NCBI RefSeq assembly: GCF_017795885.1
Contig: NZ_CP059297.1
Location: 1,555,001 to 1,619,000 of the forward strand
Direction: 5' to 3'
DNA length: 64,000 nucleotides
Source: Brevundimonas sp. AJA228-03
GTDB taxonomy: Bacteria > Pseudomonadota > Alphaproteobacteria > Caulobacterales > Caulobacteraceae
Under the pieces are notes generated by a model that saw only the letters and a list, made by a program, of their open reading frames with translations, was not told the DNA's origin and made no database searches. Shown here piece by piece: positions 1 through 64,000 of the stretch; positions within the stretch are counted from its first letter, which is position 1, and each line of letters starts with the position of its first letter. The position numbers and the translations under genes were made by a program.

Positions 1-548
1 GCACGCCCGAGGGCTTCTTCCGCCTGAAGGAAGGCACGGGTCTGGACCACTGCATCGCCCGCGGTCTGGCCTATGCCAACATCGCCGACCTGCTGTGGTG
101 GGAAACCTCCCACCCCGATCTGGAGGACGCCAAGCGGTTCGCCGAGGCGGTCCAGAAGCAGTATCCGGGCAAGCTGATGGCCTACAACTGCTCGCCGTCG
201 TTCAACTGGAAGGCCAAGCTGGACGATGCGACCATCGCCAAGTTCCAGCGCGAGCTGGGGGCCATGGGCTACAAGTTCCAGTTCGTGACCCTGGCGGGCT
301 TCCATGCCCTGAACAATTCGATGTTCGAGCTGGCGGACGGCTACCGCGACCGTGGCATGGCGGCCTATTCCGAGCTGCAGCAGCGCGAGTTTGCCAACGA
401 GGCCATCGGCTACACGGCGACCCGTCACCAGCGCGAGGTCGGCACCGGCTATTTCGACCAGGTCGCCACCGTCATTTCCAACGGGCAGTCCTCCACGACC
501 GCCATGAAGGAATCCACCGAAACCGCGCAGTTCGTCGCGGCCGAATAG
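1..548 (+). CDS. aceA: Isocitrate lyase, C-terminal part (5' end outside window)
   Basis: Isocitrate lyase cleaves isocitrate to glyoxylate and succinate, the first step of the glyoxylate shunt used for growth on acetate or fatty acids; it is cytosolic. The reading frame is open from base 3 and gives about 181 residues before the TAG stop. Recognisable family segments are WWETSHPD, the substrate-contacting YNCSPSFNW and the C-terminal [11 protein letters not shown] stretch. The signature with the catalytic Cys (KKCGH) lies upstream of the window, so only the C-terminal third is visible. A small gene follows 20 bases later. The identification is firm from these motifs; the start cannot be judged. 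Confidence 0.95.
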
Positions 549-568
549 AAACACCAGGAGAGACACCC

Positions 569-778
569 ATGGACCCGATCAGCCGCCCCCAGGCCATCAT
601 CGACTTCTGCCTGGCCCCCCTGGATCTGGACCCCGGTTCGGAATCCGAAAAGGAAGTCCGCCGCCGTCTGGAGCACGTCATCAAGACCTTCCAGGCCAAG
701 GCCGCCATGCCGGTCGCCGTCGACTTCTCGCGGATGCCGTCACAGGTCATCAACGAAGCCGCCCACGGCTACGAATAG
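569..778 (+). CDS. Small hypothetical protein downstream of aceA
   Basis: A 69-residue protein beginning MDPISRPQAI, with a good ribosome-binding site (AGGAGAG) a few bases before the ATG. The frame continues upstream into aceA-antiparallel noise, but the Shine-Dalgarno fixes the start here. It lies 20 bases after aceA on the same strand and is probably co-transcribed. The protein is soluble and charged, with a likely helical middle (SEKEVRRRLEHVIKTF) and no signal peptide or membrane segment. I do not recognise a domain. The position suggests a link to acetate or glyoxylate metabolism, which is inference only. Confidence 0.7.
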   Translation: MDPISRPQAIIDFCLAPLDLDPGSESEKEVRRRLEHVIKTFQAKAAMPVAVDFSRMPSQVINEAAHGYE

Positions 779-784
779 GGCCTG

Positions 785-3070
785 TCAGGCGGCGAGGGCC
801 TGTCTCTCGCCGCCGAGCTCGCTGACCAGGGCGATCAGCTCGGCCGCATCGAAGGGCTTGGCCAGATGCCGGTCGGCGCCGGCCGCCTTGCCGGCCGCGA
901 TGTGGTCGGGCAGGGCGTTTGCCGTCAGCATGACGATCGGCGTACGGGGCGCCCCCTGCGTCGTTTCATGCAGCCGGATCTCGCGAACGGCCGTCAGCCC
1001 GTCCATGACCGGCATCTGCATGTCCATGAGGATCAGATCGAAGGGCTGGGCCCTGGTGGCGTCGAGGGCCTGCGCCCCGTCTTCGACCATGACCAGATCG
1101 ACCGGGGCCTGACCCAGAATCAGCTCCACCACCTTGCGGTTGGTCGGATGGTCGTCCGCGATCAGGACCCGCACGCGACGCGCGTCCGCGTCGACCGGGG
1201 ACACCGGCTCGATCGGCTGGATCACGGGGGCCGCGGCCGGGATATGGGGCAAGGTCAGGATGAACGCCGAGCCGCCCCCGGCCTCGCTTTCGCAGTCCAG
1301 CTGCCCTCCCATCATGTCCGCCAGCTGGCGGCAGATGGCCAGACCCAGGCCCGTGCCCCCGAACCGGCGGGTGATCGTGCCATCGGCCTGTTCGAACCGC
1401 GTGAACAGTCGCGCCTTGGCTTCCGCGTCGAAACCGACGCCGGTATCCTCGACGGTAAAGCGCAGGATCGCCGCACCGGTCCGGTCGTGTCCGGTCGAGG
1501 CCGTCAGGCTGACGAACCCCTGGGTGGTGAACTTGACCGCGTTCGACACCAGATTGGTCAGGACCTGTTTGAGCCGAACCACATCGCCGCGCACCCAGCC
1601 CGAGACGGCGGGGTCGATCTCGACAAAGAACTGCAACCCCTTTTCGGCGGCCGGGGCACCGTACAGGTGCGCAGCCTCATTGATCGCGCGTCTCAGGTCG
1701 AAGGGCTCGTCCGCGATCTCCAGCCGCCCGGACTCGACGCGGGCCAGGTCCAGGATGTCGCTCAGCAGGGTCTGAAGCGTGACTCCCGACGACTGGATCA
1801 GGTTCAGCATCTCGCGCTGGTCGTGGGTCAGATCCGTTCTGGCCAAGGCCTGTGTCAGGCCGATGACCCCGTTCAGGGGCGTGCGGATTTCATGGCTCAT
1901 ATTGGCCAGGAACTCGGACTTGGCCCGGTTCGCCGCCTCCGACGCATCGCGCGCCTCGGCCAGCGCCTGGGCGTCGCGTTTCAGATCGGTGATGTCGTTG
2001 ACCACGGTGACGATCCCGCCCTGGGCGGTCCTGCGATCCTGAACGCGTAGCCACCGGTCGCCGGATACCTTCTGTTCCAGGGTGTTGGACAGCCGCTGGC
2101 GCGCGGCAAGGCGCTCCTCGATCCACGCCTGCTCGCGGCCGACCGCTTCGGCGTACAGGCCCTGGTCGAGACCGACCTGCAGCATGTCGCGAAACCGGAC
2201 GCCGATCTTCAACGCCGAGTCCAGCTCGGCGTTGACCTCTGCATAGCGAGTATTCCAGATCACCAGCCGGTCCTGGGCATCGTAGAAGCCGAGGCCGTCC
2301 GGCATCGTGTCGATCGCCTCGCGCAGCTGACTCAGTGAGCTGCTTCGGCCCCAGAGGCTCATCAAGGTGACCAGCGCGGCCATGGTGATCACGAGCGTCG
2401 CTCCCCCGACGACCCAGGCCAGCATGCCTGTCTGGTCGATCGCCGAGGCCGGAACGCCCTCGCTCGGATCGGGCACGATGGTCAGGCCCGCCATGCCGCC
2501 GAAATGCAGGACGAAGACGCTGGTGAAGGCGAACGCGGTATGGACCGGTATCCGCCACCAGCCGTCACGAGGTTTCCAGATCGCGCTGCACAGGGCGATG
2601 AGCACGCTCAGCGTCACCGCTGCCGCCACCGTCGTGGCGTCCCAGACCGCGACGCCTCCGTCGATGCGAAGGGCGGCCATGCCGGTGAAATGCATCGCGG
2701 CGACGCTGCAGGCCCCCAGGGCGGCCACCAGGGCGCGGGTCAACCGTGAATCGCTGCTCAGGGTCAGTGCGATGCCCAGGGCCATGCCGACCATGACGAT
2801 GGCCAGTGACAGCAGCATTTCCCCTGTGTCGTAATGCAGGGTCTCGGCCGACCGATAGCCCAGCATGCCCAGGAAATGTGTCGCCCAGACCGTCAGCCCG
2901 CCGACCACGCCTGCCAGCGCGCCGTAGGCAACCCGATCCCGCTGCGACGAGCGGCGGGCCATGTCGACCAGGGTGATGCAGGTCGCCAGTCCGGTGAGAC
3001 AAACGGAGGCCGCCAGCAGCGTCAGCCGCCCGTCATGCATCACCGTCAGACAGTTCACGATCCAGGGCAA
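785..3070 (-). CDS. MHYT-domain hybrid sensor histidine kinase with receiver domain
   Basis: A 761-residue inner-membrane hybrid kinase. Residues about 10-225 form a seven-helix MHYT sensor with the repeated metal-binding motifs ATHFLGM, AMHFTGM and VLHFGGM, a family proposed to sense O2, CO or NO through copper. A PAS-like region follows at about 250-360, then a HisKA domain with phospho-acceptor His393 in NMSHEIRTPLNG, a HATPase_c domain with GTGLGLAICRQL, and a C-terminal receiver with phospho-acceptor Asp683 in LILMDMQMP. No partner regulator or HPt gene is adjacent, so output probably passes through a remote phosphotransferase. It is divergent from phoR with about 100 bases between. The start could also be the Met at 3040; the domain calls do not depend on it. 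Confidence 0.9.
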   Translation of the reverse strand: MPWIVNCLTVMHDGRLTLLAASVCLTGLATCITLVDMARRSSQRDRVAYGALAGVVGGLTVWATHFLGMLGYRSAETLHYDTGEMLLSLAIVMVGMALGIALTLSSDSRLTRALVAALGACSVAAMHFTGMAALRIDGGVAVWDATTVAAAVTLSVLIALCSAIWKPRDGWWRIPVHTAFAFTSVFVLHFGGMAGLTIVPDPSEGVPASAIDQTGMLAWVVGGATLVITMAALVTLMSLWGRSSSLSQLREAIDTMPDGLGFYDAQDRLVIWNTRYAEVNAELDSALKIGVRFRDMLQVGLDQGLYAEAVGREQAWIEERLAARQRLSNTLEQKVSGDRWLRVQDRRTAQGGIVTVVNDITDLKRDAQALAEARDASEAANRAKSEFLANMSHEIRTPLNGVIGLTQALARTDLTHDQREMLNLIQSSGVTLQTLLSDILDLARVESGRLEIADEPFDLRRAINEAAHLYGAPAAEKGLQFFVEIDPAVSGWVRGDVVRLKQVLTNLVSNAVKFTTQGFVSLTASTGHDRTGAAILRFTVEDTGVGFDAEAKARLFTRFEQADGTITRRFGGTGLGLAICRQLADMMGGQLDCESEAGGGSAFILTLPHIPAAAPVIQPIEPVSPVDADARRVRVLIADDHPTNRKVVELILGQAPVDLVMVEDGAQALDATRAQPFDLILMDMQMPVMDGLTAVREIRLHETTQGAPRTPIVMLTANALPDHIAAGKAAGADRHLAKPFDAAELIALVSELGGERQALAA

Positions 3071-3150
3071 AAGCGCATCTTCTCCACTCAGAAGATAGGC
3101 ATGACCACAATAGGTAAAAAAACGGGTCGGTTTCCGGCGAATCCCTGTTT

Positions 3151-3172
3151 CGATGACGAGGGTTCGTCATCG
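3151..3172. promoter_or_regulatory. Perfect 9-bp inverted repeat between the hybrid kinase and phoR
   Basis: The arms CGATGACGA and TCGTCATCG are separated by GGGT. The site lies in the roughly 100-base divergent region, and its right arm touches the most upstream possible GTG start of phoR (3172). It has no following T-run, so an operator or an RNA hairpin in the phoR leader is likelier than a terminator. Its location on the first possible start codon is a reason to consider a downstream phoR start. Confidence 0.4.
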
Positions 3173-4629
3173 TGCCGTATCCGGATGATGCTAGGCAGGC
3201 TCGTCGGTCCGTGACGGCCGACGACCTTTGGAGCGCTTTGCCGTCCATGCCGTTCGATGATCCCTCATTCCCGGTCGCCCCCCCGGCGTCTTCGCGCCTG
3301 TGGACGTCGGGCACGACCGGCGGGGTCGCGGTGGTGGTGATGCTGGTGATCGCCGCAGCCCGCCCGGACATTGCGGCCTGGCTGGTGGGGGGCGCGTCCA
3401 TCGTCGCCCTGGTGACCTGGCTCGGCAGTCGGAATCCTCAGACGGCGGGGCAAACTTCCGTCGCCGACACGCCGACCTCGGTCGGCCGTGTCGAGGATGG
3501 GCGGCTTCTGGACGCCGTGTTCGAGGCCCTGGACGATCCTGTACTGATCATCAGCGGGGGTGAGGCCGACGACATTGCGGGGCGTCGCATCGTGCTGGCC
3601 AACAGCGCGGCGCGTGACCTGCTCCGGGTGCCACGCGAGGGGATGCTGCTGGTCTCGGCGATGCGGGATCCCAATGTTCTGGAAGCCATCGACGAGGCTC
3701 TGTTCGGAGGCATCAGCCGCACCATCGACTATGCCGCCGGAGGGTCACGTACGCGCCACTGGAAGGCCTGGGTGCGTCCATTGCCGTCGCCGGACGGTTC
3801 GCCGCTGGCCCTGCTGGGGTTGCGCGACGAAACCGATGTGCGTCGCATGGAGCTGATGCGGGTCGATTTCCTGGCCAACGCCAGCCATGAGCTGCGCACG
3901 CCGCTGGCCTCGCTCAGTGGCTTCATCGAAACCCTGAAGGGGCATGCCCGCGAGGATCCCGCCGCGCGGGACCGGTTCCTGGACATCATGGCCGCCCAGG
4001 CCGAACGCATGAGCCGGCTGGTGGCCGACCTGCTGTCGCTCAGCCGGATCGAGCTGAACGAACACATCCCGCCCTCCGGCCGGGTCGATCTTGGCGCTGC
4101 CGCCGCCGACGTGGCGGATGCCCTGAGCGTCCTGTCGGAGGACAAGGGCGTCGCCATCCATCTGGTCGCCGCCGACGAGGCCCGCATCACCGGTGATCGG
4201 GACGAAATCCTTCAGGTGATCCAGAATCTGACGGACAATGCGATCAAATATTCCACGACCGGGTCGATCGTCGAGATTGGCCTGGAGCCCGATCTGGACG
4301 CGGAGCGCGTCACGGCGTCGCGGATGCCGGGGGCGACCCGGTTGTCGCTGCTGACCCCGGATCGCGAGGTCGGCGTCCGCTATGCGGCCATTTCCGTGCG
4401 AGATCACGGGCCCGGCATGGCGCGCGAGCATTTGCCGCGTCTGACGGAGCGGTTCTATCGCGTCGAGGGTCAGAAGAGCGGCGAACGGGCGGGAACGGGT
4501 CTGGGCCTCGCCATCGTCAAACATATCGTCAATCGCCACCGGGGCGGGTTGATCGTCGAAAGCGCGCCGGGCGAGGGCGCGCTGTTCACCGCCTATTTCC
4601 CGTTGCTGCTTGAAAGACGGGCGTCCTGA
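3172..4629 (+). CDS. phoR: Phosphate regulon sensor histidine kinase PhoR
   Basis: PhoR autophosphorylates under phosphate starvation and phosphorylates PhoB; when phosphate is plentiful, PstSCAB-PhoU signalling switches it to phosphatase. The protein has two closely spaced N-terminal membrane helices (about residues 47-85), a PAS-like domain (about 108-225), a HisKA domain with His239 in NASHELRTPL, and a HATPase_c domain ending with RAGTGLGLAIVKHIVNRH. It is the first gene of phoR-pstC-pstA-pstB-phoU-phoB, the order known in Caulobacter. The start is uncertain: GTG 3172 (used here), GTG 3211 and ATG 3247 all precede the first membrane helix, and none has a strong ribosome-binding site at good spacing. 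Confidence 0.9.
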   Translation: MPYPDDARQARRSVTADDLWSALPSMPFDDPSFPVAPPASSRLWTSGTTGGVAVVVMLVIAAARPDIAAWLVGGASIVALVTWLGSRNPQTAGQTSVADTPTSVGRVEDGRLLDAVFEALDDPVLIISGGEADDIAGRRIVLANSAARDLLRVPREGMLLVSAMRDPNVLEAIDEALFGGISRTIDYAAGGSRTRHWKAWVRPLPSPDGSPLALLGLRDETDVRRMELMRVDFLANASHELRTPLASLSGFIETLKGHAREDPAARDRFLDIMAAQAERMSRLVADLLSLSRIELNEHIPPSGRVDLGAAAADVADALSVLSEDKGVAIHLVAADEARITGDRDEILQVIQNLTDNAIKYSTTGSIVEIGLEPDLDAERVTASRMPGATRLSLLTPDREVGVRYAAISVRDHGPGMAREHLPRLTERFYRVEGQKSGERAGTGLGLAIVKHIVNRHRGGLIVESAPGEGALFTAYFPLLLERRAS

Positions 4630-4656
4630 AGCCGTCCGGCCAACGTCGTTGCAGAA

Positions 4657-4674
4657 CTGTCATCCAGTCGTCGT
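4657..4674 (+). promoter_or_regulatory. Candidate Pho box upstream of pstC
   Basis: CTGTCAT-CCAG-TCGTCGT: the first heptamer is identical to the classical Pho-box repeat CTGTCAT, and the second, eleven bases on, matches it at four of seven positions. It lies 28 bases after the phoR stop and 91 bases before the pstC start, where a PhoB-dependent promoter for pstCAB-phoU-phoB would be expected. I see no clear -10 element. Confidence 0.5.
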
Positions 4675-4764
4675 AATCCGCTGACCATCCGCGGGCAGGT
4701 TCCGCGCCGACACCCGCCGATCCTCGGCGCGGTCTGATTCTGGCGCGTACGGGTCCAGAATGCG

Positions 4765-6222
4765 GTGTTCTGGGGCGTGATGATCTGGTTCTTCCTTCCC
4801 GTGCTGGCTGTGATGGCGGCCCTGGCCTATGGCCTCGGGCGCAGTCGTGCCCAGCGCCTGGCCCGCGATGTGCCCAAGGGTCAGAGCCCCCATTCGCGGC
4901 CTCAGCAGCACGGCTATTACGCCCTGATCTGGGTCGCGGTGCCGGCGCTGGTCGTGGTGATCGCGGCCGGCGTCTTCTCGGGGACCATCGAACACACTCT
5001 GATCGCAGCCGGATCGCCCGAAGCGGTGAGCGCGCTCGAGCCTTTCCGCCGCGAAGCGTTCATGAACGACGCCCGCGTCGTGGGCGAGGGCGGACGCGCG
5101 CTCCAGGCCTGGCCCGGTGACCTGGGTCAGGCGCTGGTGACCGAAGCCGCCCGTGCCGGCCGCATCCACGACACGCTGGTCTGGGGCGCCGTCGCCGCCG
5201 CGATCCTGGCTGCGATCATGGGTGGCCTGTTCGCCTACAGCCAGATCAAGCCCGGCTTGCGGGCCCGGAACCGGGTCGAAGGCTGGATCGCCGGCGTGCT
5301 GTTCGCCTGTTCGGCCGTAGCGATCCTGACGACCGTCGGCATCGTCTTCTCCCTGCTGTGGGACAGCCTTCGCTTCTTCCAGGCCGTGCCGGTCACCGAC
5401 TTCCTGTTCGGCACCCAGTGGAGCCCGCAGATCGCGATCCGCGCCGATCAGGTGGGATCGTCCGGTGCCTTTGGTGCCGTTCCCCTGTTCGCGGGAACCT
5501 TCCTGATCATGCTGATCGCCATGGTCGTGGCCGCGCCCGTCGGCCTGTTCTCGGCCATCTATCTGTCGGAATACGCCAGCAGCCTGTCGCGCGGGATCGC
5601 CAAACCGCTGCTGGAAATCCTGGCCGGGGTCCCGACCGTGGTCTACGGCTTCTTCGCCGCCCTGACGGTGGGGCCGGCATTCCGCCAGTTTTTCAACGGC
5701 ATCGGAGCGCTGCTGGTGGGCGGCCCGCTGGACGGGATCGGTCAGTATCTGCTGCTGGTCCAGAACCAGATGGCGCTGGTGGCCGGGGCCGTCATGGGCA
5801 TCATGCTGATCCCGTTCGTGTCTTCCCTGTCCGACGACATCATCAACGCCGTGCCCCAGTCCCTGCGCGACGGTTCCTATGCGATGGGCGCGACCAAGTC
5901 CGAGACGGTCAAGCGCGTGCTGCTGCCCGCCGCCCTGCCGGGCATCGCGGGGGCGCTGCTGCTGGCCATGTCGCGGGCGATCGGCGAGACGATGATCGTG
6001 GCCATGGCGGCGGGTCTGGCGGCCAGGCTGACGCTGAACCCGCTGGACACGGTGACCACGGTGACCGTCCAGATCGTCACCCTGCTGACCGGCGACCAGG
6101 AGTTCGACAGTCCCAAGACGCTCGCCGCCTTCGGCCTGGGCCTGACCCTGTTCCTGGTCACCCTGGTCCTCAACATCGTCGCCCAGCGCATCGTCCAGAC
6201 CTATCGGGAACAGTATGACTGA
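4765..6222 (+). CDS. pstC: Phosphate ABC transporter permease PstC
   Basis: One of the two permease subunits of the high-affinity phosphate importer PstSCAB. The protein has about 485 residues, longer than the roughly 320 of E. coli PstC, because an N-terminal extension of about 200 residues adds extra membrane helices and a periplasmic loop; such long PstC proteins occur in alphaproteobacteria. The core contains the EAA-type loop DGSYAMGATKSETVKRVLLP that docks on PstB. The start is ambiguous: GTG 4765 (used), GTG 4777 and ATG 4780 are all in frame within 15 bases. It overlaps pstA by 8 bases, indicating translational coupling. PstS is not encoded in the window. Confidence 0.93.
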   Translation: MFWGVMIWFFLPVLAVMAALAYGLGRSRAQRLARDVPKGQSPHSRPQQHGYYALIWVAVPALVVVIAAGVFSGTIEHTLIAAGSPEAVSALEPFRREAFMNDARVVGEGGRALQAWPGDLGQALVTEAARAGRIHDTLVWGAVAAAILAAIMGGLFAYSQIKPGLRARNRVEGWIAGVLFACSAVAILTTVGIVFSLLWDSLRFFQAVPVTDFLFGTQWSPQIAIRADQVGSSGAFGAVPLFAGTFLIMLIAMVVAAPVGLFSAIYLSEYASSLSRGIAKPLLEILAGVPTVVYGFFAALTVGPAFRQFFNGIGALLVGGPLDGIGQYLLLVQNQMALVAGAVMGIMLIPFVSSLSDDIINAVPQSLRDGSYAMGATKSETVKRVLLPAALPGIAGALLLAMSRAIGETMIVAMAAGLAARLTLNPLDTVTTVTVQIVTLLTGDQEFDSPKTLAAFGLGLTLFLVTLVLNIVAQRIVQTYREQYD

Positions 6223-7510
6223 GGTCACATCAGACGTTCTGGCCGGAGACGCCCGCGACAGCCTGCTGAAACGGGGCCTGAAGGCGCGCTATGCCCGCGA
6301 GAGCCGGTTCAGGCTGTATGGCTTGCTGGCCATCGGTGTTGCGATCGGCTTCCTGATGCTGCTGCTGGGCCGCATCGTCGAGCAGGGCCACACGGCCTTC
6401 TACGCCAACCAGATCACCGTGCCGGTCTATATGGACCCCGCCCGCATCGACCGCGCCTATCCGCAGGGCACCAATTTCCAGCAGATGGTCGCCCAGCAGT
6501 CGCTGGCCAGGCTGGGCGTCACCGATGACGAGCGCGGCTCGAAGGCAACGGCCTACCGTGCCCTGCTGTCTTCGGAACTGAAGTTCCGTGCCGCCGCCAT
6601 GATCCGCCAGAACCCGGCCCTGATCGGCCAGACGGTCACCGTCACCGCGCCCGTCTCGGACGAGGCGGACCTGTATTACAAGGGTGAGGTCACCCGCGAG
6701 ACGCCCGCCGACCAGCGCAAGGTCTCCGACGAACAGATGGCCTGGCTGGACGGGCTGAAACGCGACGGCGCGGTCTCGACGACCTTCAACACCCTGCTGT
6801 TCACCAACGGCGACTCGACCGAGCCGGAGCTGGCCGGGGTTCTGGGTGCCGTCGTGGGGTCGGCGCTGATGCTGATGGTCACCGCAGGCCTGGCCATCCC
6901 GCTGGGCGTCGGGGCGGCGGTCTATCTGGAGGAGTTTTCCAGGAAGGGCCGGATCACCGATCTGATCGAGGTCAATATCAACAATCTCGCGGCGGTGCCG
7001 TCGATCGTCTACGGCCTGCTGGGGGTGGCGCTGTTCATCAACTGGGCGCATCTGCCCAGGTCCTCTCCGCTGGTGGGCGGCCTGGTGCTGGCCCTGATGG
7101 CTCTGCCGACCATTATCATCGCCACCCGATCGGCCCTGAAGGCGGTGCCACCCTCGATCCGCGAGGCGGCCCTGGCCATGGGGGCCAGCCGGACCCAGAC
7201 CGTGTTCCACCACGTCCTGCCGCTCGCCATGCCCGGCGTCCTGACGGGCACCATCATTTCCATGGCCCATGCGCTCGGCGAGACCGCGCCGCTGCTGCTG
7301 ATCGGCATGGTCAGCTTCGTGCCGGGCATTCCCGATTCGGTGACGGCGCCGGCCGGAGCTTTGCCGTCGCTGGTCTATATCTGGGAAAACGCGTCCGAGC
7401 GCGCCTTCCATGAACGGACGGCTGCGGCCATCCTGGTCCTCCTCGCCTTCATGATCGTCATGAACGCCGCCGCGATCCTTCTGCGCCGGCGCTTTGAACG
7501 CCGGTGGTAA
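6215..7510 (+). CDS. pstA: Phosphate ABC transporter permease PstA
   Basis: Second permease subunit of PstSCAB, 431 residues. An N-terminal membrane helix (about 33-55) and a periplasmic domain of about 170 residues (DUF3333-type extension, typical of alphaproteobacterial PstA) precede the canonical permease region with the EAA loop [20 protein letters not shown]. The start overlaps the end of pstC by 8 bases. The gene stops five bases before the preferred pstB ATG. The family assignment is clear from the paired permease arrangement and the loop motif. Confidence 0.93.
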
Positions 7511-7514
7511 GTCA

Positions 7515-8483
7515 ATGAAATTCCCTTTCTTCCGCGCGCCTGACGGCCGTGAGGGTGGTCCTGCCGATCCGGCCGACGTGCCGATGGCGGAGGAGCAGAT
7601 TCTGCCTGCGGCAGAGGCCCCGGCGGACAGCGCACACGACGAATCCGGTGGGACGCCGGGGGCGGACACGGCGGGTGCCCCGGCCGGACGGGTGCCGTCG
7701 GTGAAGTCGCCCGCCGCGCCCGCCGGGCCGATCAAGATCGCCGCGCGCGACGTGTCTGTCTTTTACGGCGAGAAACAGGCCCTGTTCGACGTCAGCCTGG
7801 ATATCCCCGACAAGACCGTGACCGCCTTCATCGGCCCCTCCGGCTGTGGCAAGTCGACGTTCCTGCGCTGCATCAACCGGATGAACGACACGATCCAGGG
7901 CGCCAGGGTCAGCGGCAGGATCCTGATGGACGAACAGGACATCAACGCCAGATCGGTCGATCCTGTCCTGCTGAGGGCCCAGGTCGGCATGGTGTTCCAG
8001 AAGCCGAATCCCTTCCCCAAGACGATCTATGAAAACGTCGCCTATGGCCCGCGCATTCACGGCCTGACCTCGTCGAAGGCCGAGATGGACGCCATCGTCG
8101 AGAGCGCGCTCAAAAAGGCCGGTCTGTGGGACGAGGTCGCCGATCGCCTGCACTCGGCCGGCACGGGCCTTTCGGGTGGCCAGCAGCAGCGCCTGGTCAT
8201 CGCCCGCGCCATCGCCGTGCGGCCCGAAGTGATCCTGATGGACGAGCCCTGCTCGGCCCTGGATCCGATCGCGACGGCCAAGATCGAGGAACTGATCGAC
8301 GAACTGCGCGAGCAGTACTGTATCGTCATCGTCACCCATTCGATGGCCCAGGCCGCGCGAGTGTCGCAGCGCACCGCCTTCTTCCACCTCGGCCGACTGG
8401 TCGAGCACGGCAATACCGAGGAAATCTTCACCAATCCCCGCGAACGGCGCACGCTGGACTACATCACGGGACGCTTCGGTTGA
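7515..8483 (+). CDS. pstB: Phosphate ABC transporter ATP-binding protein PstB
   Basis: The ATPase that powers phosphate import. Walker [10 protein letters not shown] (about residues 106-114), signature LSGGQQQRL and Walker B VILMDEP are all present, as is the Pst-specific region around the Q-loop, [18 protein letters not shown]. The protein has 322 residues, against about 260 usual. The first 70 or so are an Ala/Pro/Asp-rich, low-complexity extension before the conserved [18 protein letters not shown]. The ATG at 7515 follows GGTGGTAA at the end of pstA; an in-frame ATG at 7494 inside pstA is also possible. The stop overlaps the phoU TTG start (TTGA). Confidence 0.93.
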
Positions 8484-9217
8484 ACCAGCATACGGTCAAG
8501 GCCTACGGCGACGAACTGAACCAGCTGACGGCGGAGGTCGCCCGCATGGGCGGCCTGGCGGAGGCCCAGGTCGCAGATGCCGTCGAGTCCGTGGCCCGCC
8601 GCGACATCGCCCTGGCCCGCGCCGTGGTGGAGCGCGACGTCAAGCTGGACGCCATGCACCGCGATATCGAGAAAAAGGCCATCCGCCTGATCGCCTTGCG
8701 CCAGCCGGTGGCCTCGGACCTGCGCAAGACCCTGTCGGCCATGAAGCTTTCGACGGACCTGGAACGCACCGGCGACCTGGCCAAGAACATCGCCAAGCGG
8801 GCGCTGAGCCTGGCCGAGACCGAGCCGATGCAGCCCCTGACCCGCTCGATCGAGCGGATGGGCAAGCTGGTATCGCTGCGGCTGCGCGACGTCCTCGACG
8901 CCTATACCGCCTCGGAGATCGACCGGGCCATGGCCGTCTGGGCCTCGGACGACGAGGTCGACGAGCATTACAACGCCCTGTTCCGCGAACTGCTGACCTA
9001 TATGATGGGCGATCCGCGAACAATCGGTGCCTGCACCCATCTGTTGTTCATGGCCAAGAACCTGGAACGGATCGGGGACCATGCGACGAACATCGCCGAG
9101 GTCATCCACTACGAGATCACCGGCGACGAGATGACCGGAGAACGGCCCCGCTGGACGCCGTCGCCCGGTGACTGGGACGCCGATACCGGCCACCTGCCGA
9201 CGCCGCCGACACACTGA
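8480..9217 (+). CDS. phoU: Phosphate signalling regulator PhoU
   Basis: PhoU links the transporter state to PhoR and represses the Pho regulon when phosphate is plentiful. The 245-residue protein starts at TTG 8480, which overlaps the pstB stop as TTGA, and reads [15 protein letters not shown], the typical PhoU N-terminus. Two PhoU helical repeats are visible, each with an acidic metal-binding face ([31 protein letters not shown]). The C-terminus has a short non-conserved tail. The next gene, phoB, begins 13 bases later behind a GGAGAG ribosome-binding site. Confidence 0.95.
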
Positions 9218-9230
9218 CGGAGAGACCTGA

Positions 9231-9920
9231 GTGCAGCCCTATATCCTGGTGATGGAAGACGAGGACGCCCTGGCGACCCTGCTTCAGTACAATCTCGAAA
9301 AGGAGGGCTATGACGTCGTCGTCGCCGCCGATGGCGAGGAGGGTCTGGTCCAGATCGACGAGCGCCAGCCGGACCTGGTGCTGCTGGACTGGATGCTGCC
9401 CAAGGTGTCCGGCATCGAGGTCTGCCGTCGTCTGCGGGGCCGCCCCGAGACACGCAACCTGCCGGTCATCATGCTGACCGCGCGGGGCGAGGAATCGGAT
9501 CGGGTGCGCGGGCTGGATACCGGTGCCGACGACTATCTGACCAAGCCCTTCTCCATGACCGAGCTGATCGCCCGCATCCGGGCCGTCCTGCGCCGCATCC
9601 GCCCCGGTCTGGCCGATGACCGGGTGGGTCACGGCGACATCGTCATCGACCGCGTCGCCCACCGGGTGAAACGCTCCGGCAAGGAGGTCCATCTGGGCCC
9701 GACCGAGTTCCGCCTGCTGGACCACTTCATGCGCCACCCGGGCCGGGTCTTCAGTCGCGAACAGCTGCTGGACGCCGTCTGGGGCAGTGACGTCTATGTC
9801 GAGGCCCGCACCGTCGACGTCCACGTCGGCCGCCTGCGCAAGGCCCTGAACGTCGAGGAAAGCGCCAACCCGATCCGGACGGTGCGCTCGGCGGGCTATT
9901 CGCTGGATCTGGAAGGGTAG
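9231..9920 (+). CDS. phoB: Phosphate regulon response regulator PhoB
   Basis: An OmpR/PhoB-class regulator of 229 residues starting at GTG 9231, with GGAGAG seven bases upstream. The receiver domain has the acidic pocket E9/D10 and phospho-acceptor Asp53 in VLLDWMLPK, plus the switch Lys in YLTKPFS. The winged-helix DNA-binding domain occupies about 130-225 (GPTEFRLLDHFMRHPGRVFSR, ending TVRSAGYSLD). It closes the Pho operon. Its expected targets include the candidate Pho box before pstC. Confidence 0.96.
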   Translation: MQPYILVMEDEDALATLLQYNLEKEGYDVVVAADGEEGLVQIDERQPDLVLLDWMLPKVSGIEVCRRLRGRPETRNLPVIMLTARGEESDRVRGLDTGADDYLTKPFSMTELIARIRAVLRRIRPGLADDRVGHGDIVIDRVAHRVKRSGKEVHLGPTEFRLLDHFMRHPGRVFSREQLLDAVWGSDVYVEARTVDVHVGRLRKALNVEESANPIRTVRSAGYSLDLEG

Positions 9921-9935
9921 GCTCGAAAGGCACCC

Positions 9936-9963
9936 TTGCTCTCGGACCCGGCCTCGGTAATAC
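9936..9963 (+). promoter_or_regulatory. Predicted sigma-70-type promoter of the toxin-antitoxin pair
   Basis: A TTGCTC -35 element (9936-9941) and a TAATAC -10 element (9958-9963) are separated by 16 bases, and the antitoxin ATG lies 25 bases after the -10. The -10 overlaps the left arm of the palindrome at 9951-9984, the layout of an autorepressed promoter. Confidence 0.4.
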
Positions 9964-9984
9964 TTTTCGATGTATTACCGAGGC
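9951..9984. promoter_or_regulatory. Perfect 12-bp palindromic operator before the antitoxin gene
   Basis: The arms GCCTCGGTAATA (9951-9962) and TATTACCGAGGC (9973-9984) are exact reverse complements around a 10-base centre. The site ends four bases before the antitoxin ATG. AbrB/MazE-fold antitoxins normally bind palindromes in their own promoters, so this is the expected autoregulatory operator. Absence of a T-run argues against it being only the phoB terminator, although as RNA it would form a strong hairpin. Confidence 0.65.
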
Positions 9985-9988
9985 TGCC

Positions 9989-10285
9989 ATGCGGATCACA
10001 TCAAAGGGCCAGGTCACGATACCCGTCGATATCCGGCGACAGGCCGGTTTGCTGCCAAACACCGAAGTCGAGTTCGTTCTGGAGCACGGCAAGGTGGTGC
10101 TGCGTTCCGCCGACGGTCTGACCCGGGGCCAGCGCCTGGTGGAACGGCTGAGTCAGGCTGGCGCGGGTGCATTGAGGACAGCGGACGAGGTTATGGAACT
10201 GACGCGTGGTCCCCTCGACGACGTAGGCGATCCCCATGTCTCTACCGGCGTCCATGAACCCGACAGGCGTTTCCGCGAGACATGA
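9989..10285 (+). CDS. AbrB/MazE-type antitoxin (VapB-like)
   Basis: A 98-residue protein whose first 45 residues (MRITSKGQVTIPVDIRRQAG...) are the swapped-hairpin AbrB DNA-binding fold of VapB/MazE antitoxins. The C-terminal half would bind and neutralise the toxin; the tail after MELTRG is about 25 residues longer than usual. Its stop overlaps the toxin ATG as ATGA, so the two are translationally coupled. The 12-bp palindrome directly upstream is the likely operator for repression by the antitoxin or the complex. Confidence 0.88.
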   Translation: MRITSKGQVTIPVDIRRQAGLLPNTEVEFVLEHGKVVLRSADGLTRGQRLVERLSQAGAGALRTADEVMELTRGPLDDVGDPHVSTGVHEPDRRFRET

Positions 10286-10695
10286 AGACTGTCCTGGTCG
10301 ACACCAATGTCATTCTCGACATCGCAATCCCGAACAGCGTCTGGCGGGAGTGGTCCGTCTCGGCCTTGTCGGCCATCGCAGAAACAAGTTTGCTGCTGAT
10401 CAACCCGATGATCTACGCCGAGGTCTCCGTGGGTTTCGCTACGGCCCAGGAGGTCGATGTCTTGCTGGATGACAGTGGTTTCCAGAAACAAAACCTGCCA
10501 TGGGCAGCCGCATTCCTCGCTGGCAGGGCTTTCAAAGCCTATCGGTCGCGGGGCGGGGAACGCACGTCACCCCTGCCGGACTTTTTCATCGGTGCCCATG
10601 CGGCCGCCATGGGGCATACACTGCTGACGCGGGATGCCCGCCGATATCGCACGTACTTTCCTACCGTAGAGCTGGTCGCTCCCGATACAGCCTGA
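10282..10695 (+). CDS. PIN-domain ribonuclease toxin (VapC-like)
   Basis: A 137-residue PIN-domain protein, the usual length for VapC. The four acidic Mg2+-binding residues are visible: Asp7 (VLVDTNVILD), Glu47 (YAEVSVG), Asp100 (PLPDFFIGAHA) and Asp118 (LLTRDARRYRTYFP). VapC toxins cleave tRNA or rRNA and halt translation. All catalytic residues are intact, so the toxin looks functional. The gene overlaps the antitoxin by 4 bases. It lies between phoB and hslO, outside any visible mobile element. Confidence 0.9.
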   Translation: MKTVLVDTNVILDIAIPNSVWREWSVSALSAIAETSLLLINPMIYAEVSVGFATAQEVDVLLDDSGFQKQNLPWAAAFLAGRAFKAYRSRGGERTSPLPDFFIGAHAAAMGHTLLTRDARRYRTYFPTVELVAPDTA

Positions 10696-10703
10696 GTCTG
10701 ACG

Positions 10704-11645
10704 TCACCCCACCTCTGCCGCCACCGCCTCCGGATCGAGCTTGTACACGCTGGCGCAGTATTCGCAGGTGACATGGATCTTCCCGTCCGGCTCGATCATG
10801 TCGGCGCGCTCGGCCTCCGAGAACGACCCCAAGACGGACTGGATGCGGTCGGCCGAGCAGCGGCAAACGGCCTTGAGGGCGCGCGCGTCTTCCAGCCGCA
10901 CGCCGTCCTCGTGGAACAGGCGGAACAGCAGGGTCTCGGGCGTGACGGTCGGGTCGATCAGCTCGTCGTCGCCCAGGGTCTGGAACAGGGCGCGGGTGCG
11001 GTCCCAGACTTCTTCGGTTGAGCCGCGCGCATCGTCGGCGGCGATCAGCTGGATCAGCGCCCCGCCGGCGCGCCAGGCCGTACCGGCCTCGGTCGTGACC
11101 GAGCCGACGGCCAGATGCACCCTGGTCGGGACCTGTTCGGACTGAACGAAATAATGCTCGGCCGCCAGCGACAGGCTTTCGCCCTCGATCGGGGTGATGC
11201 CCTGGGTGCGCTCGAAGTCCGGCCCGCGATCCAGGGTCATGACGAACACCCCCTGACCCAGCAGAGCCCTGGCGCCCGGGCGGACGAAACCCTTCGAGGC
11301 TTCGGCCACCTCGGCCTCGTCGAAGCGGCAGTAGCCGCGCAGGTGCCCTCCGGTGTCATAGTCGGCGACGACATAGCGGACCGGGCCATCGCCCTGGGCC
11401 TGAACGATCAGTCGACCCTCGAACTTCAGCGCCGAACCCACCAGGGCCGCGAGTGCACAGGCCTCGCCCAGCAGGGCGGCGACCGGCTCGGGATAGGCAT
11501 GGGCCGACAGGATGGTGTCGATCGTCTCGCCCAGGCGGACCAGACGCCCGCGCACGGGCCAGCCCTCGATCTGGAAGGCGGCGGCCAGATCGTCGGCGGG
11601 GTGGTCGCCGGAGGTGAACGCGGCGGCGGGCTCGTGATCGGTCAC
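10704..11645 (-). CDS. hslO: Redox-regulated chaperone Hsp33
   Basis: Hsp33 is a cytosolic holdase activated by disulfide formation under oxidative stress. The C-terminal zinc/redox switch is present as CRCS and CEYC (the CxC and CxxC pair). I start at GTG 11645 because AAGGA stands six bases upstream; this gives 313 residues. The frame is open for another 31 codons upstream (to 11738), but that stretch is not typical of the family and has no ribosome-binding site. Its 3' end converges on the vapC-like gene with eight bases between. Confidence 0.93.
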   Translation of the reverse strand: MTDHEPAAAFTSGDHPADDLAAAFQIEGWPVRGRLVRLGETIDTILSAHAYPEPVAALLGEACALAALVGSALKFEGRLIVQAQGDGPVRYVVADYDTGGHLRGYCRFDEAEVAEASKGFVRPGARALLGQGVFVMTLDRGPDFERTQGITPIEGESLSLAAEHYFVQSEQVPTRVHLAVGSVTTEAGTAWRAGGALIQLIAADDARGSTEEVWDRTRALFQTLGDDELIDPTVTPETLLFRLFHEDGVRLEDARALKAVCRCSADRIQSVLGSFSEAERADMIEPDGKIHVTCEYCASVYKLDPEAVAAEVG

Positions 11646-11794
11646 GGCGTGTCCTTGAGCGGGGCGAAATGTCGAGAAGGGCGCAAGATAGGAAACCGCG
11701 CGCGACTTGGTAAGGGTGGGGCAGGGCGTGCTATCCATCGGAACCGCCCCCGGGGCCGCCTCGTTTTCGATCCAGACGCCGCTGAAAGCCGATC

Positions 11795-13240
11795 ATGCCG
11801 ACCAGACCGACCCTGAAACGCCTGGACCAGCAGGCCATCGTCATCACCGGGGCGACGTCGGGGATCGGACTGTCGACGGCCCGGCGCGCAGCCGCCGCCG
11901 GAGCCTGTGTCTTCCTGATCGCGCGCGGCGAGCGGGACCTCAAGGCCCTCGTTGAGGAACTGCAGCGAGAGGGTGCGCGCGTCGCCTATGCCGTCGCCGA
12001 TGTGGCCGATCACGATGATCTGGCCCTTGCGGCCGACAAATGCCGGCGGCTGTTCGGTGGTTTCGACACCTGGGTCAACAACGCCGGCGTGTCGAGCCAT
12101 GGCCCCATTCGCGATACGACGCTGGAGGATCAGCACCGGGTGTTCGAGACGAACTACTGGGGCGTGGTGAATGGGTCTCTGGTCGCCGCCGAACATCTGA
12201 GGACCCAACCGGGTGGCGGGACCATCATCAATGTCGGCTCGGTTCTGGGCGATGCGCCGATCCCGGCGCAGGGCGTCTATTCGGCGTCGAAGCATGCGGT
12301 GAAGGGCTTCACCAACGCCTTCCGCATGGAACTGATGCGCGAGGGATCGCCGGTGGCGGTCAGCCTGGTCAAGCCGTCGGCGGTGGATACGCCGGGCAAC
12401 CGCCATGCCCGGAACCTGACGGGCCGGATGATGCGGAACCCGCAGCCGGTCTATGCCACCCACGTCGTGGCCGACACGATCCTGTGGTGCGCGACCCATC
12501 CGATTCGCGAGATCACGGTGGGCGGCGGCGGTCGCCTGATCGCATCTTTCTATTCCCTGCTGCCCGGCCTGGCGGAACCACTTTTCGCGCGGTTCGCTCC
12601 TGTTGCGATGCGGGACAGAGGTTCCGCCGACCAGCCGTACGACGACGGGCTCTACGAGCCCTCCGACGACGGCCTCGACGAAGAGGTTCATTATCCCATG
12701 GTTCGACAGTTCAGTGCTCTGGCCGAGGCTCGCAAGCACCCCGGCATCACCGCGGGTTCGCTCGCCATCGTCGCGACGGCGGCCCTGGCCACCTATCTGC
12801 TGACCCGGCGGACGGGCTCCACCCGCCATGAGGCCCTGCGCGGCCGTCTGGATCCGCGCGGCTGGCTGGACGCCGAGGCGCTGCGTCACCGGTTCGACGA
12901 CATTTCGCGCAGCCTGACGGAGCGTGCGGGCGAGTTCGGCGAGACGGTCAGCGATCTGGGCGACGACGCGCGCCATCAGGCCAGGAAGGCGCTCAAGCGC
13001 AGCCAGCGCGCCATGTCGGACAAGCAGCGCCGTAGATATGCGCGTGAAGCGCGGCGCTATGCGGAGCAGACGGGTCGCTCGGCCCGTCGCTACGCGGATG
13101 ACGCCGGCCGGTACGCGAAGGATCACGCCGTCGAGGGCGGGGCGCTTCTGGCCGTTGCGACCATCGCCGCCGCCATCGGTGCCGCCGCGCTGGAAAGCCG
13201 GTGTCCCGACAGCCGGGTGCGTCGCATCACCGGCCTCTGA
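11795..13240 (+). CDS. Short-chain dehydrogenase/reductase with membrane-associated C-terminal extension
   Basis: The N-terminal 270 residues or so are a classical SDR: NAD(P)-binding TGATSGIG (18-25), WVNNAG, and catalytic Tyr162/Lys166 in VYSASKHAVKG. The substrate is unknown. The C-terminal part of about 180 residues is not SDR: it holds a likely membrane helix (SLAIVATAALATYLLTR), a basic amphipathic stretch with recurring RRYA/RYA units, and a second hydrophobic helix (GALLAVATIAAAIGAAAL). This suggests membrane anchoring. It runs on the plus strand away from hslO, and the SerB-SerA gene follows after 51 bases. Confidence 0.85.
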   Translation: MPTRPTLKRLDQQAIVITGATSGIGLSTARRAAAAGACVFLIARGERDLKALVEELQREGARVAYAVADVADHDDLALAADKCRRLFGGFDTWVNNAGVSSHGPIRDTTLEDQHRVFETNYWGVVNGSLVAAEHLRTQPGGGTIINVGSVLGDAPIPAQGVYSASKHAVKGFTNAFRMELMREGSPVAVSLVKPSAVDTPGNRHARNLTGRMMRNPQPVYATHVVADTILWCATHPIREITVGGGGRLIASFYSLLPGLAEPLFARFAPVAMRDRGSADQPYDDGLYEPSDDGLDEEVHYPMVRQFSALAEARKHPGITAGSLAIVATAALATYLLTRRTGSTRHEALRGRLDPRGWLDAEALRHRFDDISRSLTERAGEFGETVSDLGDDARHQARKALKRSQRAMSDKQRRRYAREARRYAEQTGRSARRYADDAGRYAKDHAVEGGALLAVATIAAAIGAAALESRCPDSRVRRITGL

Positions 13241-13291
13241 GCGTCTCGCGAAAATCATTGCTGCAACAGCGAAGGTCGGCGAAAGAGGGGC

Positions 13292-15181
13292 ATGGCCACT
13301 CCGACGCTGATCTTCGACTTCGACTCGACCCTGGTGCGCATCGAAACGCTGGAAGCGCTGGCGGACATCGCGTTGGCGGGTATCGAGGGGGCCGATTCGA
13401 TCCGTAAGGAAATCGCGGCGATCACCGACAAGGCCATGTCCGGTGAGCTCGACTTCGGGGCCGCGCTCAAAGCGCGTCTGGCGATGCTGCCGCTGACGCG
13501 CGACCACGTCCGGGCGCTGGCCGATCGCATTCTGGACGAGGGGACGCCGTCGGTCCGGCGCAATCTGCGCTTTTTCAACGAGCACGCGGACCACATCTAC
13601 ATCCTGTCCGGCGGCTTTCGGGAAATCATCGCCCCTGTCGCCGAACGACTGGGCATCGCGCCCGATCGGGTGCTTTGCAACGACTTGATCTACGACGCCG
13701 AAGGCCGGGTGACGGGCGTCGACGAGGCCAATCCCCTGGCGCGCGAGAACGGCAAGCCGGTCGTGATCCGGCAACTGCGTCTGGCCGGTCCGGTCGTCAT
13801 GGTCGGGGACGGATGGAACGATGCCGAGGTGAAGCTGGCCGGTGCCGCCGACCGCTTCTACGCCTTCACCGAGATCGCACGACGCGACAGGGTCGTCGCC
13901 GTCGCGGTCGGCGAGGCGACCTCGATGGACGAACTGCTGCATGCCGAGGGTCTGGCCGGGCGCTGGTCATATCCTCGCAACCGCATACGGATGCTGTTGC
14001 TGGAAAACATCCACCCCGCCGCAGTCGAGCGTCTGGAGGAGGCGGGCTATTCGGTCGAGACCCGCAAGGGGGCGCTCGATGAGGACGACCTGATTGCGGC
14101 GATCAAGGGAGTCCACGTCCTGGGGATCCGGTCCAAGACCAATGTCACCGAGCGGGTGCTGGCCGAGGCAGACCGGTTGATGGCGATCGCGGCCTTCTGC
14201 ATCGGCACCAACCAGATCGATCTCGACGCGGCGGCAGCGCAGGGCGTCGCGGTGTTCAACGCGCCCTATTCCAACACGCGAAGCGTGGTCGAGCTGGCCA
14301 TCGGTCTGACCATCGCCCTGATGCGCGACGTGGCCGACAAATCATCCGCCATGCACCGCGGCGAATGGAACAAGTCCGCCGACGGCTCGCGCGAACTGCG
14401 CGGCAAGACGCTGGGTATCGTCGGCTATGGTGCCATCGGGTCGCAGCTGTCGGTTCTGGCCGAGGCGCTGGGGATGCGGGTCATCTTCCACGACCTGTCG
14501 GAGCGACTGGCGCTGGGCAATGCCCGGCGGATGCGCAATCTGGACGCCCTGCTGGCCGAGGCCGATGTGGTGTCGCTGCACGTCGACGGGCGCAAGGAAA
14601 ATACCCATCTGATCGGGGCCGCGCAGTTTCAGGCGATGCGGCCGGGCACCCTGTTCCTGAACCTGTCGCGGGGTCACGTCGTCGACATCGGGGCCCTGTC
14701 GCAGGCCATTGGATCGGGTCGGGTCGGTGGCGCGGCGCTGGACGTCTTCCCCGAGGAACCCCGCACCAATGCCGACCCGTTCGACAGCCCCCTGCGAGGC
14801 TTGAGGAACGTCATCCTGACGCCTCACATCGGCGGGTCCACCGAGGAAGCCCAGGAAGCCATTGCCGAGTTCGCGGCCGAGCGCCTGCTGGGCTACCTCA
14901 ATCGCGGCGACACGACCTTCTGCGTCAATCTGCCGAACGTACAGCTGGCCGACGTTTCGGGCGGGCATCGCATCCTGCACATCCACAGAAATCAGCCGGG
15001 CGTGATGGCCGAGCTGAACCGCGAGCTTTCGGCGGCCGGACTGAACATCCTGGGCCAGCACCTGAAAACCGACGAACGGACCGGCTATGTCATCACCGAT
15101 GTCGATCGCGACTATGATCCGCAGGCGCTCCGTGTGCTGAAAAGTGTTGCCGGAACGCTTCGTTTCCGCCTCCTCCACTGA
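13292..15181 (+). CDS. Fused phosphoserine phosphatase / D-3-phosphoglycerate dehydrogenase (SerB-SerA)
   Basis: A single 629-residue frame joins the last and first enzymes of serine synthesis from 3-phosphoglycerate. Residues 1-225 are a HAD-IB phosphatase with nucleophile Asp9 and Asp11 (DFDSTLV), motif II SGGFREI and the Mg2+ motif GDGWND (172-177). Residues about 231-550 are E. coli-type SerA with CIGTNQIDLDAAA, NAD-binding GYGAIG (378-383), and catalytic His in LTPHIGGSTEEAQE. Residues about 557-629 form an ACT domain (ILHIHRNQPGVMAELN) for serine feedback. The ATG follows AGAGGGG. SerC is not in the window. There is no stop or frameshift at the junction, so the fusion is read directly from sequence. 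Confidence 0.9.
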   Translation: MATPTLIFDFDSTLVRIETLEALADIALAGIEGADSIRKEIAAITDKAMSGELDFGAALKARLAMLPLTRDHVRALADRILDEGTPSVRRNLRFFNEHADHIYILSGGFREIIAPVAERLGIAPDRVLCNDLIYDAEGRVTGVDEANPLARENGKPVVIRQLRLAGPVVMVGDGWNDAEVKLAGAADRFYAFTEIARRDRVVAVAVGEATSMDELLHAEGLAGRWSYPRNRIRMLLLENIHPAAVERLEEAGYSVETRKGALDEDDLIAAIKGVHVLGIRSKTNVTERVLAEADRLMAIAAFCIGTNQIDLDAAAAQGVAVFNAPYSNTRSVVELAIGLTIALMRDVADKSSAMHRGEWNKSADGSRELRGKTLGIVGYGAIGSQLSVLAEALGMRVIFHDLSERLALGNARRMRNLDALLAEADVVSLHVDGRKENTHLIGAAQFQAMRPGTLFLNLSRGHVVDIGALSQAIGSGRVGGAALDVFPEEPRTNADPFDSPLRGLRNVILTPHIGGSTEEAQEAIAEFAAERLLGYLNRGDTTFCVNLPNVQLADVSGGHRILHIHRNQPGVMAELNRELSAAGLNILGQHLKTDERTGYVITDVDRDYDPQALRVLKSVAGTLRFRLLH

Positions 15182-15269
15182 AAGCTGACGCGGCGGCATC
15201 TTGCGTCCGCGCGAAACCGGATCAGACTGTCTCCCAACGGTCGCGATCAGCCGGCCGATGGAGGATTAT

Positions 15270-17096
15270 ATGTCAGGACTTCTTCGCGGTGCCGCCTTGG
15301 CTGCGCTGACCCTCGCCGCATCCGTCACCTTGGCGGGTGCCGCCTCGGCGCAATCGTACAATCGCCTGGTCGTGTTCGGCGACAGCCTGAGCGACAACGG
15401 CAACCTTTATCGCTCGACCTTCAACACCCAGCCGACGTCGCCACCGTATTTCCAGGGCCGGTTCTCGAACGGTCCGGTATTCACCGAACTGCTCGGCTTC
15501 ACCGCCGGTGTCTCGGCCGCAGGGGCGCCCGTCTCGGGCAGCATCAACTATGCCTACGGCGGCTCGCGCACGGACAACACCGTCGCCTTCCCGCCGGGCA
15601 TGCGCCAGCAGCTGACGACCTATACAACGGCCGGCGGCACGTTCGGCTCGCGCGACCTGGTCAGCGTTCTGGGCGGTGCCAACAACATCTTCCAGTCGCT
15701 CACTGTCTTTTCGGTCCTGCCGCCGACCTCGCAGTTGAACCCGACCGGTTTCATCGATCCCACGATCAACGCCGCTGTTGCGGACATGAACTTTATCGTC
15801 AACGACATCGCAGCGCGCGGCGCGGGGACGATCCTGGTGACCAACCTGCCACGTCTGGGCACGACGCCGCAGTTTAGCCCGACCCCCCTGGCGGCGCTGG
15901 CCGACTACGCCGGTGATCAGTTCAACAGCAGGCTCCAGAGCGCGCTGCTGACCCTGGCCCCCACGCGTCCCGGCACAAACATCATACTGTTCGACCTGGC
16001 CAAGGTCAGCAACACCCTGGCGGCCAACCCCGGCCGGTTCGGACTTACGAACGCGTCCAGCTCCTGCCTGGTCGGCGCGACGGTCTGCGCCACGCCGGAT
16101 AGCTACCTGTTCTGGGACGGCGTCCACCCGACCGCTGCCGGGCACCGGCTGATCGCGGCCCTGTCGAACGACTACCTGTACTATGGCAATCTGGGCTCCA
16201 GCAGCACGCTGCAGGGCGAGACGGCCTTCCGTCAACACGAAGACACCCTGTCGAGGGCGACGGACAGCCTGTCGGGGCGTGGTCCCTGGGCTGCAGGGAC
16301 GTCGATCTCCGTCACCGGGGGCTATGACCAGACCAAGACCGATGCACGCACAAACGTCGCCGAGGCGACGTCGGATGGCGCAGTCGTGCGCGGCGCGCTG
16401 GAAGCCGGTACCGAGACGATGCGGTTCGGCCTGGCCGGCACCTATCGCGAGGGCAATGTCGAATCGGGTCGCAACCGCTTCGCCCTGCAGTCGATCGGCC
16501 TGGACGTCTATGCCGGCTTCCGGTCGGGCGATCTGTTCGTGAACGCCGCCGCCGGCGTGGCCAGCGACGACTACAACGAGATCGAGCGCATCTCTTCCCT
16601 CGCGCCGATCGTCATGATGGGCGAGACGCGCGGCCAGAGCACCGGCGCGCGTGTGCAGGGTGGCCTGTGGCTGGACCTGGGCGGCATCGCCATCTCCCCC
16701 CGCGCGGCCGTCAGCTATGTGACGGCCAATGTGGACGGCTACACCGAACAGGGCGTCGCGGCCTCCTACCGCTATGATGATCGCTCCGTCCACGCGGTGA
16801 CGGCCGAGGCCTCGGTTCGCGCCGAGGGCCAGATGGGTGGCTTTGGCGTCTATGTCGAGGGCGGCTATCGCGACAACGTCGACGACAACACCACCAACGT
16901 GGGTGTCGGCATCGCGGGTAACCCGGCCAGGACGCTGGCGCGCGGCTACGACGACCCGTTCGGCGGTCAGATCCTGGCCTCGGCCGGTGTGTCGGGCGAC
17001 CTGGGTCCGGTCAAGGTCGAGCTGTCCTATCGCGGTCGCTTCGGCGACCATGCGGACAGCAACATGGGTGGCATCACCTTCACCCTGCCGCTGTAA
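15270..17096 (+). CDS. Autotransporter SGNH/GDSL esterase
   Basis: A 608-residue secreted lipase/esterase carried to the surface by its own C-terminal beta-barrel (type Va, EstA-like). The signal peptide ends near AGAASAQS. The catalytic Ser lies in [10 protein letters not shown], followed by oxyanion-hole segments including GGANN, and the Asp/His pair in [11 protein letters not shown]. From about residue 355 the alternating hydrophobic strands of an autotransporter barrel run to the terminal strand ITFTLPL. ATG 15270 is chosen because GGAGG stands five bases upstream; the frame is open 23 codons further. The gene stands alone between serB-serA and infA. Confidence 0.92.
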
Positions 17097-17109
17097 CGAT
17101 CGAAGCCTT

Positions 17110-17140
17110 CCCCTCCTTGCCGACGATCGGCGGGGAGGGG
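17110..17140 (+). terminator. Stem-loop after the autotransporter gene
   Basis: CCCCTCCTTGCCG and CGGCGGGGAGGGG can form a 13-bp stem with two G-T pairs around ACGAT, starting 13 bases after the stop codon. There is no T-run, so it could be a Rho-aided terminator or an mRNA-stabilising hairpin. Confidence 0.45.
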
Positions 17141-17186
17141 AACTCGACTAACCGAACGTTTTGGTGCATTAGCGCCCACCTGTTAC

Positions 17187-17219
17187 GGCTCGCGCTTTCG
17201 CCCGGCGCGAGCCTTTCTT
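17187..17219 (+). terminator. Intrinsic-terminator-like hairpin in the infA leader
   Basis: GGCTCGCGC and GCGCGAGCC form a perfect 9-bp stem with a 9-base loop, followed by TTTCTT. It ends 27 bases before the infA ATG. It may terminate upstream transcription or act as an attenuator for infA. Confidence 0.5.
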
Positions 17220-17245
17220 CGTATTCACCGGGCGCGAGAGGCCGC

Positions 17246-17467
17246 ATGGCTAAGGAAGAACTGCTCGAGTTTCCCGGCGTGGTCAGCGAACTGCTGCCCA
17301 ATGCCACGTTCCGCGTGCTGCTCGAGGGGAACGACCACGAGATCATCGCCCACACAGCCGGCAAGATGCGCAAGAACCGTATCCGGGTGCTGGCCGGCGA
17401 CAAGGTGCTGGTCGAAATGACGCCCTATGACCTGACCAAGGGCCGCATCACCTACCGCTTCAAGTAA
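17246..17467 (+). CDS. infA: Translation initiation factor IF-1
   Basis: A 73-residue S1/OB-fold protein, [20 protein letters not shown]..., essentially the full-length IF-1 found in all bacteria (71-72 residues usual). It binds the ribosomal A site during initiation. It heads the infA-maf-RNase E/G-yacG run, whose genes are separated by a few bases or overlap, so they are probably one operon. Two hairpins precede it, at 17110 and 17187. Confidence 0.97.
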
Positions 17468-17474
17468 GGCGTTG

Positions 17475-18053
17475 GTGCGCGTCCGTCCCGAACTGGTTCT
17501 GGCCTCGGCCAGTCCGCGCCGCATCGAACTTCTGGCGCTGATCGGGATCACGCCCGATCGAATCGACCCTGCGGACATCGACGAGACTCCGCTGAAGGAT
17601 GAAACGCCCGCGCGTCTTGCCGTGCGCCTGGCACGCTCCAAGGCCGGGATCGTCGCCACCCGGGCACCGGACGCCGTCGTCCTGGCCGCCGATACCGTTG
17701 TCGCCGTGGGCCGCCGCCTGCTCGAAAAGCCCGCAGGCCCCGATGAGGCCAGGCGGTTTCTGCAACTGCTCTCCGGCCGCAACCATCGCGTCTTCACCGG
17801 CGTGGCCGTGGCCGCCGGGGACCGGATCCTGCATCGCTGCGTCGATACGCGCGTGGCCTTCAAGCGCCTGTCGCAGGCCGAGATCGATGCCTATGTCGAC
17901 GCTGGAGACTGGCGCGGCAAGGCCGGGGGCTATGGCATTCAGGGGCCCGCTGCGGCCTTCGTCCTGAAGATCATCGGCAGTCATCCGGCGGTGATGGGCC
18001 TGCCCCTGCCGGAAACGGTCAATCTGCTGGCCGGGGCCGGCTGGCGTCGATGA
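17475..18053 (+). CDS. maf: Maf-like nucleoside triphosphate pyrophosphatase
   Basis: Maf proteins hydrolyse non-canonical or modified nucleoside triphosphates and are linked to septum control. Motifs SASPRR near the start, LAADTVV in the middle and GKAGGYGIQGPA are diagnostic. The start is GTG 17475, five bases after TAAGG; TTG 17472 is too close to that site. The product has 192 residues. The stop overlaps the next gene as ATGA. The infA-maf-RNase E/G-yacG order is common in alphaproteobacteria. Confidence 0.93.
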   Translation: MRVRPELVLASASPRRIELLALIGITPDRIDPADIDETPLKDETPARLAVRLARSKAGIVATRAPDAVVLAADTVVAVGRRLLEKPAGPDEARRFLQLLSGRNHRVFTGVAVAAGDRILHRCVDTRVAFKRLSQAEIDAYVDAGDWRGKAGGYGIQGPAAAFVLKIIGSHPAVMGLPLPETVNLLAGAGWRR

Positions 18054-19078
18054 CCGACGTCGAGGTGTTTCTGGACGACACACCGGGGGAAGTCCGGGGC
18101 ATCGTCGCGCGGAATGGCCGATACCAACACCTGATCGTGCATCGCGAGACGGATCCGGCCGCGCATCGACTGGGGGCCGTGTCCGTCGGGCGGATCGCGC
18201 GGATCGATACCGCCTTTCGCGCCGCCTTCGTCGATCTGGGCGGCGCGGGCCCGATGGGGTTTCTGCCCCTCTCCAAGACCGTTCGCCTGGCGGAGGGTCA
18301 GGCGGTCGAGGTCGAGGTCGCCGCCGAACCCCGGGAGGCCAAGGGGCCGGTGCTACGCCTGCTTGGGGCAGGGGAGGGGCAACCTCGACTTCTGTCTGAG
18401 GGACCGACTGTGCGCGAGGTGCTCGGCACCCTGGCACCCGGCATCACGCCCATGACCGGCGTTGAGGCGATCCGGGCCAGCCTGGAGGCTGAAGACGAAG
18501 CCCTGGGCAGCGTACATGCCTTCCCGGCCTTCGCCCTCGATCTGGCCGTTCAGCGCACACGGGCCCTGATCGCCGTCGATATCGACTATGCCCACCTGCC
18601 GGGGCGCGATGTGCGCAAGGGCCGTGAGCGCGCCAATGGCGAGGGTCTGATCCAGGCCGCGCGCCTGATCGGCCTGAAGGGGTGGGCCGGGCTCGTCGCT
18701 GTCGACCTGGTCGGCACGGCTGTCGACCCCGGCGCGATATCCGGAATGGCCCGTTCCGCTTTCGGGGGCGAGGCGACGATCGGCCCGGTCAGTCGTTTCG
18801 GCCTGCTGCAGCTGTCGCTGCCCTGGCGGCGACGTCCGATCGACGATGTGCTGCTGGACGCCAGTGGTCGCCCCTCGATTGCCAGCCGCGCCGTCGATCT
18901 GACCCGCCGGCTCCGCCTGGCGCTGCTACTGGATACGGCCAGTCCGCGGCTCCGGATCCGATGCTCCGCTGTCGAAGCCGAAGCTGCCGGCGCGCTGGTG
19001 GCGCGGCTGGGTCCACGCGCCTCGCTGATCGTCGATCCGTCGGCGATCCGCGGAAACACGGCGGTGGAACAAGGATGA
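18050..19078 (+). CDS. Ribonuclease E/G family protein (short form)
   Basis: A 342-residue protein with the RNase E/G layout: an N-terminal S1-like domain (GIVARNGRYQHLIVHRE, VGRIARIDTAFRAAFVDLG) and the DNase I-like catalytic core, where the Mg2+ ligands correspond to Asp in ALIAVDIDYAH and Asp in GLVAVDLVG. It lacks the Zn-link cysteines and the long scaffold tail of true RNase E, and it is shorter than RNase G (about 490), so it is a minimal family member of the kind often encoded beside maf and yacG. It overlaps maf and yacG by ATGA each. Confidence 0.87.
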   Translation: MTDVEVFLDDTPGEVRGIVARNGRYQHLIVHRETDPAAHRLGAVSVGRIARIDTAFRAAFVDLGGAGPMGFLPLSKTVRLAEGQAVEVEVAAEPREAKGPVLRLLGAGEGQPRLLSEGPTVREVLGTLAPGITPMTGVEAIRASLEAEDEALGSVHAFPAFALDLAVQRTRALIAVDIDYAHLPGRDVRKGRERANGEGLIQAARLIGLKGWAGLVAVDLVGTAVDPGAISGMARSAFGGEATIGPVSRFGLLQLSLPWRRRPIDDVLLDASGRPSIASRAVDLTRRLRLALLLDTASPRLRIRCSAVEAEAAGALVARLGPRASLIVDPSAIRGNTAVEQG

Positions 19079-19251
19079 ACGCCATGCCCCTCTGTCCGAT
19101 CTGCCGCAAAAACCAGACGGTCGCCGCCTACCGGCCATTCTGTTCGAGACGGTGCGCCGATCTCGATCTGCAGCGCTGGCTGGTCGGGGCCTACGTCCTG
19201 CCGGACACGGACGAAGGCCTGCCTGACGCCGATCCCGAAAACGACGATTGA
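19075..19251 (+). CDS. yacG: DNA gyrase inhibitor / zinc-binding protein YacG
   Basis: A 58-residue zinc protein with CPICRK and FCSRRCADLDL, giving the C-x2-C...C-x3-C site of YacG, which binds GyrB and inhibits gyrase. The acidic C-terminal tail (DADPENDD) is typical. It starts at the ATG overlapping the stop of the RNase gene (ATGA); a second Met at codon 4 is an alternative. It ends 61 bases before tRNA-Phe. Confidence 0.92.
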   Translation: MNAMPLCPICRKNQTVAAYRPFCSRRCADLDLQRWLVGAYVLPDTDEGLPDADPENDD

Positions 19252-19312
19252 TCCCGGCTGGACACCCCGTTTCGCCTCGCCTATAGACCCCGCTCCGCAT
19301 TTCGATGCGCGC

Positions 19313-19388
19313 GCCTGGGTAGCTCAGTTGGTAGAGCAGCGGATTGAAAATCCGCGTGTCGGTGGTTCGAATCCGCCCCCAGGCACCA
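19313..19388 (+). tRNA. tRNA-Phe (anticodon GAA)
   Basis: A full cloverleaf: acceptor GCCTGGG/CCCAGGC, D arm AGCTCAGTTGGTAGAGC, anticodon stem GCGGA/TCCGC with loop TTGAAAA (anticodon GAA), T arm with GGTTCGAATCC, discriminator A73 and encoded CCA. It is 76 bases long. Confidence 0.98.
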
Positions 19389-19793
19389 CCTTTCCCCGCC
19401 ATCCGTCAGGTCCGATATCCCGGATTGCGGGGAGTTTAATCTAACGATGAAATGCAGCAGTGGCGTGACATTGCAGGCATTTGGCGTAAGCGCTCGCCCA
19501 AGGGGTGAAAAGCACCCCTGAACCCTTGACGCTCCGTTATCGCTTCGCCAAAGGAGCTTGACCGCTTTCTTTGCGTGAGCGGCCGAACGATCGCCGGATT
19601 CTTGTCTGACGCTCGTCCGACCAACCCGCCGATGGGGCCTTTCGGCAACCGGACGCGACAGAAGGCGTTTCGACGTCAAGGCCATTCCGGCCGACGGCGG
19701 GACAAAACCGATTTCATCAGGGGCCCCAGCGTGCTGACGCGTTGTGGTTCCAGGGTTCCACGAGTCAGACCAAAAAGCAGGAACTGGCGACAC
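19389..19793. other. 405-base non-coding stretch between tRNA-Phe and exbB
   Basis: No convincing gene. It holds a small hairpin at 19501-19519 (AGGGGTG/CACCCCT around AAAAG), with TTGACG beginning seven bases later (19526) that could be a -35 element, though no good -10 follows. Otherwise I see nothing definable. It must contain the promoter of exbB-exbD-tonB and could hide a small RNA or an iron-responsive site, but I could not identify a Fur or RirA box. Confidence 0.5.
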
Positions 19794-20675
19794 ATGCAAA
19801 AGACCAACATTTTTCTCGCTCTGGCCGGCGCTGCCGTGCTGATGGCGGGCTCGCCGGCACTGGCCCAGGCACCGGCGACCACCCCTGCGGCCGAGGCCGC
19901 CGCGACGACGGCCGCCCCGGTGGCAGATACGGCCGCGCCTGCCGCGGACGCCGCTGCGCCCGCCGAAGAGGCTGCCGGCGGACACGGTGGCGGCATCACC
20001 CCCGTCTCCATGTTCATGGAAGCGACCCCGGTCGTTAAGGTCGTCATGATCGGCCTGCTGCTGTCTGCGGTCTTCTCCTGGACCCTGCTCATCATCAAGC
20101 TGCTCGAGTTCGGCGGCCTGAACCGCAAGACCGACCGTTTCCTGGAAGAGTTCCGCGGTGCCCGCACCATCGCCGACATGCGCCGCGTGGCCACGTCGGA
20201 CGACTATGACGGCAACCCGCTGGCCGACATGGCCGCCGCCGCCACCGAAGAAGTCGAACTGTCGCGTCAGGCCGGACTGTCGGTCACCGGCGAGCATCGC
20301 GACTCGGCCCTGTTCCGTGCCCAATCGGCCGTTGCCGCCGTTCAGGCCGGCCTGGCCGCGCGTCTCTCCGGTGGTCAGCAGTTCCAGGCGTCGGTCGGTT
20401 CGACCGGCCCGTTCGTGGGTCTGTTCGGTACCGTTTACGGGATCATGAACTCGTTCATCGGCATCGTGGAATCGAACACGACCAACCTGGCCTCCGTCGC
20501 CCCCGGTATCGCCGAGGCTCTGCTGGCCACCGGCATCGGCCTGTTCGCCGCTATCCCGGCGGTGGTGTTCTACAACTACTTCAACACCCGCATCTCGGCC
20601 TATGGCACGCGTTCGGACGGCTTTGCTGCTGAACTGCTGAACGGTGTTTCCCGCCAGCTCGACAAGGGAGCTTAA
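19794..20675 (+). CDS. exbB: ExbB / TolQ-family proton channel subunit with cleavable N-terminal extension
   Basis: ExbB forms the pentameric proton channel that, with ExbD and TonB, energises outer-membrane TonB-dependent transport. The 293-residue protein begins with a signal-peptide-like segment (ending SPALAQA) and a 40-residue Ala/Pro-rich periplasmic stretch, as in long-type ExbB, then three membrane helices; the MotA/TolQ/ExbB core includes TGPFVGLFGTVYGIMNSF and the last helix GIGLFAAIPAVVFYNYF. ATG 19794 is chosen because the signal peptide starts there. ExbD follows after five bases. Confidence 0.93.
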   Translation: MQKTNIFLALAGAAVLMAGSPALAQAPATTPAAEAAATTAAPVADTAAPAADAAAPAEEAAGGHGGGITPVSMFMEATPVVKVVMIGLLLSAVFSWTLLIIKLLEFGGLNRKTDRFLEEFRGARTIADMRRVATSDDYDGNPLADMAAAATEEVELSRQAGLSVTGEHRDSALFRAQSAVAAVQAGLAARLSGGQQFQASVGSTGPFVGLFGTVYGIMNSFIGIVESNTTNLASVAPGIAEALLATGIGLFAAIPAVVFYNYFNTRISAYGTRSDGFAAELLNGVSRQLDKGA

Positions 20676-20680
20676 GCGAG

Positions 20681-21118
20681 ATGGCCGCCAAACTCGGAGG
20701 TTCTGGCGGCGGTAAGTATCACGTCGAACAAACAGCTGATATCAACGTTACGCCATTCGTTGATATCATGCTGGTTCTGCTGATCATCTTCATGGTGGCG
20801 TCTTCGGTCGCCACCGTGTCGATTGAGGTGAAACTTCCCGTTGCCCTCGCGCCGCCACAAGAAAATCCCCCGAAGCCCGTCTTCATCTCGATTCAGACGG
20901 ACGGTCGGGTTTTCATCGGCGACTATGAGACCAGCTTCGATACGCTCGGCACCCAGCTGACCGAACAGATCGGTCAACGGGATCCGACCAAGGAGCGGAT
21001 CTACATCCGCGCCGACCAGCAGACGCGCTATGGTGACTTCATGCAGACCATGAACGCGCTTCAGGACGCTGGCTTCTACAGCGTCGCCCTGGTCGGCGAA
21101 GATAAAGCGCCGCAGTAG
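20681..21118 (+). CDS. exbD: Biopolymer transport protein ExbD
   Basis: A 145-residue protein with a short cytoplasmic N-terminus, one membrane helix containing the functionally essential Asp in VTPFVDIMLVLLIIFMV, and a periplasmic ExbD/TolR domain. It pairs with ExbB to couple proton flow to TonB. The spacing (5 bases after exbB, 14 before tonB) shows a three-gene operon. Confidence 0.95.
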   Translation: MAAKLGGSGGGKYHVEQTADINVTPFVDIMLVLLIIFMVASSVATVSIEVKLPVALAPPQENPPKPVFISIQTDGRVFIGDYETSFDTLGTQLTEQIGQRDPTKERIYIRADQQTRYGDFMQTMNALQDAGFYSVALVGEDKAPQ

Positions 21119-21132
21119 GAACGGGACATCAC

Positions 21133-21837
21133 ATGACAGATACACCCGTTGAATATCATCGCAGCCGGTACGATGCGCCGCGCACAAAGCAGTCGCCTGT
21201 CGTCTGGACTGTCGCTCTCGGCGTGGTCACCATCCTCTTCGGCGTTCTGATCTTCTGGGTTCAGAAGACCAAGTTCGAACTGAAGAAGATGGAGTTCAAC
21301 GACGACGCCGTTCAGGTCGAGATCGTCGAACCGATCCCTCCGCCTCCGCCGCCGCCGCCGCCGCCTCCGCCGGACACCCCGCCGCCGCCCAAGCTGCAGG
21401 TCCGTCCGCCGGTGATCAACACGACGGCCCCGCCGCCGCCGGTCACCCTGCCGATCGAGCCGACGAAGAAGGAAGACCGTGTCGAGTATCGGGGTCCCCC
21501 CGTGATCGTCCCCGGTCCGCCGCCTCCGCCCGCTCCGCCGGCTCCGGTTCGTCCGCCGGTGATCACGAACCCGAGCTGGTCGCGTCAGCCGGTGCCGCAG
21601 TATCCGGACCGGGCTCTTGAGCGCGGGATTTCGGGTAGTGCGGACCTGAGCTGCCAGGTTCAGGCCAACGGTTCGGTCACGGGCTGTTCGGTCGTCAGCG
21701 AGACGCCGGCAGGGGCAGGCTTCGGCCGTGCTGCTGTCGCTGCGACCCGCAGCGCCCGTCTGTCGCCCCGTTCGGTCGATGGTGTGGCCACGGGGGGGCA
21801 GGTTCGCTTCACGGTCCGGTTCAATCTGCCGGACTGA
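21133..21837 (+). CDS. tonB: Energy transducer TonB
   Basis: A 234-residue TonB: N-terminal membrane anchor (about 22-42), a proline-rich periplasm-spanning region with runs of PPPPPP (about 58-140), and the C-terminal TonB domain beginning VPQYPDRALERGISGSA and ending VRFTVRFNLPD. It contacts the TonB box of outer-membrane receptors. It is the last gene of exbB-exbD-tonB and is followed by a strong terminator. The GCC/CCG triplet run at about 21330-21370 is the coding consequence of the proline stretch. Confidence 0.95.
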   Translation: MTDTPVEYHRSRYDAPRTKQSPVVWTVALGVVTILFGVLIFWVQKTKFELKKMEFNDDAVQVEIVEPIPPPPPPPPPPPPDTPPPPKLQVRPPVINTTAPPPPVTLPIEPTKKEDRVEYRGPPVIVPGPPPPPAPPAPVRPPVITNPSWSRQPVPQYPDRALERGISGSADLSCQVQANGSVTGCSVVSETPAGAGFGRAAVAATRSARLSPRSVDGVATGGQVRFTVRFNLPD

Positions 21838-21863
21838 TCGAAACGTCTGCCGAGAAAGAACAG

Positions 21864-21893
21864 AACGCCCCGGGAGAAATCCCGGGGCGTTTT
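21864..21893 (+). terminator. Rho-independent terminator of exbB-exbD-tonB
   Basis: AACGCCCCGGGA and its complement form a 12-bp GC-rich stem closed by a GAAA tetraloop and followed directly by a T-run (GTTTTG). It lies 27 bases after the tonB stop. Confidence 0.9.
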
Positions 21894-21991
21894 GCGTTCC
21901 CGAACCGGAGCGGCGACACCTAATGCGGCCTTGATTGGCTCCGTCAGTCCCGCTAGAGAACGCCCCTCGCGTTGCCCGACAGGGCCGCTGC

Positions 21992-22068
21992 GCCGCCTTA
22001 GCTCAGTTGGTTAGAGCGCCGGTTTGTGGAACCGGAGGTCCTCAGTTCAAGCCTGAGAGGCGGTACCA
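21992..22068 (+). tRNA. tRNA-His (anticodon GTG), alphaproteobacterial type without G-1
   Basis: The cloverleaf has acceptor GCCGCCT paired to AGGCGGT (G1-T72 wobble), D arm TTAGCTCAGTTGGTTAGAGC, anticodon stem CCGGT/ACCGG with loop TTGTGGA (GTG), T arm TCAGTTCAAGCCTGA, discriminator A73 and encoded CCA. No G-1:C73 pair is encoded; this is the known deviation of several alphaproteobacteria including Caulobacter. Confidence 0.96.
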
Positions 22069-22982
22069 TCTTCGGCCTTCGGGCCGGTCTTCAGGCCGCG
22101 GGCCGTGATCTCTGTTCGTCGCTCCGTGGCGGTGGCGATCTCGGCCAGGGCGGCCGAGATGCGCAGGACGAGGCTGTCCCGCGCCGCCACCAACCGATCC
22201 GCCGCCGGTCTCACCTTGCGGGGCTTCCTGCCCGACAAGCCCAGGGCGTCCGTCCAGTCCGCGCGCCAGGCCTCGACCTGGTCGTGCAGCGCCGTCAGGA
22301 CGGCCGGCACCCCATACACGGCGTTCTGGGCCGCGCGCAGTTCCGCCAGCCGCGCAATGGCGGTCGGCCTCGATGTGGCCAGGTCTTCGACACGGATGGC
22401 CAGGCCGTGCGGCGCGGCCGGGTCCGGAGCCGGGTCCGCTTCCGGTCCGGGCTCGCTCGCCTCGGTAACAGGAAGACCCGGGTCCGCCCTGTCCTCCAGC
22501 CAGGCGCGGGCGGCGGCGATGTGGGCATCCAGCTCGAGGATGGCGTCGCGCGCCTCGTCCCACAGCGCGTTCAGGGCGTGCGAGCGGTCGGCAATGCTCG
22601 TGGCGTGGCGACGGATGTCACCGGCCATTTGGGTCGCAGCCGACGCCGCTGAGCCATAGGCTGCCCTGAAGGCCACAAGCCGCCTTGCCCGACTGTCGAA
22701 AAGGCCCGCAAGCCCCTTGCGGGGTTGCAGAGTGGTGATGTCCAGGGCTTCGACATCGGCCTTCAGCCGCGTCAGGGCTGACTTGCAGGCCGCCAGGGCC
22801 GAGGCGACGGGGTCGTCGTCCTGCTGCCGGTGGATGGCCGTCAGGGCGTCGTGCGGGGCCTGGGCGAAGGTGGCGCTGGCGTCAGCGTCGTCCAGAATGG
22901 TGAAGCGGATCGCGGCCACGCGCTCTGCGTCCGGCACGGGGGCTCCATCGCCCGGCAAACCGACAGACCTCGATCGACCCAT
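22047..22982 (-). CDS. TelA/KlaA-like (toxic anion resistance family) protein, tentative
   Basis: A 311-residue soluble, largely alpha-helical protein. The segment LQPRKGLAGLFDSRARRLVAF, followed by long helices rich in Ala/Arg/Glu, resembles the TelA/KlaA family (tellurite or toxic-anion resistance), but the match is by eye and the protein has a divergent N-terminus and an Ala/Pro/Glu-rich insertion near residue 190. ATG 22982 is chosen because GGAGGGGG stands directly upstream; in-frame ATGs at 22994 and 23021 are less likely. The last seven codons and the stop lie antisense inside tRNA-His. The role is uncertain. Confidence 0.6.
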   Translation of the reverse strand: MGRSRSVGLPGDGAPVPDAERVAAIRFTILDDADASATFAQAPHDALTAIHRQQDDDPVASALAACKSALTRLKADVEALDITTLQPRKGLAGLFDSRARRLVAFRAAYGSAASAATQMAGDIRRHATSIADRSHALNALWDEARDAILELDAHIAAARAWLEDRADPGLPVTEASEPGPEADPAPDPAAPHGLAIRVEDLATSRPTAIARLAELRAAQNAVYGVPAVLTALHDQVEAWRADWTDALGLSGRKPRKVRPAADRLVAARDSLVLRISAALAEIATATERRTEITARGLKTGPKAEDGTASQA

Positions 22983-23030
22983 AACCCCCTCCATCGCCCG
23001 GACCTCTGACGGGTCCGGCATCCGGCTTCA

Positions 23031-23690
23031 CTATGGCGCAGAGTTCAGGGTTTGCGAAACCGTGTAGCGGGCCTCGGTCCTTGCCGCGACCTCGTCCAGG
23101 GTGACGCCGTCGGCCAGTTCGATCAGTTCCAGCCCCGCGCCGTCCGGCTTGACGTCGAACACGGCCAGGTCGGTGATGATGCGGCTGACCACGCCGGTCC
23201 CGGTCAGGGGCAGGGTGCAGGCCTTCAGCACCTTGGACTGGCCGTGTTTGTTGGCATGCTCCATGACCACGACCACGCGCTTGACGCCCGCGACCAGGTC
23301 CATCGCCCCGCCCATGCCCTTCACGAGCTTGCCGGGGATCATCCAGTTGGCGATGTCGCCGTTTTCGGCCACTTCCATGGCCCCCAGGATCGACAGGTTG
23401 ATGTGCCCGCCCCGGATCATGGCGAAGCTGTCGGCGGAGCTGAAATAGGAGCTCTCGGGGATCTCGGTGATGGTCTGCTTGCCGGCATTGATCAGGTCGG
23501 CATCGACCTCGTTGTCATAGGGAAAGGGTCCCATGCCCAGCATGCCGTTCTCGGACTGCAGGGTGACTTCCATGCCCTCGGGAATGTAGTTGGCCACCAG
23601 GGTCGGGATACCGATGCCCAGGTTCACATAGAACCCGTCCTGCAGTTCCTGGGCGGCGCGTTCGGCGAGCTGTTCGCGGGTGCGGGGCAT
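23031..23690 (-). CDS. scoB: 3-oxoacid CoA-transferase subunit B
   Basis: Beta subunit of succinyl-CoA:3-ketoacid CoA-transferase, which moves CoA from succinyl-CoA to acetoacetate or a related 3-oxoacid. The catalytic Glu lies in [14 protein letters not shown], and [14 protein letters not shown] is typical. It has 219 residues, full length. Its ATG shares one base with the stop of the upstream carboxymuconolactone decarboxylase homologue (TGATG), so the three genes scoA-CMD-scoB form one coupled operon. Confidence 0.92.
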
Positions 23691-24100
23691 CAGAGTTCTC
23701 CGGTTGCGGGCAGGGGGCTGACGCCCCGGTCGGCGAAGACGCGCCTGGCGATGCGCAGTCCATTGGTGGCGGCGGGGAAGCCGGCGTAGAGGGCGACCTG
23801 CATGATCGCCTCGACGATCTCGGCCGGCGTGACGCCGATGGACAGGGCGCCGTTGATGTGGCCCTTCAGTTGATCGACGGGGTGGCCGAGCGCGGTCAGG
23901 GCCCCGATGGTGACCAGCTGGCGACCGCGAGGATCAAGGCCGGGACGGCTCATCATCTCGCCATAGCCGAACTGGACCATCATGTCGGCGAAGTCGGGCG
24001 CGACCGGGGCCATGCCCCTGCGCAGGGCATCCTCGAGGCCGGGATCCAGCGTCGCCATATAGGCCGCGCCGCGTTGGGCGCGCGGGTCGGTGTCAGGCAT
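23690..24100 (-). CDS. Carboxymuconolactone decarboxylase family protein
   Basis: A 136-residue CMD-fold protein. The core [32 protein letters not shown] resembles gamma-carboxymuconolactone decarboxylase (PcaC), including the conserved His in LKGH; it lacks the CxxC of AhpD-type peroxidase members. It sits between the two CoA-transferase subunit genes, overlapping the upstream one by 8 bases and the downstream one by 1. This suggests a shared catabolic step, perhaps a 3-oxoadipate-like ring-cleavage pathway, but the substrate cannot be fixed from sequence. Confidence 0.85.
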
Positions 24101-24797
24101 CGGCGTGCTGGCGGACGGTGCGCTGTTCGATGCGCTTCTCGAACCTGCCCTGGATGATGCGGTCGACGTAGATGCCCGGCGTGTGGATGTGGTCCGGGTT
24201 CAGCGATCCCGTGGGCACGATCTCCTCGACCTCGACCACGCAGGCCTTGCCGGCCGTGGCCATCATCGGGTTGAAGTTGCGGGCCGTCTTGCGGAACACC
24301 AGGTTGCCGCGCGCGTCGGCCTTCCAGGCCTTGACGATCGACAGGTCAGCGACCAGGCCGGTCTCCATGACATAGTCCCGGCCGTCGAAGGTGCGGACTT
24401 CCTTGCCCTCGGCCACCAGGGTGCCGACGCCGGTGGCGGTGAAGAAGGCCGGGATGCCGGCCCCGCCCGCGCGGATGCGCTCGGCCAGGGTGCCCTGGGG
24501 ATTGAACTCCAGCTGCAGCTCGCCGGCCAGGTACTGGCGTTCGAACTCCTTGTTCTCGCCGACGTAGGACGAGATCATCTTTGCGATCTGGCGCGTCTCG
24601 AGCAGCTGGCCCAGGCCGAAGCCATCGACGCCCGCATTGTTGGAGATGACGGTCAGGTCCCTGACGCCGGTGTCGCGCAGGGCGGCGATCAGATTCTCCG
24701 GGAGGCCGCACAGGCCGAACCCGCCGGACATGACGGTCATGCCGTCGAAGGTCAGACCCTCCAGTGCGGCTCTGGCATCGGCGTAGATCTTGCGCAT
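24093..24797 (-). CDS. scoA: 3-oxoacid CoA-transferase subunit A
   Basis: Alpha subunit of the CoA-transferase, 234 residues. [28 protein letters not shown], and [18 protein letters not shown] are characteristic of ScoA rather than of PcaI. ATG 24797 is used because AAGGGGA stands upstream; the frame is open 25 codons further without a ribosome-binding site. It heads the scoA-CMD-scoB operon. Confidence 0.93.
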
Positions 24798-24884
24798 CGC
24801 TTCCCCTTTTTCACCGTCTGATGAATAACGCGGCGTCGGGTCGTCTCTAGATCGGCGACGCCCGATGGGCAAGGGATAGCCGGA

Positions 24885-25814
24885 TCAGCGTGCCTTGCCC
24901 ACCGTTACCGGATGGGCAGGGGGCCTGCCGCGTTCGCGATAGCGCGCCCCCTTGAACAGACCAAGCAAGGCCTCCCAGTGGATGCCGAACATCACCTTCC
25001 AGGTCAGAAGGGGATGGGTGATCCAGGCCTTCAACAGGGCTGCATCGGTCAGGGGGCGGCGCGTCCCGGCGAAGGACGCGGTCAGCATCGGGGTGTCGTC
25101 CCGGCGGACAGCGACGACGACCGAAACCGCTTCGTCCGGCGCATGGACGATGAAGTCGTAGGTCAGGGCCATGTCCATAAAGGGCGAGACAAAGAAGGTC
25201 TTGTCGGTCGTCTGGCGAACCACGCCCGGCCTGGCCTCTGCGGGCACAGCGACCAGGTAGGAATGGCGTTCGTTGAAGGTGTTGGTCACCTCATAGAGCA
25301 GGGCGGCCAGGCTGCCGTCGGGACGGTGGCAGAAATAGACCGCCAGCGGGTTGAAGCCGTAGCCGAGGATGCGGGGCATACAGAGCAACCGGATCGGGCC
25401 GCCCGCAATGTCGATGCCGGCGGCGGACAGGTGATGCTCGACCTGGGTGCGCAGGGGCGTGTCGCTGCGATCGCCGTGGTCGCGGGCGCGCCAGGTCATC
25501 AGGCCGAACGCACCCGTCCGGAGCCAGCGCAGGGGGCGGATGGCGTCCTCGGCCGTGTCGAGGTCCAGCAGCAGCATGTAGAGGCTGTATCGCAGGGTGT
25601 GCTGGATGCCGGAGACGCGATGGTGGACGACCTCGCCGACGTAGAGGGCGTTCGAAAAATCCTCCCCCGAGTAGCGCAGCGAAACGAGAGAGGGGGACCG
25701 CGAAGCGGTGGAGGGGGCGACCCCAGAGACGGTGCGTGCGTCCGCCCTCTCCACCACGCTTCGCGCGGTCCCCCTCCCCCGCTGCGCGGGTGAGGATTGT
25801 TGGATGGTCGTCAC
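24885..25814 (-). CDS. DUF1365 family protein with a repeat-derived N-terminal insertion
   Basis: Residues about 55-309 are DUF1365: NALYVGEVVHHRVSGIQHTLRYSLYMLLLDLD, then LGYGFNPLAVYFCHRPDG and NTFNERHSYLV. The family has no settled biochemical role but travels with a FAD-dependent amine oxidase-like gene and a cyclopropane-fatty-acid-synthase-like methyltransferase, as here. The GTG start overlaps the stop of the upstream FAD gene (GTGA). Residues about 6-52 are encoded by a 141-base palindromic repeat inserted in frame between the start and the canonical N-terminus; no start codon lies between the repeat and ALYVGEV. Confidence 0.88.
   Translation of the reverse strand: MTTIQQSSPAQRGRGTARSVVERADARTVSGVAPSTASRSPSLVSLRYSGEDFSNALYVGEVVHHRVSGIQHTLRYSLYMLLLDLDTAEDAIRPLRWLRTGAFGLMTWRARDHGDRSDTPLRTQVEHHLSAAGIDIAGGPIRLLCMPRILGYGFNPLAVYFCHRPDGSLAALLYEVTNTFNERHSYLVAVPAEARPGVVRQTTDKTFFVSPFMDMALTYDFIVHAPDEAVSVVVAVRRDDTPMLTASFAGTRRPLTDAALLKAWITHPLLTWKVMFGIHWEALLGLFKGARYRERGRPPAHPVTVGKAR
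25658..25798. repeat. Palindromic repeat, family C, copy 1 (inside a coding region)
   Basis: A 141-base imperfect palindrome with ends AATCCTCCCCC... and ...TGAGGATT and internal arms around GAGGGGGACCGCGAAGCGG / CGCGCGGTCCCCCTCCCCC. The related copy at 61093-61222 has the same ends and core (GGGGCGACCCC, GCGGTCCCCCTCCCCC). Its length is a multiple of three, and it is read through as 47 codons of the DUF1365 gene. Confidence 0.8.
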
Positions 25815-27172
25815 GCCGCCTCGGAAAGGGCGGCGGGTGCCGCCAGGACGATGCGACCGCTTTCGTTGGCCACCGACCAGGGCCGGCGCACGCCGCCGAG
25901 CTGCTCGGCCACGGCCAGACCGGCCTGCAGTCCGTCCTCGTGGAAACCCGAGCCGAACCAGGCGCCGGCGAACCAGACGCCGCCTTCGCCCTGCAACGAC
26001 CAGAGCTCATTCTGCGCGCGGACGGCGGCGGTGTCGAAGACGGGGTGTTCGTAATCCCATTCGCCCAGCACCAGGGCCGGGTCGGGGTCTTTGGCCGGGT
26101 TCAGGCTGACGAACAGGGGCGGGCCGGACAGGGACTGGAGCTCGTTCATCCAGTAGGTGACGCCGCCTTCGCCCGCGCGGTCGGAATAGCCCTTGTGCGT
26201 CCAGGCGGCCCAGGCCTTGCGGCGCTTCGGCATCAGGGCTGTGTCGCGGTGCAGGATGGCGCGGTTGGGGCGATAGCCGATCGCACCCAGCAGGCGGCGC
26301 TCGTCCGCTGTCGGCTGGTCCAGCAGGCGCAGGGCCTGATCGGAATGGGTGGCGAGGACGACGTCGTCGAACCGCTCCGTGCGACCGTCGACGAACCGCA
26401 CCGAGGCGCCGGGCGCGCTGCGCGATATGCCGACCACCCCCGCGCCCAGAACCGTCTCGCCTGCGAAGTCCGCGTGCAGGCGGCGGACGTATTCCCGGCT
26501 GCCGCCGTCCACCGTGCGCCAGGTCGGCTTCAGGTCATAGGTCAGCAGGTTGTGGTTCATGTAGAACCGCACGAAGGACGCAGCCGGATAGCCGGTCATC
26601 TGGTCCAGGGTCGAGGACCAGATGGCGGCGGCCTGGGGCAGGAGGTGGGCGTCGCGGAACAGACGGCCGTAGCGGTTGCGGTCGAGGTACTGGACCAGCG
26701 TCTCACCCGACCGCTCCATCTCCGGCAGGTCCCGGGGGGCCTGTTTCTGGAACCGCAGCAGGTCGCCGATCATGCCCCAGAAGCGGGGGCTGGCGTAGTT
26801 GCGCTTCTGGGCGAACAGGGCGGCGATGCCGTGGCTGGAATACTCAAAAGCCCCGTCGTCCATGCTGACGGCGAAGGACATGTGGGCGGCCCTGGTCGGC
26901 ACCGACAGGTGTTCGAACAGGGCCTTCAGGTTCGGATAGTTGTCCTCGTTATAGACGATGAAGCCGGTGTCGACGGCGACGGGCGAAGAGGGGCTGGGGG
27001 CCTCCACCGTGTTGGAGTGGCCACCGATGCGGTCGTCTGCCTCGAACAGGGTCACGTCGTGCGACCTGGACATCAGCCAGGCGCAGGACAGGCCGGCGAT
27101 GCCGGACCCGACCACGGCGATGCGCTTTCTGGCGACGGGGTGATCGGTCGAGGCGACGAGGTGGGCGCTCAT
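25811..27172 (-). CDS. FAD-dependent oxidoreductase (amine oxidase-like)
   Basis: A 453-residue flavoprotein with an N-terminal dinucleotide-binding GSGIAGLSCAWLMS, the following ligand Glu in LFEADDRIGGHSNTV, and a C-terminal FAD-contacting VWFAGAWFGSGFHEDGLQAG. This is the family found with DUF1365 and CFA-type methyltransferases in proteobacterial lipid-modification loci. It starts 180 bases from the divergent methyltransferase gene, and its stop overlaps DUF1365, making a two-gene operon. The substrate (probably an unsaturated or methylated acyl chain) is inferred from context. Confidence 0.9.
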   Translation of the reverse strand: MSAHLVASTDHPVARKRIAVVGSGIAGLSCAWLMSRSHDVTLFEADDRIGGHSNTVEAPSPSSPVAVDTGFIVYNEDNYPNLKALFEHLSVPTRAAHMSFAVSMDDGAFEYSSHGIAALFAQKRNYASPRFWGMIGDLLRFQKQAPRDLPEMERSGETLVQYLDRNRYGRLFRDAHLLPQAAAIWSSTLDQMTGYPAASFVRFYMNHNLLTYDLKPTWRTVDGGSREYVRRLHADFAGETVLGAGVVGISRSAPGASVRFVDGRTERFDDVVLATHSDQALRLLDQPTADERRLLGAIGYRPNRAILHRDTALMPKRRKAWAAWTHKGYSDRAGEGGVTYWMNELQSLSGPPLFVSLNPAKDPDPALVLGEWDYEHPVFDTAAVRAQNELWSLQGEGGVWFAGAWFGSGFHEDGLQAGLAVAEQLGGVRRPWSVANESGRIVLAAPAALSEAA

Positions 27173-27292
27173 GGGGTCTCCGGACAGCAGGCGGGGTGTT
27201 CGGCCCGAAGCTACGGCGCGGACCAGGGCGTGGATGAGATCATCCGCCGCGCCTGAAGCCGCGTAGCTGGGTGGTCTTCCGCAGCGGAGCCG

Positions 27293-27314
27293 TTACACCT
27301 GATCTCAGGCGTAA
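27293..27314. promoter_or_regulatory. 22-bp near-perfect palindrome in the divergent FAD gene / methyltransferase region
   Basis: TTACaCCTGA-TC-TCAGGcGTAA has ten-base arms with a single mismatch. It lies 38 bases before the methyltransferase ATG and 121 bases before the FAD gene. Its symmetry and place mark it as an operator for both directions. A second, weaker dyad (GGATGA-GA-TCATCC) lies at 27232-27245. Confidence 0.55.
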
Positions 27315-27351
27315 TGGGCCGCGAGCGCCCACGCAATGTCAGGATCGCCGC

Positions 27352-28386
27352 ATGAACCTCACCAATGTCGCCATTCGCCAGCTGCAGGATGCGCCCTTTC
27401 CCGACTTCGTCACCCGCCCGGCGATCGCCAGCCTTGTGACAGAGGCGAGGAAGAAGCTGGACCGCGAGGGGCCGCACGATTCTGCCGCGTTCGCCCGCCA
27501 GATGGCGGTGCGCGCCATCGCCGAACACACCGACGCCGCCAACGACCAGCACTACGAACTGCCACCGGAGTTTTTCCGGATCTGTCTGGGCGCGCGGCTG
27601 AAATACTCATGCTGCCTGTACGGCGACGGGGCCGAGACGCTGGATCAGGCCGAAGAGAAGGCGCTGGCCGAAAGCTGCGCCCATGCCGAACTGGTGGATG
27701 GGCAGAGCGTGCTGGAACTCGGCTGCGGCTGGGGATCGCTGTCGCTGTGGATGGCGGAAAAATATCCGAACAGTCGGATCACGGCGGTCTCGAACAGCCA
27801 CGGACAGCGCGGCCATATCGAGGAACAGGCCCGGCTGCGGGGTCTGACGAACCTGAACGTCATCACCTGCGACATGAACGATTTCGAGGCCCCGGCGGCC
27901 GGGACCTATGACCGGATCGTCTCGGTCGAGATGTTCGAGCACATGGCCAACTGGCGCGCCCTGCTGACCCGGGCCAGGGGCTGGCTGAAGCCCGACGGGC
28001 GGATGTTCATCCACATCTTCACGCACCGCGACGCGCCCTACCGGTTCGATCACACCGACAACGGCGACTTCATCGCCCGGCATTTCTTCACCGGCGGCGT
28101 GATGCCCAGCCGGGATCTGATGCACCAGTTTCCCGACCTGTTCGCGATCGAGCAGCAGTGGACCTGGAACGGCGAGAACTATGCCCGCACGGCCGAGGAC
28201 TGGCTGGCCAGGATGGATGCGAACCCGGACCGCGTTCTGGAGTTGATGCAGGAGACCTATGGCCGCGAGAACGCAAGGCTGTGGGTCCGTCGCTGGCGCC
28301 GCTTCTATCTGGCGACGGCGGGCCTGTTCGGAAACGACGGCGGCAACACCTGGGCCGTCACCCACTATCGCCTGAAACCCGTTTGA
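27352..28386 (+). CDS. Cyclopropane-fatty-acid-synthase-type SAM methyltransferase
   Basis: A 344-residue class I methyltransferase of the CFA/mycolic-acid family. The SAM-binding motif is VLELGCGWGSLSLWMAEKYP, followed by ITAVSNSHGQRGHIEEQA; NDQHYELPPEFFRICLG and VSVEMFEHMANW are family hallmarks. It is about 40 residues shorter than E. coli Cfa and lacks much of its N-terminal domain, as in the UfaM/UfaA-like group. It is divergent from the FAD-DUF1365 pair and is followed after 10 bases by a DUF2177 gene. ATG 27352 follows AGGA. Methylation or cyclopropanation of membrane acyl chains is inferred. Confidence 0.9.
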   Translation: MNLTNVAIRQLQDAPFPDFVTRPAIASLVTEARKKLDREGPHDSAAFARQMAVRAIAEHTDAANDQHYELPPEFFRICLGARLKYSCCLYGDGAETLDQAEEKALAESCAHAELVDGQSVLELGCGWGSLSLWMAEKYPNSRITAVSNSHGQRGHIEEQARLRGLTNLNVITCDMNDFEAPAAGTYDRIVSVEMFEHMANWRALLTRARGWLKPDGRMFIHIFTHRDAPYRFDHTDNGDFIARHFFTGGVMPSRDLMHQFPDLFAIEQQWTWNGENYARTAEDWLARMDANPDRVLELMQETYGRENARLWVRRWRRFYLATAGLFGNDGGNTWAVTHYRLKPV

Positions 28387-28396
28387 GGACTGTTCG

Positions 28397-28807
28397 ATGT
28401 TGAAATGGATCGTAGCCTATCTGGCGACCGGCGCAGCGATGGCGGTGGTGGACTTTGGCTGGCTGACCACCATGACCGACCGGCTGTACAAGCCGATCAT
28501 CGGACCGATCATGACACCCCAGCCGGACATGGTCGCAGCGGTGGCCTTCTATCTGATCTATATCGGCGGCGTGGTCTTCCTGGCGGTCGCCCCGGCGCTG
28601 AAGGAGGGGGCCTGGACGCGGGCGGCGATCAACGGCGCAGCCCTGGGGTTCGTGGCCTATGCCACCTATGACCTGACCAACCAGGCGACGCTGGCGGTCT
28701 GGCAGTGGAAGCTGACGATCATTGACCTGTGCTGGGGCACCTTCCTGACCACGGCGGCGGCGACCCTGGGTTACCTGGCGACCCGCGCGGTGGCTGGCCG
28801 CACCTGA
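28397..28807 (+). CDS. DUF2177 family membrane protein
   Basis: A 136-residue integral membrane protein with four predicted helices (WIVAYLATGAAMAVVDFGWL; VAAVAFYLIYIGGVVFLAV; ALGFVAYATYDLTNQATL; LCWGTFLTTAAATLGYLAT). The ATYDLTNQATL segment is characteristic of DUF2177. It lies 10 bases after the methyltransferase gene, so it probably belongs to the same transcript and may act on the same lipid process. No catalytic function is known to me. Confidence 0.85.
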   Translation: MLKWIVAYLATGAAMAVVDFGWLTTMTDRLYKPIIGPIMTPQPDMVAAVAFYLIYIGGVVFLAVAPALKEGAWTRAAINGAALGFVAYATYDLTNQATLAVWQWKLTIIDLCWGTFLTTAAATLGYLATRAVAGRT

Positions 28808-28898
28808 CGGTTTCAGACAGCTTGGCCGGAGGCATTGTCTTGTACCGGGCGATGATATCTGTTGCACCTGGGGACGAGAAGTCCGGGGGAGACGGGTC

Positions 28899-29963
28899 AT
28901 GAAACTCTGGTTGGTACTGGGCGGGGCGGCTGCGATCGGCCTGGCGGGCTGTGCGGTCGATCCGTACGCCTATGGGACGACCTCGCCCTATGGCCAGTAC
29001 GGCAACAGTGGATACGGCCAGTCGTATGGCGGCGGCGTGGATGCCAGCGCGTCTGCGACCTTTGGCGAGGTCTATCTGGACTCCGGCTTCGACGAGGATC
29101 CCTACCGGGTTTCGGTGACCTCGGGGGGCAGCATCGATGCGTCGGCGATCGCCAGCGGCTGCACCGGTATGGTGGCGCGAGCCCCCGACTTCCAGCTGAC
29201 CTATGACGCCGGCAACCTGCCCCTGACGTTCGGCGTCAATGGTCAGGTCGATACGACCCTCGTCATCAACGGCCCCGACGGGCGCTGGACCTGCGACGAT
29301 GATTCGGGTGGCGGGACCGATCCGGAAATCACCTATTCGCGCCCGCAGTCCGGCACCTATGACGTCTGGGTCGGCGCATTCGGCGGAGACAGCGGTTCGG
29401 CCGAGCTTTTCGTGACCGAGCTGGGCAGCGACTACGGTCGCAACAACAACTATGGCGACAACAACAGCTACGACCGTGGAAACGGCTGGCGCGACGACGA
29501 CCGCCGGAATGGTTTCTACGACAACGACAACCGCAACAACGGTCGTAACGATGACTATGGCAGCACCTATCCCGACAGCTCGGCGACGGCGGCCTATGGC
29601 GAGATCGATCTGAGCTCGGGCTTCCGCGGCGATCCCTACACCGTGTCGGTGCTGGCGGGCGGCAGCATCGACGCCTCGATCGTCGATGACAGCTGCGCGG
29701 GCCGGATCGCCTCGGCTCCGGATTTCCAGATCACCTACGATGCAGGCAGCCTGCCGCTGACCATCGGGGCGACCTCGAACGGTGACGTGACCCTGGTCGT
29801 CAACGGGCCGGATGGCCAGTGGTACTGCGACGACGACTCGGGCGGCAGCAACGATGCCGAACTGACCTTCCAGCGGCCCCGGTCGGGTGTCTATGACATC
29901 TGGGTCGGATCGTACGGCGGCGACAGCCTCCCGGCCGAGCTGTTCTTCACCGAGCTGCGTTAA
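28899..29963 (+). CDS. Lipoprotein with two tandem copies of a beta-rich domain
   Basis: A 354-residue protein with a lipoprotein signal ending LAGC (Cys at about residue 18). Two repeats of roughly 115 residues, starting near residues 52 and 229, share ATFGEVYLDSGF/AAYGEIDLSSGF, GGSIDAS, APDFQ(L/I)TYDAG, NGPDG-W-CDDDSGG and SG-YD(V/I)WVG-(F/Y)GGDS. A linker of about 60 residues between them is extremely rich in Asn, Asp, Gly and Tyr. Each repeat has two Cys. Surface or periplasmic location is expected. I do not know its function; the architecture recalls beta-sandwich binding modules. Confidence 0.75.
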   Translation: MKLWLVLGGAAAIGLAGCAVDPYAYGTTSPYGQYGNSGYGQSYGGGVDASASATFGEVYLDSGFDEDPYRVSVTSGGSIDASAIASGCTGMVARAPDFQLTYDAGNLPLTFGVNGQVDTTLVINGPDGRWTCDDDSGGGTDPEITYSRPQSGTYDVWVGAFGGDSGSAELFVTELGSDYGRNNNYGDNNSYDRGNGWRDDDRRNGFYDNDNRNNGRNDDYGSTYPDSSATAAYGEIDLSSGFRGDPYTVSVLAGGSIDASIVDDSCAGRIASAPDFQITYDAGSLPLTIGATSNGDVTLVVNGPDGQWYCDDDSGGSNDAELTFQRPRSGVYDIWVGSYGGDSLPAELFFTELR

Positions 29964-30056
29964 CGTTTTCACTCGTGCGTGACGCGTGCGCCATGGCGCG
30001 GCGCTGGACGGCCCGGCTATAGAAGCCGGGTCGTTTGCGTTTGGGGGCGTATCGGG

Positions 30057-30941
30057 GTGAAGGCGGGCATCAATGCCGTGACGGCCGCTCTGCTCGTGGG
30101 CATCGGCATCGGGCTGGTCCTGACGCCGGACGGTCGTACCTGGCTGCGCCATCCGACCCTGATGTTCGGCGGAGTGGCCAGTGCCTCCTCGGGGCCGGGA
30201 CCCGGCGCGCCGGCCGCCCTGCCGGATGCGGGGCCCGTGCTGCCGACCCTGACGCCGCTGCAGGAGAAGGCCGCGCGAGGAAGCCTTCGCATCGGGGTGT
30301 TCGGCGATTCCATGGGCGACGGGCTATGGACCGCGCTTTACCGCGACCTGCGGACGCAGCCGGGCGTCAGTGTCACCAAGTTCAGCCAGGTCTCCACGGG
30401 CCTCAGCCGCTACGACTATGTCGATATCCAGGCCAGGACGGCGCGTCAGATCGCGGAACAGCCGGTCGATGTCGCCGTGATCCTGTTCGGCACCAACGAT
30501 GCCCAGGGCATCAGCATGGACGGCGAGATCCACGATTTCGGCACCGAGGGCTGGAAGGCCGCCTATGCCAAACGGGTCGACGACCTGGTGGCGATGCTGC
30601 GGGGCCGGGACATCGCCGTCTACTGGGTCGGCCTGCCCAGGATGAAACGAGCCGGGTTCGACGCCAGGATGACCCTGATCAACCAGGTGGTGTCCGCCCG
30701 GATGACGGCGCTGGGCGTGCCCTTTATCGAGACTGAAAGCCTCACCGAGAACGCGGACGGCGACTACGACGCCTATCTGGCCGAGACGGGTACCGGGCGG
30801 CGGCGCCTGATGCGGGCCAACGACGGGATCCACATGTCGATGGCGGGCTATCTGAGGATCGCCGAGCCGGTCGCCGCGCGATTGAAGCGTGACGCGGGCC
30901 TGGACGTCGCGGTGCCCCCGCCACCCGCCGCCGGAGCGTGA
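30057..30941 (+). CDS. SGNH hydrolase-fold protein (DUF459-like) of an O-acetylation cassette
   Basis: A 294-residue protein with an N-terminal membrane anchor, a Pro/Ala-rich linker and an SGNH domain: Ser in FGDSMGDGLW, Asn in LFGTNDAQG, and Asp/His in NDGIHMSMAGY. GTG 30057 is used because the hydrophobic anchor starts there and GGGGG lies nine bases upstream. DUF459-type proteins are often encoded with MBOAT acetyltransferases. The stop overlaps the next gene as GTGA. It probably transfers or removes acetyl groups on a periplasmic polysaccharide, by analogy with AlgJ/AlgX. Confidence 0.82.
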   Translation: MKAGINAVTAALLVGIGIGLVLTPDGRTWLRHPTLMFGGVASASSGPGPGAPAALPDAGPVLPTLTPLQEKAARGSLRIGVFGDSMGDGLWTALYRDLRTQPGVSVTKFSQVSTGLSRYDYVDIQARTARQIAEQPVDVAVILFGTNDAQGISMDGEIHDFGTEGWKAAYAKRVDDLVAMLRGRDIAVYWVGLPRMKRAGFDARMTLINQVVSARMTALGVPFIETESLTENADGDYDAYLAETGTGRRRLMRANDGIHMSMAGYLRIAEPVAARLKRDAGLDVAVPPPPAAGA

Positions 30942-31741
30942 TCCGCGCCGCCCTGATCGCAGGGAGCCTCTCGATGCTCGCCGGGGCAGTTGAGGCGCAG
31001 GAAAGACCCTATGTCGCCCTGCCGTCGCCGGTGAGCGCGACCTGTCCGGACGGCATCTGCCAGCCCCGGGCATTGGCATCCTTCTTTCGCGCCCTGCAAC
31101 AGCCGGGACGGATCGTGCGCATCATCCAGTTCGGGGACAGCCATACGGCGGGCGGCGACATCGCGGCCTCGCTGATGTGGCGGCTGAGGGGGCGGTTCGA
31201 AGGGCGCGAGATCATCCTGGACGCCCGTGGGCGGGTTGGCGCGACCTTGAACGCCATGGCCGCGACCGAGCCGCTGCCGGACCCCGACGAGATGCCGGAC
31301 CTGGTCGTGATCGCCTATGGCACCAACGAAGGGTTCGACGACCTGCTGGACCCGACCGCCTATGAGGCCCTGTTGCGGGGCCAGATCGACCGGGTCAGGC
31401 GCGCGGCACCCGGCGCTTCCGTCCTCATCCTGGGGGCACCCGAGGCGATGCGCGGGGACGGGGGCGGGACCTGTCCCGGCGACACGGAGCAGCGCTGGAA
31501 GGCGCCGGCCATGCTGTCGGTGGTGCGGGATGTGCAGCACAGGGTGGCCGCGTCGACGGGCGTCGCGTTCTGGGACTGGAAGGGCCGTATGGGGGGAGAC
31601 TGTTCGGCCTTCGCCCTGACGCTGGGGAACGCGCCCCTGATGCGCGGCGACCACGTGCATTTCACCCGGGCCGGCGGCGACTGGATCGGTGCCCTGCTGT
31701 TCGGCGACCTGATGACGGCGCACGACCGGCGGGGGTTCTGA
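30938..31741 (+). CDS. Second SGNH hydrolase-fold protein, secreted
   Basis: A 267-residue protein starting at a GTG overlapping the previous stop. A signal peptide (to about AGAVEAQE) is followed by an SGNH domain: FGDSHTAGGD (Ser), AYGTNEGFD (Asn), and DHVHFTRAGGDW (Asp/His). The Gly block (GRVGATLNA) is also visible. It lies between another SGNH gene and an MBOAT gene, which it precedes by one base. An acetyl-esterase or acetyl-transfer role in polysaccharide modification is inferred. Confidence 0.82.
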   Translation: MIRAALIAGSLSMLAGAVEAQERPYVALPSPVSATCPDGICQPRALASFFRALQQPGRIVRIIQFGDSHTAGGDIAASLMWRLRGRFEGREIILDARGRVGATLNAMAATEPLPDPDEMPDLVVIAYGTNEGFDDLLDPTAYEALLRGQIDRVRRAAPGASVLILGAPEAMRGDGGGTCPGDTEQRWKAPAMLSVVRDVQHRVAASTGVAFWDWKGRMGGDCSAFALTLGNAPLMRGDHVHFTRAGGDWIGALLFGDLMTAHDRRGF

Positions 31742-31742
31742 G

Positions 31743-33143
31743 GTGCTGTTCCCGACGCTGGCTTTCGGCGTGTTCTTCCTGTTCGTCTATTTCACCGCCT
31801 GGTCGCTGGACCGCGAGAACGGACGCAGAAAGCTGTTCCTGCTGCTGGCCAGCTGGTTCTTCTATGCCCAGTGGGACTGGCGGTTCGTCGGCCTGCTGAT
31901 CGGCTCGGCGATCCTGAACTGGGGCGTGGCGGTCCTGATCGCGCGTCGGCCGGCCGACCGCCGCGCCTGGCTGGTCGGGCTGGGCGTCGCGGGCAATCTG
32001 CTGATCCTGGGCTTCTTCAAATACTACGGCTTCTTCGTCGAACAGGCGGGCGACCTTCTGATCCGGTTCGGGTGGGAGCGGGATCTGCCGTTGTTGCAGG
32101 TCGTGCTGCCGGTCGGGATCTCCTTCTTCACCTTCCAGGGCATTTCCTATGTCGTGGACGTTCATCGCGGAAAGACGCCGCTGGCGAAGTCGCTGCTCGA
32201 CGTCATGCTGCTGATGAGCTTCTTTCCGCACCTGGTCGCGGGTCCGATCGTGCGGGCGTCGGACCTCTTGCCCCAGTTCGAGCGCGTGCCCCGGCTGACG
32301 CGCGAAATGGCCACGCTCGGGTTGCTGCTGATCGTCTGGGGTCTGTTCAAGAAGACGGTGATCGCGTCCGAGCTGTCGATCCGGCTGGTCGATCCGGTGT
32401 TCTTCGACCCGGCCGCCTATGGGACGCTGGACCTGATGGCAGCGGTCTATGGCTATGCGGTCCAGATCTACTGCGACTTCTCGGCCTATTCGGACATGGC
32501 GATCGGGCTTGCGGCCCTGCTCGGCTATTCCTTCCCGAGGAATTTCGACCAGCCGTACCGGGCCAGTTCCATGCAGGAGTTCTGGCGGCGCTGGCACATC
32601 AGCCTGTCCAGCTGGCTGAGGGACTACCTCTATGTGCCGCTGGGGGGCGGCAAGAAGGGGCTGGTGCGATCCTGCCTGAACGTCTTCATCACCATGCTGC
32701 TGGGCGGGCTGTGGCACGGGGCGGCCTGGACCTTCGTCGCCTGGGGCGCCCTGCACGGCGGGGTCCAGGTGGTCGAGCGGCTCGGCCGGTCCATCCTTGG
32801 GCCGGGCAGGGGGCCGCCCGCCTGGCTGGGCGTGCTGATCACCTTCCACATCGTGTGCCTGGGCTGGATCCTGTTCAGGGCCGAGAGCTTCCCCATGGCG
32901 ATGGAGGTGCTCGCAGGCCTCGGTCGTTGGTCTGCATCGACGATGGTCACGCCCTTCCTGCTGGTGTTGATCGTCGGCGGGCTGGCCATGCACTGGCTGC
33001 CCCCGCGCGCGGTGGAGGGTGTGGCGACCTGGCTGAAGCCCGCGCCGTCCCTGACCATGGGGCTGCTGCTTGGCGCCGCCATCCTGATGGTCGAGGCCGT
33101 GCGTCCGGACGGCGTGGCCCCCTTCATCTATTTCCAGTTCTGA
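31743..33143 (+). CDS. MBOAT family O-acyltransferase (AlgI-like)
   Basis: A 466-residue polytopic membrane protein of the MBOAT family. SFFPHLVAGPIVR, FWRRWHISLSSWLRDYLYVPLGG and the catalytic-His segment LLGGLWHGAAWTFVAWG are the hallmarks. MBOAT proteins of this type pass acetyl groups across the inner membrane for O-acetylation of exported polysaccharide. It starts at GTG 31743, one base after the preceding gene, and a small membrane protein gene follows after 13 bases. The polymer is not identified; no glycosyltransferase genes are nearby. Confidence 0.92.
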   Translation: MLFPTLAFGVFFLFVYFTAWSLDRENGRRKLFLLLASWFFYAQWDWRFVGLLIGSAILNWGVAVLIARRPADRRAWLVGLGVAGNLLILGFFKYYGFFVEQAGDLLIRFGWERDLPLLQVVLPVGISFFTFQGISYVVDVHRGKTPLAKSLLDVMLLMSFFPHLVAGPIVRASDLLPQFERVPRLTREMATLGLLLIVWGLFKKTVIASELSIRLVDPVFFDPAAYGTLDLMAAVYGYAVQIYCDFSAYSDMAIGLAALLGYSFPRNFDQPYRASSMQEFWRRWHISLSSWLRDYLYVPLGGGKKGLVRSCLNVFITMLLGGLWHGAAWTFVAWGALHGGVQVVERLGRSILGPGRGPPAWLGVLITFHIVCLGWILFRAESFPMAMEVLAGLGRWSASTMVTPFLLVLIVGGLAMHWLPPRAVEGVATWLKPAPSLTMGLLLGAAILMVEAVRPDGVAPFIYFQF

Positions 33144-33156
33144 GGGAGGTGAGCCG

Positions 33157-33678
33157 ATGACCGACTATCCCCATGAGCCCGAGATACCGCTGGGTCCGTT
33201 TCCTGTGCCCAATACGGTGTCGCCTTTTCCTCCTTTGGACGGTGAGCGCACCGAACCCTATCTGGATAGCGCCGCGGCCGACCCGGCGAGCGACTGGATC
33301 GAAACCGCCGATCCTCACGATCTGCCGACGGCAGAGCCGGCCGTCATGGCGGCGTTGACCCCGCTGATCGCGCTGGGCCGGTTCGCCTTTCCGCCCGGTC
33401 CGCCGCCCGAAGACGAAGACGTGGCCGCCCGCGACCGGCGCTGGGCCAGCCGCACGATCGTCATTGCGGGTGCCTTTCTGCTGATCTTCAACGCCGTGTC
33501 GATCCAGAACTGGTCGCGCCAGCAGGCGCCGGGATGGGTCACGACGACGGTGCGCCGCCTGGCCGATGTCTGGGTCGAGCAGACCTCGCAACTGGGAGCC
33601 GACCAGCCACGGCAAGCGCTGAGAGACGGCTATGAGGCGGGGCGTGACGCGGACTGGCCTCTGAACGAGACGCGATGA
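33157..33678 (+). CDS. Hypothetical single-pass membrane protein
   Basis: A 173-residue protein with a Pro/Asp-rich cytoplasmic N-terminal half (MTDYPHEPEIPLGPFPVP...), one membrane helix near residue 105 (TIVIAGAFLLIFNAVSI) and a short helical C-terminus. ATG 33157 has GGGAGGT upstream. It is the last gene of the SGNH-SGNH-MBOAT run and may be an accessory of that complex. I do not recognise a family. Confidence 0.7.
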   Translation: MTDYPHEPEIPLGPFPVPNTVSPFPPLDGERTEPYLDSAAADPASDWIETADPHDLPTAEPAVMAALTPLIALGRFAFPPGPPPEDEDVAARDRRWASRTIVIAGAFLLIFNAVSIQNWSRQQAPGWVTTTVRRLADVWVEQTSQLGADQPRQALRDGYEAGRDADWPLNETR

Positions 33679-33788
33679 TCGACGGCGGACACAGCGTCAG
33701 GCGGGGGGTATCTGAACCGGATTCAGCGGCCGGTGCGCCACCTGTTCAGACAAGCCTTGATCTGTGGAACAGGTCCCGGAGGGAACGA

Positions 33789-33864
<76 letters not shown>

Positions 33865-34060
33865 GTACCATTTCGCCGTGGCAAACGATGGCATCGCTGC
33901 GTTACCTTTGCGTGTATCGTCGTTGGACGCCGCAGGCGAACGGGCGGGATAGAGAGAATGGCTCGCAGATGCAAGGGCCTTTGCGCCGGTTCCGCATCCT
34001 GTCGCAAGCCGCTAGCATCCGAAGCGGAATCGCCCGGATCGGGCGTGGGGAGGATCGGGC

Positions 34061-35476
34061 ATGGCGTTCTGGAACCGGCGAAAGTCCATCGATGCAATGC
34101 ATCAGGCCTCCGATGGGCCGCGCCTGAGGGCGACGCTGAGCTGGCCACACCTGCTGGCGCTGGGCGTCGGCGCGATCGTCGGCACCGGCATCCTGACCCT
34201 GATCGGGGTGGGGGCCGGACTGGCAGGACCGGCGGTGATGATCAGCTTTGCCCTGGCGGGTCTGGTCTGCGCCTGCGCGGCCCTGGCCTATGCCGAGCTG
34301 TCGACCATGATGCCGCAGGCCGGCAGCGCCTATGCCTATTCCTATGCGGTGCTGGGCGAGGTGATCGCCTGGGTCGTGGGCTGGTCGCTGATCCTGGAGT
34401 ATTCGCTGGTCGTCTCGGCCGTGGCGGTAGGCTGGTCCGGCTATGCGGTCGGGTTCCTGACCGGGCTGGGGATCGATCTGCCGACGGCGCTGACGGTCGG
34501 GCCACACGTCCCGGGCGGGCTGGTCAATCTGCCGGCCGTGGCGATCATCGCGGTGGTGACAGGGCTGCTGTTGCTGGGCACGCGCGAGAGCGCGACGCTG
34601 AACGCGGTTCTGGTGGTCATCAAGGTCGCGGCCCTGATCGGGTTCGTGGCCATCGCCCTTCCGGCCTTCGACGCAGCCAACTTCACCCCCTTCATGCCCA
34701 ATGGCTTCGGCGCGCCCTTCGTCCAGACCGGGGTCATGGCGGCGGCGGCCATCATCTTCTTCGCCTTCTACGGCTTCGACGCCATCTCGACGGCGGCGGA
34801 GGAGACGAAAAAGCCCGAGCGGGATCTGGCCATCGGTATCGTGGGATCGATGGTGATCTGCACGGCGCTTTATCTGCTGGTAGCGGCTGCGGCGATCGGC
34901 GCACGGCCGGTCGCCAGCTTCGCCGCCAGCCCCGAACCCCTGGCGCTGATCCTGCGCGAGATGGGCCAGGGAGCCGCGGCCCAGTGGCTCGCCGCCTCGG
35001 CGGTCATCGCCCTGCCGACGGTTCTGCTCGCCTTCCTGTTCGGACAGAGCCGGATCTTCCTCGGCATGGCGCGGGACGGGCTGCTGCCGACCTCGCTGGC
35101 GAAGATCTCGAGCCGGGGCGTGCCGGCGGTGGTGACGGTGTTCACCGCCATCGTGGTGGCGGCCCTGGCCGGCGTCATGCGGCTGGACGAGCTGGCATCG
35201 CTGGCCAATGCGGGAACGCTGGCGGCCTTCGCGGCGGTGGGCGTGTGCCTGATCGTGCTGCGGCTGCGCGATCCGAACCGACCCCGGACCTTCCGGGCAC
35301 CCCTGTGGTGGCTGGTCGGGGCCATCACAATCATCGGCTGCGTGGTCTTCTTCTTCAGCCTGCAGGCGCGGACGCAGCTGTACTTCCTGTACTGGAACGC
35401 CTTCGGGCTGGTGATCTATCTCCTGTGGTCGTCGCGGAACGCGCGTCTGGCCAAGAATCCGGAACAGGCCGCCTGA
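34061..35476 (+). CDS. APC-superfamily amino acid permease
   Basis: A 471-residue inner-membrane transporter with about 12 helices. The first helix motif VGAIVGTGILTLIGVGAG is the unwound substrate site of APC/LeuT-fold carriers; YAELSTMMPQAGSAYAYSYAVLGE and FYGFDAISTAAEETKKPERDL place it in the cationic-amino-acid-transporter/YhdG-like group. GGAGG stands before ATG 34061. The stop shares one base with the ATG of a small HPt protein (TGATG), so the two are translationally coupled. Confidence 0.92.
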   Translation: MAFWNRRKSIDAMHQASDGPRLRATLSWPHLLALGVGAIVGTGILTLIGVGAGLAGPAVMISFALAGLVCACAALAYAELSTMMPQAGSAYAYSYAVLGEVIAWVVGWSLILEYSLVVSAVAVGWSGYAVGFLTGLGIDLPTALTVGPHVPGGLVNLPAVAIIAVVTGLLLLGTRESATLNAVLVVIKVAALIGFVAIALPAFDAANFTPFMPNGFGAPFVQTGVMAAAAIIFFAFYGFDAISTAAEETKKPERDLAIGIVGSMVICTALYLLVAAAAIGARPVASFAASPEPLALILREMGQGAAAQWLAASAVIALPTVLLAFLFGQSRIFLGMARDGLLPTSLAKISSRGVPAVVTVFTAIVVAALAGVMRLDELASLANAGTLAAFAAVGVCLIVLRLRDPNRPRTFRAPLWWLVGAITIIGCVVFFFSLQARTQLYFLYWNAFGLVIYLLWSSRNARLAKNPEQAA

Positions 35477-35829
35477 TGTCGCGGCGCGACCTGACCGGGG
35501 CGGTCGATTTTTCGGTGCTGGACCGGACGACGGGCGGCGACGACGAAGTGGCCGAAGAGGTCCTCGGCCTGTTCGTCCAGCAGGCCGGGATGTGGGCACC
35601 GATGCTGGACGCCCGTCAGGAGGGCTGGAAGGACGCTGTGCACACCATCCGGGGTGCGGCGGCGGGGATCGGGGCCGGTGCGCTGGCGGGGGTCTGCGCG
35701 GAAGCCGAGGCGGCGGAAAGGGACGTCGTCCCGACGAAGCTGGAGCACGTGCGTGATGCGCTGAACGCGGCCCTCGCCGACGTCGCGGCCTGGCGGCACG
35801 AACTGAGGCTGAGGTCCCTGAAGCCGTGA
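35476..35829 (+). CDS. HPt-domain phosphotransfer protein
   Basis: A 117-residue protein with the histidine phosphotransfer helix AVHTIRGAAAGIGAGAL, in which His56 is the phospho-acceptor. The surrounding four-helix layout (EEVLGLFVQQAGMWAPML before; LAGVCAEAEAAER after) is typical. No kinase or receiver gene is next to it; it is coupled to the permease gene by a TGATG overlap. It could shuttle phosphate from a hybrid kinase such as the MHYT protein at 785-3070 to a receiver elsewhere, which is inference. Confidence 0.82.
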   Translation: MSRRDLTGAVDFSVLDRTTGGDDEVAEEVLGLFVQQAGMWAPMLDARQEGWKDAVHTIRGAAAGIGAGALAGVCAEAEAAERDVVPTKLEHVRDALNAALADVAAWRHELRLRSLKP

Positions 35830-35926
35830 TCTCCGCAAGGGGTGACCTGGGTCAGGGTGGCTCACGCGGCGTGGTTCAGGGTCACTCTGTCGAACAGACC
35901 CCGACGGCAAGACCGGCAGGCCCGGA

Positions 35927-36259
35927 TCAGCTCCGGGTCCGGTCATAGACTCCGAACTCGTGCGCGATGCAGCGGTCGATCAGCAGGCGCCAGACGGGTT
36001 CGGCGATGTCGCGCGACAGATGACAGGCGTCGGCGGCGGCCAGCACCTTTGACACCACATCCTCGATCCGGGCGTCGTCATGGACGGCATCGCGGTCCGG
36101 CTTGATGCGGGCGGCGGCGTCCATATAGCGCTGGCGCTCGGCCAGCAGGGCGACCAGGGCGCGGTCCAGGGCATCGACACCCTGGCGGACCTCGGCCATC
36201 GACTGGCAATCGTTCGGGTCCATACGCGGATCGACCGCGACCACAGCCGGCTTGTGCAT
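35927..36259 (-). CDS. Chorismate mutase (AroQ class)
   Basis: A 110-residue AroQ-type chorismate mutase, which converts chorismate to prephenate for Phe/Tyr synthesis. The first helix VRQGVDALDRALVALLAERQRYMDAAARIK contains the conserved Arg/Lys pair, and RIEDVVSKVLAAA and PVWRLLIDRCIAHEF follow. GGAG stands five bases before the second of two consecutive ATGs (36259, used; 36262 also possible). The frame continues upstream only through a palindromic repeat (36265-36398), so the long form is rejected; the repeat's end abuts and appears to supply the ribosome-binding site. Confidence 0.88.
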   Translation of the reverse strand: MHKPAVVAVDPRMDPNDCQSMAEVRQGVDALDRALVALLAERQRYMDAAARIKPDRDAVHDDARIEDVVSKVLAAADACHLSRDIAEPVWRLLIDRCIAHEFGVYDRTRS

Positions 36260-36264
36260 CATGT

Positions 36265-36398
36265 CTCCGCTCATCCCCGCGACCGCGGGGATCCAGTCCT
36301 GTTGTGAGGCACGGCGGCGGGGATCAGCAGCGGTGCGAAATCGGTTTCGTTCATCGCCCAAAGCCCTGGGTCCCCGCGTTCGCGGGGATGAGCGGGAG
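36265..36398. repeat. Palindromic repeat, family A, copy 1
   Basis: A 134-base element with inverted ends CGCTCATCCCCGCGACCGCGGGG and CCCCGCG-TTCG-CGGGGATGAGCGGGAG and an internal segment including TCATCGCCCAAAG and CTGGGTCCCCGC that is shared with copy 2 at 39743-39875. It fills the gap between the fpr and chorismate mutase genes. Confidence 0.85.
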
Positions 36399-36406
36399 AA
36401 AAACAC

Positions 36407-37222
36407 TCAGCCAACGAACGCGCGCTCCAGGACATAGTCGCCGGGCTCGGCGTTCGAGCCTTCCTTCAGACCGAAGGTTTCCAGCAGTTCGGCGGTTTCC
36501 TTGATCATGGCCATGGAGCCGCACAGCATCACGCGGTCTCGTTCCGGCGAGAACCCTGCGGGCAGGCCCAGATCGGCGAAGACCGCGCCGGACGCGATGC
36601 GGTCCGTGATGCGGCCGGGCGTCTCGAAAGCCTCGCGGGTCACGGTCGGATAATAGGTCAGTTGAGCCGCCGCCGCCTCGCCGATCAGGGGATCGTCGTG
36701 GATCCCGGAGGTGAAGAAGTCGCGGTAGGCGAGGTCGGCGACGTTGCGCACCGTATGGCAGACGATGACGCGGCCGAAGCGGGCATAGGTGTCGGGATCC
36801 CGCGCGACGCTGAGCCAGGGGGCCAGGCCGGTACCCGTGCCGATCAGCCACAGGGTCTGGCCACCGGTCAGGGCATCCAGCACCAGGGTGCCTGTGGGCT
36901 TCCTGCCCATCAGGACGGTGTCGCCCGGTTCGATCCTGACCAGACGCGAGGTCAGGGGGCCGTCGGGCACAGCGATGGAGAGGAACTCCAGCGCCTCGTC
37001 CCAGCAAGGGCTGGCGATCGAATAGGCGCGCAGGATCGGCTTGCCGCCGTCCTCGCCCGGCAGGCCGATCATCACGAACTCGCCGGAGCGGAAGCGGAAG
37101 TCCTCGGGCCGGGCGACGCGGAAGCTGAACAGACCCTCGGTCCAGCGCCGGACGGACAGAACCTCCAACTCATGGAAGGCCGAAGGTTTCGGCGGCGGCG
37201 GGGCGAGGGCGGCGTCGGTCAT
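36407..37222 (-). CDS. fpr: Ferredoxin--NADP+ reductase
   Basis: A 271-residue FAD enzyme of the bacterial FPR class. RAYSIASP is the FAD-binding motif, GTGTGLAPWLSVARD the NADP pyrophosphate site, MLCGSMAMIKE the nicotinamide region, and the C-terminus YVLERAFVG is typical. It exchanges electrons between NADPH and ferredoxin or flavodoxin for Fe-S assembly and oxidative-stress defence. The nearest upstream neighbour is divergent dipeptidyl peptidase IV behind a palindromic repeat; downstream is family A repeat copy 1. Confidence 0.94.
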   Translation of the reverse strand: MTDAALAPPPPKPSAFHELEVLSVRRWTEGLFSFRVARPEDFRFRSGEFVMIGLPGEDGGKPILRAYSIASPCWDEALEFLSIAVPDGPLTSRLVRIEPGDTVLMGRKPTGTLVLDALTGGQTLWLIGTGTGLAPWLSVARDPDTYARFGRVIVCHTVRNVADLAYRDFFTSGIHDDPLIGEAAAAQLTYYPTVTREAFETPGRITDRIASGAVFADLGLPAGFSPERDRVMLCGSMAMIKETAELLETFGLKEGSNAEPGDYVLERAFVG

Positions 37223-37272
37223 CGGGGTTTGTCTTAGGCGGGGATAGCGTATCGGGAAAGACGGCGCGACAT

Positions 37273-37451
37273 CTTCCCTCTCCCGGAGGGAGAGGGCTTG
37301 AGCGCCCGGGAGCCGTCAGGCGATCGGACTTCGCGCGAAAGGGTGAGGGTTTACGGTGCGAACCGGTGAGGGCAACACCCCTCACCCTTTCGGCCAAGGC
37401 GCATCGCTGCGCTCTGCGAGCCTCAAGCCCTCTCCCTCCGGGAGAGGGAAG
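37273..37451. repeat. Palindromic repeat, family B
   Basis: A 179-base element whose ends are exact inverted copies over 25 bases or more: CTTCCCTCTCCCGGAGGGAG continuing AGGGCTTGAG, mirrored by CTCAAGCCCTC continuing TCCCTCCGGGAGAGGGAAG. Internally CCCTCACCCTTTCG and CGCGAAAGGGTGAGGG form a second inverted pair. It occupies the divergent promoter region between fpr and dipeptidyl peptidase IV. Confidence 0.85.
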
Positions 37452-37506
37452 ACGTGGGTGCGGAGAGGGGAGTGACGGCGACAAAATCATTCTCTACCGT
37501 CCGCCC

Positions 37507-39735
37507 ATGCGCACAGTCCTTCTCGTCTCCGCCCTCGCCCTGACCGCCGGATCGGCGCTCGCTCAAGCGCCGGATCCCGCCGTGCTGACGCCGGAGCGGG
37601 TGTTCGCCAACCCCGGCCTGAACGGGCCGGTGGCGCAGGGGGTCAGCCTGTCGCCCGACGGGGAACTGGTGGCGTTTCTGAGGGCGCGGCCGGACGATGT
37701 GTCGGTGCTGGACCTGTGGGCCGCGCCGACGGGGCCGGGCGAGCCGTTCAAGCTGATCGACGCGCGCGCCCTGGTGCCCGATGCGGGCGAACTGTCAGAG
37801 GCCGAGAAGGCCCGGCGCGAGCGGATGCGGATCTCGCAGCGCGGCGTGGTCGAATATTCCTGGGACGAGCAGGGGCGCTATATCCTGGCCCCGCTGGAGG
37901 GCGACATCTTCCTGGCCAGCCGCGAGGGCGGGCAGGTGCGCCGTCTGACCGAGACGCCGGCCGACGAGATCGACGCCAGGGTGTCGCCCAAGGGGACCTA
38001 TGTCTCCTATGTGCGCGACCAGGACCTGGTGGTGCTGAACCTGGCCACCGGCGGCGAGACCGAGGTGACGACGGATGGCGAGGGTCTGATCACCTGGGCC
38101 ACGGCCGAGTTCATCGCCCAGGAGGAGATGGACCGCGACACCGGCTACTGGTGGAGCCCGGACGAACGGTTCATCGCGCTGCAGCGCACCGATGAGTCGA
38201 CGGTGGACATCGTGCCCCGGCTGGATATCTCCGGGGGCGGGGCCAGCGTGGTCGAGCAGCGCTATCCCCGCGCCGGCCGACCCAATGCGGTGGTCGACCT
38301 GTATGTTCAGGACGTGACGGCCAACCGGCGCGTCAAGGTCGACCTTGGCGACAACACCGACATCTATCTGGCGCGGGTAAACTGGTCGCAGGACGGCAGG
38401 ACCCTGTACGTCCAGCGTCAGAGCCGGGACCAGAAGACCCTGGACCTGCTGGGTGTCGACCCGGCAACCGGAGCGTCGCGGGTGATCGCGACCCAGACCT
38501 CTGACGCCTGGGTCGAGCTGACCGACGACTTCAAGCCGTTGAAAGACGGGGGCTTCATCTGGTCGGACGAGAGCACCGGCTGGCGGCACCTGTATCTGTA
38601 CGACGCCTCGGGCCGCAAGGTGCGCGCCCTGACCGCGGGCGACTGGCCGGTCCAGACGCTGGACGGGGTCAATGAGGAGACCGGCCAGGTCTTTTTCTCC
38701 GCCTCGATGCGCGACGGGGTCGAGGCCCCGCTGGAGCGACGGCTGTTCAGTGTCGCGCTGGCGGGCGGCGCGCCGGTCGCGGTCACCGAGACGAGCGGCG
38801 CGTTCAATCTGAACGACACGGCCACAGCCTATGTGACCACCTATTCCGACGTCGATACGCCACCGCAGACGGCGCTTTACCGGGCCGACGGGACCTTCGT
38901 GCGCTGGATCGAGGAAAACAGGCTGGATGAGGATCATCCCTTCTGGCCGTACCGCGAGCGGCGGATGGACCCGGAGTTCGGGACGCTGGAGAGCCACGGC
39001 GAGACGCTGCAGTGGATGATGACCAAGCCCTATGGCTTTGACCCGACCAGGACCTATCCGGTCATCATGCAGGTGTATGGCGGACCGTCGGGCGGCGGGG
39101 TGCGGGCGAGTTGGCAGCCGGCGACGACCCAGCTGCTGACCGAGGCGGGCTATATCGTGTTCCGCCTCGACAACCGGGGCGAGGGCTATCGTTCGGCGGC
39201 GTTCAAACAGGCTCTGCACCTGAGGATGGGCCAGCCGGAGATCGAGGATCAGGTTCTGGCCGCCAACTATCTGAGAACGCTGCCCTATGTGGATGACGCC
39301 CGCATCGCGATGATGGGCTGGTCCTATGGCGGGTTCATGAGCCTGATGGCGCTGACCGAGCCGAAGATGGGCCTGACCTCGGCCATCGTGGGAGCCCCGC
39401 CGACCGAGTGGAGCCTGTACGACACCCACTATACCGAGCGGTTCATGTCGACGCCGGAGGCCAATGCCGAAGGCTATGCGGCGTCGGACGCCATTCCCCG
39501 GCTGGACAATCTGACGGGCCGGATGCTGCTGCTTCACGGGATGGCGGACGACAATGTGATCCTGGAGAACTCGACCCGGGTGATCGACGCGTTGCAGGCA
39601 AAAAGCGTCCCGTTCGAGCTGATGCTGTATCCGGGCCAGCGTCACGGGGTGCGCGGCAACGAGCGCCAGCTTCAGCAGTGGCGGACCTATCTCGACTTCC
39701 TCGACCGGACCATCGGGTCGCGGGCGGTTCCCTAA
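37507..39735 (+). CDS. Dipeptidyl peptidase IV-type S9 serine peptidase, secreted
   Basis: A 742-residue periplasmic or secreted prolyl peptidase. A signal peptide ends at about GSALAQA. A beta-propeller DPPIV_N domain (about 60-500, with RYILAPLEGDIFLASREGG and the substrate-recognising EEMDRDTGYWWSPD) precedes the alpha/beta-hydrolase domain. The triad is Ser606 (MGWSYGGFM), the Asp pair in GMADDNVI (681-682) and His713 (PGQRHGVRG). The open frame upstream of ATG 37507 is repeat sequence and is excluded. It releases Xaa-Pro dipeptides from peptides. Confidence 0.94.
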   Translation: MRTVLLVSALALTAGSALAQAPDPAVLTPERVFANPGLNGPVAQGVSLSPDGELVAFLRARPDDVSVLDLWAAPTGPGEPFKLIDARALVPDAGELSEAEKARRERMRISQRGVVEYSWDEQGRYILAPLEGDIFLASREGGQVRRLTETPADEIDARVSPKGTYVSYVRDQDLVVLNLATGGETEVTTDGEGLITWATAEFIAQEEMDRDTGYWWSPDERFIALQRTDESTVDIVPRLDISGGGASVVEQRYPRAGRPNAVVDLYVQDVTANRRVKVDLGDNTDIYLARVNWSQDGRTLYVQRQSRDQKTLDLLGVDPATGASRVIATQTSDAWVELTDDFKPLKDGGFIWSDESTGWRHLYLYDASGRKVRALTAGDWPVQTLDGVNEETGQVFFSASMRDGVEAPLERRLFSVALAGGAPVAVTETSGAFNLNDTATAYVTTYSDVDTPPQTALYRADGTFVRWIEENRLDEDHPFWPYRERRMDPEFGTLESHGETLQWMMTKPYGFDPTRTYPVIMQVYGGPSGGGVRASWQPATTQLLTEAGYIVFRLDNRGEGYRSAAFKQALHLRMGQPEIEDQVLAANYLRTLPYVDDARIAMMGWSYGGFMSLMALTEPKMGLTSAIVGAPPTEWSLYDTHYTERFMSTPEANAEGYAASDAIPRLDNLTGRMLLLHGMADDNVILENSTRVIDALQAKSVPFELMLYPGQRHGVRGNERQLQQWRTYLDFLDRTIGSRAVP

Positions 39736-39742
39736 CCTCTCT

Positions 39743-39875
39743 TCCGCTCATCCCCGCGAAAGCGGGGACCCAGTTCTTTCGCTCAAGCAGGGTGGCCCGG
39801 ATCAATGACCAACCGAACCGGATGGCAGTCATCGCCCAAAGGACTGGGTCCCCGCTTTCGCGGGGATGAGCGGAG
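39743..39875. repeat. Palindromic repeat, family A, copy 2
   Basis: A 133-base element with ends CCGCTCATCCCCGCGAAAGCGG and CGCTTTCGCGGGGATGAGCGG and the same internal TCATCGCCCAAAGGACTGGG core as copy 1. Its right half is translated as the first residues of the amidase gene that follows. Confidence 0.88.
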
Positions 39876-41478
39876 GTGGGGAGCGATAGCGGGGCTGCTG
39901 GCCGCCCTGATCGTGGCGGGATGCGCCACGCCGAGGACAACGGTTGTTAGCGCTTCGGATGCCCGACCCATTGCGCCAATCGACTTCGTCACGGTTGCCC
40001 AGGTTGCAGACCGGACGGCATTCTTTGATGCGGACGGAACGATCTCGTTCATTGACGATCGGGACGCAGGGCGAACGCGAAGGTCTTCCATCCCGCTGAA
40101 CGCCGTGATCGCGCTCGCTGACCCCGACGACTATCCTGAACCGAGCGAAATGCGGGGAATGCTGCGGACCCTGCCGATCCTGCTGAAGGACAACATCGAA
40201 ACGCGCGACATGCCGACCACGGCCGGGTCGTTGGCGCTGCTCGACAACGCCCCCGGTCGCGACGCGCCTCTGGTCGCCCGCCTGCGCGAGGCCGGTGCCA
40301 TCATCGTCGGCAAGACCAATCTGTCGGAATGGGCCAACATTCGCTCGTCGGCTTCCGTGTCCGGCTGGAGCGCGGTGGGGGGACAGACGCGCAATCCGCA
40401 TGCGCTGGACCGCAACACCTGCGGCTCGTCCTCGGGCAGTGGCGCGGCGGTGGCGGCGGGGCTGGCGCCGGCGGCCATCGGGACCGAGACGGACGGGTCG
40501 ATCGTCTGTCCGGCGGCCATCAACGGCATCGTCGGCTTCAAGCCCACGGTGGGGATGGTCAGCCGCACCCATATCGTGCCGATCAGCCATTCGCAGGACA
40601 CGGCCGGGCCGATGACCCGCACGGTCGAGGATGCGGCCATCGTGCTGTCGGTCATCGCCGGCACCGACCCGACCGACCCCGCGACGGCGGAGGCCGATGC
40701 GAGGAAGGTCGACTTCAGGGTGGCGCTGGACGCCGGATCGCTGAGGGGCACGCGGATCGGGGTGGCGCGGTTCCTGACGGGCTATTCCGCCGGGACGGAC
40801 CGGGTGTTCGAACAGAACCTGCAGGCCCTGCGCGATGCGGGGGCGGTGCTGGTCGACATTACCGAGGGCCCCGACATGGAGGCCATCGGGGAGGCCGAGG
40901 GCACCGTGCTGCATTACGAGCTGAAAGCCGACCTGAACGCCTATCTGGCCTCGACCGATCCGACGCAGGTGAAGACCCGGACCCTGGCCGACGTGATCGC
41001 TTTCAACGACGCCACGCCGCGCGAAATGGGCCTGTTCGGACAGGAGACCTTCATCGCGGCCGAGGCCACGACCGGGCTGGACACGCCGGAATACCTCGCG
41101 GCGCGCGAGACCTCGCTGAGGCTGGCAGGGGTCGAAGGTATCGACAAGATGTTGAGCGAGAACAATGTCGTGGCGCTGGTGGCTCCGACGACGGGTCCGG
41201 CCTGGTCGATCGATGCGGTCAACGGCGACCACTATCTGGGGGCGGCGTCCACCCTGCCGGCGGTGGCGGGCTATCCGCATCTGACGGTGCCGATGGGCTT
41301 CGTTCAGGGGCTGCCGGTCGGGATCAGCTTCATCGGCACGAAGTGGGACGACGCGCGGATCCTGTCGCTGGGATACGCCTATGAACAGGCGACCCGGGCG
41401 ATCCGGCCGCCGACGTTTGCGCGCTCGGCCGACGACCTGCCGGACCTGGCCCCGCTACTGGCGCCGCACGGGCGCTAG
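39805..41478 (+). CDS. Amidase-signature lipoprotein; start codon lies in a repeat
   Basis: A 557-residue amidase-signature hydrolase: catalytic Lys128 (ILLKDNIETRDMPTTAGS), the Ser-rich loop CGSSSGSGAAVAAG, and nucleophile Ser232 (GTETDGSIVCPA). Residues 25-40 form a lipoprotein signal ending LIVAGC. The only in-frame start before that signal is ATG 39805, inside repeat A2, so the repeat encodes the first 23 or so residues including the positive n-region (RFRGDERRW). The substrate is unknown. A close paralogue lies at 45101-46546. Confidence 0.88.
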   Translation: MTNRTGWQSSPKGLGPRFRGDERRWGAIAGLLAALIVAGCATPRTTVVSASDARPIAPIDFVTVAQVADRTAFFDADGTISFIDDRDAGRTRRSSIPLNAVIALADPDDYPEPSEMRGMLRTLPILLKDNIETRDMPTTAGSLALLDNAPGRDAPLVARLREAGAIIVGKTNLSEWANIRSSASVSGWSAVGGQTRNPHALDRNTCGSSSGSGAAVAAGLAPAAIGTETDGSIVCPAAINGIVGFKPTVGMVSRTHIVPISHSQDTAGPMTRTVEDAAIVLSVIAGTDPTDPATAEADARKVDFRVALDAGSLRGTRIGVARFLTGYSAGTDRVFEQNLQALRDAGAVLVDITEGPDMEAIGEAEGTVLHYELKADLNAYLASTDPTQVKTRTLADVIAFNDATPREMGLFGQETFIAAEATTGLDTPEYLAARETSLRLAGVEGIDKMLSENNVVALVAPTTGPAWSIDAVNGDHYLGAASTLPAVAGYPHLTVPMGFVQGLPVGISFIGTKWDDARILSLGYAYEQATRAIRPPTFARSADDLPDLAPLLAPHGR

Positions 41479-41528
41479 GTCGGCGCGCCGAACCAGGAAC
41501 CACCGCCAGGCGGTGCAGTCAGGACGCC

Positions 41529-42020
41529 ATGGAAAGATTGTTCATTCGTTTCGCCACCCTGACCGCCAAGGTCGCGGGCAAGCCCTGGACCTTCATCGGT
41601 TGCCTGATGATCGTCCTGTTCTGGGCCGTGACCGGGCCCTTGTTCAAGTTCAGCGAGACCTGGCAGCTGGTCATCAACACCGGCACGACCATCATCACCT
41701 TTCTGATGGTGTTCCTGATCCAGAACACCCAGAACCGCGACGGGGCGGCGATGCAGGCCAAGCTGGACGAGCTGGTCTATGCGGTGAAGAAGGCCGATGC
41801 GCGGTTCATCGGCATCGAGCACCTGACCGAACGCGAGCTGGACAAGATCCTGGAGGAGGTCGAGCATCGGGCCCAGGAAGTCCACGCCGGCGAGCCCGCG
41901 CGGGCCATCAGGGGCAAGCCCGCCGTCCGGGCCGAGGATGTGGAGGCAGCCCAGCCGCCAGCCGCGACCCCGGCCGAACGCAAGCCCGCCGCCCGCGCGC
42001 GTCCGAAGGCCTCGAGGTGA
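41529..42020 (+). CDS. Low-affinity iron permease family protein
   Basis: A 163-residue membrane protein. Two helices (FIGCLMIVLFWAVTGPLF; LVINTGTTIITFLMVFLIQN) followed by TQNRDGAAMQAKLDEL are the hallmark of the small bacterial low-affinity iron permease family. The C-terminal 50 residues are a charged, Ala/Pro-rich tail. It stands alone after the amidase with 50 bases between. Actual iron transport by these proteins is poorly established. Confidence 0.87.
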   Translation: MERLFIRFATLTAKVAGKPWTFIGCLMIVLFWAVTGPLFKFSETWQLVINTGTTIITFLMVFLIQNTQNRDGAAMQAKLDELVYAVKKADARFIGIEHLTERELDKILEEVEHRAQEVHAGEPARAIRGKPAVRAEDVEAAQPPAATPAERKPAARARPKASR

Positions 42021-42080
42021 GCGGCTGGATCGCCACATGAAGTGGCGGTTCCGGGACGGGGATCCCGAAGAGATGGGAAG

Positions 42081-43448
42081 CTAGCCCGCCAGGCTGTTCA
42101 GCCAGTCTTCGAGGTTCGTGTAGCCGTCGCCGTCGCTGTCGGCGGCGCCGTCGGCAACGCGCGGATCGTGACCGTGAGCGGCCTCCCAGTCGTCGGGCAT
42201 GCCGTCGCCGTCGGTGTCCGTCCAGGGTGTGCCGGGGGCGAGGTCGGGCCAGCCGCCGACGTCGGTCTGGCTGTTGATGATGCGACCGGTGCCCTCTGTG
42301 ACTCCGGCCACGACGCGGACGTCCACCGCATCCCGGACACGGGACGCTCCGGCGCGGGCGAGGACGGAGGTCCAGGCCTGTTCGGCGGTTTCGGTGGCGG
42401 GGGTGGCCCAGTCGGGCAGGGCGGTCAGACGGTAGCCGGGCGTGTCGTCGCCGGTCACGGGGTCCCATGGATCGCCGGGTACGACGCCGTCGACGCTGTT
42501 GGCATCGAACCAGGCGTGGGCGGCGGTGCTCTCTTCCTCGAAGATGATCGCGCCGGTCGAGTCCGGTCCCCGGCGATAGGCATTGGCGACGAAGACATAG
42601 GTCGAGACGGTCGCGGGATCCGTGTCGGAGTTGTAGCCGGCGTGCCCCTGGCCCCAGTTGTAGAAGATGTTGTTGGTGAACTCGAACCGCGGGCCGACGG
42701 GATCGACGTCGGGCGTCAGATAGTTGCCGGGGCGGGGCATGCGCGCCCGGTGGCTGGCCCACAGATTGTGGTGGAAGGTGAAGTGCGCCCCGCGATTGCC
42801 GCGCACGAGAGAGCCATAGCCGTGGTCCCCCTTGGAATGGGTCGACAGGTTCAGGCTCTCGGCGATGATCGACCACTGGACGGTCACGGCGTCGATGACC
42901 CGGTCCCGGCTGCCGATCGACAGGGTCTCGTCCACCGACCAGGAGGCGGAGACGTGGTCGAGGATGATGCGGCTGCCCCGGTCGATGGTGACGGCGTCGG
43001 TCTCGACCCGGTCGGCGTCACCGAGGCGGGAGCGGATATAGCGGACCACCACATCGTCGGCCGAGATCAGCAGCGGCTGGCCGCGCAGGGTGATGCCGCC
43101 GCCGGGCGCAGTCTGGCCCGCGAGGGTGATGCGCGGCTCGCGGATGCGCAGGGGTGTCAGCAGGTGAATGGTTCCGCCGATGTCGAAGACGACGGTGCGC
43201 GGCCCTTCGGTCTCCACGGCGGCACGCAGGCTGCCCGGGCCGGAATCGTTCAGATTGGTGACGCGGACGACCGCGCCGCCGCGCCCGCCCATCGAGATGC
43301 GGCCGGCCCCCGCAGCCCCGGGAAAGGCGACGACGGCTTCGGTTGCCGGTGTCGGCCGGGGACCGGCATGCGCGCAGGCCGCGATCGCCATGAGGGCCGC
43401 CACACCCGTGCCCGTGGACAGGATACGACTGGTGACGGTGTGCGTCAT
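42081..43448 (-). CDS. Secreted pectate-lyase-like right-handed beta-helix protein with C-terminal Ca2+-binding repeats
   Basis: A 455-residue protein with a signal peptide (cleavage near ACAHA) and a PL1-type pectate lyase fold: VTNLNDSGPGSLRAAVE, RTVVFDIGGTI, ILDHVSASWSVDETLSIG and FHHNLWASHRARMPR. The last 45 residues carry two calcium-loop repeats (DTDGDGMPDDWE near 411 and DSDGDGYTNLEDW near 437). It probably degrades plant pectin. Two tandem LacI-type operators lie directly upstream (43467-43514). No sugar-uptake genes are adjacent. Confidence 0.88.
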   Translation of the reverse strand: MTHTVTSRILSTGTGVAALMAIAACAHAGPRPTPATEAVVAFPGAAGAGRISMGGRGGAVVRVTNLNDSGPGSLRAAVETEGPRTVVFDIGGTIHLLTPLRIREPRITLAGQTAPGGGITLRGQPLLISADDVVVRYIRSRLGDADRVETDAVTIDRGSRIILDHVSASWSVDETLSIGSRDRVIDAVTVQWSIIAESLNLSTHSKGDHGYGSLVRGNRGAHFTFHHNLWASHRARMPRPGNYLTPDVDPVGPRFEFTNNIFYNWGQGHAGYNSDTDPATVSTYVFVANAYRRGPDSTGAIIFEEESTAAHAWFDANSVDGVVPGDPWDPVTGDDTPGYRLTALPDWATPATETAEQAWTSVLARAGASRVRDAVDVRVVAGVTEGTGRIINSQTDVGGWPDLAPGTPWTDTDGDGMPDDWEAAHGHDPRVADGAADSDGDGYTNLEDWLNSLAG

Positions 43449-43466
43449 CGGGATAGGCTCGCGTTC

Positions 43467-43480
43467 TGATACCGGTGTCA
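43467..43480. promoter_or_regulatory. LacI-family-type operator 1 upstream of the pectate lyase gene
   Basis: TGATACCGGTGTCA, an imperfect dyad centred on CG that fits the LacI-family pattern TG..A.CG.T..CA. It lies 19 bases before the pectate lyase start codon. An identical copy starts 34 bases away. Confidence 0.65.
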
Positions 43481-43500
43481 GAGCCTGTTTCGCGCGGCGA

Positions 43501-43514
43501 TGATACCGGTGTCA
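43501..43514. promoter_or_regulatory. LacI-family-type operator 2 upstream of the pectate lyase gene
   Basis: A second exact copy of TGATACCGGTGTCA, 53 bases before the pectate lyase start. The 34-base period places both sites on nearly the same DNA face, as expected for cooperative repression or looping. Confidence 0.65.
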
Positions 43515-43639
43515 ATCGGCCCGGACCCCGGCGACACCGGGGGATCTGCTCGCAGACCCGGTCCGGACACGAGCCTTCGCGCGCCAGTGCCTGGTATGAG
43601 GACGGCTTCGCAATTCGACCGGATCGGCTAAAGCTGTCG

Positions 43640-44110
43640 ATGTTTCGCGGTTCTGCCGCCAGTGGAGTGACAGACGTGGTCCAGGTTCCCGGTGCCGCCA
43701 GACGAGCCGCCGCCTTTCGACGGATGCGGGATGCCCGCTCCAGCGAGGTGGCGGAGGATTACGTCGAACTGGTCGGTGACCTGATCGCGGAACACGGCTC
43801 GGCGCGGCTGACCGATCTGGCCGACTGTCTCGGCGTGGCCCCGGCGACGGCGGCCAAGGCGCTGCAGCGGCTCCAGCGGGATGGGCTGGTGGAGACCAGG
43901 CCCTATCGTGCCATCACCCTGACCGAGGCCGGAGAGACGATGGCGGCGGCGTCGCGCGAGCGGCACCGGATCGTGCACGAATTCCTGACGGCCCTGGGCG
44001 TCAGCGGGGAGACGGCCGAGGCCGATGCCGAGGGCATCGAGCACCATGTCAGCCCCGAGACCCTGACCCTGTTCGAGAAGATGACCGAGCGGCTACGCAG
44101 CGGCAGTTGA
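43640..44110 (+). CDS. MntR/DtxR-family metal-dependent transcriptional regulator
   Basis: A 156-residue protein with an N-terminal winged helix (SEVAEDYVELVGDLIAEHG...ATAAKALQRLQRDGLVET) and the helical metal-binding and dimerisation domain (RERHRIVHEFLTALGV, DAEGIEHHVSPETL) of the MntR group. Such proteins repress manganese uptake genes when Mn2+ is bound. No mntH or ABC manganese importer is in the window; the iron permease at 41529 is not adjacent. The ATG at 43640 has no strong ribosome-binding site, and the frame is open upstream, so the start is uncertain. Confidence 0.87.
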   Translation: MFRGSAASGVTDVVQVPGAARRAAAFRRMRDARSSEVAEDYVELVGDLIAEHGSARLTDLADCLGVAPATAAKALQRLQRDGLVETRPYRAITLTEAGETMAAASRERHRIVHEFLTALGVSGETAEADAEGIEHHVSPETLTLFEKMTERLRSGS

Positions 44111-44214
44111 ATTCCTTGCACCTCGAAGGCCCGGCGGGCTTGCGGGGATTTCGCCCAGGCTGAATCCTTTGGTGTCGAGACCCTCCGCGCCGTCCGCGAC
44201 CGATTGGGACCGAT

Positions 44215-44493
44215 CTATTTGACGAAGGTGCTGTCCAGGATCGCGCCCGTGTCCGGGTCGATGCGGACGCGAAGACCCTGCCAGGTGTCGGCGATCACAA
44301 CGCTCCCCTCGTAATCCAGCGACACGAAGGCGTCGGGGGCCTCGTTGTCCGGCGGGCTGGCGGTCCAGAGACGACGCCGGTGATTCAGGCGGACGATCGT
44401 GCCGCGATCCGCTGCGCCGGCGGAAAAGGCATAGAGGGCAAGCCGGTCGCCACCGGGCAGGTCGATGGCGGCCGCTTCATCGGGGTGGCTCAT
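44215..44493 (-). CDS. Small hypothetical protein coupled to a lipoprotein gene
   Basis: A 92-residue soluble protein, MSHPDEAAAIDLPGGDRLALY...ending TGAILDSTFVK. The regularly spaced strand-like segments (TIVRLNHRRRLWTAS; AFVSLDYEGSVVIADTW) suggest a small beta-propeller blade or beta-sheet. Its ATG overlaps the stop of the upstream lipoprotein gene (ATGA), showing translational coupling. No family recognised. Confidence 0.7.
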   Translation of the reverse strand: MSHPDEAAAIDLPGGDRLALYAFSAGAADRGTIVRLNHRRRLWTASPPDNEAPDAFVSLDYEGSVVIADTWQGLRVRIDPDTGAILDSTFVK

Positions 44494-44969
44494 GGCAGGG
44501 GCATGGGGTCGGAGAAGCTTTCGGGTGGAATCAGCTCCAGCAGCTGCACCTGCCGACCTCCGCCGGGCTGGTCGAAGGCGGGGGCCGCCGTGCCGACCTT
44601 CATCAGGGTACCGGCGGGGACGGTGACCACGGAATAGAACTCGGCCGTGTTCTGGGGCGGCAGGGCCAGGCTTTCGCGCACCGACTGGCGGGAGGCGGGC
44701 AGGGTTGGTGACAGCCAGGCCCCCAGCCGGTTCGCGCCTCCGCCATAGGCCCGGTAGAAGGTCATGATCCGGTCGGTGCGGACTTCCTCGACCGGGCCGA
44801 TCCAGGCCTCGACCATGACGGCGGCGGTCGGTGGCGTGGCGGGGGTGCCGGTCGGCGTGGCGCAGGCGGCGAGGCCCAGCGTCAGGGTCATCGACATCAG
44901 CATCAGGGGCGTGGTCAGCCACCGCTGCAGCCTTGCGCGCCAGCCCGTTCGATCGATCCGGTTTGTCAT
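44490..44969 (-). CDS. Hypothetical lipoprotein
   Basis: A 159-residue protein with a basic n-region, a hydrophobic helix and a lipobox ending LAAC (Cys at about residue 36), then a Thr/Pro linker and a beta-rich domain (VMVEAWIGPVEEVRTDRIMTFYRAYGG). It is followed by the coupled small gene at 44215-44493 and is divergent from the second amidase gene, 131 bases away. Function unknown. Confidence 0.72.
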   Translation of the reverse strand: MTNRIDRTGWRARLQRWLTTPLMLMSMTLTLGLAACATPTGTPATPPTAAVMVEAWIGPVEEVRTDRIMTFYRAYGGGANRLGAWLSPTLPASRQSVRESLALPPQNTAEFYSVVTVPAGTLMKVGTAAPAFDQPGGGRQVQLLELIPPESFSDPMPLP

Positions 44970-45100
44970 GAAGCCCTCCGTGTTGGCTGCAAGGCTACAC
45001 CGCTTCCTTGCCCGGACAAGGGTGCGGCAAGCTGTCCTGTCCAGGACCCGGAGGGTCGGGCTAGGGTCGGGTCAGGCGCGATCTGCGCGGGGGATCGATC

Positions 45101-46546
45101 ATGTTCAGAACGAAGATCGCATGGGCCGTTTCGGCCTCGGTGGTGGCGCTGTCGATGGCATCCGGCGCGGCGGCACAGAGCTGGGGCTCGGCGGCGGCGG
45201 CGCGGGACGAGGCCACGGCCAACAGCGTGATCCTGTGGAACCCGGCGGTCGGTCAGGTCGAGTGGACACCGGCGGACGGGATCGCCGGCATGCCGATCCT
45301 GCTGAAGGACAATATCGAGACGCGGGACATGCCGACGACTGCCGGGTCGCTGGCCCTGGCCAACAATGCGCCGGGGCGGGACGCGCCGCTGGTGGCGCGG
45401 CTGCGCGAGGCCGGGGCTGTGATCCTGGGCAAGACCAATCTGTCGGAGTGGGCCAATATCCGATCCAGCGCCTCGATCTCGGGCTGGAGTGCGGTCGGGG
45501 GGCAGACGCGCAATCCCTATGATTTCGCGCGGACGCCGTGCGGATCGTCGGCCGGGTCGGCGGCGGCCGTGGCCATCGGCCTGGCCCCGGCGGCGATCGG
45601 GTCGGAAACAGACGGATCGATCACCTGTCCGGCCTCCGTCAACGGCGTAGTCGGCTTCAAGCCCACGGTCGGGCTGGTCAGCCGCACCCATATCGTGCCG
45701 ATCAGCCATTCGCAGGATACGGCGGGTCCCATCGCCATGGACGTGGCGACGGCTGCGACCGTTCTGACCGCCATGGCCGGGTCCGATCCCGCCGATCCGG
45801 CGACCGCCGATGCCGATACGCACAGGATCGACTTCCGTGCCGCCCTGGACGCCGGGTCGCTGAGGGGCGCGCGGCTGGGGGTCCTGCGCTATCTGGTGGG
45901 CAACTATTCGACAGAGGCGCAGGCGACGTTCGAACAGGCGTTGGTGGCGCTGCGGGAACAGGGGGCCGAGCTGGTCGAGATCACCACGGCCCCGGACACC
46001 TCGGGCGTGGGCGCGGGTGAACTGGCCACCCTCATGACCGAACTGAAGGCGGATCTGAACGCCTATCTGGCCTCCACCGATCCGCAACAGGTCCCCAGCC
46101 GGACACTGGCCGATCTGATCGCCTTCAATGACGCCGAGCCGCGCGAGACCGTGCTGTTCGGCCAGGAACTGTTCATCGCGGCCGAGGCAACGAAGGGGCT
46201 GGACGATCCGGCCTATCTGGAGGCGCGCGCCACGGCCCTGCGTCAGGCCGGGCCGGAGGGCATCGACCGGATGATGGCCGAACACACGGTCGTGGCCCTG
46301 ATCGCGCCCAGCACATCCCGCGCCTGGACCAACGATCCCAACGATGACGACCGGGGTCAGGGATCCGCCAGCCGCCTGCCCGCCGTCGCCGGCTATCCGC
46401 ACCTGACCGTGCCGATGGGGCTCGACCGCGGCATGCCGATCGGGCTGAGCTTCATCGGCGGCAAGTGGGACGACGCCAGGATCCTGTCGCTGGGCTATGC
46501 CTATGAGCAGCACACGCCTCGGCCGCCGAAGCCGCCTATGCCGTAA
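45101..46546 (+). CDS. Amidase-signature hydrolase, secreted (paralogue of 39805-41478)
   Basis: A 481-residue protein with a signal peptide (cleavage near GAAAQS) and the amidase-signature core: catalytic Lys69 (PILLKDNIETRDMPTTAGS), CGSSAGSAAAVAIG, and nucleophile Ser173 (GSETDGSITCPA). Long stretches are identical to the amidase at 39805, for example LVSRTHIVPISHSQDTAGP (one differing residue beside it) and TELKADLNAYLASTDP. It lacks the 45-residue insertion that precedes the catalytic Lys in the other copy and is not a lipoprotein. Substrate unknown. Confidence 0.9.
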   Translation: MFRTKIAWAVSASVVALSMASGAAAQSWGSAAAARDEATANSVILWNPAVGQVEWTPADGIAGMPILLKDNIETRDMPTTAGSLALANNAPGRDAPLVARLREAGAVILGKTNLSEWANIRSSASISGWSAVGGQTRNPYDFARTPCGSSAGSAAAVAIGLAPAAIGSETDGSITCPASVNGVVGFKPTVGLVSRTHIVPISHSQDTAGPIAMDVATAATVLTAMAGSDPADPATADADTHRIDFRAALDAGSLRGARLGVLRYLVGNYSTEAQATFEQALVALREQGAELVEITTAPDTSGVGAGELATLMTELKADLNAYLASTDPQQVPSRTLADLIAFNDAEPRETVLFGQELFIAAEATKGLDDPAYLEARATALRQAGPEGIDRMMAEHTVVALIAPSTSRAWTNDPNDDDRGQGSASRLPAVAGYPHLTVPMGLDRGMPIGLSFIGGKWDDARILSLGYAYEQHTPRPPKPPMP

Positions 46547-46555
46547 GTGCGAACC

Positions 46556-48379
46556 CTAGCGCCGGAACCGTTCTGCCCGGATGGGCAGGGCGACGGTGCG
46601 ATTGCGCTCCAGCCACCACAGGCCTGTCAGGGTCAGCAGCAGCGCGATGAACCAGGGCCAGGGTGAGCCCTCTGCCTGGATCGGGGCCGCCGATGACGCG
46701 GTCGGGGAGGCGGCGTGCATCATGGCCAGGGTGGCGGTTCTGCGCTCGGCGGCTACGAGCGAGGGGGTCGCCTCTGCGGGCTGGACGTAGACACTAGTCT
46801 CGCGGCCGCGCCCGTCGCGAACCAGATGCCAGCCGCTGCGCTCGGGCCAGACACCGGCGCAGGCCTGATCGCCGGTGATCGGGTCGATGCGAAGGGGTTG
46901 TTCAGACCCGTCAGGTCCGATGACGCTGGCCTGTCCTGCAAGGCCGCAGATGGCGAAGCGCGTTCCGGCGTGCGGGATGCCGGACACCGAGGCGCGGGTG
47001 GCATCGCCCGCGCGGGCGAGGTCCGAGAACAGGGCGCTCCACAGGTCGCCGTATCGATCCGACCGCCCGGTCAGGACCAGGGCATAGCTGTCGGTCACCG
47101 TCCACAGGCCGACCCGCCCCCGGCCTCGCGCGCGCCAGCTGGCGAGGGGGGTTCCTTCCGGATCCCTGATGATGGAGACGGCGTCGGTGCCGGTGGGGGT
47201 CGTGTCCAGACGCCCGAGGTCGGGCAGGGCCTCTTCGTCGGGTCCGGGGGACTCCGGGGCGGCCGATCCGGCCGTCGGGGGATCGAGCCGGAGCGGCAGG
47301 ACCTCGCCACTGCCGGTCAGCGTCAGGCCCAGATTGGCCCAGTCGCGGCGTGTCGCGGCCGACAGGGGGCCCGTAGGACGCAGCAACAGGCCCAGGCCGC
47401 GATCGACGGCTCCGGCCAGCGCGGCTCGGCCACCGGCCCCAAGCGCCTCCCAGCGCCGGTCGTCGATGACGACCAGATCGACGGCGTCGAGCGACGCCGC
47501 GTTGAGCCTCAGGGGTTCATCCCCCAGGCGGATGCCGGCGCCCAGGTCCATGTCGAGGCCCAGATCGATTCCGGCGTCCCGGGCCCAGCGCTGGAGGTAT
47601 TTGGTTTCCGGACCGGGTGCACCGGCCAGGAGGCGGATGCGGGGCGGGGTCTGGGCCCGGGTCTCGACCGGAATGGCGATCCGCTCGACGACCTTTCCGG
47701 TTGTGTCGCGAAGGCGCAGGTCGAACAGGGCGAGGCCGGGCGCCCGGGTGCTGGCGGTCAGGACGAAGCGCTGGTTGGCGACGACCCGGACGCGGTCGAC
47801 GACCGTGTCGGCCGGATCGATCAGCTCGACCACGCCGGAGGGCAGACGGCCGACCTGTCCGCCGACCTGGACCGTCGCCCCGGGGGCCGCGGGCTCGGGC
47901 AGGGTCAGGTCGATCAGCCCGGCCGGGACTGGCGGCGGATCGAAGTCGACGGGCCGGGGCAAGGGCGTCCGGTCGCGCGGGATCAGGCCACCGCCCTCGA
48001 TGCGAATTCGGCTGGCCGAGGCATGGCGGCGCAGGGCGGTGGCGAGATCGGGGACACGCTCGGCCCCCGCGATCTCGCCCGCTTCAGGCAGGGCGACGCG
48101 CACATCGCCGGGCGACATGGCGATCGTCGCGGGCGATCCGGCGGTGGCGACGATCAGGGTGCCGGAGCGAAGGATGGCCGCGGGGGGAAACAGGGTGAAC
48201 CAGACCAGCGCCCCGGCCGCGACCTGAAGCCCCGCCAGCGTCAGCAGACGCCAGCGTGGGGCCCTGTCCCCCTCGACCGCCGCGCGCTGCCAGAGCCAGA
48301 CCCGCAGCAGGCCTGCTGCGACCCCGACCACGAGGACCAGCGCCACCCACAGGCGGGCATCGAAGGCGCCGGCCATCAT
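46556..48379 (-). CDS. Large membrane protein, last gene of the TldD-MoxR-BatA operon
   Basis: A 607-residue protein with two N-terminal membrane helices (LWVALVLVVGVAAGLLRVWLW; TLAGLQVAAGALVWFTLF), a large periplasmic part and a C-terminal helix (PWPWFIALLLTLTGLWWL). The region around ALDAVDLVVIDDRRWEALG and GRGLGLLLRP is suggestive of the glutamine-amidotransferase-like fold found in BatA-linked proteins, but without the catalytic Cys. It starts at ATG 48379, overlapping the DUF4175 stop by 4 bases. Function unknown. Confidence 0.78.
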   Translation of the reverse strand: MMAGAFDARLWVALVLVVGVAAGLLRVWLWQRAAVEGDRAPRWRLLTLAGLQVAAGALVWFTLFPPAAILRSGTLIVATAGSPATIAMSPGDVRVALPEAGEIAGAERVPDLATALRRHASASRIRIEGGGLIPRDRTPLPRPVDFDPPPVPAGLIDLTLPEPAAPGATVQVGGQVGRLPSGVVELIDPADTVVDRVRVVANQRFVLTASTRAPGLALFDLRLRDTTGKVVERIAIPVETRAQTPPRIRLLAGAPGPETKYLQRWARDAGIDLGLDMDLGAGIRLGDEPLRLNAASLDAVDLVVIDDRRWEALGAGGRAALAGAVDRGLGLLLRPTGPLSAATRRDWANLGLTLTGSGEVLPLRLDPPTAGSAAPESPGPDEEALPDLGRLDTTPTGTDAVSIIRDPEGTPLASWRARGRGRVGLWTVTDSYALVLTGRSDRYGDLWSALFSDLARAGDATRASVSGIPHAGTRFAICGLAGQASVIGPDGSEQPLRIDPITGDQACAGVWPERSGWHLVRDGRGRETSVYVQPAEATPSLVAAERRTATLAMMHAASPTASSAAPIQAEGSPWPWFIALLLTLTGLWWLERNRTVALPIRAERFRR

Positions 48380-50547
48380 CGCAGGGCATCCAAATAACGC
48401 TGGCCGCGTGTGCCGGGGGCCTCGCGACGGCGCACGGCCACGGGCGGGCGCTCCATCGCGCTCCAGAGAAGCGCGCGCAGGCGGCGGCGGCAGTCCAGGC
48501 AGCCGGGCTCGTTGCGCACCGTGTCGATGGCGGCCCCCAGCGCCAGCGGATCGGACAGCCGGCCCCGGTTCTCGCGCACCCAGCGCTCCAGAGCGCCCAG
48601 AGCCAGCGATGGCCTGCGTCCCGACGTCGGCCGTTCATCCAGGGCGCGCCAGGCCTCTGCGACGACGGTGTCGGCCGGCGTTCGGACGGGGGGAGGCGGA
48701 TCCTCGGCGACGATGTCGTCGCGCCTTCCGCTCAGGCGGCGGGACAGATCGACCGGCGGCAGGTCCGAGCCGGTCCGACGAAGGAAGATGCGCGTCGCCT
48801 GCTGCGCCTGTTTCAGCAGCTCCAGCGCGATGTTGGCGAAAGGCAGGGCATCCTCGGGTCGGCCCTGACGCAGGGCGCGCTCGGAGCTCCACATCGCATT
48901 CAGCATCTGGCTGAGCGTCGAGCGGGTACCGGGGTCGAACAGGGTGGCGGCGTCGCCCTCGTCATGGGCATGGCCGAAGGCGTGCAGGACGTCCTCCGCG
49001 TGGCCGATGCCGGAGGGGGCCGTGTCGCCCTCCTGGTGGCCTTCGTGGTCGGGGTGGTCGTCAGGGCGCTCGAACCTTGATGCCGCAGGCGCATCGTTTG
49101 TCGGCAGGGCAGGCGCAGGCGGGGCGTCACTGGTGGGCAGGGCGATGCCGCCGGTCGAGCCGCCGACCTCGTTCTCTCCGCCCATGAACTGGCTGTAGCG
49201 GTTGCGCAGACGGGCCTGATCGTTGCCGATGGCGTCCGAGCGGCTGACGAACCTTGCCGGATCCAGCCGGGGCCGTTCGGCGATCAGGGCTTCCATGTCG
49301 ATGATGATCTGGCGCTGGCTGGCGAAATAGACGGGCAGGACGGGGGCGGCCATGCTGTCCAGGCCGTCGGCCAGACCCAGGTCGGTCGGCCAGCGCAGGA
49401 TCACGCTGGGCCCCTCGACAATATGGCGTTCGGGGGCGCGGTTGTCGCTGACTACCAGCTGGACGATCAGGTCGCTGCCGGGGGCCATCCCCTCGCGGGC
49501 CAGGTCCAGGGTCGTGGAAAAGCGGCGTCGGCGCGCCTCGCCCGTGGCGGTCAGCGCGGTCGATCGCTGTTCGAAGGTGATGGTCTCGCCGTCGCCCCTG
49601 GTCACGGTGATCCTGAGGGTGGCGGTGTCGAGCACGCCATAGTCGTCGCTGACCTCGAACACCGGGGTCCAGCGGGCCTGGCCGGGGGTGACGAGCAGAA
49701 GCTGGCGATCGGGCTCGATCAGCTGGACCACGGGGGCGACATCGGCGACGGCGTCGAGCCGGTGCAGGCGCTGGCGGGGCAGGCCCTCTGCCGCGATGCG
49801 ATACAGGGTCGGTCGGTCGACCGGGCGGCTGCCCGTCCATCGAGAGCCGTCGCGCAGCAGCGGCGTTGCGCGCCCATCCGGCACATCGACGCGGGCCGTT
49901 GTCGGCTGGGGGGCGAAATCGACGATCCATTCGACGCGCGAGCCTTCGGGCACGCTGGCGTCCAGGGCGGTCTGCTCGCGGACCGGCAGGCCGGTGTAGG
50001 CGGGGGGCGTGATCCTGAGGCGCACGGCGGTGATCGCGGGGGGGCCTGCAGCGCCGGGCGCGGGCGGGCCATCGGTTGTCGTGCGGGCGCTCGAGCCGGG
50101 CGCGGGCCAGACCAGGATGAACGTAGTCAGGACCGCCGCCGCGGCCCCGCTCGCGGCGATCGGACGAAGCGACCACGCGGGGCGCAAATCGACCGCGCGG
50201 GCGTCGCCGATGCGGCCTTCAATGCGGGCGCGCTGGAGGCCTGCGAGACCGGGCAGGTCGTCGCGGTCGCGGAACAGCAGGGCCGAGCTGTCCTCGAAGC
50301 CTGGCAGGCGGGCGTCCAGCGCGCCGATCAGCCAGTCCCGGTCCAGCCGCCGGGCGCGGCCGATGGCGAAGACCGAAAGGACGCCCAGGCCGAAAACACC
50401 CGCCGCGATCAGCCCCGCGAGGCCGAACAGTCGCCAGCCGAGCGCGGACGCGACGCCGACGGCGGGCAGGCCGATGGCCAGGGTGTCGGCGACGCTCCGC
50501 CACTGGGCCTCGCGCTGGCGGTCCAGAAGCACACGGACAGCAGTCAT
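48376..50547 (-). CDS. DUF4175 family membrane protein
   Basis: A 723-residue protein. Three N-terminal membrane helices (GVASALGWRLFGLAGLIAAG; VFGLGVLSVFAIGRAR; SGAAAAVLTTFILVWPA) and a large periplasmic region with beta domains (ITPPAYTGLPVREQ is typical of DUF4175), followed by a helical C-terminal half with a His/Asp-rich patch (HEGHQEGD, HAFGHAHDEGD). ATG 50547 overlaps the stop of the BatA-like gene as ATGA. The family is regularly found with MoxR and DUF58 genes. Confidence 0.85.
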   Translation of the reverse strand: MTAVRVLLDRQREAQWRSVADTLAIGLPAVGVASALGWRLFGLAGLIAAGVFGLGVLSVFAIGRARRLDRDWLIGALDARLPGFEDSSALLFRDRDDLPGLAGLQRARIEGRIGDARAVDLRPAWSLRPIAASGAAAAVLTTFILVWPAPGSSARTTTDGPPAPGAAGPPAITAVRLRITPPAYTGLPVREQTALDASVPEGSRVEWIVDFAPQPTTARVDVPDGRATPLLRDGSRWTGSRPVDRPTLYRIAAEGLPRQRLHRLDAVADVAPVVQLIEPDRQLLLVTPGQARWTPVFEVSDDYGVLDTATLRITVTRGDGETITFEQRSTALTATGEARRRRFSTTLDLAREGMAPGSDLIVQLVVSDNRAPERHIVEGPSVILRWPTDLGLADGLDSMAAPVLPVYFASQRQIIIDMEALIAERPRLDPARFVSRSDAIGNDQARLRNRYSQFMGGENEVGGSTGGIALPTSDAPPAPALPTNDAPAASRFERPDDHPDHEGHQEGDTAPSGIGHAEDVLHAFGHAHDEGDAATLFDPGTRSTLSQMLNAMWSSERALRQGRPEDALPFANIALELLKQAQQATRIFLRRTGSDLPPVDLSRRLSGRRDDIVAEDPPPPVRTPADTVVAEAWRALDERPTSGRRPSLALGALERWVRENRGRLSDPLALGAAIDTVRNEPGCLDCRRRLRALLWSAMERPPVAVRRREAPGTRGQRYLDALR

Positions 50548-51698
50548 GGCGCGACCGCCCTTTGCCGCCGGGTGGCCATCCATCGCTCGGAGGCGAAGGC
50601 GGCAGCGATCAGCAGGGCCAGCCACGGACGCAGGTCCAGCGGCGGCGGGTCGTAGGGCACCGCTCCGGTCAGGGGCGTCCAGGCGGCGGCCGCGACGCGA
50701 GCCGGGGTCGGTGTGGGTCGCAGCATCGCCTGAAGGGCATCGGGGAAGGAGGCCTCGACCAGACCCGGGATGGAGGCCGGCTCCAGGGGACGGGTCAGGC
50801 GGACGACGCGGCCACGCCCCAGGGCTCCGGCGAGCGCGAGCGGTGCGCCGGTCGCGTCGCGCCAGACGGGCGTGGTTTCGCCCTCGACCGGAACAGCGGC
50901 GTCGACGGCCGCGAGAATGGTCCCGCCGTCGCGAACCCAGGTGACGATCCGGTCGGGAATCGGACCCGGCGCCAGCCAGACGAGGGCACGGGTGTTGCGT
51001 CCGAGGGGCTGATCCGTCGTTGCGGCCTCGAAATCCGGCCGGGCGTCGGCCGTCGTCCAGGCCGTGGCGGCGGCCCGGAAATAGCGGACGGCCCCCTCGG
51101 TCCCTGGCGAATAGCGGACCGACAGGGCCAGCGGCGGGACCGGTGCCGGTGTCGCGGTTGCGGTCGCCTCCGGCCCGACGCGCCAGTCGACACGGCGGGA
51201 CAGTCTGGGCCGTTCGGTATCGACGTCGTCCAGGGTTGCGGGCACGACGATCGCGAGCGGGGTCTGCGGCGGCAGCTCCGCGTCGAGCTGCCGGATCTGG
51301 CTGGCGATGTCCGGACCGGCACGAGGGGCGGGGCTGCCGACGGCGGGAAATCCGGGCGCGAGCCAGACCCGTCGTTCCTCACGGTCCGTCAGCGAGGCGA
51401 GGGTGGCGGCATCGACGCCGGGCGCAATCGCGACGACCGGTCGGCTGTCCCCGGCGTTCCACAGCACCGGGCGGGCCAGCCAGACGGCCAGCAGGGTCAA
51501 CAGCAGCAGACGGACGGCCAGCAGCCAGCGCTCGTCGACGGTCACGCTGCGCCGGGGGTTCGGACGAGCCTCGAGCCAGCGCAGGGCGGCGAACGCGATC
51601 GTCCGGGTCTCGGTCTTCCGGGCGATGTGGATGACGACCGGAATCGCCAGGGCCAGCAGGGCCAGCAGGCCGAGGGGGGCCAGAAGGGCGGGGCTCAT
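50544..51698 (-). CDS. BatA-like membrane protein (aerotolerance N-terminal domain)
   Basis: A 384-residue protein whose N-terminal 90 residues are the double-membrane-helix module of BatA-type proteins (LLAPLGLLALLALAIPVVIHIARK; FAALRWLEARPNPRRS; RLLLLTLLAVWLARPVL). The periplasmic middle has no VWA MIDAS motif, and a C-terminal helix ends the protein. It overlaps the DUF58 gene by 4 bases upstream and DUF4175 by 4 bases downstream. Confidence 0.87.
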   Translation of the reverse strand: MSPALLAPLGLLALLALAIPVVIHIARKTETRTIAFAALRWLEARPNPRRSVTVDERWLLAVRLLLLTLLAVWLARPVLWNAGDSRPVVAIAPGVDAATLASLTDREERRVWLAPGFPAVGSPAPRAGPDIASQIRQLDAELPPQTPLAIVVPATLDDVDTERPRLSRRVDWRVGPEATATATPAPVPPLALSVRYSPGTEGAVRYFRAAATAWTTADARPDFEAATTDQPLGRNTRALVWLAPGPIPDRIVTWVRDGGTILAAVDAAVPVEGETTPVWRDATGAPLALAGALGRGRVVRLTRPLEPASIPGLVEASFPDALQAMLRPTPTPARVAAAAWTPLTGAVPYDPPPLDLRPWLALLIAAAFASERWMATRRQRAVAP

Positions 51699-52582
51699 GC
51701 GCGGCCTGCGCTTCGGAACAGGGTGCGGATCGGGACGTCGGCGCTCTCGTCGGTGAAATGCTCGACGTGGCGGATGCCGCGCGCCTCAAGCCGGGCAGAC
51801 AGGGTGGCGCGGGCGTCGGCGAAGCGGGCGTTGAAGTCCTGACGCAGGGCGCGGCCGTCGCCCACGATCTCCCGGCCGGTCTCGGGGTCGTGGAAGCGAT
51901 AGCCATGAGCGAAGGGAAAATCGCGCTCGTCGGCGGTCAGGACCTGGAACAGGGCGACGTCGCGGCCCGACATGGCGAGGCGTTCGGCAGTGGCGATGCA
52001 GGCCTCGTCGAAGCCGTCGCTGACCAGCAGGATCAGGTCGTTGCGACCTATCTGCTCGCCAAAGACCGGGACGTCCCGTTCCCACCGGGCGATGCCCTCG
52101 GGCTGAATCGGGGCCAGCGTCAGCAGCAGCCGGTCGCGGTGACGCCCGCCGCCGCCGGGCGCGATGACGAGGGGGCCATCCGCTGCCTCCACGATCAGAC
52201 CGAAGCGGTCGCCCTGATACAGAGCGATCTCGACCAGGCTGGCGACGAGACGGCGCGCGGCATCGAAGCGGGACCAGTCGGGGCGGGCCAGATCGACCTG
52301 GCCCATGGAGGCGCTGGCGTCGAGGACGAACCAGACGGCGATCGGGCTTTCGCGCTCGGCGTCGCGGACGAAGAATTTGTCGGACCGGGCATAGAGCTTC
52401 CAGTCGATGCCGCGCAGGTCGTCACCGCGCTCATAGGCCCGGTACTGGGCGAACTCCAGGCCACCGCCGCGGTTGCGGCTGTCGTGCATCCCCGCGCTGG
52501 CCAGCGCCGCCGCGCGCCGCGGGACGATGGACAGGGCGCGAAGGCGCGTCCGCAGTTCGGGAGGCAGGTCCAGCGGCGACAT
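51695..52582 (-). CDS. DUF58 family protein (VWA-like partner of MoxR)
   Basis: A 295-residue protein with the DUF58 signature EFAQYRAYERGDDLRGIDWKLYAR and a VWA-like MIDAS DASAS in FVLDASASMG; SDGFDEA provides a further acidic site. DUF58 proteins pair with MoxR ATPases in proposed chaperone or metal-insertion machines. ATG 52582 lies 8 bases after the moxR stop. Long extended frames upstream of this ATG run inside moxR and are not real. Confidence 0.9.
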   Translation of the reverse strand: MSPLDLPPELRTRLRALSIVPRRAAALASAGMHDSRNRGGGLEFAQYRAYERGDDLRGIDWKLYARSDKFFVRDAERESPIAVWFVLDASASMGQVDLARPDWSRFDAARRLVASLVEIALYQGDRFGLIVEAADGPLVIAPGGGGRHRDRLLLTLAPIQPEGIARWERDVPVFGEQIGRNDLILLVSDGFDEACIATAERLAMSGRDVALFQVLTADERDFPFAHGYRFHDPETGREIVGDGRALRQDFNARFADARATLSARLEARGIRHVEHFTDESADVPIRTLFRSAGRA

Positions 52583-52590
52583 GGCCGTCG

Positions 52591-53589
52591 TCAGTCCGGA
52601 CGGGGCGGGGGCAGGGCGGCCAGCAGGGCGGCGACGACGTCGTCGGCCGTCTTTCGCTCCGCCTCGGCGGCGAAGGACAGCAGGATGCGGTGGCGAAGCA
52701 CCGGAGCGGCCAGGGCCACGACGTCCTCCCGCGTCGCCGCCAGACGGCCGTTCAGCAGGGCCCGGGCCTTGGCGGCCAGCACCAGCGCCTGACCGGCGCG
52801 GGGACCGGCCCCCCAGCGGACATAGTCCTGGATGGCCTTGGGCGCGTCGGCGGACGGGCGGGTCGCGCGGACCAGGGCGGTGATCCATGTCAGCAGGGCC
52901 TCGCCCACATAGATCTGACGCACCCAGCCCTGCAGGGCGACGACGTCGGCTCCGGTCATCACCTGGGGCACGGTACCGTCGGCGCCGCCGGTCGTCTGGA
53001 CCAGGATGGCGCGTTCCTCGTCGGCGGTCGGATAACCGACGCGGATGTTGAGCAGGAACCGGTCCAGCTGGGCTTCGGGCAGGGGATAGGTCCCGGCCTG
53101 TTCAAGCGGGTTCTGGGTCGCCAGCACGAAGAACGGTTCGTTCAGCCGGTGGGTCACCCCGGCGTAGCTGACGGTGTGTTCCTGCATGGCCTCCAGCAGG
53201 GCGGCCTGGGTCTTGGGCGGCGTGCGGTTCAGTTCGTCGGCGAGGAACAGGTTGGTGAAGACCGGGCCGGGCTGAAACCTGAACGACCGGTGGCCGGTGC
53301 CGTGGTCCTCTTCCAGCACCTCGGTTCCGAGGATGTCGGACGGCATCAGGTCCGGGGTGAACTGGACGCGGCGAAACTCGAGCGCCAGGGCCTGACCCAG
53401 GGTGCGGACCAGCAGGGTCTTGCCCAGCCCCGGCACGCCCTCGATCAGGCAGTGACCGCCTGCCAGCAGGCCGATCAGCAGCTGCTCGACGACCTCGGTC
53501 TGGCCGACGATGGCCTGGCCGATCGCGGCCTTCAGCTTGCCGAGTTGGCCGAGACGGGCGTCGATTTCGGATAGGGTCGGCGTGGTCAT
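52591..53589 (-). CDS. MoxR-family AAA+ ATPase
   Basis: A 332-residue MoxR ATPase. Walker A GVPGLGKT, Walker B LFLADELNR, sensor 1 FVLATQNPLEQAGTYPLPEA and the arginine-finger region QLDRFLL are all present. MoxR proteins act with VWA and DUF58 partners to remodel or mature client enzymes. Here it is the fourth gene of a continuous minus-strand operon from tldD (57345) to 46556. Confidence 0.95.
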   Translation of the reverse strand: MTTPTLSEIDARLGQLGKLKAAIGQAIVGQTEVVEQLLIGLLAGGHCLIEGVPGLGKTLLVRTLGQALALEFRRVQFTPDLMPSDILGTEVLEEDHGTGHRSFRFQPGPVFTNLFLADELNRTPPKTQAALLEAMQEHTVSYAGVTHRLNEPFFVLATQNPLEQAGTYPLPEAQLDRFLLNIRVGYPTADEERAILVQTTGGADGTVPQVMTGADVVALQGWVRQIYVGEALLTWITALVRATRPSADAPKAIQDYVRWGAGPRAGQALVLAAKARALLNGRLAATREDVVALAAPVLRHRILLSFAAEAERKTADDVVAALLAALPPPRPD

Positions 53590-53617
53590 ACAGGCTCCGG
53601 GGAGGAGAAGAGGCGGG

Positions 53618-54325
53618 TCATGCGGTCAGGGCGTAGATGACGATGTTGACCGCGAATTTCGTATTGTCTTCGGCGAGGAAGCGCTTGTTGCGCCAGTCAT
53701 AATCCCACTCGCAGCCATAGTCCTTGTTGGAATAGAGCAGGCCGAGGCGACCCCCGATCTCGATACCCTTCAGATAGTCGTGCACCAGGTCGTCGCCCCA
53801 GCCATTCAGTTCGAAACTGGTCGCGGGCGGGCCGTCCTCGAAGCGGAAGAAGCTGCGATAGATCCCGTGGTCGTCGGGCAGTTTCTTCAGAGCGTCCTCA
53901 CCGAAGATCGAGCGCATCTGGCGTTCGAACGAGGTGGCGAACAGGCCGTCGATGTCGTGGTTGCAGTCATCGACGAAGACGAAGCCGCCGTTGCGAACAT
54001 AGCGTTCGAAGTTCCTGGCCTCGGCCGCGTTGAACTCCACCAGCTTGTGACCGGCCAGGTAGCAGAAGGGCGCGGTCAGCATGGCGGGGTCGGCCAGGTC
54101 GATCACCCGCTCTTCCGGATCGACCCGCAGATTGGTGTAGTCGACCAGCGAGGTCAGCAGATTGGCGGGCATTCGCTGATCCACGTCCCAGTCGCCGGAA
54201 TCGTAGCGCAGACGCGTGAACCAGAAATCGTAGGTTGCCTGGGCGCCGGCTGACCGGGGGAGTCCCGTGAGCATGGCCCCAAAGCCACCGCCGATCAGCA
54301 GCTTGAGACAGTCGGCGCGTGTCAT
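53618..54325 (-). CDS. DUF4159 family exported protein
   Basis: A 235-residue protein beginning MTRADCLKLLIGGGFGAMLT, a Tat-like or Sec signal with a single Arg (the twin Arg usual in DUF4159 proteins is degenerate here). The mature part (DFWFTRLRYDSGDWDVDQRMPANLL; GGFVFVDDCNHDIDG; GLLYSNKDYGCEWDYDWRN) is characteristic of DUF4159. ATG 54325 is preferred to 54340 because the signal begins there. It lies 31 bases after tldE and 28 before moxR. Confidence 0.87.
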   Translation of the reverse strand: MTRADCLKLLIGGGFGAMLTGLPRSAGAQATYDFWFTRLRYDSGDWDVDQRMPANLLTSLVDYTNLRVDPEERVIDLADPAMLTAPFCYLAGHKLVEFNAAEARNFERYVRNGGFVFVDDCNHDIDGLFATSFERQMRSIFGEDALKKLPDDHGIYRSFFRFEDGPPATSFELNGWGDDLVHDYLKGIEIGGRLGLLYSNKDYGCEWDYDWRNKRFLAEDNTKFAVNIVIYALTA

Positions 54326-54356
54326 GCTCGAACCCGACACGCGCCTTGATCCGGGA

Positions 54357-55688
54357 TCAGACTGCGTCGGACAGCGACGTGAAGGTGAAGTCGCGCAGGC
54401 GCATCGGAGGGATCATCATGGAGCCGCCTTCATCGGCCTTGACCCGGACCGAGCGGCCCAGTTCGTCGATATTGTTCAGCATGATGACGGGTGACTCATT
54501 GAAGCGGAAGTTCTTCAGCGGATACTTCAGCTCGCCGTTCTCGATGTAGAAGGTGCCGTCGCGGGTCAGACCGGTCAGCAGCACGGTCTGGGGGTCCACC
54601 ATGCGGATGTACCAGGTGCGGGTGACCAGCACGCCGCGCTCTGTCTCGCGCACCAGGTCGGAGGTCGACTTGGTGCCGCCTTCCATGATGGTGTTGCCGG
54701 GTTGCGCCCGTTGCGGCACGCCCTGCTTTTCGGCCCAGTAACGCGAGTACTGCAGGCTGCGGACGATACCGTTCTCGATGATGTTGACGCGTCCGCGCGG
54801 CAGGCCGTCGCCGTCCCAGGGCAGGGCGGGGGACTCGGCATAGGCAGGGTCGGAGTAGACGTTGACGCGCGGATCGAAGACCTGCTCGCCGATCTTGTTG
54901 CCGCCGCCGGCCTTCGACAGGAAGCTGCGCCCCTCGTCGGCCGAACGGGCGTCGAAGAAGTTGAACATGAAGGAGATCAGGCCCGCGGCCGCCGCAGGTT
55001 CCAGGATCACCGTATACTTGCCCGGCTCCAGGGCCTGGGCCTCGGCCGAGGCGCTGGCCTTGCGCATGGCGATCTGGATGTCGTTGTCGACGTTGAAGCG
55101 GCTGGCGTCCTGCAGGTTGCGTCCGACCCAGCCGGAGCCGCGCCCGTCCTCGGTCCGCACCGTGCAGGTGTAATCCATGCTGGTCGAGCGCTGATAACCA
55201 AAGGCTCCGTTCGAGTTGGCGAAGGCGGTGAAGCTCTGATTGTCGTTCAGGAAGCCGGCGGCGATCAGGTTCTGGCTTTTGCAAGGCTCGATCGAGGCGC
55301 GGGCGACCTCGGCGCGGTTCTCGGGCGTGATGGCCGCCGTCGCCGCCGTGAAGGTGTCCGTCGGCGTGTAGGTCTGGGGTCCGACCGCAGGCATGAACTC
55401 CGGGTTCTCGGGCGCCAGCCGGGCCAGATCTTCGGCCCGCTTCACCACCCGGGCAAGGGCGTCGTCGGAGAACTCGTTGATCGAGGCCGTGCCGACGCGC
55501 TTTCCGAAGGCGACCTGGACGCCCAGCTCGGTGTTGGTGATGACCCCGCTGGTCGAGACGTTGTTCAGGGCGAAGCGAATGTTGCCGTCGATTGTGCCGT
55601 CCAGCTGGGCGGTGCATTCGTCGGCGGTCGACAGCGCGATCACCTTGTCGAGGATCGTCCTGGCCTCGGCTTCCGTCATGATGCTCAT
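54357..55688 (-). CDS. TldE/PmbA-type subunit of a TldD/TldE protease
   Basis: A 443-residue member of the TldD/PmbA family without the HExxxH zinc motif, thus the non-catalytic TldE-type subunit. Typical segments are NEFSDDALARVVKRAEDLARLAPENPE and the C-terminal GLTRDGTFYIENGELKYPLKNFRFNES. It has no signal peptide, whereas its partner has one. In E. coli TldD/TldE form a cytosolic heterodimer that trims peptides such as microcin B17 precursors. It starts 22 bases after tldD. Confidence 0.92.
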   Translation of the reverse strand: MSIMTEAEARTILDKVIALSTADECTAQLDGTIDGNIRFALNNVSTSGVITNTELGVQVAFGKRVGTASINEFSDDALARVVKRAEDLARLAPENPEFMPAVGPQTYTPTDTFTAATAAITPENRAEVARASIEPCKSQNLIAAGFLNDNQSFTAFANSNGAFGYQRSTSMDYTCTVRTEDGRGSGWVGRNLQDASRFNVDNDIQIAMRKASASAEAQALEPGKYTVILEPAAAAGLISFMFNFFDARSADEGRSFLSKAGGGNKIGEQVFDPRVNVYSDPAYAESPALPWDGDGLPRGRVNIIENGIVRSLQYSRYWAEKQGVPQRAQPGNTIMEGGTKSTSDLVRETERGVLVTRTWYIRMVDPQTVLLTGLTRDGTFYIENGELKYPLKNFRFNESPVIMLNNIDELGRSVRVKADEGGSMMIPPMRLRDFTFTSLSDAV

Positions 55689-55710
55689 CTGAGTTTTTCC
55701 CTAAAGCCGA

Positions 55711-57345
55711 TCAGCCGAGCGAACGGGCGGTGTTGATGACGTTGATCTTGTCGAAGCGGGTGGTCGATGAGCCGTGGCTGACGGCCGAGACCTGGCTGGG
55801 CTGGCCCTTGCCGTCGAAGAAGGAGCCGAACATCCGGTAGTCGCTCTGGTCGCAGATGGCCGAGCAGGCGTTCCAGAATTCGGGCGTGCGCATCTGATAG
55901 GCCACGTCCTCCAGCGGCCGGGTGACCTCGCCGTTCTTGATCTCGTAGAACAGGGTGCCGCCGAACTGGGCGTTGTAGCGCTGCTGGTCGATCGAGAAGG
56001 ACCCGCGACCCAGGATGTAGATGCCGTTCTCGACGTTCGAGATCATGTCCTTGCGGGTCATGGGCCGGGTGCCGGGTTTCAGCGAGATGTTGGCCATGCG
56101 CTGGAACTGCACCGTCGACCAGCTGTCGGCATAGGAGCAGCCGTCCGAGGCGGTCTTGCCCAGGATGTGCGCCTGATCCCGCGTCGCCTGATAGTCGACC
56201 AGCTTGCCGTCCTTGATGAGATCCCACTGTTTGGTCTTGACGCCCTCGTCGTCGTATTCGACCGCGCCGAGGCTGCCGGGCTGGGTCTTGTCGGCGAACA
56301 GGTTGACGATCTCCGAGCCGTACTGGAAGCGGGCCTCGCGCTTGTCGAGGGTGGCGAAGCTGGTGCCGGCGTAGTTGGCCTCATAGCCCAGCACGCGGTC
56401 GAGCTCGAGCGGGTGGCCGACCGACTCGTGGATGGTCAGGCCCAGGTGGTCGGGGTCCAGCACCAGGTCGTACTGGCCCGGCTCCACCGACTTGGCGGTC
56501 AGCTTTTCCCGGGCCTGGCGCGCGGCGGCAATGGCGTCTTCCTTCATGTCGTAGGACATGCCGTAGCTGATGACGCCGGGGGCGGACTCCAGCTTGTCCT
56601 CCGGCCGTCCGTCCAGATATTCATAGCCGAGGCCCATCGGAGCCGACAGGCCCTGACGCGAGCGGAACTTGCCGGTCGACTGGTCGATGACCGTGACCCC
56701 CATCGGTGCCCAGATGCGGTGCACGTCCTGATCGATGTAGGAGCCGTCCGAGCTGGCGAAATATTTCTGCTCGTTGACCAGGAACAGCTGCGAATTGACG
56801 AAGTTGGCACCGGCCGCCATCGCCGCGGCGTTCACGCCCAGCAGCAGCTCGACCTTCTCCTCGATCGGCACTTCCATGGCGTTGCGGCGGATCGGCGTCC
56901 TCCAGCTGACCTCGCCGACGCCGGGTGTCGGAGCCAGCTGGACCGGCCGGGTCTGGTTCTTCGCATTCGCCCTGGCGATGGCGGTGGCCAGACGGGCGGC
57001 GTCCGCGACGGCCTCGGGCGTCATGTCATTGGTGGCGGCGAAGCCCCAGGCTCCGTCGGCGATGACCCGGACGCCCGTGCCGGTCGACTCGGTGTTGACG
57101 ATGTTCTGGACGTTGGCCTCGCGGGTGATGACGAACTGGCGCAGATAGCGGCCGACCCGCACGTCGCAGTAGCTGGCTCCGGCGGCGGACGCGGCGCTGA
57201 GGCCTGCATCGGCCAGCCGCTTCTTGACAGCGACGTCGATGGTCTCGACCAGCTGCGAGGCGGCGATGGCGCGACCCGCGAACCCGGGCAGCAGCAGGCC
57301 ACCCGCACCGATGCCGCACGCGGCGAGGAACGAACGTCTATCCAA
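55711..57345 (-). CDS. TldD-type zinc metalloprotease subunit with a Tat signal
   Basis: A 544-residue TldD homologue. The zinc motif is HESVGH in LTIHESVGHPLELDRV, and GSEIVNLFADKTQPGSLGAVEYDDEG is typical. The start is TTG 57345, five bases after GGAGAG, giving MDRRSFLAACGIGAGGLLLP, a twin-arginine signal with cleavage near GRAIAA. Exported TldD is unlike the cytosolic E. coli enzyme. It is the first gene of the eight-gene operon. A promoter-like site lies about 90-120 bases upstream. Confidence 0.9.
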   Translation of the reverse strand: MDRRSFLAACGIGAGGLLLPGFAGRAIAASQLVETIDVAVKKRLADAGLSAASAAGASYCDVRVGRYLRQFVITREANVQNIVNTESTGTGVRVIADGAWGFAATNDMTPEAVADAARLATAIARANAKNQTRPVQLAPTPGVGEVSWRTPIRRNAMEVPIEEKVELLLGVNAAAMAAGANFVNSQLFLVNEQKYFASSDGSYIDQDVHRIWAPMGVTVIDQSTGKFRSRQGLSAPMGLGYEYLDGRPEDKLESAPGVISYGMSYDMKEDAIAAARQAREKLTAKSVEPGQYDLVLDPDHLGLTIHESVGHPLELDRVLGYEANYAGTSFATLDKREARFQYGSEIVNLFADKTQPGSLGAVEYDDEGVKTKQWDLIKDGKLVDYQATRDQAHILGKTASDGCSYADSWSTVQFQRMANISLKPGTRPMTRKDMISNVENGIYILGRGSFSIDQQRYNAQFGGTLFYEIKNGEVTRPLEDVAYQMRTPEFWNACSAICDQSDYRMFGSFFDGKGQPSQVSAVSHGSSTTRFDKINVINTARSLG

Positions 57346-57437
57346 GGCTTCTCTCCACCGACAATGCGCCCCCGCGGACGACGACCAAGGCAGGCGACCG
57401 TGCTGGACGAAGGCCACGCACTGGTCGCGAAGTCGTC

Positions 57438-57467
57438 ATCTTTGACGCGGGATCACGGGGCGTCAAA
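57438..57467 (-). promoter_or_regulatory. Predicted promoter and palindromic operator of the tldD operon
   Basis: On the minus strand, TTGACG (57461-57466) and AAAGAT (57438-57443) are spaced by 17 bases. The same segment holds the inverted repeat TTTGACGC (57441-57448) / GCGTCAAA (57460-57467) with an 11-base centre, so one arm covers the -35 and the other abuts the -10. The remainder of the 204-base gap (57346-57549) shows nothing else. Confidence 0.4.
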
Positions 57468-57549
57468 CCGATGAATCATTAAACTCACGACAGATTCAGG
57501 GGGGCCGACCTGGCGCGGGTCTCTCCTCTGCCGGGGCGCGCCCTGGCTT

Positions 57550-58773
57550 CTAGGTCGCGGATTCCAAAGCGACGGCCTTCATCGAGATGGCGGGGTCCGT
57601 CAGCTTGCCGACATCGACGCTCGTTCGACGTCCGATCAGCTGTTTGCCGGCCATGAACTCCGGCGGCGCACTGACGGCCTCGACGCAGACGATCCGGTCG
57701 CCGCTGAGGTGGAAGACGGCGAAGCGGCCGGTCGCCGGTTCGCCACGGACAACGGTGCTGTCGGCCTCGTTCGGCAGGCCTGCGATCTGCAGCTTCACGT
57801 CGTACTGATCGGACCAGAACCAGGGCACCTCCGGCGCGGCCTGGGGACGACCGACGATGGCGTTGGCGGCCTGACGGGCCTGTTCGAGGGCGTTTGGGAC
57901 GCTTTCCAGCCGCAGGGTGAGGCCGTGAACGGGGATGGGCCGGACGGTGACGTCGCCGATGGCATAGATGTGCGGGTCGGAGGTGCGGGCGGTCTCGTCG
58001 ACGACGATGCCGCCGGACCCGGCCGGATCGCAGGCGAGCCCGGCCGCACGCGCCAGACCGTCGTTGGCCACGGCCCCGACGCCGACCAGCACCACGTCTG
58101 CTTCCACCAGACTGCCGTCCGCCAGACGCACGCCGCCGTCCTCGAAGCCCGCGACCTCGACGTTCAGCCGGATATCGACGCCCTCGGCGCGGTGACGGTC
58201 GGTGAAGAAGGCCGACAAGGGCCCGGAGGCGACGCGTTTCAGCACCCGGTCGAGCCGTTCCAGCAGGACGACGTCGGTCCCCAACGATCGGGCGGATGCC
58301 GCCGCTTCCAGCCCGACATAGCCGCCGCCGACGATGACCAGCCTGCGGCCGGGACCAAGCCGGCCTTTCAGGCGTTCGGCATCGGCCAGGGTGCGCAGTT
58401 CGATCAGTTCGGGTCTGTCCGCCCCGGGGATCGGCAGGCGGCGGCCGGTCGAGCCGGTGGCCAGGATCAGGGCGTCGTAAGCCTCCGCACGACCGTCCGA
58501 GAGGGTCACGGTCCGCTCGGCCGGTGAGAGGGCGGTGACCACGACGCCGGTCCGAAGGTCGATGCCCTGTTCGGCGTAATAGTTTTCGGGGCGCAGCAGC
58601 AGGGACTCAAGGTCCGCCGCGCCCTTCAGCCAGGCCTTGGACAGGGGCGGGCGCTGGTACGGGGGGACGGGCTCCTCGCCCAGCAGGACGATCTCACCCT
58701 CGAAGGCGGAGGCCTTGAGCAGGGATGCGGCGGACCCGCCCGCGTGACCGGCCCCGACGATGACGACCTTCAT
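57550..58773 (-). CDS. FAD-dependent ferredoxin/rubredoxin reductase (oxygenase reductase type)
   Basis: A 407-residue flavoprotein of the putidaredoxin/rhodocoxin reductase class: FAD-binding VIVGAGHAGGSAASLL, NAD-binding VIVGGGYVGLEAAA, second FAD site IYAIGDVT, and the C-terminal WFWSDQYDVKLQIAGL. It would pass electrons from NAD(P)H to a ferredoxin serving a Rieske oxygenase or P450. It is the last of three genes (59423-60115, 58783-59412, this one) spaced by 10 and 9 bases. No oxygenase or ferredoxin gene is adjacent. Confidence 0.92.
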   Translation of the reverse strand: MKVVIVGAGHAGGSAASLLKASAFEGEIVLLGEEPVPPYQRPPLSKAWLKGAADLESLLLRPENYYAEQGIDLRTGVVVTALSPAERTVTLSDGRAEAYDALILATGSTGRRLPIPGADRPELIELRTLADAERLKGRLGPGRRLVIVGGGYVGLEAAASARSLGTDVVLLERLDRVLKRVASGPLSAFFTDRHRAEGVDIRLNVEVAGFEDGGVRLADGSLVEADVVLVGVGAVANDGLARAAGLACDPAGSGGIVVDETARTSDPHIYAIGDVTVRPIPVHGLTLRLESVPNALEQARQAANAIVGRPQAAPEVPWFWSDQYDVKLQIAGLPNEADSTVVRGEPATGRFAVFHLSGDRIVCVEAVSAPPEFMAGKQLIGRRTSVDVGKLTDPAISMKAVALESAT

Positions 58774-58782
58774 GATGGTGCC

Positions 58783-59412
58783 CTATTCCGCGTCCGGCTG
58801 CAGGTCGGGGTGGGTTTCGGCGAAGGCGGGCAGGGCCAGGCAGGCCGCCTCGATCGCGGCGAGCCGAGGCCAGCGCAGCGCGACTCCAAAGCGGCGCGCA
58901 TTGGCCATCTGCGGCACCAGACAGATGTCGGCGAGCGTCGGCGTGTCCCCGAACGCATGGGGTCCGGACTGACCGGCGGCGAGCGTCTCGAGCGCGTCGA
59001 AGCCGCTGGCGATCACATCCCGGGCCCAGCCGTTGGTATCGTCCTGGGTCTGACCGCGCGCCTGAAGCGCCTTGAGCACGCGCAGATTCTGCACCGGGTG
59101 GATGTCGCAGGCGATGACCTGGGCAAAGGCGCGCACCCGCGCGCGGCCCAGGGGATCCGCGGGCAGCAGCGCCGGATCGGGATAGGTCTCGTCCAGATAC
59201 TCGCAGATCGCCAGCGACTGGGTCAGGACCGCGCCGTCGTCCAGGATCAGGCTGGGCAGCAGGCCCTGCGGATTGAGCGCCAGATACTCCGGCGAAAACT
59301 GTTCGCCCTTGCGCAGGTGCTGATGCCGGTGCTCGACCGTCAGCCCCTTGAAATGCAGCGCGATGCGGACCCGCCAGGCGGCCGAGGAGCGGAAATAGCC
59401 GTGCAGGATCAT
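58783..59412 (-). CDS. maiA: Maleylacetoacetate / maleylpyruvate isomerase (zeta-class GST)
   Basis: A 209-residue GST-fold protein. The zeta-class motif SSAAWRVRIALHFKG (catalytic SSxxWRVRIAL) and TQSLAICEYLDETYPDPALLP are diagnostic. The enzyme isomerises a cis maleyl ring-cleavage product to the fumaryl form with glutathione. Its neighbours suggest maleylpyruvate (gentisate pathway) at least as strongly as maleylacetoacetate (homogentisate pathway). ATG 59412 is used; the longer open frame upstream runs into the hydrolase gene. Confidence 0.92.
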   Translation of the reverse strand: MILHGYFRSSAAWRVRIALHFKGLTVEHRHQHLRKGEQFSPEYLALNPQGLLPSLILDDGAVLTQSLAICEYLDETYPDPALLPADPLGRARVRAFAQVIACDIHPVQNLRVLKALQARGQTQDDTNGWARDVIASGFDALETLAAGQSGPHAFGDTPTLADICLVPQMANARRFGVALRWPRLAAIEAACLALPAFAETHPDLQPDAE

Positions 59413-59422
59413 GGTCGCGGTC

Positions 59423-60115
59423 TCAGCGGGCGGGCGGGCCGATGGTGACCGTGAGCGTGCCCAGCCCGTCGATCGCCCCGACCAGGACATCGCCCTGAAC
59501 CACGGGGCCGACCCCTGCCGGTGTGCCCGTATAGATCAGGTCGCCCGGCTCGAGGCGATAGAATCTGGACAGATGGGCGATGACTTCCGGCACCGACCAG
59601 ATCAGGTCCGCCAGGTCGCCGGTCTGTTTTGTCACGCCGTTGACCGCAAGGGTGACGGTGCCCTTCGATACATCCAATCCGGCGGCCGGATGGATGGGCC
59701 CCAGCGGCTTGGATTCCTCGACATTCTTGCTGACGTCCCATGGGCGGCCGGCGTCGCGGGCCATGAACTGAAGGTCGCGGCGGGTCATGTCGAGGCCGAT
59801 GGCATAGCCATAGATAAGGTCCATGGCCCGGTCCTCCGTGACCTCGCGGCCTGACTGGCCGATGGCGATGACCAGCTCGATCTCGTGCTGGTAATCCGAG
59901 GTCGCCTGGGGATAGGCGATGGTGCTGCCGTCCGGCACGACGGTTTCGGCCCAGCTGGTGAAGAAGAAGGGCGGTTCACGATCCGGATCCTTGCCCATCT
60001 CGCGGGCATGGGCGGCGTAGTTGCGGCCGATGCAGAACAGGCGACGGACGGGGAAGCGCTCGCCCGTGGTGGTCGGGGCCAGAACGGCGGGGGGCGGCGC
60101 GAAGGTCAAGGTCAC
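59423..60115 (-). CDS. Fumarylacetoacetate hydrolase family protein (fumarylpyruvate hydrolase-like)
   Basis: A 230-residue FAH-family enzyme of the short type (YcgM/NagK/FAHD1-like): FCIGRNYAAHAREMG, metal-binding Glu residues in YQHEIELVIAIG, YGYAIGLDMTRRDLQ, and GDLIYTGTPAGVGPV. It cleaves an acylpyruvate such as fumarylpyruvate to fumarate and pyruvate. Start GTG 60115, seven bases after GGAAG. It is upstream of, and almost touching, the isomerase gene, so the two form a consecutive pathway pair. Confidence 0.9.
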   Translation of the reverse strand: MTLTFAPPPAVLAPTTTGERFPVRRLFCIGRNYAAHAREMGKDPDREPPFFFTSWAETVVPDGSTIAYPQATSDYQHEIELVIAIGQSGREVTEDRAMDLIYGYAIGLDMTRRDLQFMARDAGRPWDVSKNVEESKPLGPIHPAAGLDVSKGTVTLAVNGVTKQTGDLADLIWSVPEVIAHLSRFYRLEPGDLIYTGTPAGVGPVVQGDVLVGAIDGLGTLTVTIGPPAR

Positions 60116-60526
60116 GCGTTGTCTTCCTTGTAAAGGCTCAATGTTTCCCGGCAGGCCTGGTCGGGTCACGACTTCGATCCAGCCGCCGGACCCGGGTCTT
60201 CGCAAAATGACGTTATTTCATTTCTGGTTCGAGGGACATCATCTTGCCCTCCGCTTGCTGGAGTATCTCGCCGGGCCGGATGCGCCCATCGGCGCGTGAG
60301 AGATCGATGCCATTGGGCGCGTCCGGAAGGTGGGCGTTGATGTCATCCGATCGCATGGCATACTCCCACTCGACCCGTATCGATATCGAGGGGGACGATC
60401 AGGCCAGGCAATAGAAAGCGCTGTCTTTGTTCCGATTATCAACGGCGCGACCGGTGTCACGCGTCTTGTCGCAAAATCGCCAAGGCTTGCCCGTAAGGGT
60501 CTGTTTTCCTGATATTTTTATGGTTC
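60116..60526. other. 411-base non-coding stretch between the hydrolase operon and tRNA-Ser
   Basis: No gene with supporting features. It contains the promoter region of the hydrolase operon, including the dyad AAATGA-N7-TCATTT at 60205-60223 (about 90 bases before the GTG start), a plausible operator. An AT-rich patch (60500-60522) lies just downstream of tRNA-Ser on that gene's strand. The TCGATATCGA palindrome near 60380 is probably chance. Confidence 0.45.
60205..60223. promoter_or_regulatory. Inverted repeat upstream of the hydrolase-isomerase-reductase operon
   Basis: AAATGA-CGTTATT-TCATTT, six-base arms with a seven-base centre in an otherwise GC-rich context. It is placed about 90 bases before the hydrolase GTG. 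It could bind a GntR-, MarR- or IclR-type catabolic regulator; none is encoded nearby. Confidence 0.35.
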
Positions 60527-60618
60527 TGGCGGAGACGGAGGGATTCGAACCCTCGGTACCCCTTACAGGGTACGACGATTTAGCAAACCGTTGCCTTCAG
60601 CCACTCGGCCACGTCTCC
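60527..60618 (-). tRNA. tRNA-Ser (anticodon GCT)
   Basis: On the minus strand: acceptor GGAGACG/CGTCTCC, D arm GGCCGAGTGGCTGAAGGC, anticodon loop TTGCTAA (GCT), a long variable arm (TCGTACCCTGTAAGGGGTACCGA) as in class II tRNAs, T arm GGGTTCGAATCCC, discriminator G and encoded CCA; 92 bases. Confidence 0.97.
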
Positions 60619-60781
60619 GGCAGGACGGCTCGATAGCCGAGGGCGGGCGAAGGCGCAATCCGCCCGATGAATATCCGCGCGTCACCGCGCGAGAGCGAAG
60701 GACGACTTTCCCCGACGTGATCTTGTGACCGTCGTCGCGGAGGGATAGGGCTTTGCCTCCATCGCTTCCCGGGAGAGCAAA

Positions 60782-61087
60782 ATGGCCGATCTGGCTCAGG
60801 TTACCGATCACATCCGCGCCGCTGTCGGCGACAACTCCGGTCTGGGCAAGACCGTCAAGCTGGACATGGGCGACGCGGGCAAGATCTTCATCGACGGGGC
60901 GTCGGTGCCGAACGCCGTGACCAACGACGACAAGCCCGCCGACACCACCGTCACCGTCTCGTGGGACGACTTCATCGCCATGTCCGAGGGCAAGCTGGAC
61001 GGCATGATGGCCTTCATGCAGGGCAAGCTGAAGATCGCCGGCGACATGATGATCGCGCAGAAGCTGATTCCGCTGCTGAAGCGTTAG
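60782..61087 (+). CDS. SCP2 sterol-binding-domain protein
   Basis: A 101-residue stand-alone SCP-2 domain: KTVKLDMGDAGKIFIDGASVP, TTVTVSWDDFIAMSEGKLDGMMAFMQGKLKIAGDM. Such small proteins bind acyl-CoA or sterol-like lipids. It precedes an acyl-CoA dehydrogenase gene on the same strand, with only a palindromic repeat between, so a shared role in fatty-acyl metabolism is plausible. Confidence 0.92.
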   Translation: MADLAQVTDHIRAAVGDNSGLGKTVKLDMGDAGKIFIDGASVPNAVTNDDKPADTTVTVSWDDFIAMSEGKLDGMMAFMQGKLKIAGDMMIAQKLIPLLKR

Positions 61088-61092
61088 ACATC

Positions 61093-61222
61093 AATCCTCC
61101 CCCTTCTGGGGGAGGTGGCGCGGCGCGCCTTCGCGCTGACGGAGGGGGCTCACGTCGAGCGCGGTGTCCGGGGCGACCCCGTGCACCGCTTCGCGGTCCC
61201 CCTCCCCCAATGGGGGAGGATT
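61093..61222. repeat. Palindromic repeat, family C, copy 2
   Basis: A 130-base element with ends AATCCTCCCCC-TTCTGGGGGAGG and CCTCCCCCAATGGGGGAGGATT and the internal GGGGCGACCCC and CGCTTCGCGGTCCCCCTC shared with copy 1 at 25658. It starts 5 bases after the SCP2 stop and ends 4 bases before the acyl-CoA dehydrogenase ATG; its terminal GGGGGAGGATT is that gene's ribosome-binding site. Confidence 0.85.
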
Positions 61223-61226
61223 ATCC

Positions 61227-62441
61227 ATGGACTTCAAGCATTCCGACAAGGCCCTGCACTGGCAGGAGCGGGTCACCCGGTTCCTCGACGACAAGGTGCT
61301 GCCGCGCGCCGCCGACTACTGGGCCGAGGTTCATCGTGACCACACCGTCCAGCCGAAGACCATGGAGTCGCTGAAGGCCGAGGCGCGCGATGCCGGCCTG
61401 TGGAACATGTTCCTGCCGGGCGAGCACGGCACCGGCCTGACCAACCTCGAATACGCGCCGCTGGCCGAGGCCATGGGACGGGCCGGTCTGTGGACGCCAG
61501 AGGTCTTCAACTGCAACGCCCCCGACACCGGCAATATGGAGGTGCTCCATATGTACGGGAATGCGGCCCAGCAGGAACGCTGGCTGAAGCCGCTCATGGC
61601 GGGCGAGATCCGCTCGGCCTTCCTGATGACCGAGCCGGCCGTCGCCTCCTCGGACGCGACCAACATCCAGACCTCGATCGTGCGCGAGGGCGACGAGTAT
61701 GTGATCAACGGCCGCAAATGGTGGTCGACCAACATGGGCCATCCGAACGTCGCCATCGCCATCGTGATGGGCAAGACCGACACGGAAGCCGCCACTCACG
61801 CCCAGCAGTCCCAGATCCTGGTGCCCACGAATACACCCGGCTTCCGGGTCGAGCGGATGCTGACCGTGTTCGGCTATGACGAGCGTCCGATCGGACATGC
61901 CGAGGTCGTCCTGGATAACGTCCGGGTCCCGGTCGAGAACCTGATTGCCGGGGAGGGCCGGGGCTTCGAGATCGCGCAAGGGCGTCTGGGGCCGGGCCGC
62001 ATCCACCACTGCATGCGGGTGATCGGCGCTGCGGAAAAGGCGCTGGAGCTGATGTGCCAGCGGTTGCTCAACCGCACCGCCTTCAGAAAGACCCTGTCCG
62101 AACATTCGGTCTGGGAACAGCGCGTCGGAGAGGCCCGCACCAATATCGAGATGTGCCGCCTGATGGTGCTGAAGGCCGCCTGGATGATGGACAATGGCGG
62201 GGCCAAGAACGCGAAGTCCGAGATCGCCCAGATCAAGGTCGCAGCCCCCAGGATGGCGCTGCAGATCATCGACGACGCCATCCAGGCGTTCGGCGGCGCG
62301 GGCGTCTCGGGCGACACTCCTCTGGCCGAGATGTATGCAGCCGTCCGCACCCTTCGCCTCGCGGACGGTCCGGATGAGGTGCACAATCGCACGATCGCCC
62401 GGCTGGAATACGCCAGACACGGTGGTCGTCCGGTCCGGTAG
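61227..62441 (+). CDS. Acyl-CoA dehydrogenase family protein
   Basis: A 404-residue flavoenzyme. Domain features are the N-terminal helical region, the FAD/substrate strand FLMTEPAVASSDATNIQTS, WWSTNMGHP, and the C-terminal QIIDDAIQAFGGAGVSGDTPLAEMY with VRTLRLADGPDEVH. It oxidises an acyl-CoA to the 2-enoyl-CoA. It resembles the ACAD10/11-like group. ATG 61227 is preceded by GGGAGGATT supplied by repeat C2; extended frames through the repeat are excluded. Confidence 0.93.
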   Translation: MDFKHSDKALHWQERVTRFLDDKVLPRAADYWAEVHRDHTVQPKTMESLKAEARDAGLWNMFLPGEHGTGLTNLEYAPLAEAMGRAGLWTPEVFNCNAPDTGNMEVLHMYGNAAQQERWLKPLMAGEIRSAFLMTEPAVASSDATNIQTSIVREGDEYVINGRKWWSTNMGHPNVAIAIVMGKTDTEAATHAQQSQILVPTNTPGFRVERMLTVFGYDERPIGHAEVVLDNVRVPVENLIAGEGRGFEIAQGRLGPGRIHHCMRVIGAAEKALELMCQRLLNRTAFRKTLSEHSVWEQRVGEARTNIEMCRLMVLKAAWMMDNGGAKNAKSEIAQIKVAAPRMALQIIDDAIQAFGGAGVSGDTPLAEMYAAVRTLRLADGPDEVHNRTIARLEYARHGGRPVR

Positions 62442-62525
62442 GGGGTTGACAGCAGGCGTCGGCCACGGCGTCTGCGGCCTCTCGTTCCGGCAACGAAACC
62501 GGACCGACCGTGTTAGCGTAAGCTC

Positions 62526-62546
62526 GGACGGCCAGCGCGGCCGTCC
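62526..62546 (+). promoter_or_regulatory. Perfect 8-bp hairpin before the ergothioneine gene
   Basis: GGACGGCC-AGCGC-GGCCGTCC, a perfect stem of eight pairs with a five-base loop, ending 23 bases before the ATG at 62570. It may be an operator or an mRNA leader hairpin; no T-run follows. The rest of the gap 62442-62569 shows only an isolated TTGACA at 62446. Confidence 0.4.
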
Positions 62547-62569
62547 AGCGCCCCACGGAGCAGGGTCCG

Positions 62570-64000
62570 ATGACGTCTTCACCCCGGATCGCGGCTCGCG
62601 ACAATGACGACGTCCAGCGCTTCCGGGCCGTAAGGGCGGCCATGCCCGCGCTGGCCGAGGGCCTGTCGGTGGAGGATCTGACCGCCCAGTCCATGCCGGA
62701 CGCCAGCCCGTCCAAATGGCATCTGGCGCATACCAGCTGGTTCTTCGAGGCGATGATTCTGGCGGCTGACCCGGATTATGTGCCGGTCGATGGCCGGCTG
62801 CAGCCGCTGTTCAATTCCTACTACGAGAGCCTCGGTCGGCGGGTCGAACGCGGCGAGCGCGGGCTGATGACGCGTCCGTCGCTGGACGACGTCATGGCCT
62901 ATCGGGGCGAGATCGACCGCCGCATGGAGGCGCGGCTGGAGGCTGGCCTGGGCGGCGATATGGATCGCTATCTGTTCGTGCTGGGCCTGCATCACGACCA
63001 GCAGCACCAGGAGCTGTTCCTGATGGATCTGCTGCACCTGATGTCACGGTCTCCGCTGGACCCGGCAGCCTGTCCGGTGGAGCCGCGTCCCGGTGGGCCG
63101 ATGCAGTCGGCACGCGGCGGGACCACGCGCTTCGAGGGCGGGCTGGTCGATATCGGTCACGACGGCCGGGGGTTCGCCTTCGACAATGAGGGGCCTCGAC
63201 ACCGCGTGTGGCTGGAGCCGTTCCTGCTCGACCACGACCTGGTCACCAACGGCCAGTGGATGGCCTTCATGGCCGACGGCGGATATCGCCGCGCGGAACA
63301 CTGGCTGGCCGACGGCTGGGCCACGGTGAAGGCCGAGGGCTGGACCGCGCCGCTCTATTGGCGTGAGGACGACGGTGTCTGGACCGTGCTGGGACTGACG
63401 GGGCGCGCGCCGGTCAATCCGGATGCCCCGGTCCGTCATATCAGCGCCTACGAGGCCGAGGCCTTCGCGGCCTGGTCGGGCCGGCGCCTGCCGACCGAGG
63501 CCGAGTGGGAAAGCGCCGTCACCACCGCGCCGGACGTGTTCTCGAACCTGTTCAACGAGGTCTGGCAACATACCTCCAGCGCCTACGCCCCCTATCCGGG
63601 GTTTCGCCCGACCGAGGGCACGGCGTCGGAATACAACGGGAAATTCATGGCCAATCAGCGCGTGCTGAGGGGCGGCAGCCTGGCCACGCCGCCGGGACAT
63701 GCCCGGGCGACCTACCGCAACTTCTTCTATCCGCAGCAGAGGTGGGCCTTCATGGGCTTGAGACTGGCGGCCGACGCGCCCGCCGCAAGACGACCCCGCA
63801 TCGAGGACGTCGAGACCGCGCGCTTCCGCGCCGAACTGATCGCGGGCTTGTCCCGGCCGCAGAAGGCGGTCTCTCCCAAATGGTTCTACGACGCCGCAGG
63901 CTCGGACCTGTTCGAGGACATCACCCGACTGCCGGAATACTATCCCACACGCCAGGAAGCGGCCCTGCTGAAGATCATGGCACCCCGGCTGACAGCGGGC
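62570..64000 (+). CDS. EgtB-EgtD fusion, ergothioneine biosynthesis (3' end outside window)
   Basis: One uninterrupted frame from ATG 62570 to the window edge (477 codons). Residues about 20-170 are the DinB-like iron site of the sulfoxide synthase EgtB: His51 (KWHLAHTSWFFE) plus His142 and His146 (HHDQQHQEL). Residues about 180-402 are the FGE-sulfatase domain (GFAFDNEGPRHRVWLEPF, PVRHISAYEAEAFAAWSGRRLPTEAEWE, RVLRGGS, MGLRLAAD). After about 12 linker residues the frame continues as the start of the histidine trimethyltransferase EgtD: FRAELIAGLSRPQKAVSPKW and FYDAAGSDLFEDITRLPEYY. No stop, frameshift or new start separates them. Confidence 0.88.
   Translation, partial: MTSSPRIAARDNDDVQRFRAVRAAMPALAEGLSVEDLTAQSMPDASPSKWHLAHTSWFFEAMILAADPDYVPVDGRLQPLFNSYYESLGRRVERGERGLMTRPSLDDVMAYRGEIDRRMEARLEAGLGGDMDRYLFVLGLHHDQQHQELFLMDLLHLMSRSPLDPAACPVEPRPGGPMQSARGGTTRFEGGLVDIGHDGRGFAFDNEGPRHRVWLEPFLLDHDLVTNGQWMAFMADGGYRRAEHWLADGWATVKAEGWTAPLYWREDDGVWTVLGLTGRAPVNPDAPVRHISAYEAEAFAAWSGRRLPTEAEWESAVTTAPDVFSNLFNEVWQHTSSAYAPYPGFRPTEGTASEYNGKFMANQRVLRGGSLATPPGHARATYRNFFYPQQRWAFMGLRLAADAPAARRPRIEDVETARFRAELIAGLSRPQKAVSPKWFYDAAGSDLFEDITRLPEYYPTRQEAALLKIMAPRLTAG

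Follow-up and report, generated by a model that had tools for sequence, protein, structure and literature searches.

The fused egtB-egtD gene and its predicted product

The window analysed here is a 64,000-nucleotide stretch of the Brevundimonas sp. AJA228-03 genome (G000:C1:1555001-1619000), at whose downstream end lies a plus-strand egtB-egtD gene (62570..64000 in the window). Codons 1-477 fall inside the window and a further 242 beyond its edge, where the frame closes with a TGA stop (L002:7728-7730, the equivalent of 64727-64729), giving 719 codons and a protein of 719 residues and 79.5 kDa in which a complete EgtB precedes a complete EgtD. The initial annotation, made on the part up to 64000, proposed that EgtB is read without a stop into EgtD; the frame passes 64000 with no early stop and reaches a full EgtD after those 242 codons, and both the coordinates and the EgtB-then-EgtD order given there agree with the domain matches at residues 16-400 and 419-704, each of which lies over its family cut-off. 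The EgtB sulfoxide synthase domain (62615..63769, plus strand, residues 16-400) scores 493.7 bits against TIGR03440, the hercynine sulfoxide synthase model, over a curated cut-off of 360. A variable interdomain linker (63770..63823, plus strand, approximately residues 401-418) separates it from the EgtD histidine N-alpha-methyltransferase domain (TIGR03438, PF10017), which begins on the same strand at 63824..64000 and continues beyond the window (residues 419-719). The match of this half to TIGR03438 reaches 359.6 bits (cut-off 290.9) and full length, with residues 419-704 spanning model positions 2-288 of 301, and its PF10017 score is 349.7 bits. The Pfam domains of the fused protein are DinB_2, FGE-sulfatase and Methyltransf_33. 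Elsewhere in the window, at 58783-60205, two minus-strand frames read, from the frames alone, as a maleylacetoacetate isomerase and a fumarylacetoacetate hydrolase.

Two other identities were considered and set aside: SenA for the EgtB half, at 346.5 bits below the cut-off of 420, and OvoA, whose N-terminal domain model (TIGR04344) gives 86.2 bits with a cut-off of 400. The nearest solved EgtB structures are those of Chloracidobacterium thermophilum (Cth; PDB 8qf6, 6qki and 6o6l), chains of 434-462 residues that match residues 16-402 at about 410 bits, without the EgtD part, whereas the EgtB chain 4x8b reaches only 146 bits. The closest solved EgtD is PDB 4pim, which we take to be from Mycobacterium smegmatis, with 251 bits and 281 of 307 given residues aligned; it is a free-standing chain of 323 residues, whereas the EgtD here is a C-terminal domain that perhaps also occurs as a free form of 325 residues.

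Alignment with Cth EgtB, 4x8b and OvsA places the first predicted Fe ligand at His54 (62729..62731, plus strand) and the second and third at His142 and His146 of an HxxxH motif (62993..63007, plus strand), and all three face histidines in the aligned chains and together make up the predicted three-histidine iron site. The initial annotation had already named His142 and His146, and the alignment supports both; its choice of His51 as the remaining ligand has to be replaced, as that residue is aligned with Asp in 4x8b and with Glu in OvsA; in both of these, as in the Cth EgtB chains, it is His54 that has a histidine opposite. The three histidines are kept in 59 of 59 fused proteins, as are Y457, Y458, Y606 and E680, with N566 kept in 58 and S682 in 57 of the 59; the EgtD positions in this list (57 to 59 of 59 conserved) are those that we presume to be key.

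The genome has a single EgtB match and a single EgtD match, both within the fused gene, and no second copy of either was found elsewhere in it. Given a complete frame, two families over their curated cut-offs and active-site positions that are kept in fused relatives, the gene very probably encodes a bifunctional ergothioneine enzyme, EgtB-EgtD, resembling fungal Egt1 with its halves swapped. In the pathway that we propose, the EgtD half would methylate histidine three times with S-adenosylmethionine to yield hercynine, the Fe(II)/O2-dependent EgtB half would combine hercynine, probably with free cysteine, into a sulfoxide, and a PLP lyase would trim the sulfoxide to ergothioneine. Both enzyme activities of the fusion are predicted from sequence. 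Cysteine is the presumptive sulfur donor, and Cth EgtB prefers cysteine according to an excerpt of PMC10903977. Since Cth EgtB also shows EgtB-type activity, according to a passage of PMC9103826, gamma-Glu-Cys is a possible donor as well.

A search of the genome for EgtC returned nothing over the cut-off, and the sole match below it sits in a frame read as glmS. Nor did a search of the genome for EgtE return anything over the cut-off; below it were four PLP enzymes, namely SufS, a NifS-like protein, a class V aminotransferase whose leader reads as Tat-like, and a protein read as GcvPB. The class V aminotransferase (L123:1459-2775, G000:C1:106421-107395) is the genome's best yet weak EgtE-like match and is nearest to PvdN, at 113 bits with a cut-off of 650.

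Distribution and history of the fusion

The best 120 of 8000 scored protein relatives are 694-731 residues long and carry both EgtD and FGE domains. At the level of genomes, 80 named loci were kept from 171 relatives (Brevundimonas, Phenylobacterium, Caulobacter and MAGs), and both domains lie in one frame in 79 of the 80, L109 being cut by a contig end. A sample of the order comprised 398 genomes, 227 of them with EgtD. In the family Caulobacteraceae, 69 of 77 EgtD-bearing genomes have a single frame of 722-996 aa, 34 of the 69 having been verified for both domains and the remaining 35 called fused from the length of the frame together with the C-terminal motif of EgtB at the junction; the other eight (G356, G186, G329, G371, G166, G017, G061 and G191) were checked as two genes. 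That the fusion is a sequencing or assembly artefact, with a stop missed or a frameshift introduced at the junction, is scarcely credible when the same single frame recurs in 79 of 80 named loci, type strains included, and in 69 of 77 family genomes. The architecture that the initial annotation had seen in one gene recurs in these relatives, and the fusion is a clade trait of Caulobacteraceae.

In the other families of the order, no frame longer than 572 aa appeared among the matches listed. Frame length can mislead as a sign of fusion, as in G450, G960, G921, G491 and G1038, where frames of 585-814 aa were rejected with EgtB in a separate frame, and outside the family a fusion was therefore counted only if the two domains shared a frame. 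Among the 385 genomes of the class sample, 123 of which gave a match, fusions outside the family were found in G475, G737, G714 and G712; the phylum sample, with 111 matching genomes out of 398, contributed G1060. Most of the genes examined outside the family are separate and adjacent, often with a 4-nt overlap, and for these relatives the expectation that bacteria usually encode the two enzymes in adjacent genes holds good.

A search with the EgtD part among fused-length proteins gave 941 matches at E <= 1e-20 from 8000 candidates, and the names among the best 120 of the 941 include Rhodospirillales, Caulobacteraceae, Silvimonas and one Klebsiella, a label that we suspect to be misassigned. 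Both domains were found in 239 of 241 proteins, the other two having EgtD only, and every one of the 239 is ordered EgtB-EgtD. One protein, P0159 (1079 aa), has about 350 extra residues between its EgtB and EgtD halves, a middle part for which no Pfam or NCBIfam family is listed as a third domain.

Of the 77 loci whose genes are split and on the same strand, 75 have egtB upstream of egtD, and 36 of these 75 tandem loci offer a start codon, ATG in 24 cases, in a 4-nt overlap with the egtB stop; from such an overlap a single indel would be enough to fuse egtB and egtD. An overlap in relatives had been put forward as evidence against a fusion, and such 4-nt overlaps do exist, but mostly in other lineages, the close relatives being mostly fused. 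The sets used for trees and overlaps exclude duplicate genomes and loci, as well as loci in which EgtB or EgtD was not found or is on the opposite strand. On a tree of 192 rows, 116 of them fused and 76 split, parsimony requires 5 switches between the two states, and on a more careful one of 48 rows it requires 6 (5-6 over the bootstraps); parsimony alone cannot separate fusion from splitting. In the larger tree, a single clade of 114 rows contains the family fusions, L190 and four split genes.

The split genes inside the fused clade are L113, L114 and L115+L116, and because the trees nest them there, secondary splitting is suggested. In L113 (G356), one in-frame TGA (L113:4055-4057, reverse-strand numbering) with a GTG directly after it parts EgtB from EgtD. 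What reads as a Shine-Dalgarno sequence (SD) precedes the egtD ATG in L115 and L116. L117 and L118, likewise split and from the same family, sit far away among other split genes. The fused gene L190 (G1060) belongs to another class, yet the tree groups it with L013 and L212 within the Caulobacteraceae, a placement that points to a possible horizontal transfer. As the split rows L220, L008 and L010 meet the fused rows of the 48-row tree at an unresolved node, a single origin of the fusion is likely rather than certain.

A putative internal start at the domain border

The border between the two domains holds a putative internal ribosome-binding site and start (63740..63754, plus strand). The junction at 63737-63766 reads CAG AGG TGG GCC TTC ATG GGC TTG AGA CTG, in which AGG TGG is SD-like and the in-frame ATG (63752-63754, Met395) stands 9 nt after AGG. 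The AGG is the codon of Arg391, and just 3' of the internal ATG lies a second conserved rare Arg codon, the AGA of Arg398 (63761..63763, plus strand). Initiation at 63752 would give an EgtD of 325 residues and 35.3 kDa, close to the 323 residues of the solved free EgtD. A first SD scan picked out 23 of 117 fused loci. With a wider one, an SD of at least 5 was found ahead of a start codon in 43 of 116 fused loci and in 34 of 77 split ones, whereas non-start codons have it in 2.8% of cases.

Codons at the junction were counted in the 116 fused and 63 split genes that remained after rows without the R[WF]..x[GA][LVI]R motif had been left out. Fused genes with a junction Met have AGG at Arg391 in 42 of 44 cases, with AGA in one and CGC in one, while the 72 fused genes without it and the 63 split genes have zero AGG or AGA at that position. 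Within a discovery set of 61 Brevundimonas-type genes (de-duplicated, and with fused genes below 590 bits to the EgtB half left out), AGG/AGA is found at Arg391 in 42 of 43 genes with Met and in 0 of 18 without, and AGA/AGG at Arg398 in 36 of the 43 Met-bearing genes; these are the only two of 30 Arg columns to exceed 10% AGG/AGA, the other 28 never doing so. Validation drew on 36 further loci, 14 of which were junction-identical to earlier ones and were left out, and in the 22 new loci AGG stands at Arg391 in 8 of 8 genes with Met and 0 of 14 without, with AGA at Arg398 in 7 of the 8.

In the Met group, synonymous constraint peaks at codons 390-398, a window that does not rank among the top ones in genes without Met; four-fold sites are near saturation on average (identity 0.527, expected 0.443), with some pairs as high as 0.89. 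Tyr355 (63632-63634, TAC) and Glu456 (63935-63937, GAA) have a strong synonymous preference both with and without the internal Met. The RNA around the internal ATG is less folded than the remainder of the gene (z +1.22, positive in 98%), compared with z -0.57 at the same place in genes that lack the Met; the approximate egtB start scores +0.74. Predicted anti-SD energy at the internal start is -7.7 kcal/mol, as against -2.8 at 625 other internal Mets, and by this measure the internal start ranks first in 28 of the 43. Only in the Met-bearing half does conservation of the SD-like sequence, the start codon and the open structure go further than the amino acids require.

The junction Met is present in 20 of 40 fused Brevundimonas genomes of the order sample, the window's included (17 of 35, plus G000, G350 and G071 with Met and G216 and G111 without), where genus membership was inferred from named relatives. 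Among named strains, Brevundimonas variabilis DSM 4737 (L043) carries it, whereas Brevundimonas bacteroides DSM 4726 (L039) has the fusion without it. The junction Met is commoner in the discovery set (43 of 61) because that set was drawn toward the window's own protein. Its absence from 18 of 61 discovery genes, from 14 of 22 new genes and from the fused loci of other genera means that function does not depend on it. On the tree the Met changed 7 times, 4 of them on supported branches, and AGG follows it in 3.6 of 4 supported pairs, which are too few for significance (p 0.125); the tie of Arg398 to Met is weak, with 1.8 pairs changing the same way, 0.5 the opposite way and 1.7 showing no difference.

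The main rival to an internal start is a pause site, with the fusion as sole product and AGG...ATG...AGA acting as a translational pause that lets EgtB fold before EgtD emerges. AGG and AGA are rare in these genes, at about 3% and about 1% of Arg codons, and they are located at the domain border; SD-like stretches within genes can slow ribosomes, and the junction has a stretch of that kind. A pause needs no Met, however, and yet AGG/AGA tracks Met in the discovery set and again in the new loci, a tie that a pause leaves unexplained, and the RNA at the junction is more open, a trait shared with the approximate egtB start. We therefore regard the pause as rather unlikely, and consider it fairly probable that ribosomes also start at Met395 (ATG 63752), releasing a free 325-residue EgtD, in which case the methyltransferase would outnumber the sulfoxide synthase. 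With the same moderate confidence, about half of Brevundimonas egtB-egtD genes, the window's among them, may be two-product genes, each giving a 79.5-kDa fusion and a free 35-kDa EgtD. The initial description of the locus as one polypeptide is borne out for the frame, which is single, but is perhaps incomplete, as the internal start may give free EgtD too.

An alphaproteobacterial precedent for an internal in-frame start is provided by AerR of Rhodobacter capsulatus, for which long and short isoforms are described in an excerpt of PMC6199135, although that start is an internal CTG in a photoreceptor and the one here a putative ATG that follows an SD-like AGGTGG where two enzyme domains meet. 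If the internal start is used, this lineage joined two enzymes yet kept a means of making excess methyltransferase; since the tree shows several changes of the second start, species with the fusion only and species with split genes are available to compare with it.

Possible roles of the covalent link

Among 117 fused loci the linker, counted from where the RLR motif ends as far as PKWFYD, varies from 28 to 49 residues. The AlphaFold model of a 97% identical relative (mean pLDDT 82, pTM 0.56; weak stretches at residues 1-11, 84-96 and in the linker at 407-411) predicts two domains without a fixed mutual arrangement and lends no support to a channel. It had been suggested initially that the covalent fusion could channel hercynine from EgtD to the EgtB active site, and it is true that the two steps are consecutive, that the fusion is widespread and retained in the family, and that fungi also join both enzymes, albeit in the opposite order. 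Neither the variable linker nor the low pTM favours such a role, however, and split genes inside the fused clade and a probable additional source of free EgtD speak against it further, so that channelling appears distinctly improbable.

Another possibility, which we consider marginally favoured, is that the fusion mainly fixes the co-expression and ratio of genes that already overlapped, one indel being sufficient and little further effect ensuing. The 4-nt overlap is available in nearly half of the split tandem loci (36 of 75), the tree shows at least 5 switches between fused and split, and an internal start would restore free EgtD, all of which fit this view; retention of the fusion in 69 of 77 EgtD-bearing family genomes is, on the other hand, beyond what drift alone suggests for a change of little effect.

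Relation to known enzymes

As first noted for the window's gene, the order of the domains is opposite to that of fungal Egt1, being EgtB-EgtD here and in all 239 two-domain proteins. Fungal Egt1 and Aspergillus EgtA have the same two activities (predicted in our case) on one chain, with the fungal order being EgtD-EgtB, and fungi use cysteine without the EgtC step according to a passage of PMC5066259; in this genome, too, no EgtC was found over the cut-off. From their reversed domain order, the fungal and bacterial fusions may have had separate origins. OvoA, the ovothiol enzyme, is likewise a single chain in which the methyltransferase comes after the sulfoxide synthase, as stated in an excerpt of PMC10903977, but the methyltransferase half here is EgtD. 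Tandem egtB-egtD pairs of alphaproteobacteria, as in Methylobacterium aquaticum 22A and Sphingopyxis granuli, specify the same two enzymes but as two genes, 'encoded in tandem' in the words of an excerpt of PMC4621440.

Among the titles and opening lines of abstracts searched, we found none that describes a bacterial EgtB-EgtD fusion; one passage of a paper gives a second-hand hint of it. Each part has been described before, and precomputed domain annotation already displays the fused architecture; what sets the gene apart is the reversed order, the mixed history of fused and split genes and the probable two-product gene. Fungi and bacteria joining the same enzymes in opposite order make a clean case for asking what the fusing of consecutive enzymes buys, and with fused, split and probable two-product versions of the gene all within Brevundimonas, the benefit of fusion can be tested on close relatives. 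Two cautions for annotation also emerge: the names shown for such proteins cover one half only ('EgtB' or histidine methyltransferase), and a search for open frames misses internal starts of this kind.

Putative promoter and predicted stress control

A putative EcfG (general stress response) promoter, GCAAC-N16-TGTT, lies at 62490..62514 (plus strand) and ends 55 nt before the start codon; this loose form is the only one that the window's gene carries. Upstream of the fused genes, at varying distance, the strict form GGAAC-N15-18-CGTT occurs in 32 of 80 and the loose form in 50 of 80, where shuffles lead one to expect 0.28 and 1.42, respectively, and where 3 and 33 of 847 control intervals contain them. 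A scan for sigma-70 promoters gave no match, and NepR is present in the genome. The fused gene is thus predicted, from these motifs, to be under EcfG control, and ergothioneine synthesis may here be part of the general stress response. In Sphingopyxis granuli, an excerpt of PMC7083833 lists putative egtB and egtD in the general stress regulon and gives GCAAC as one of the two most frequent -35 boxes of that regulon.
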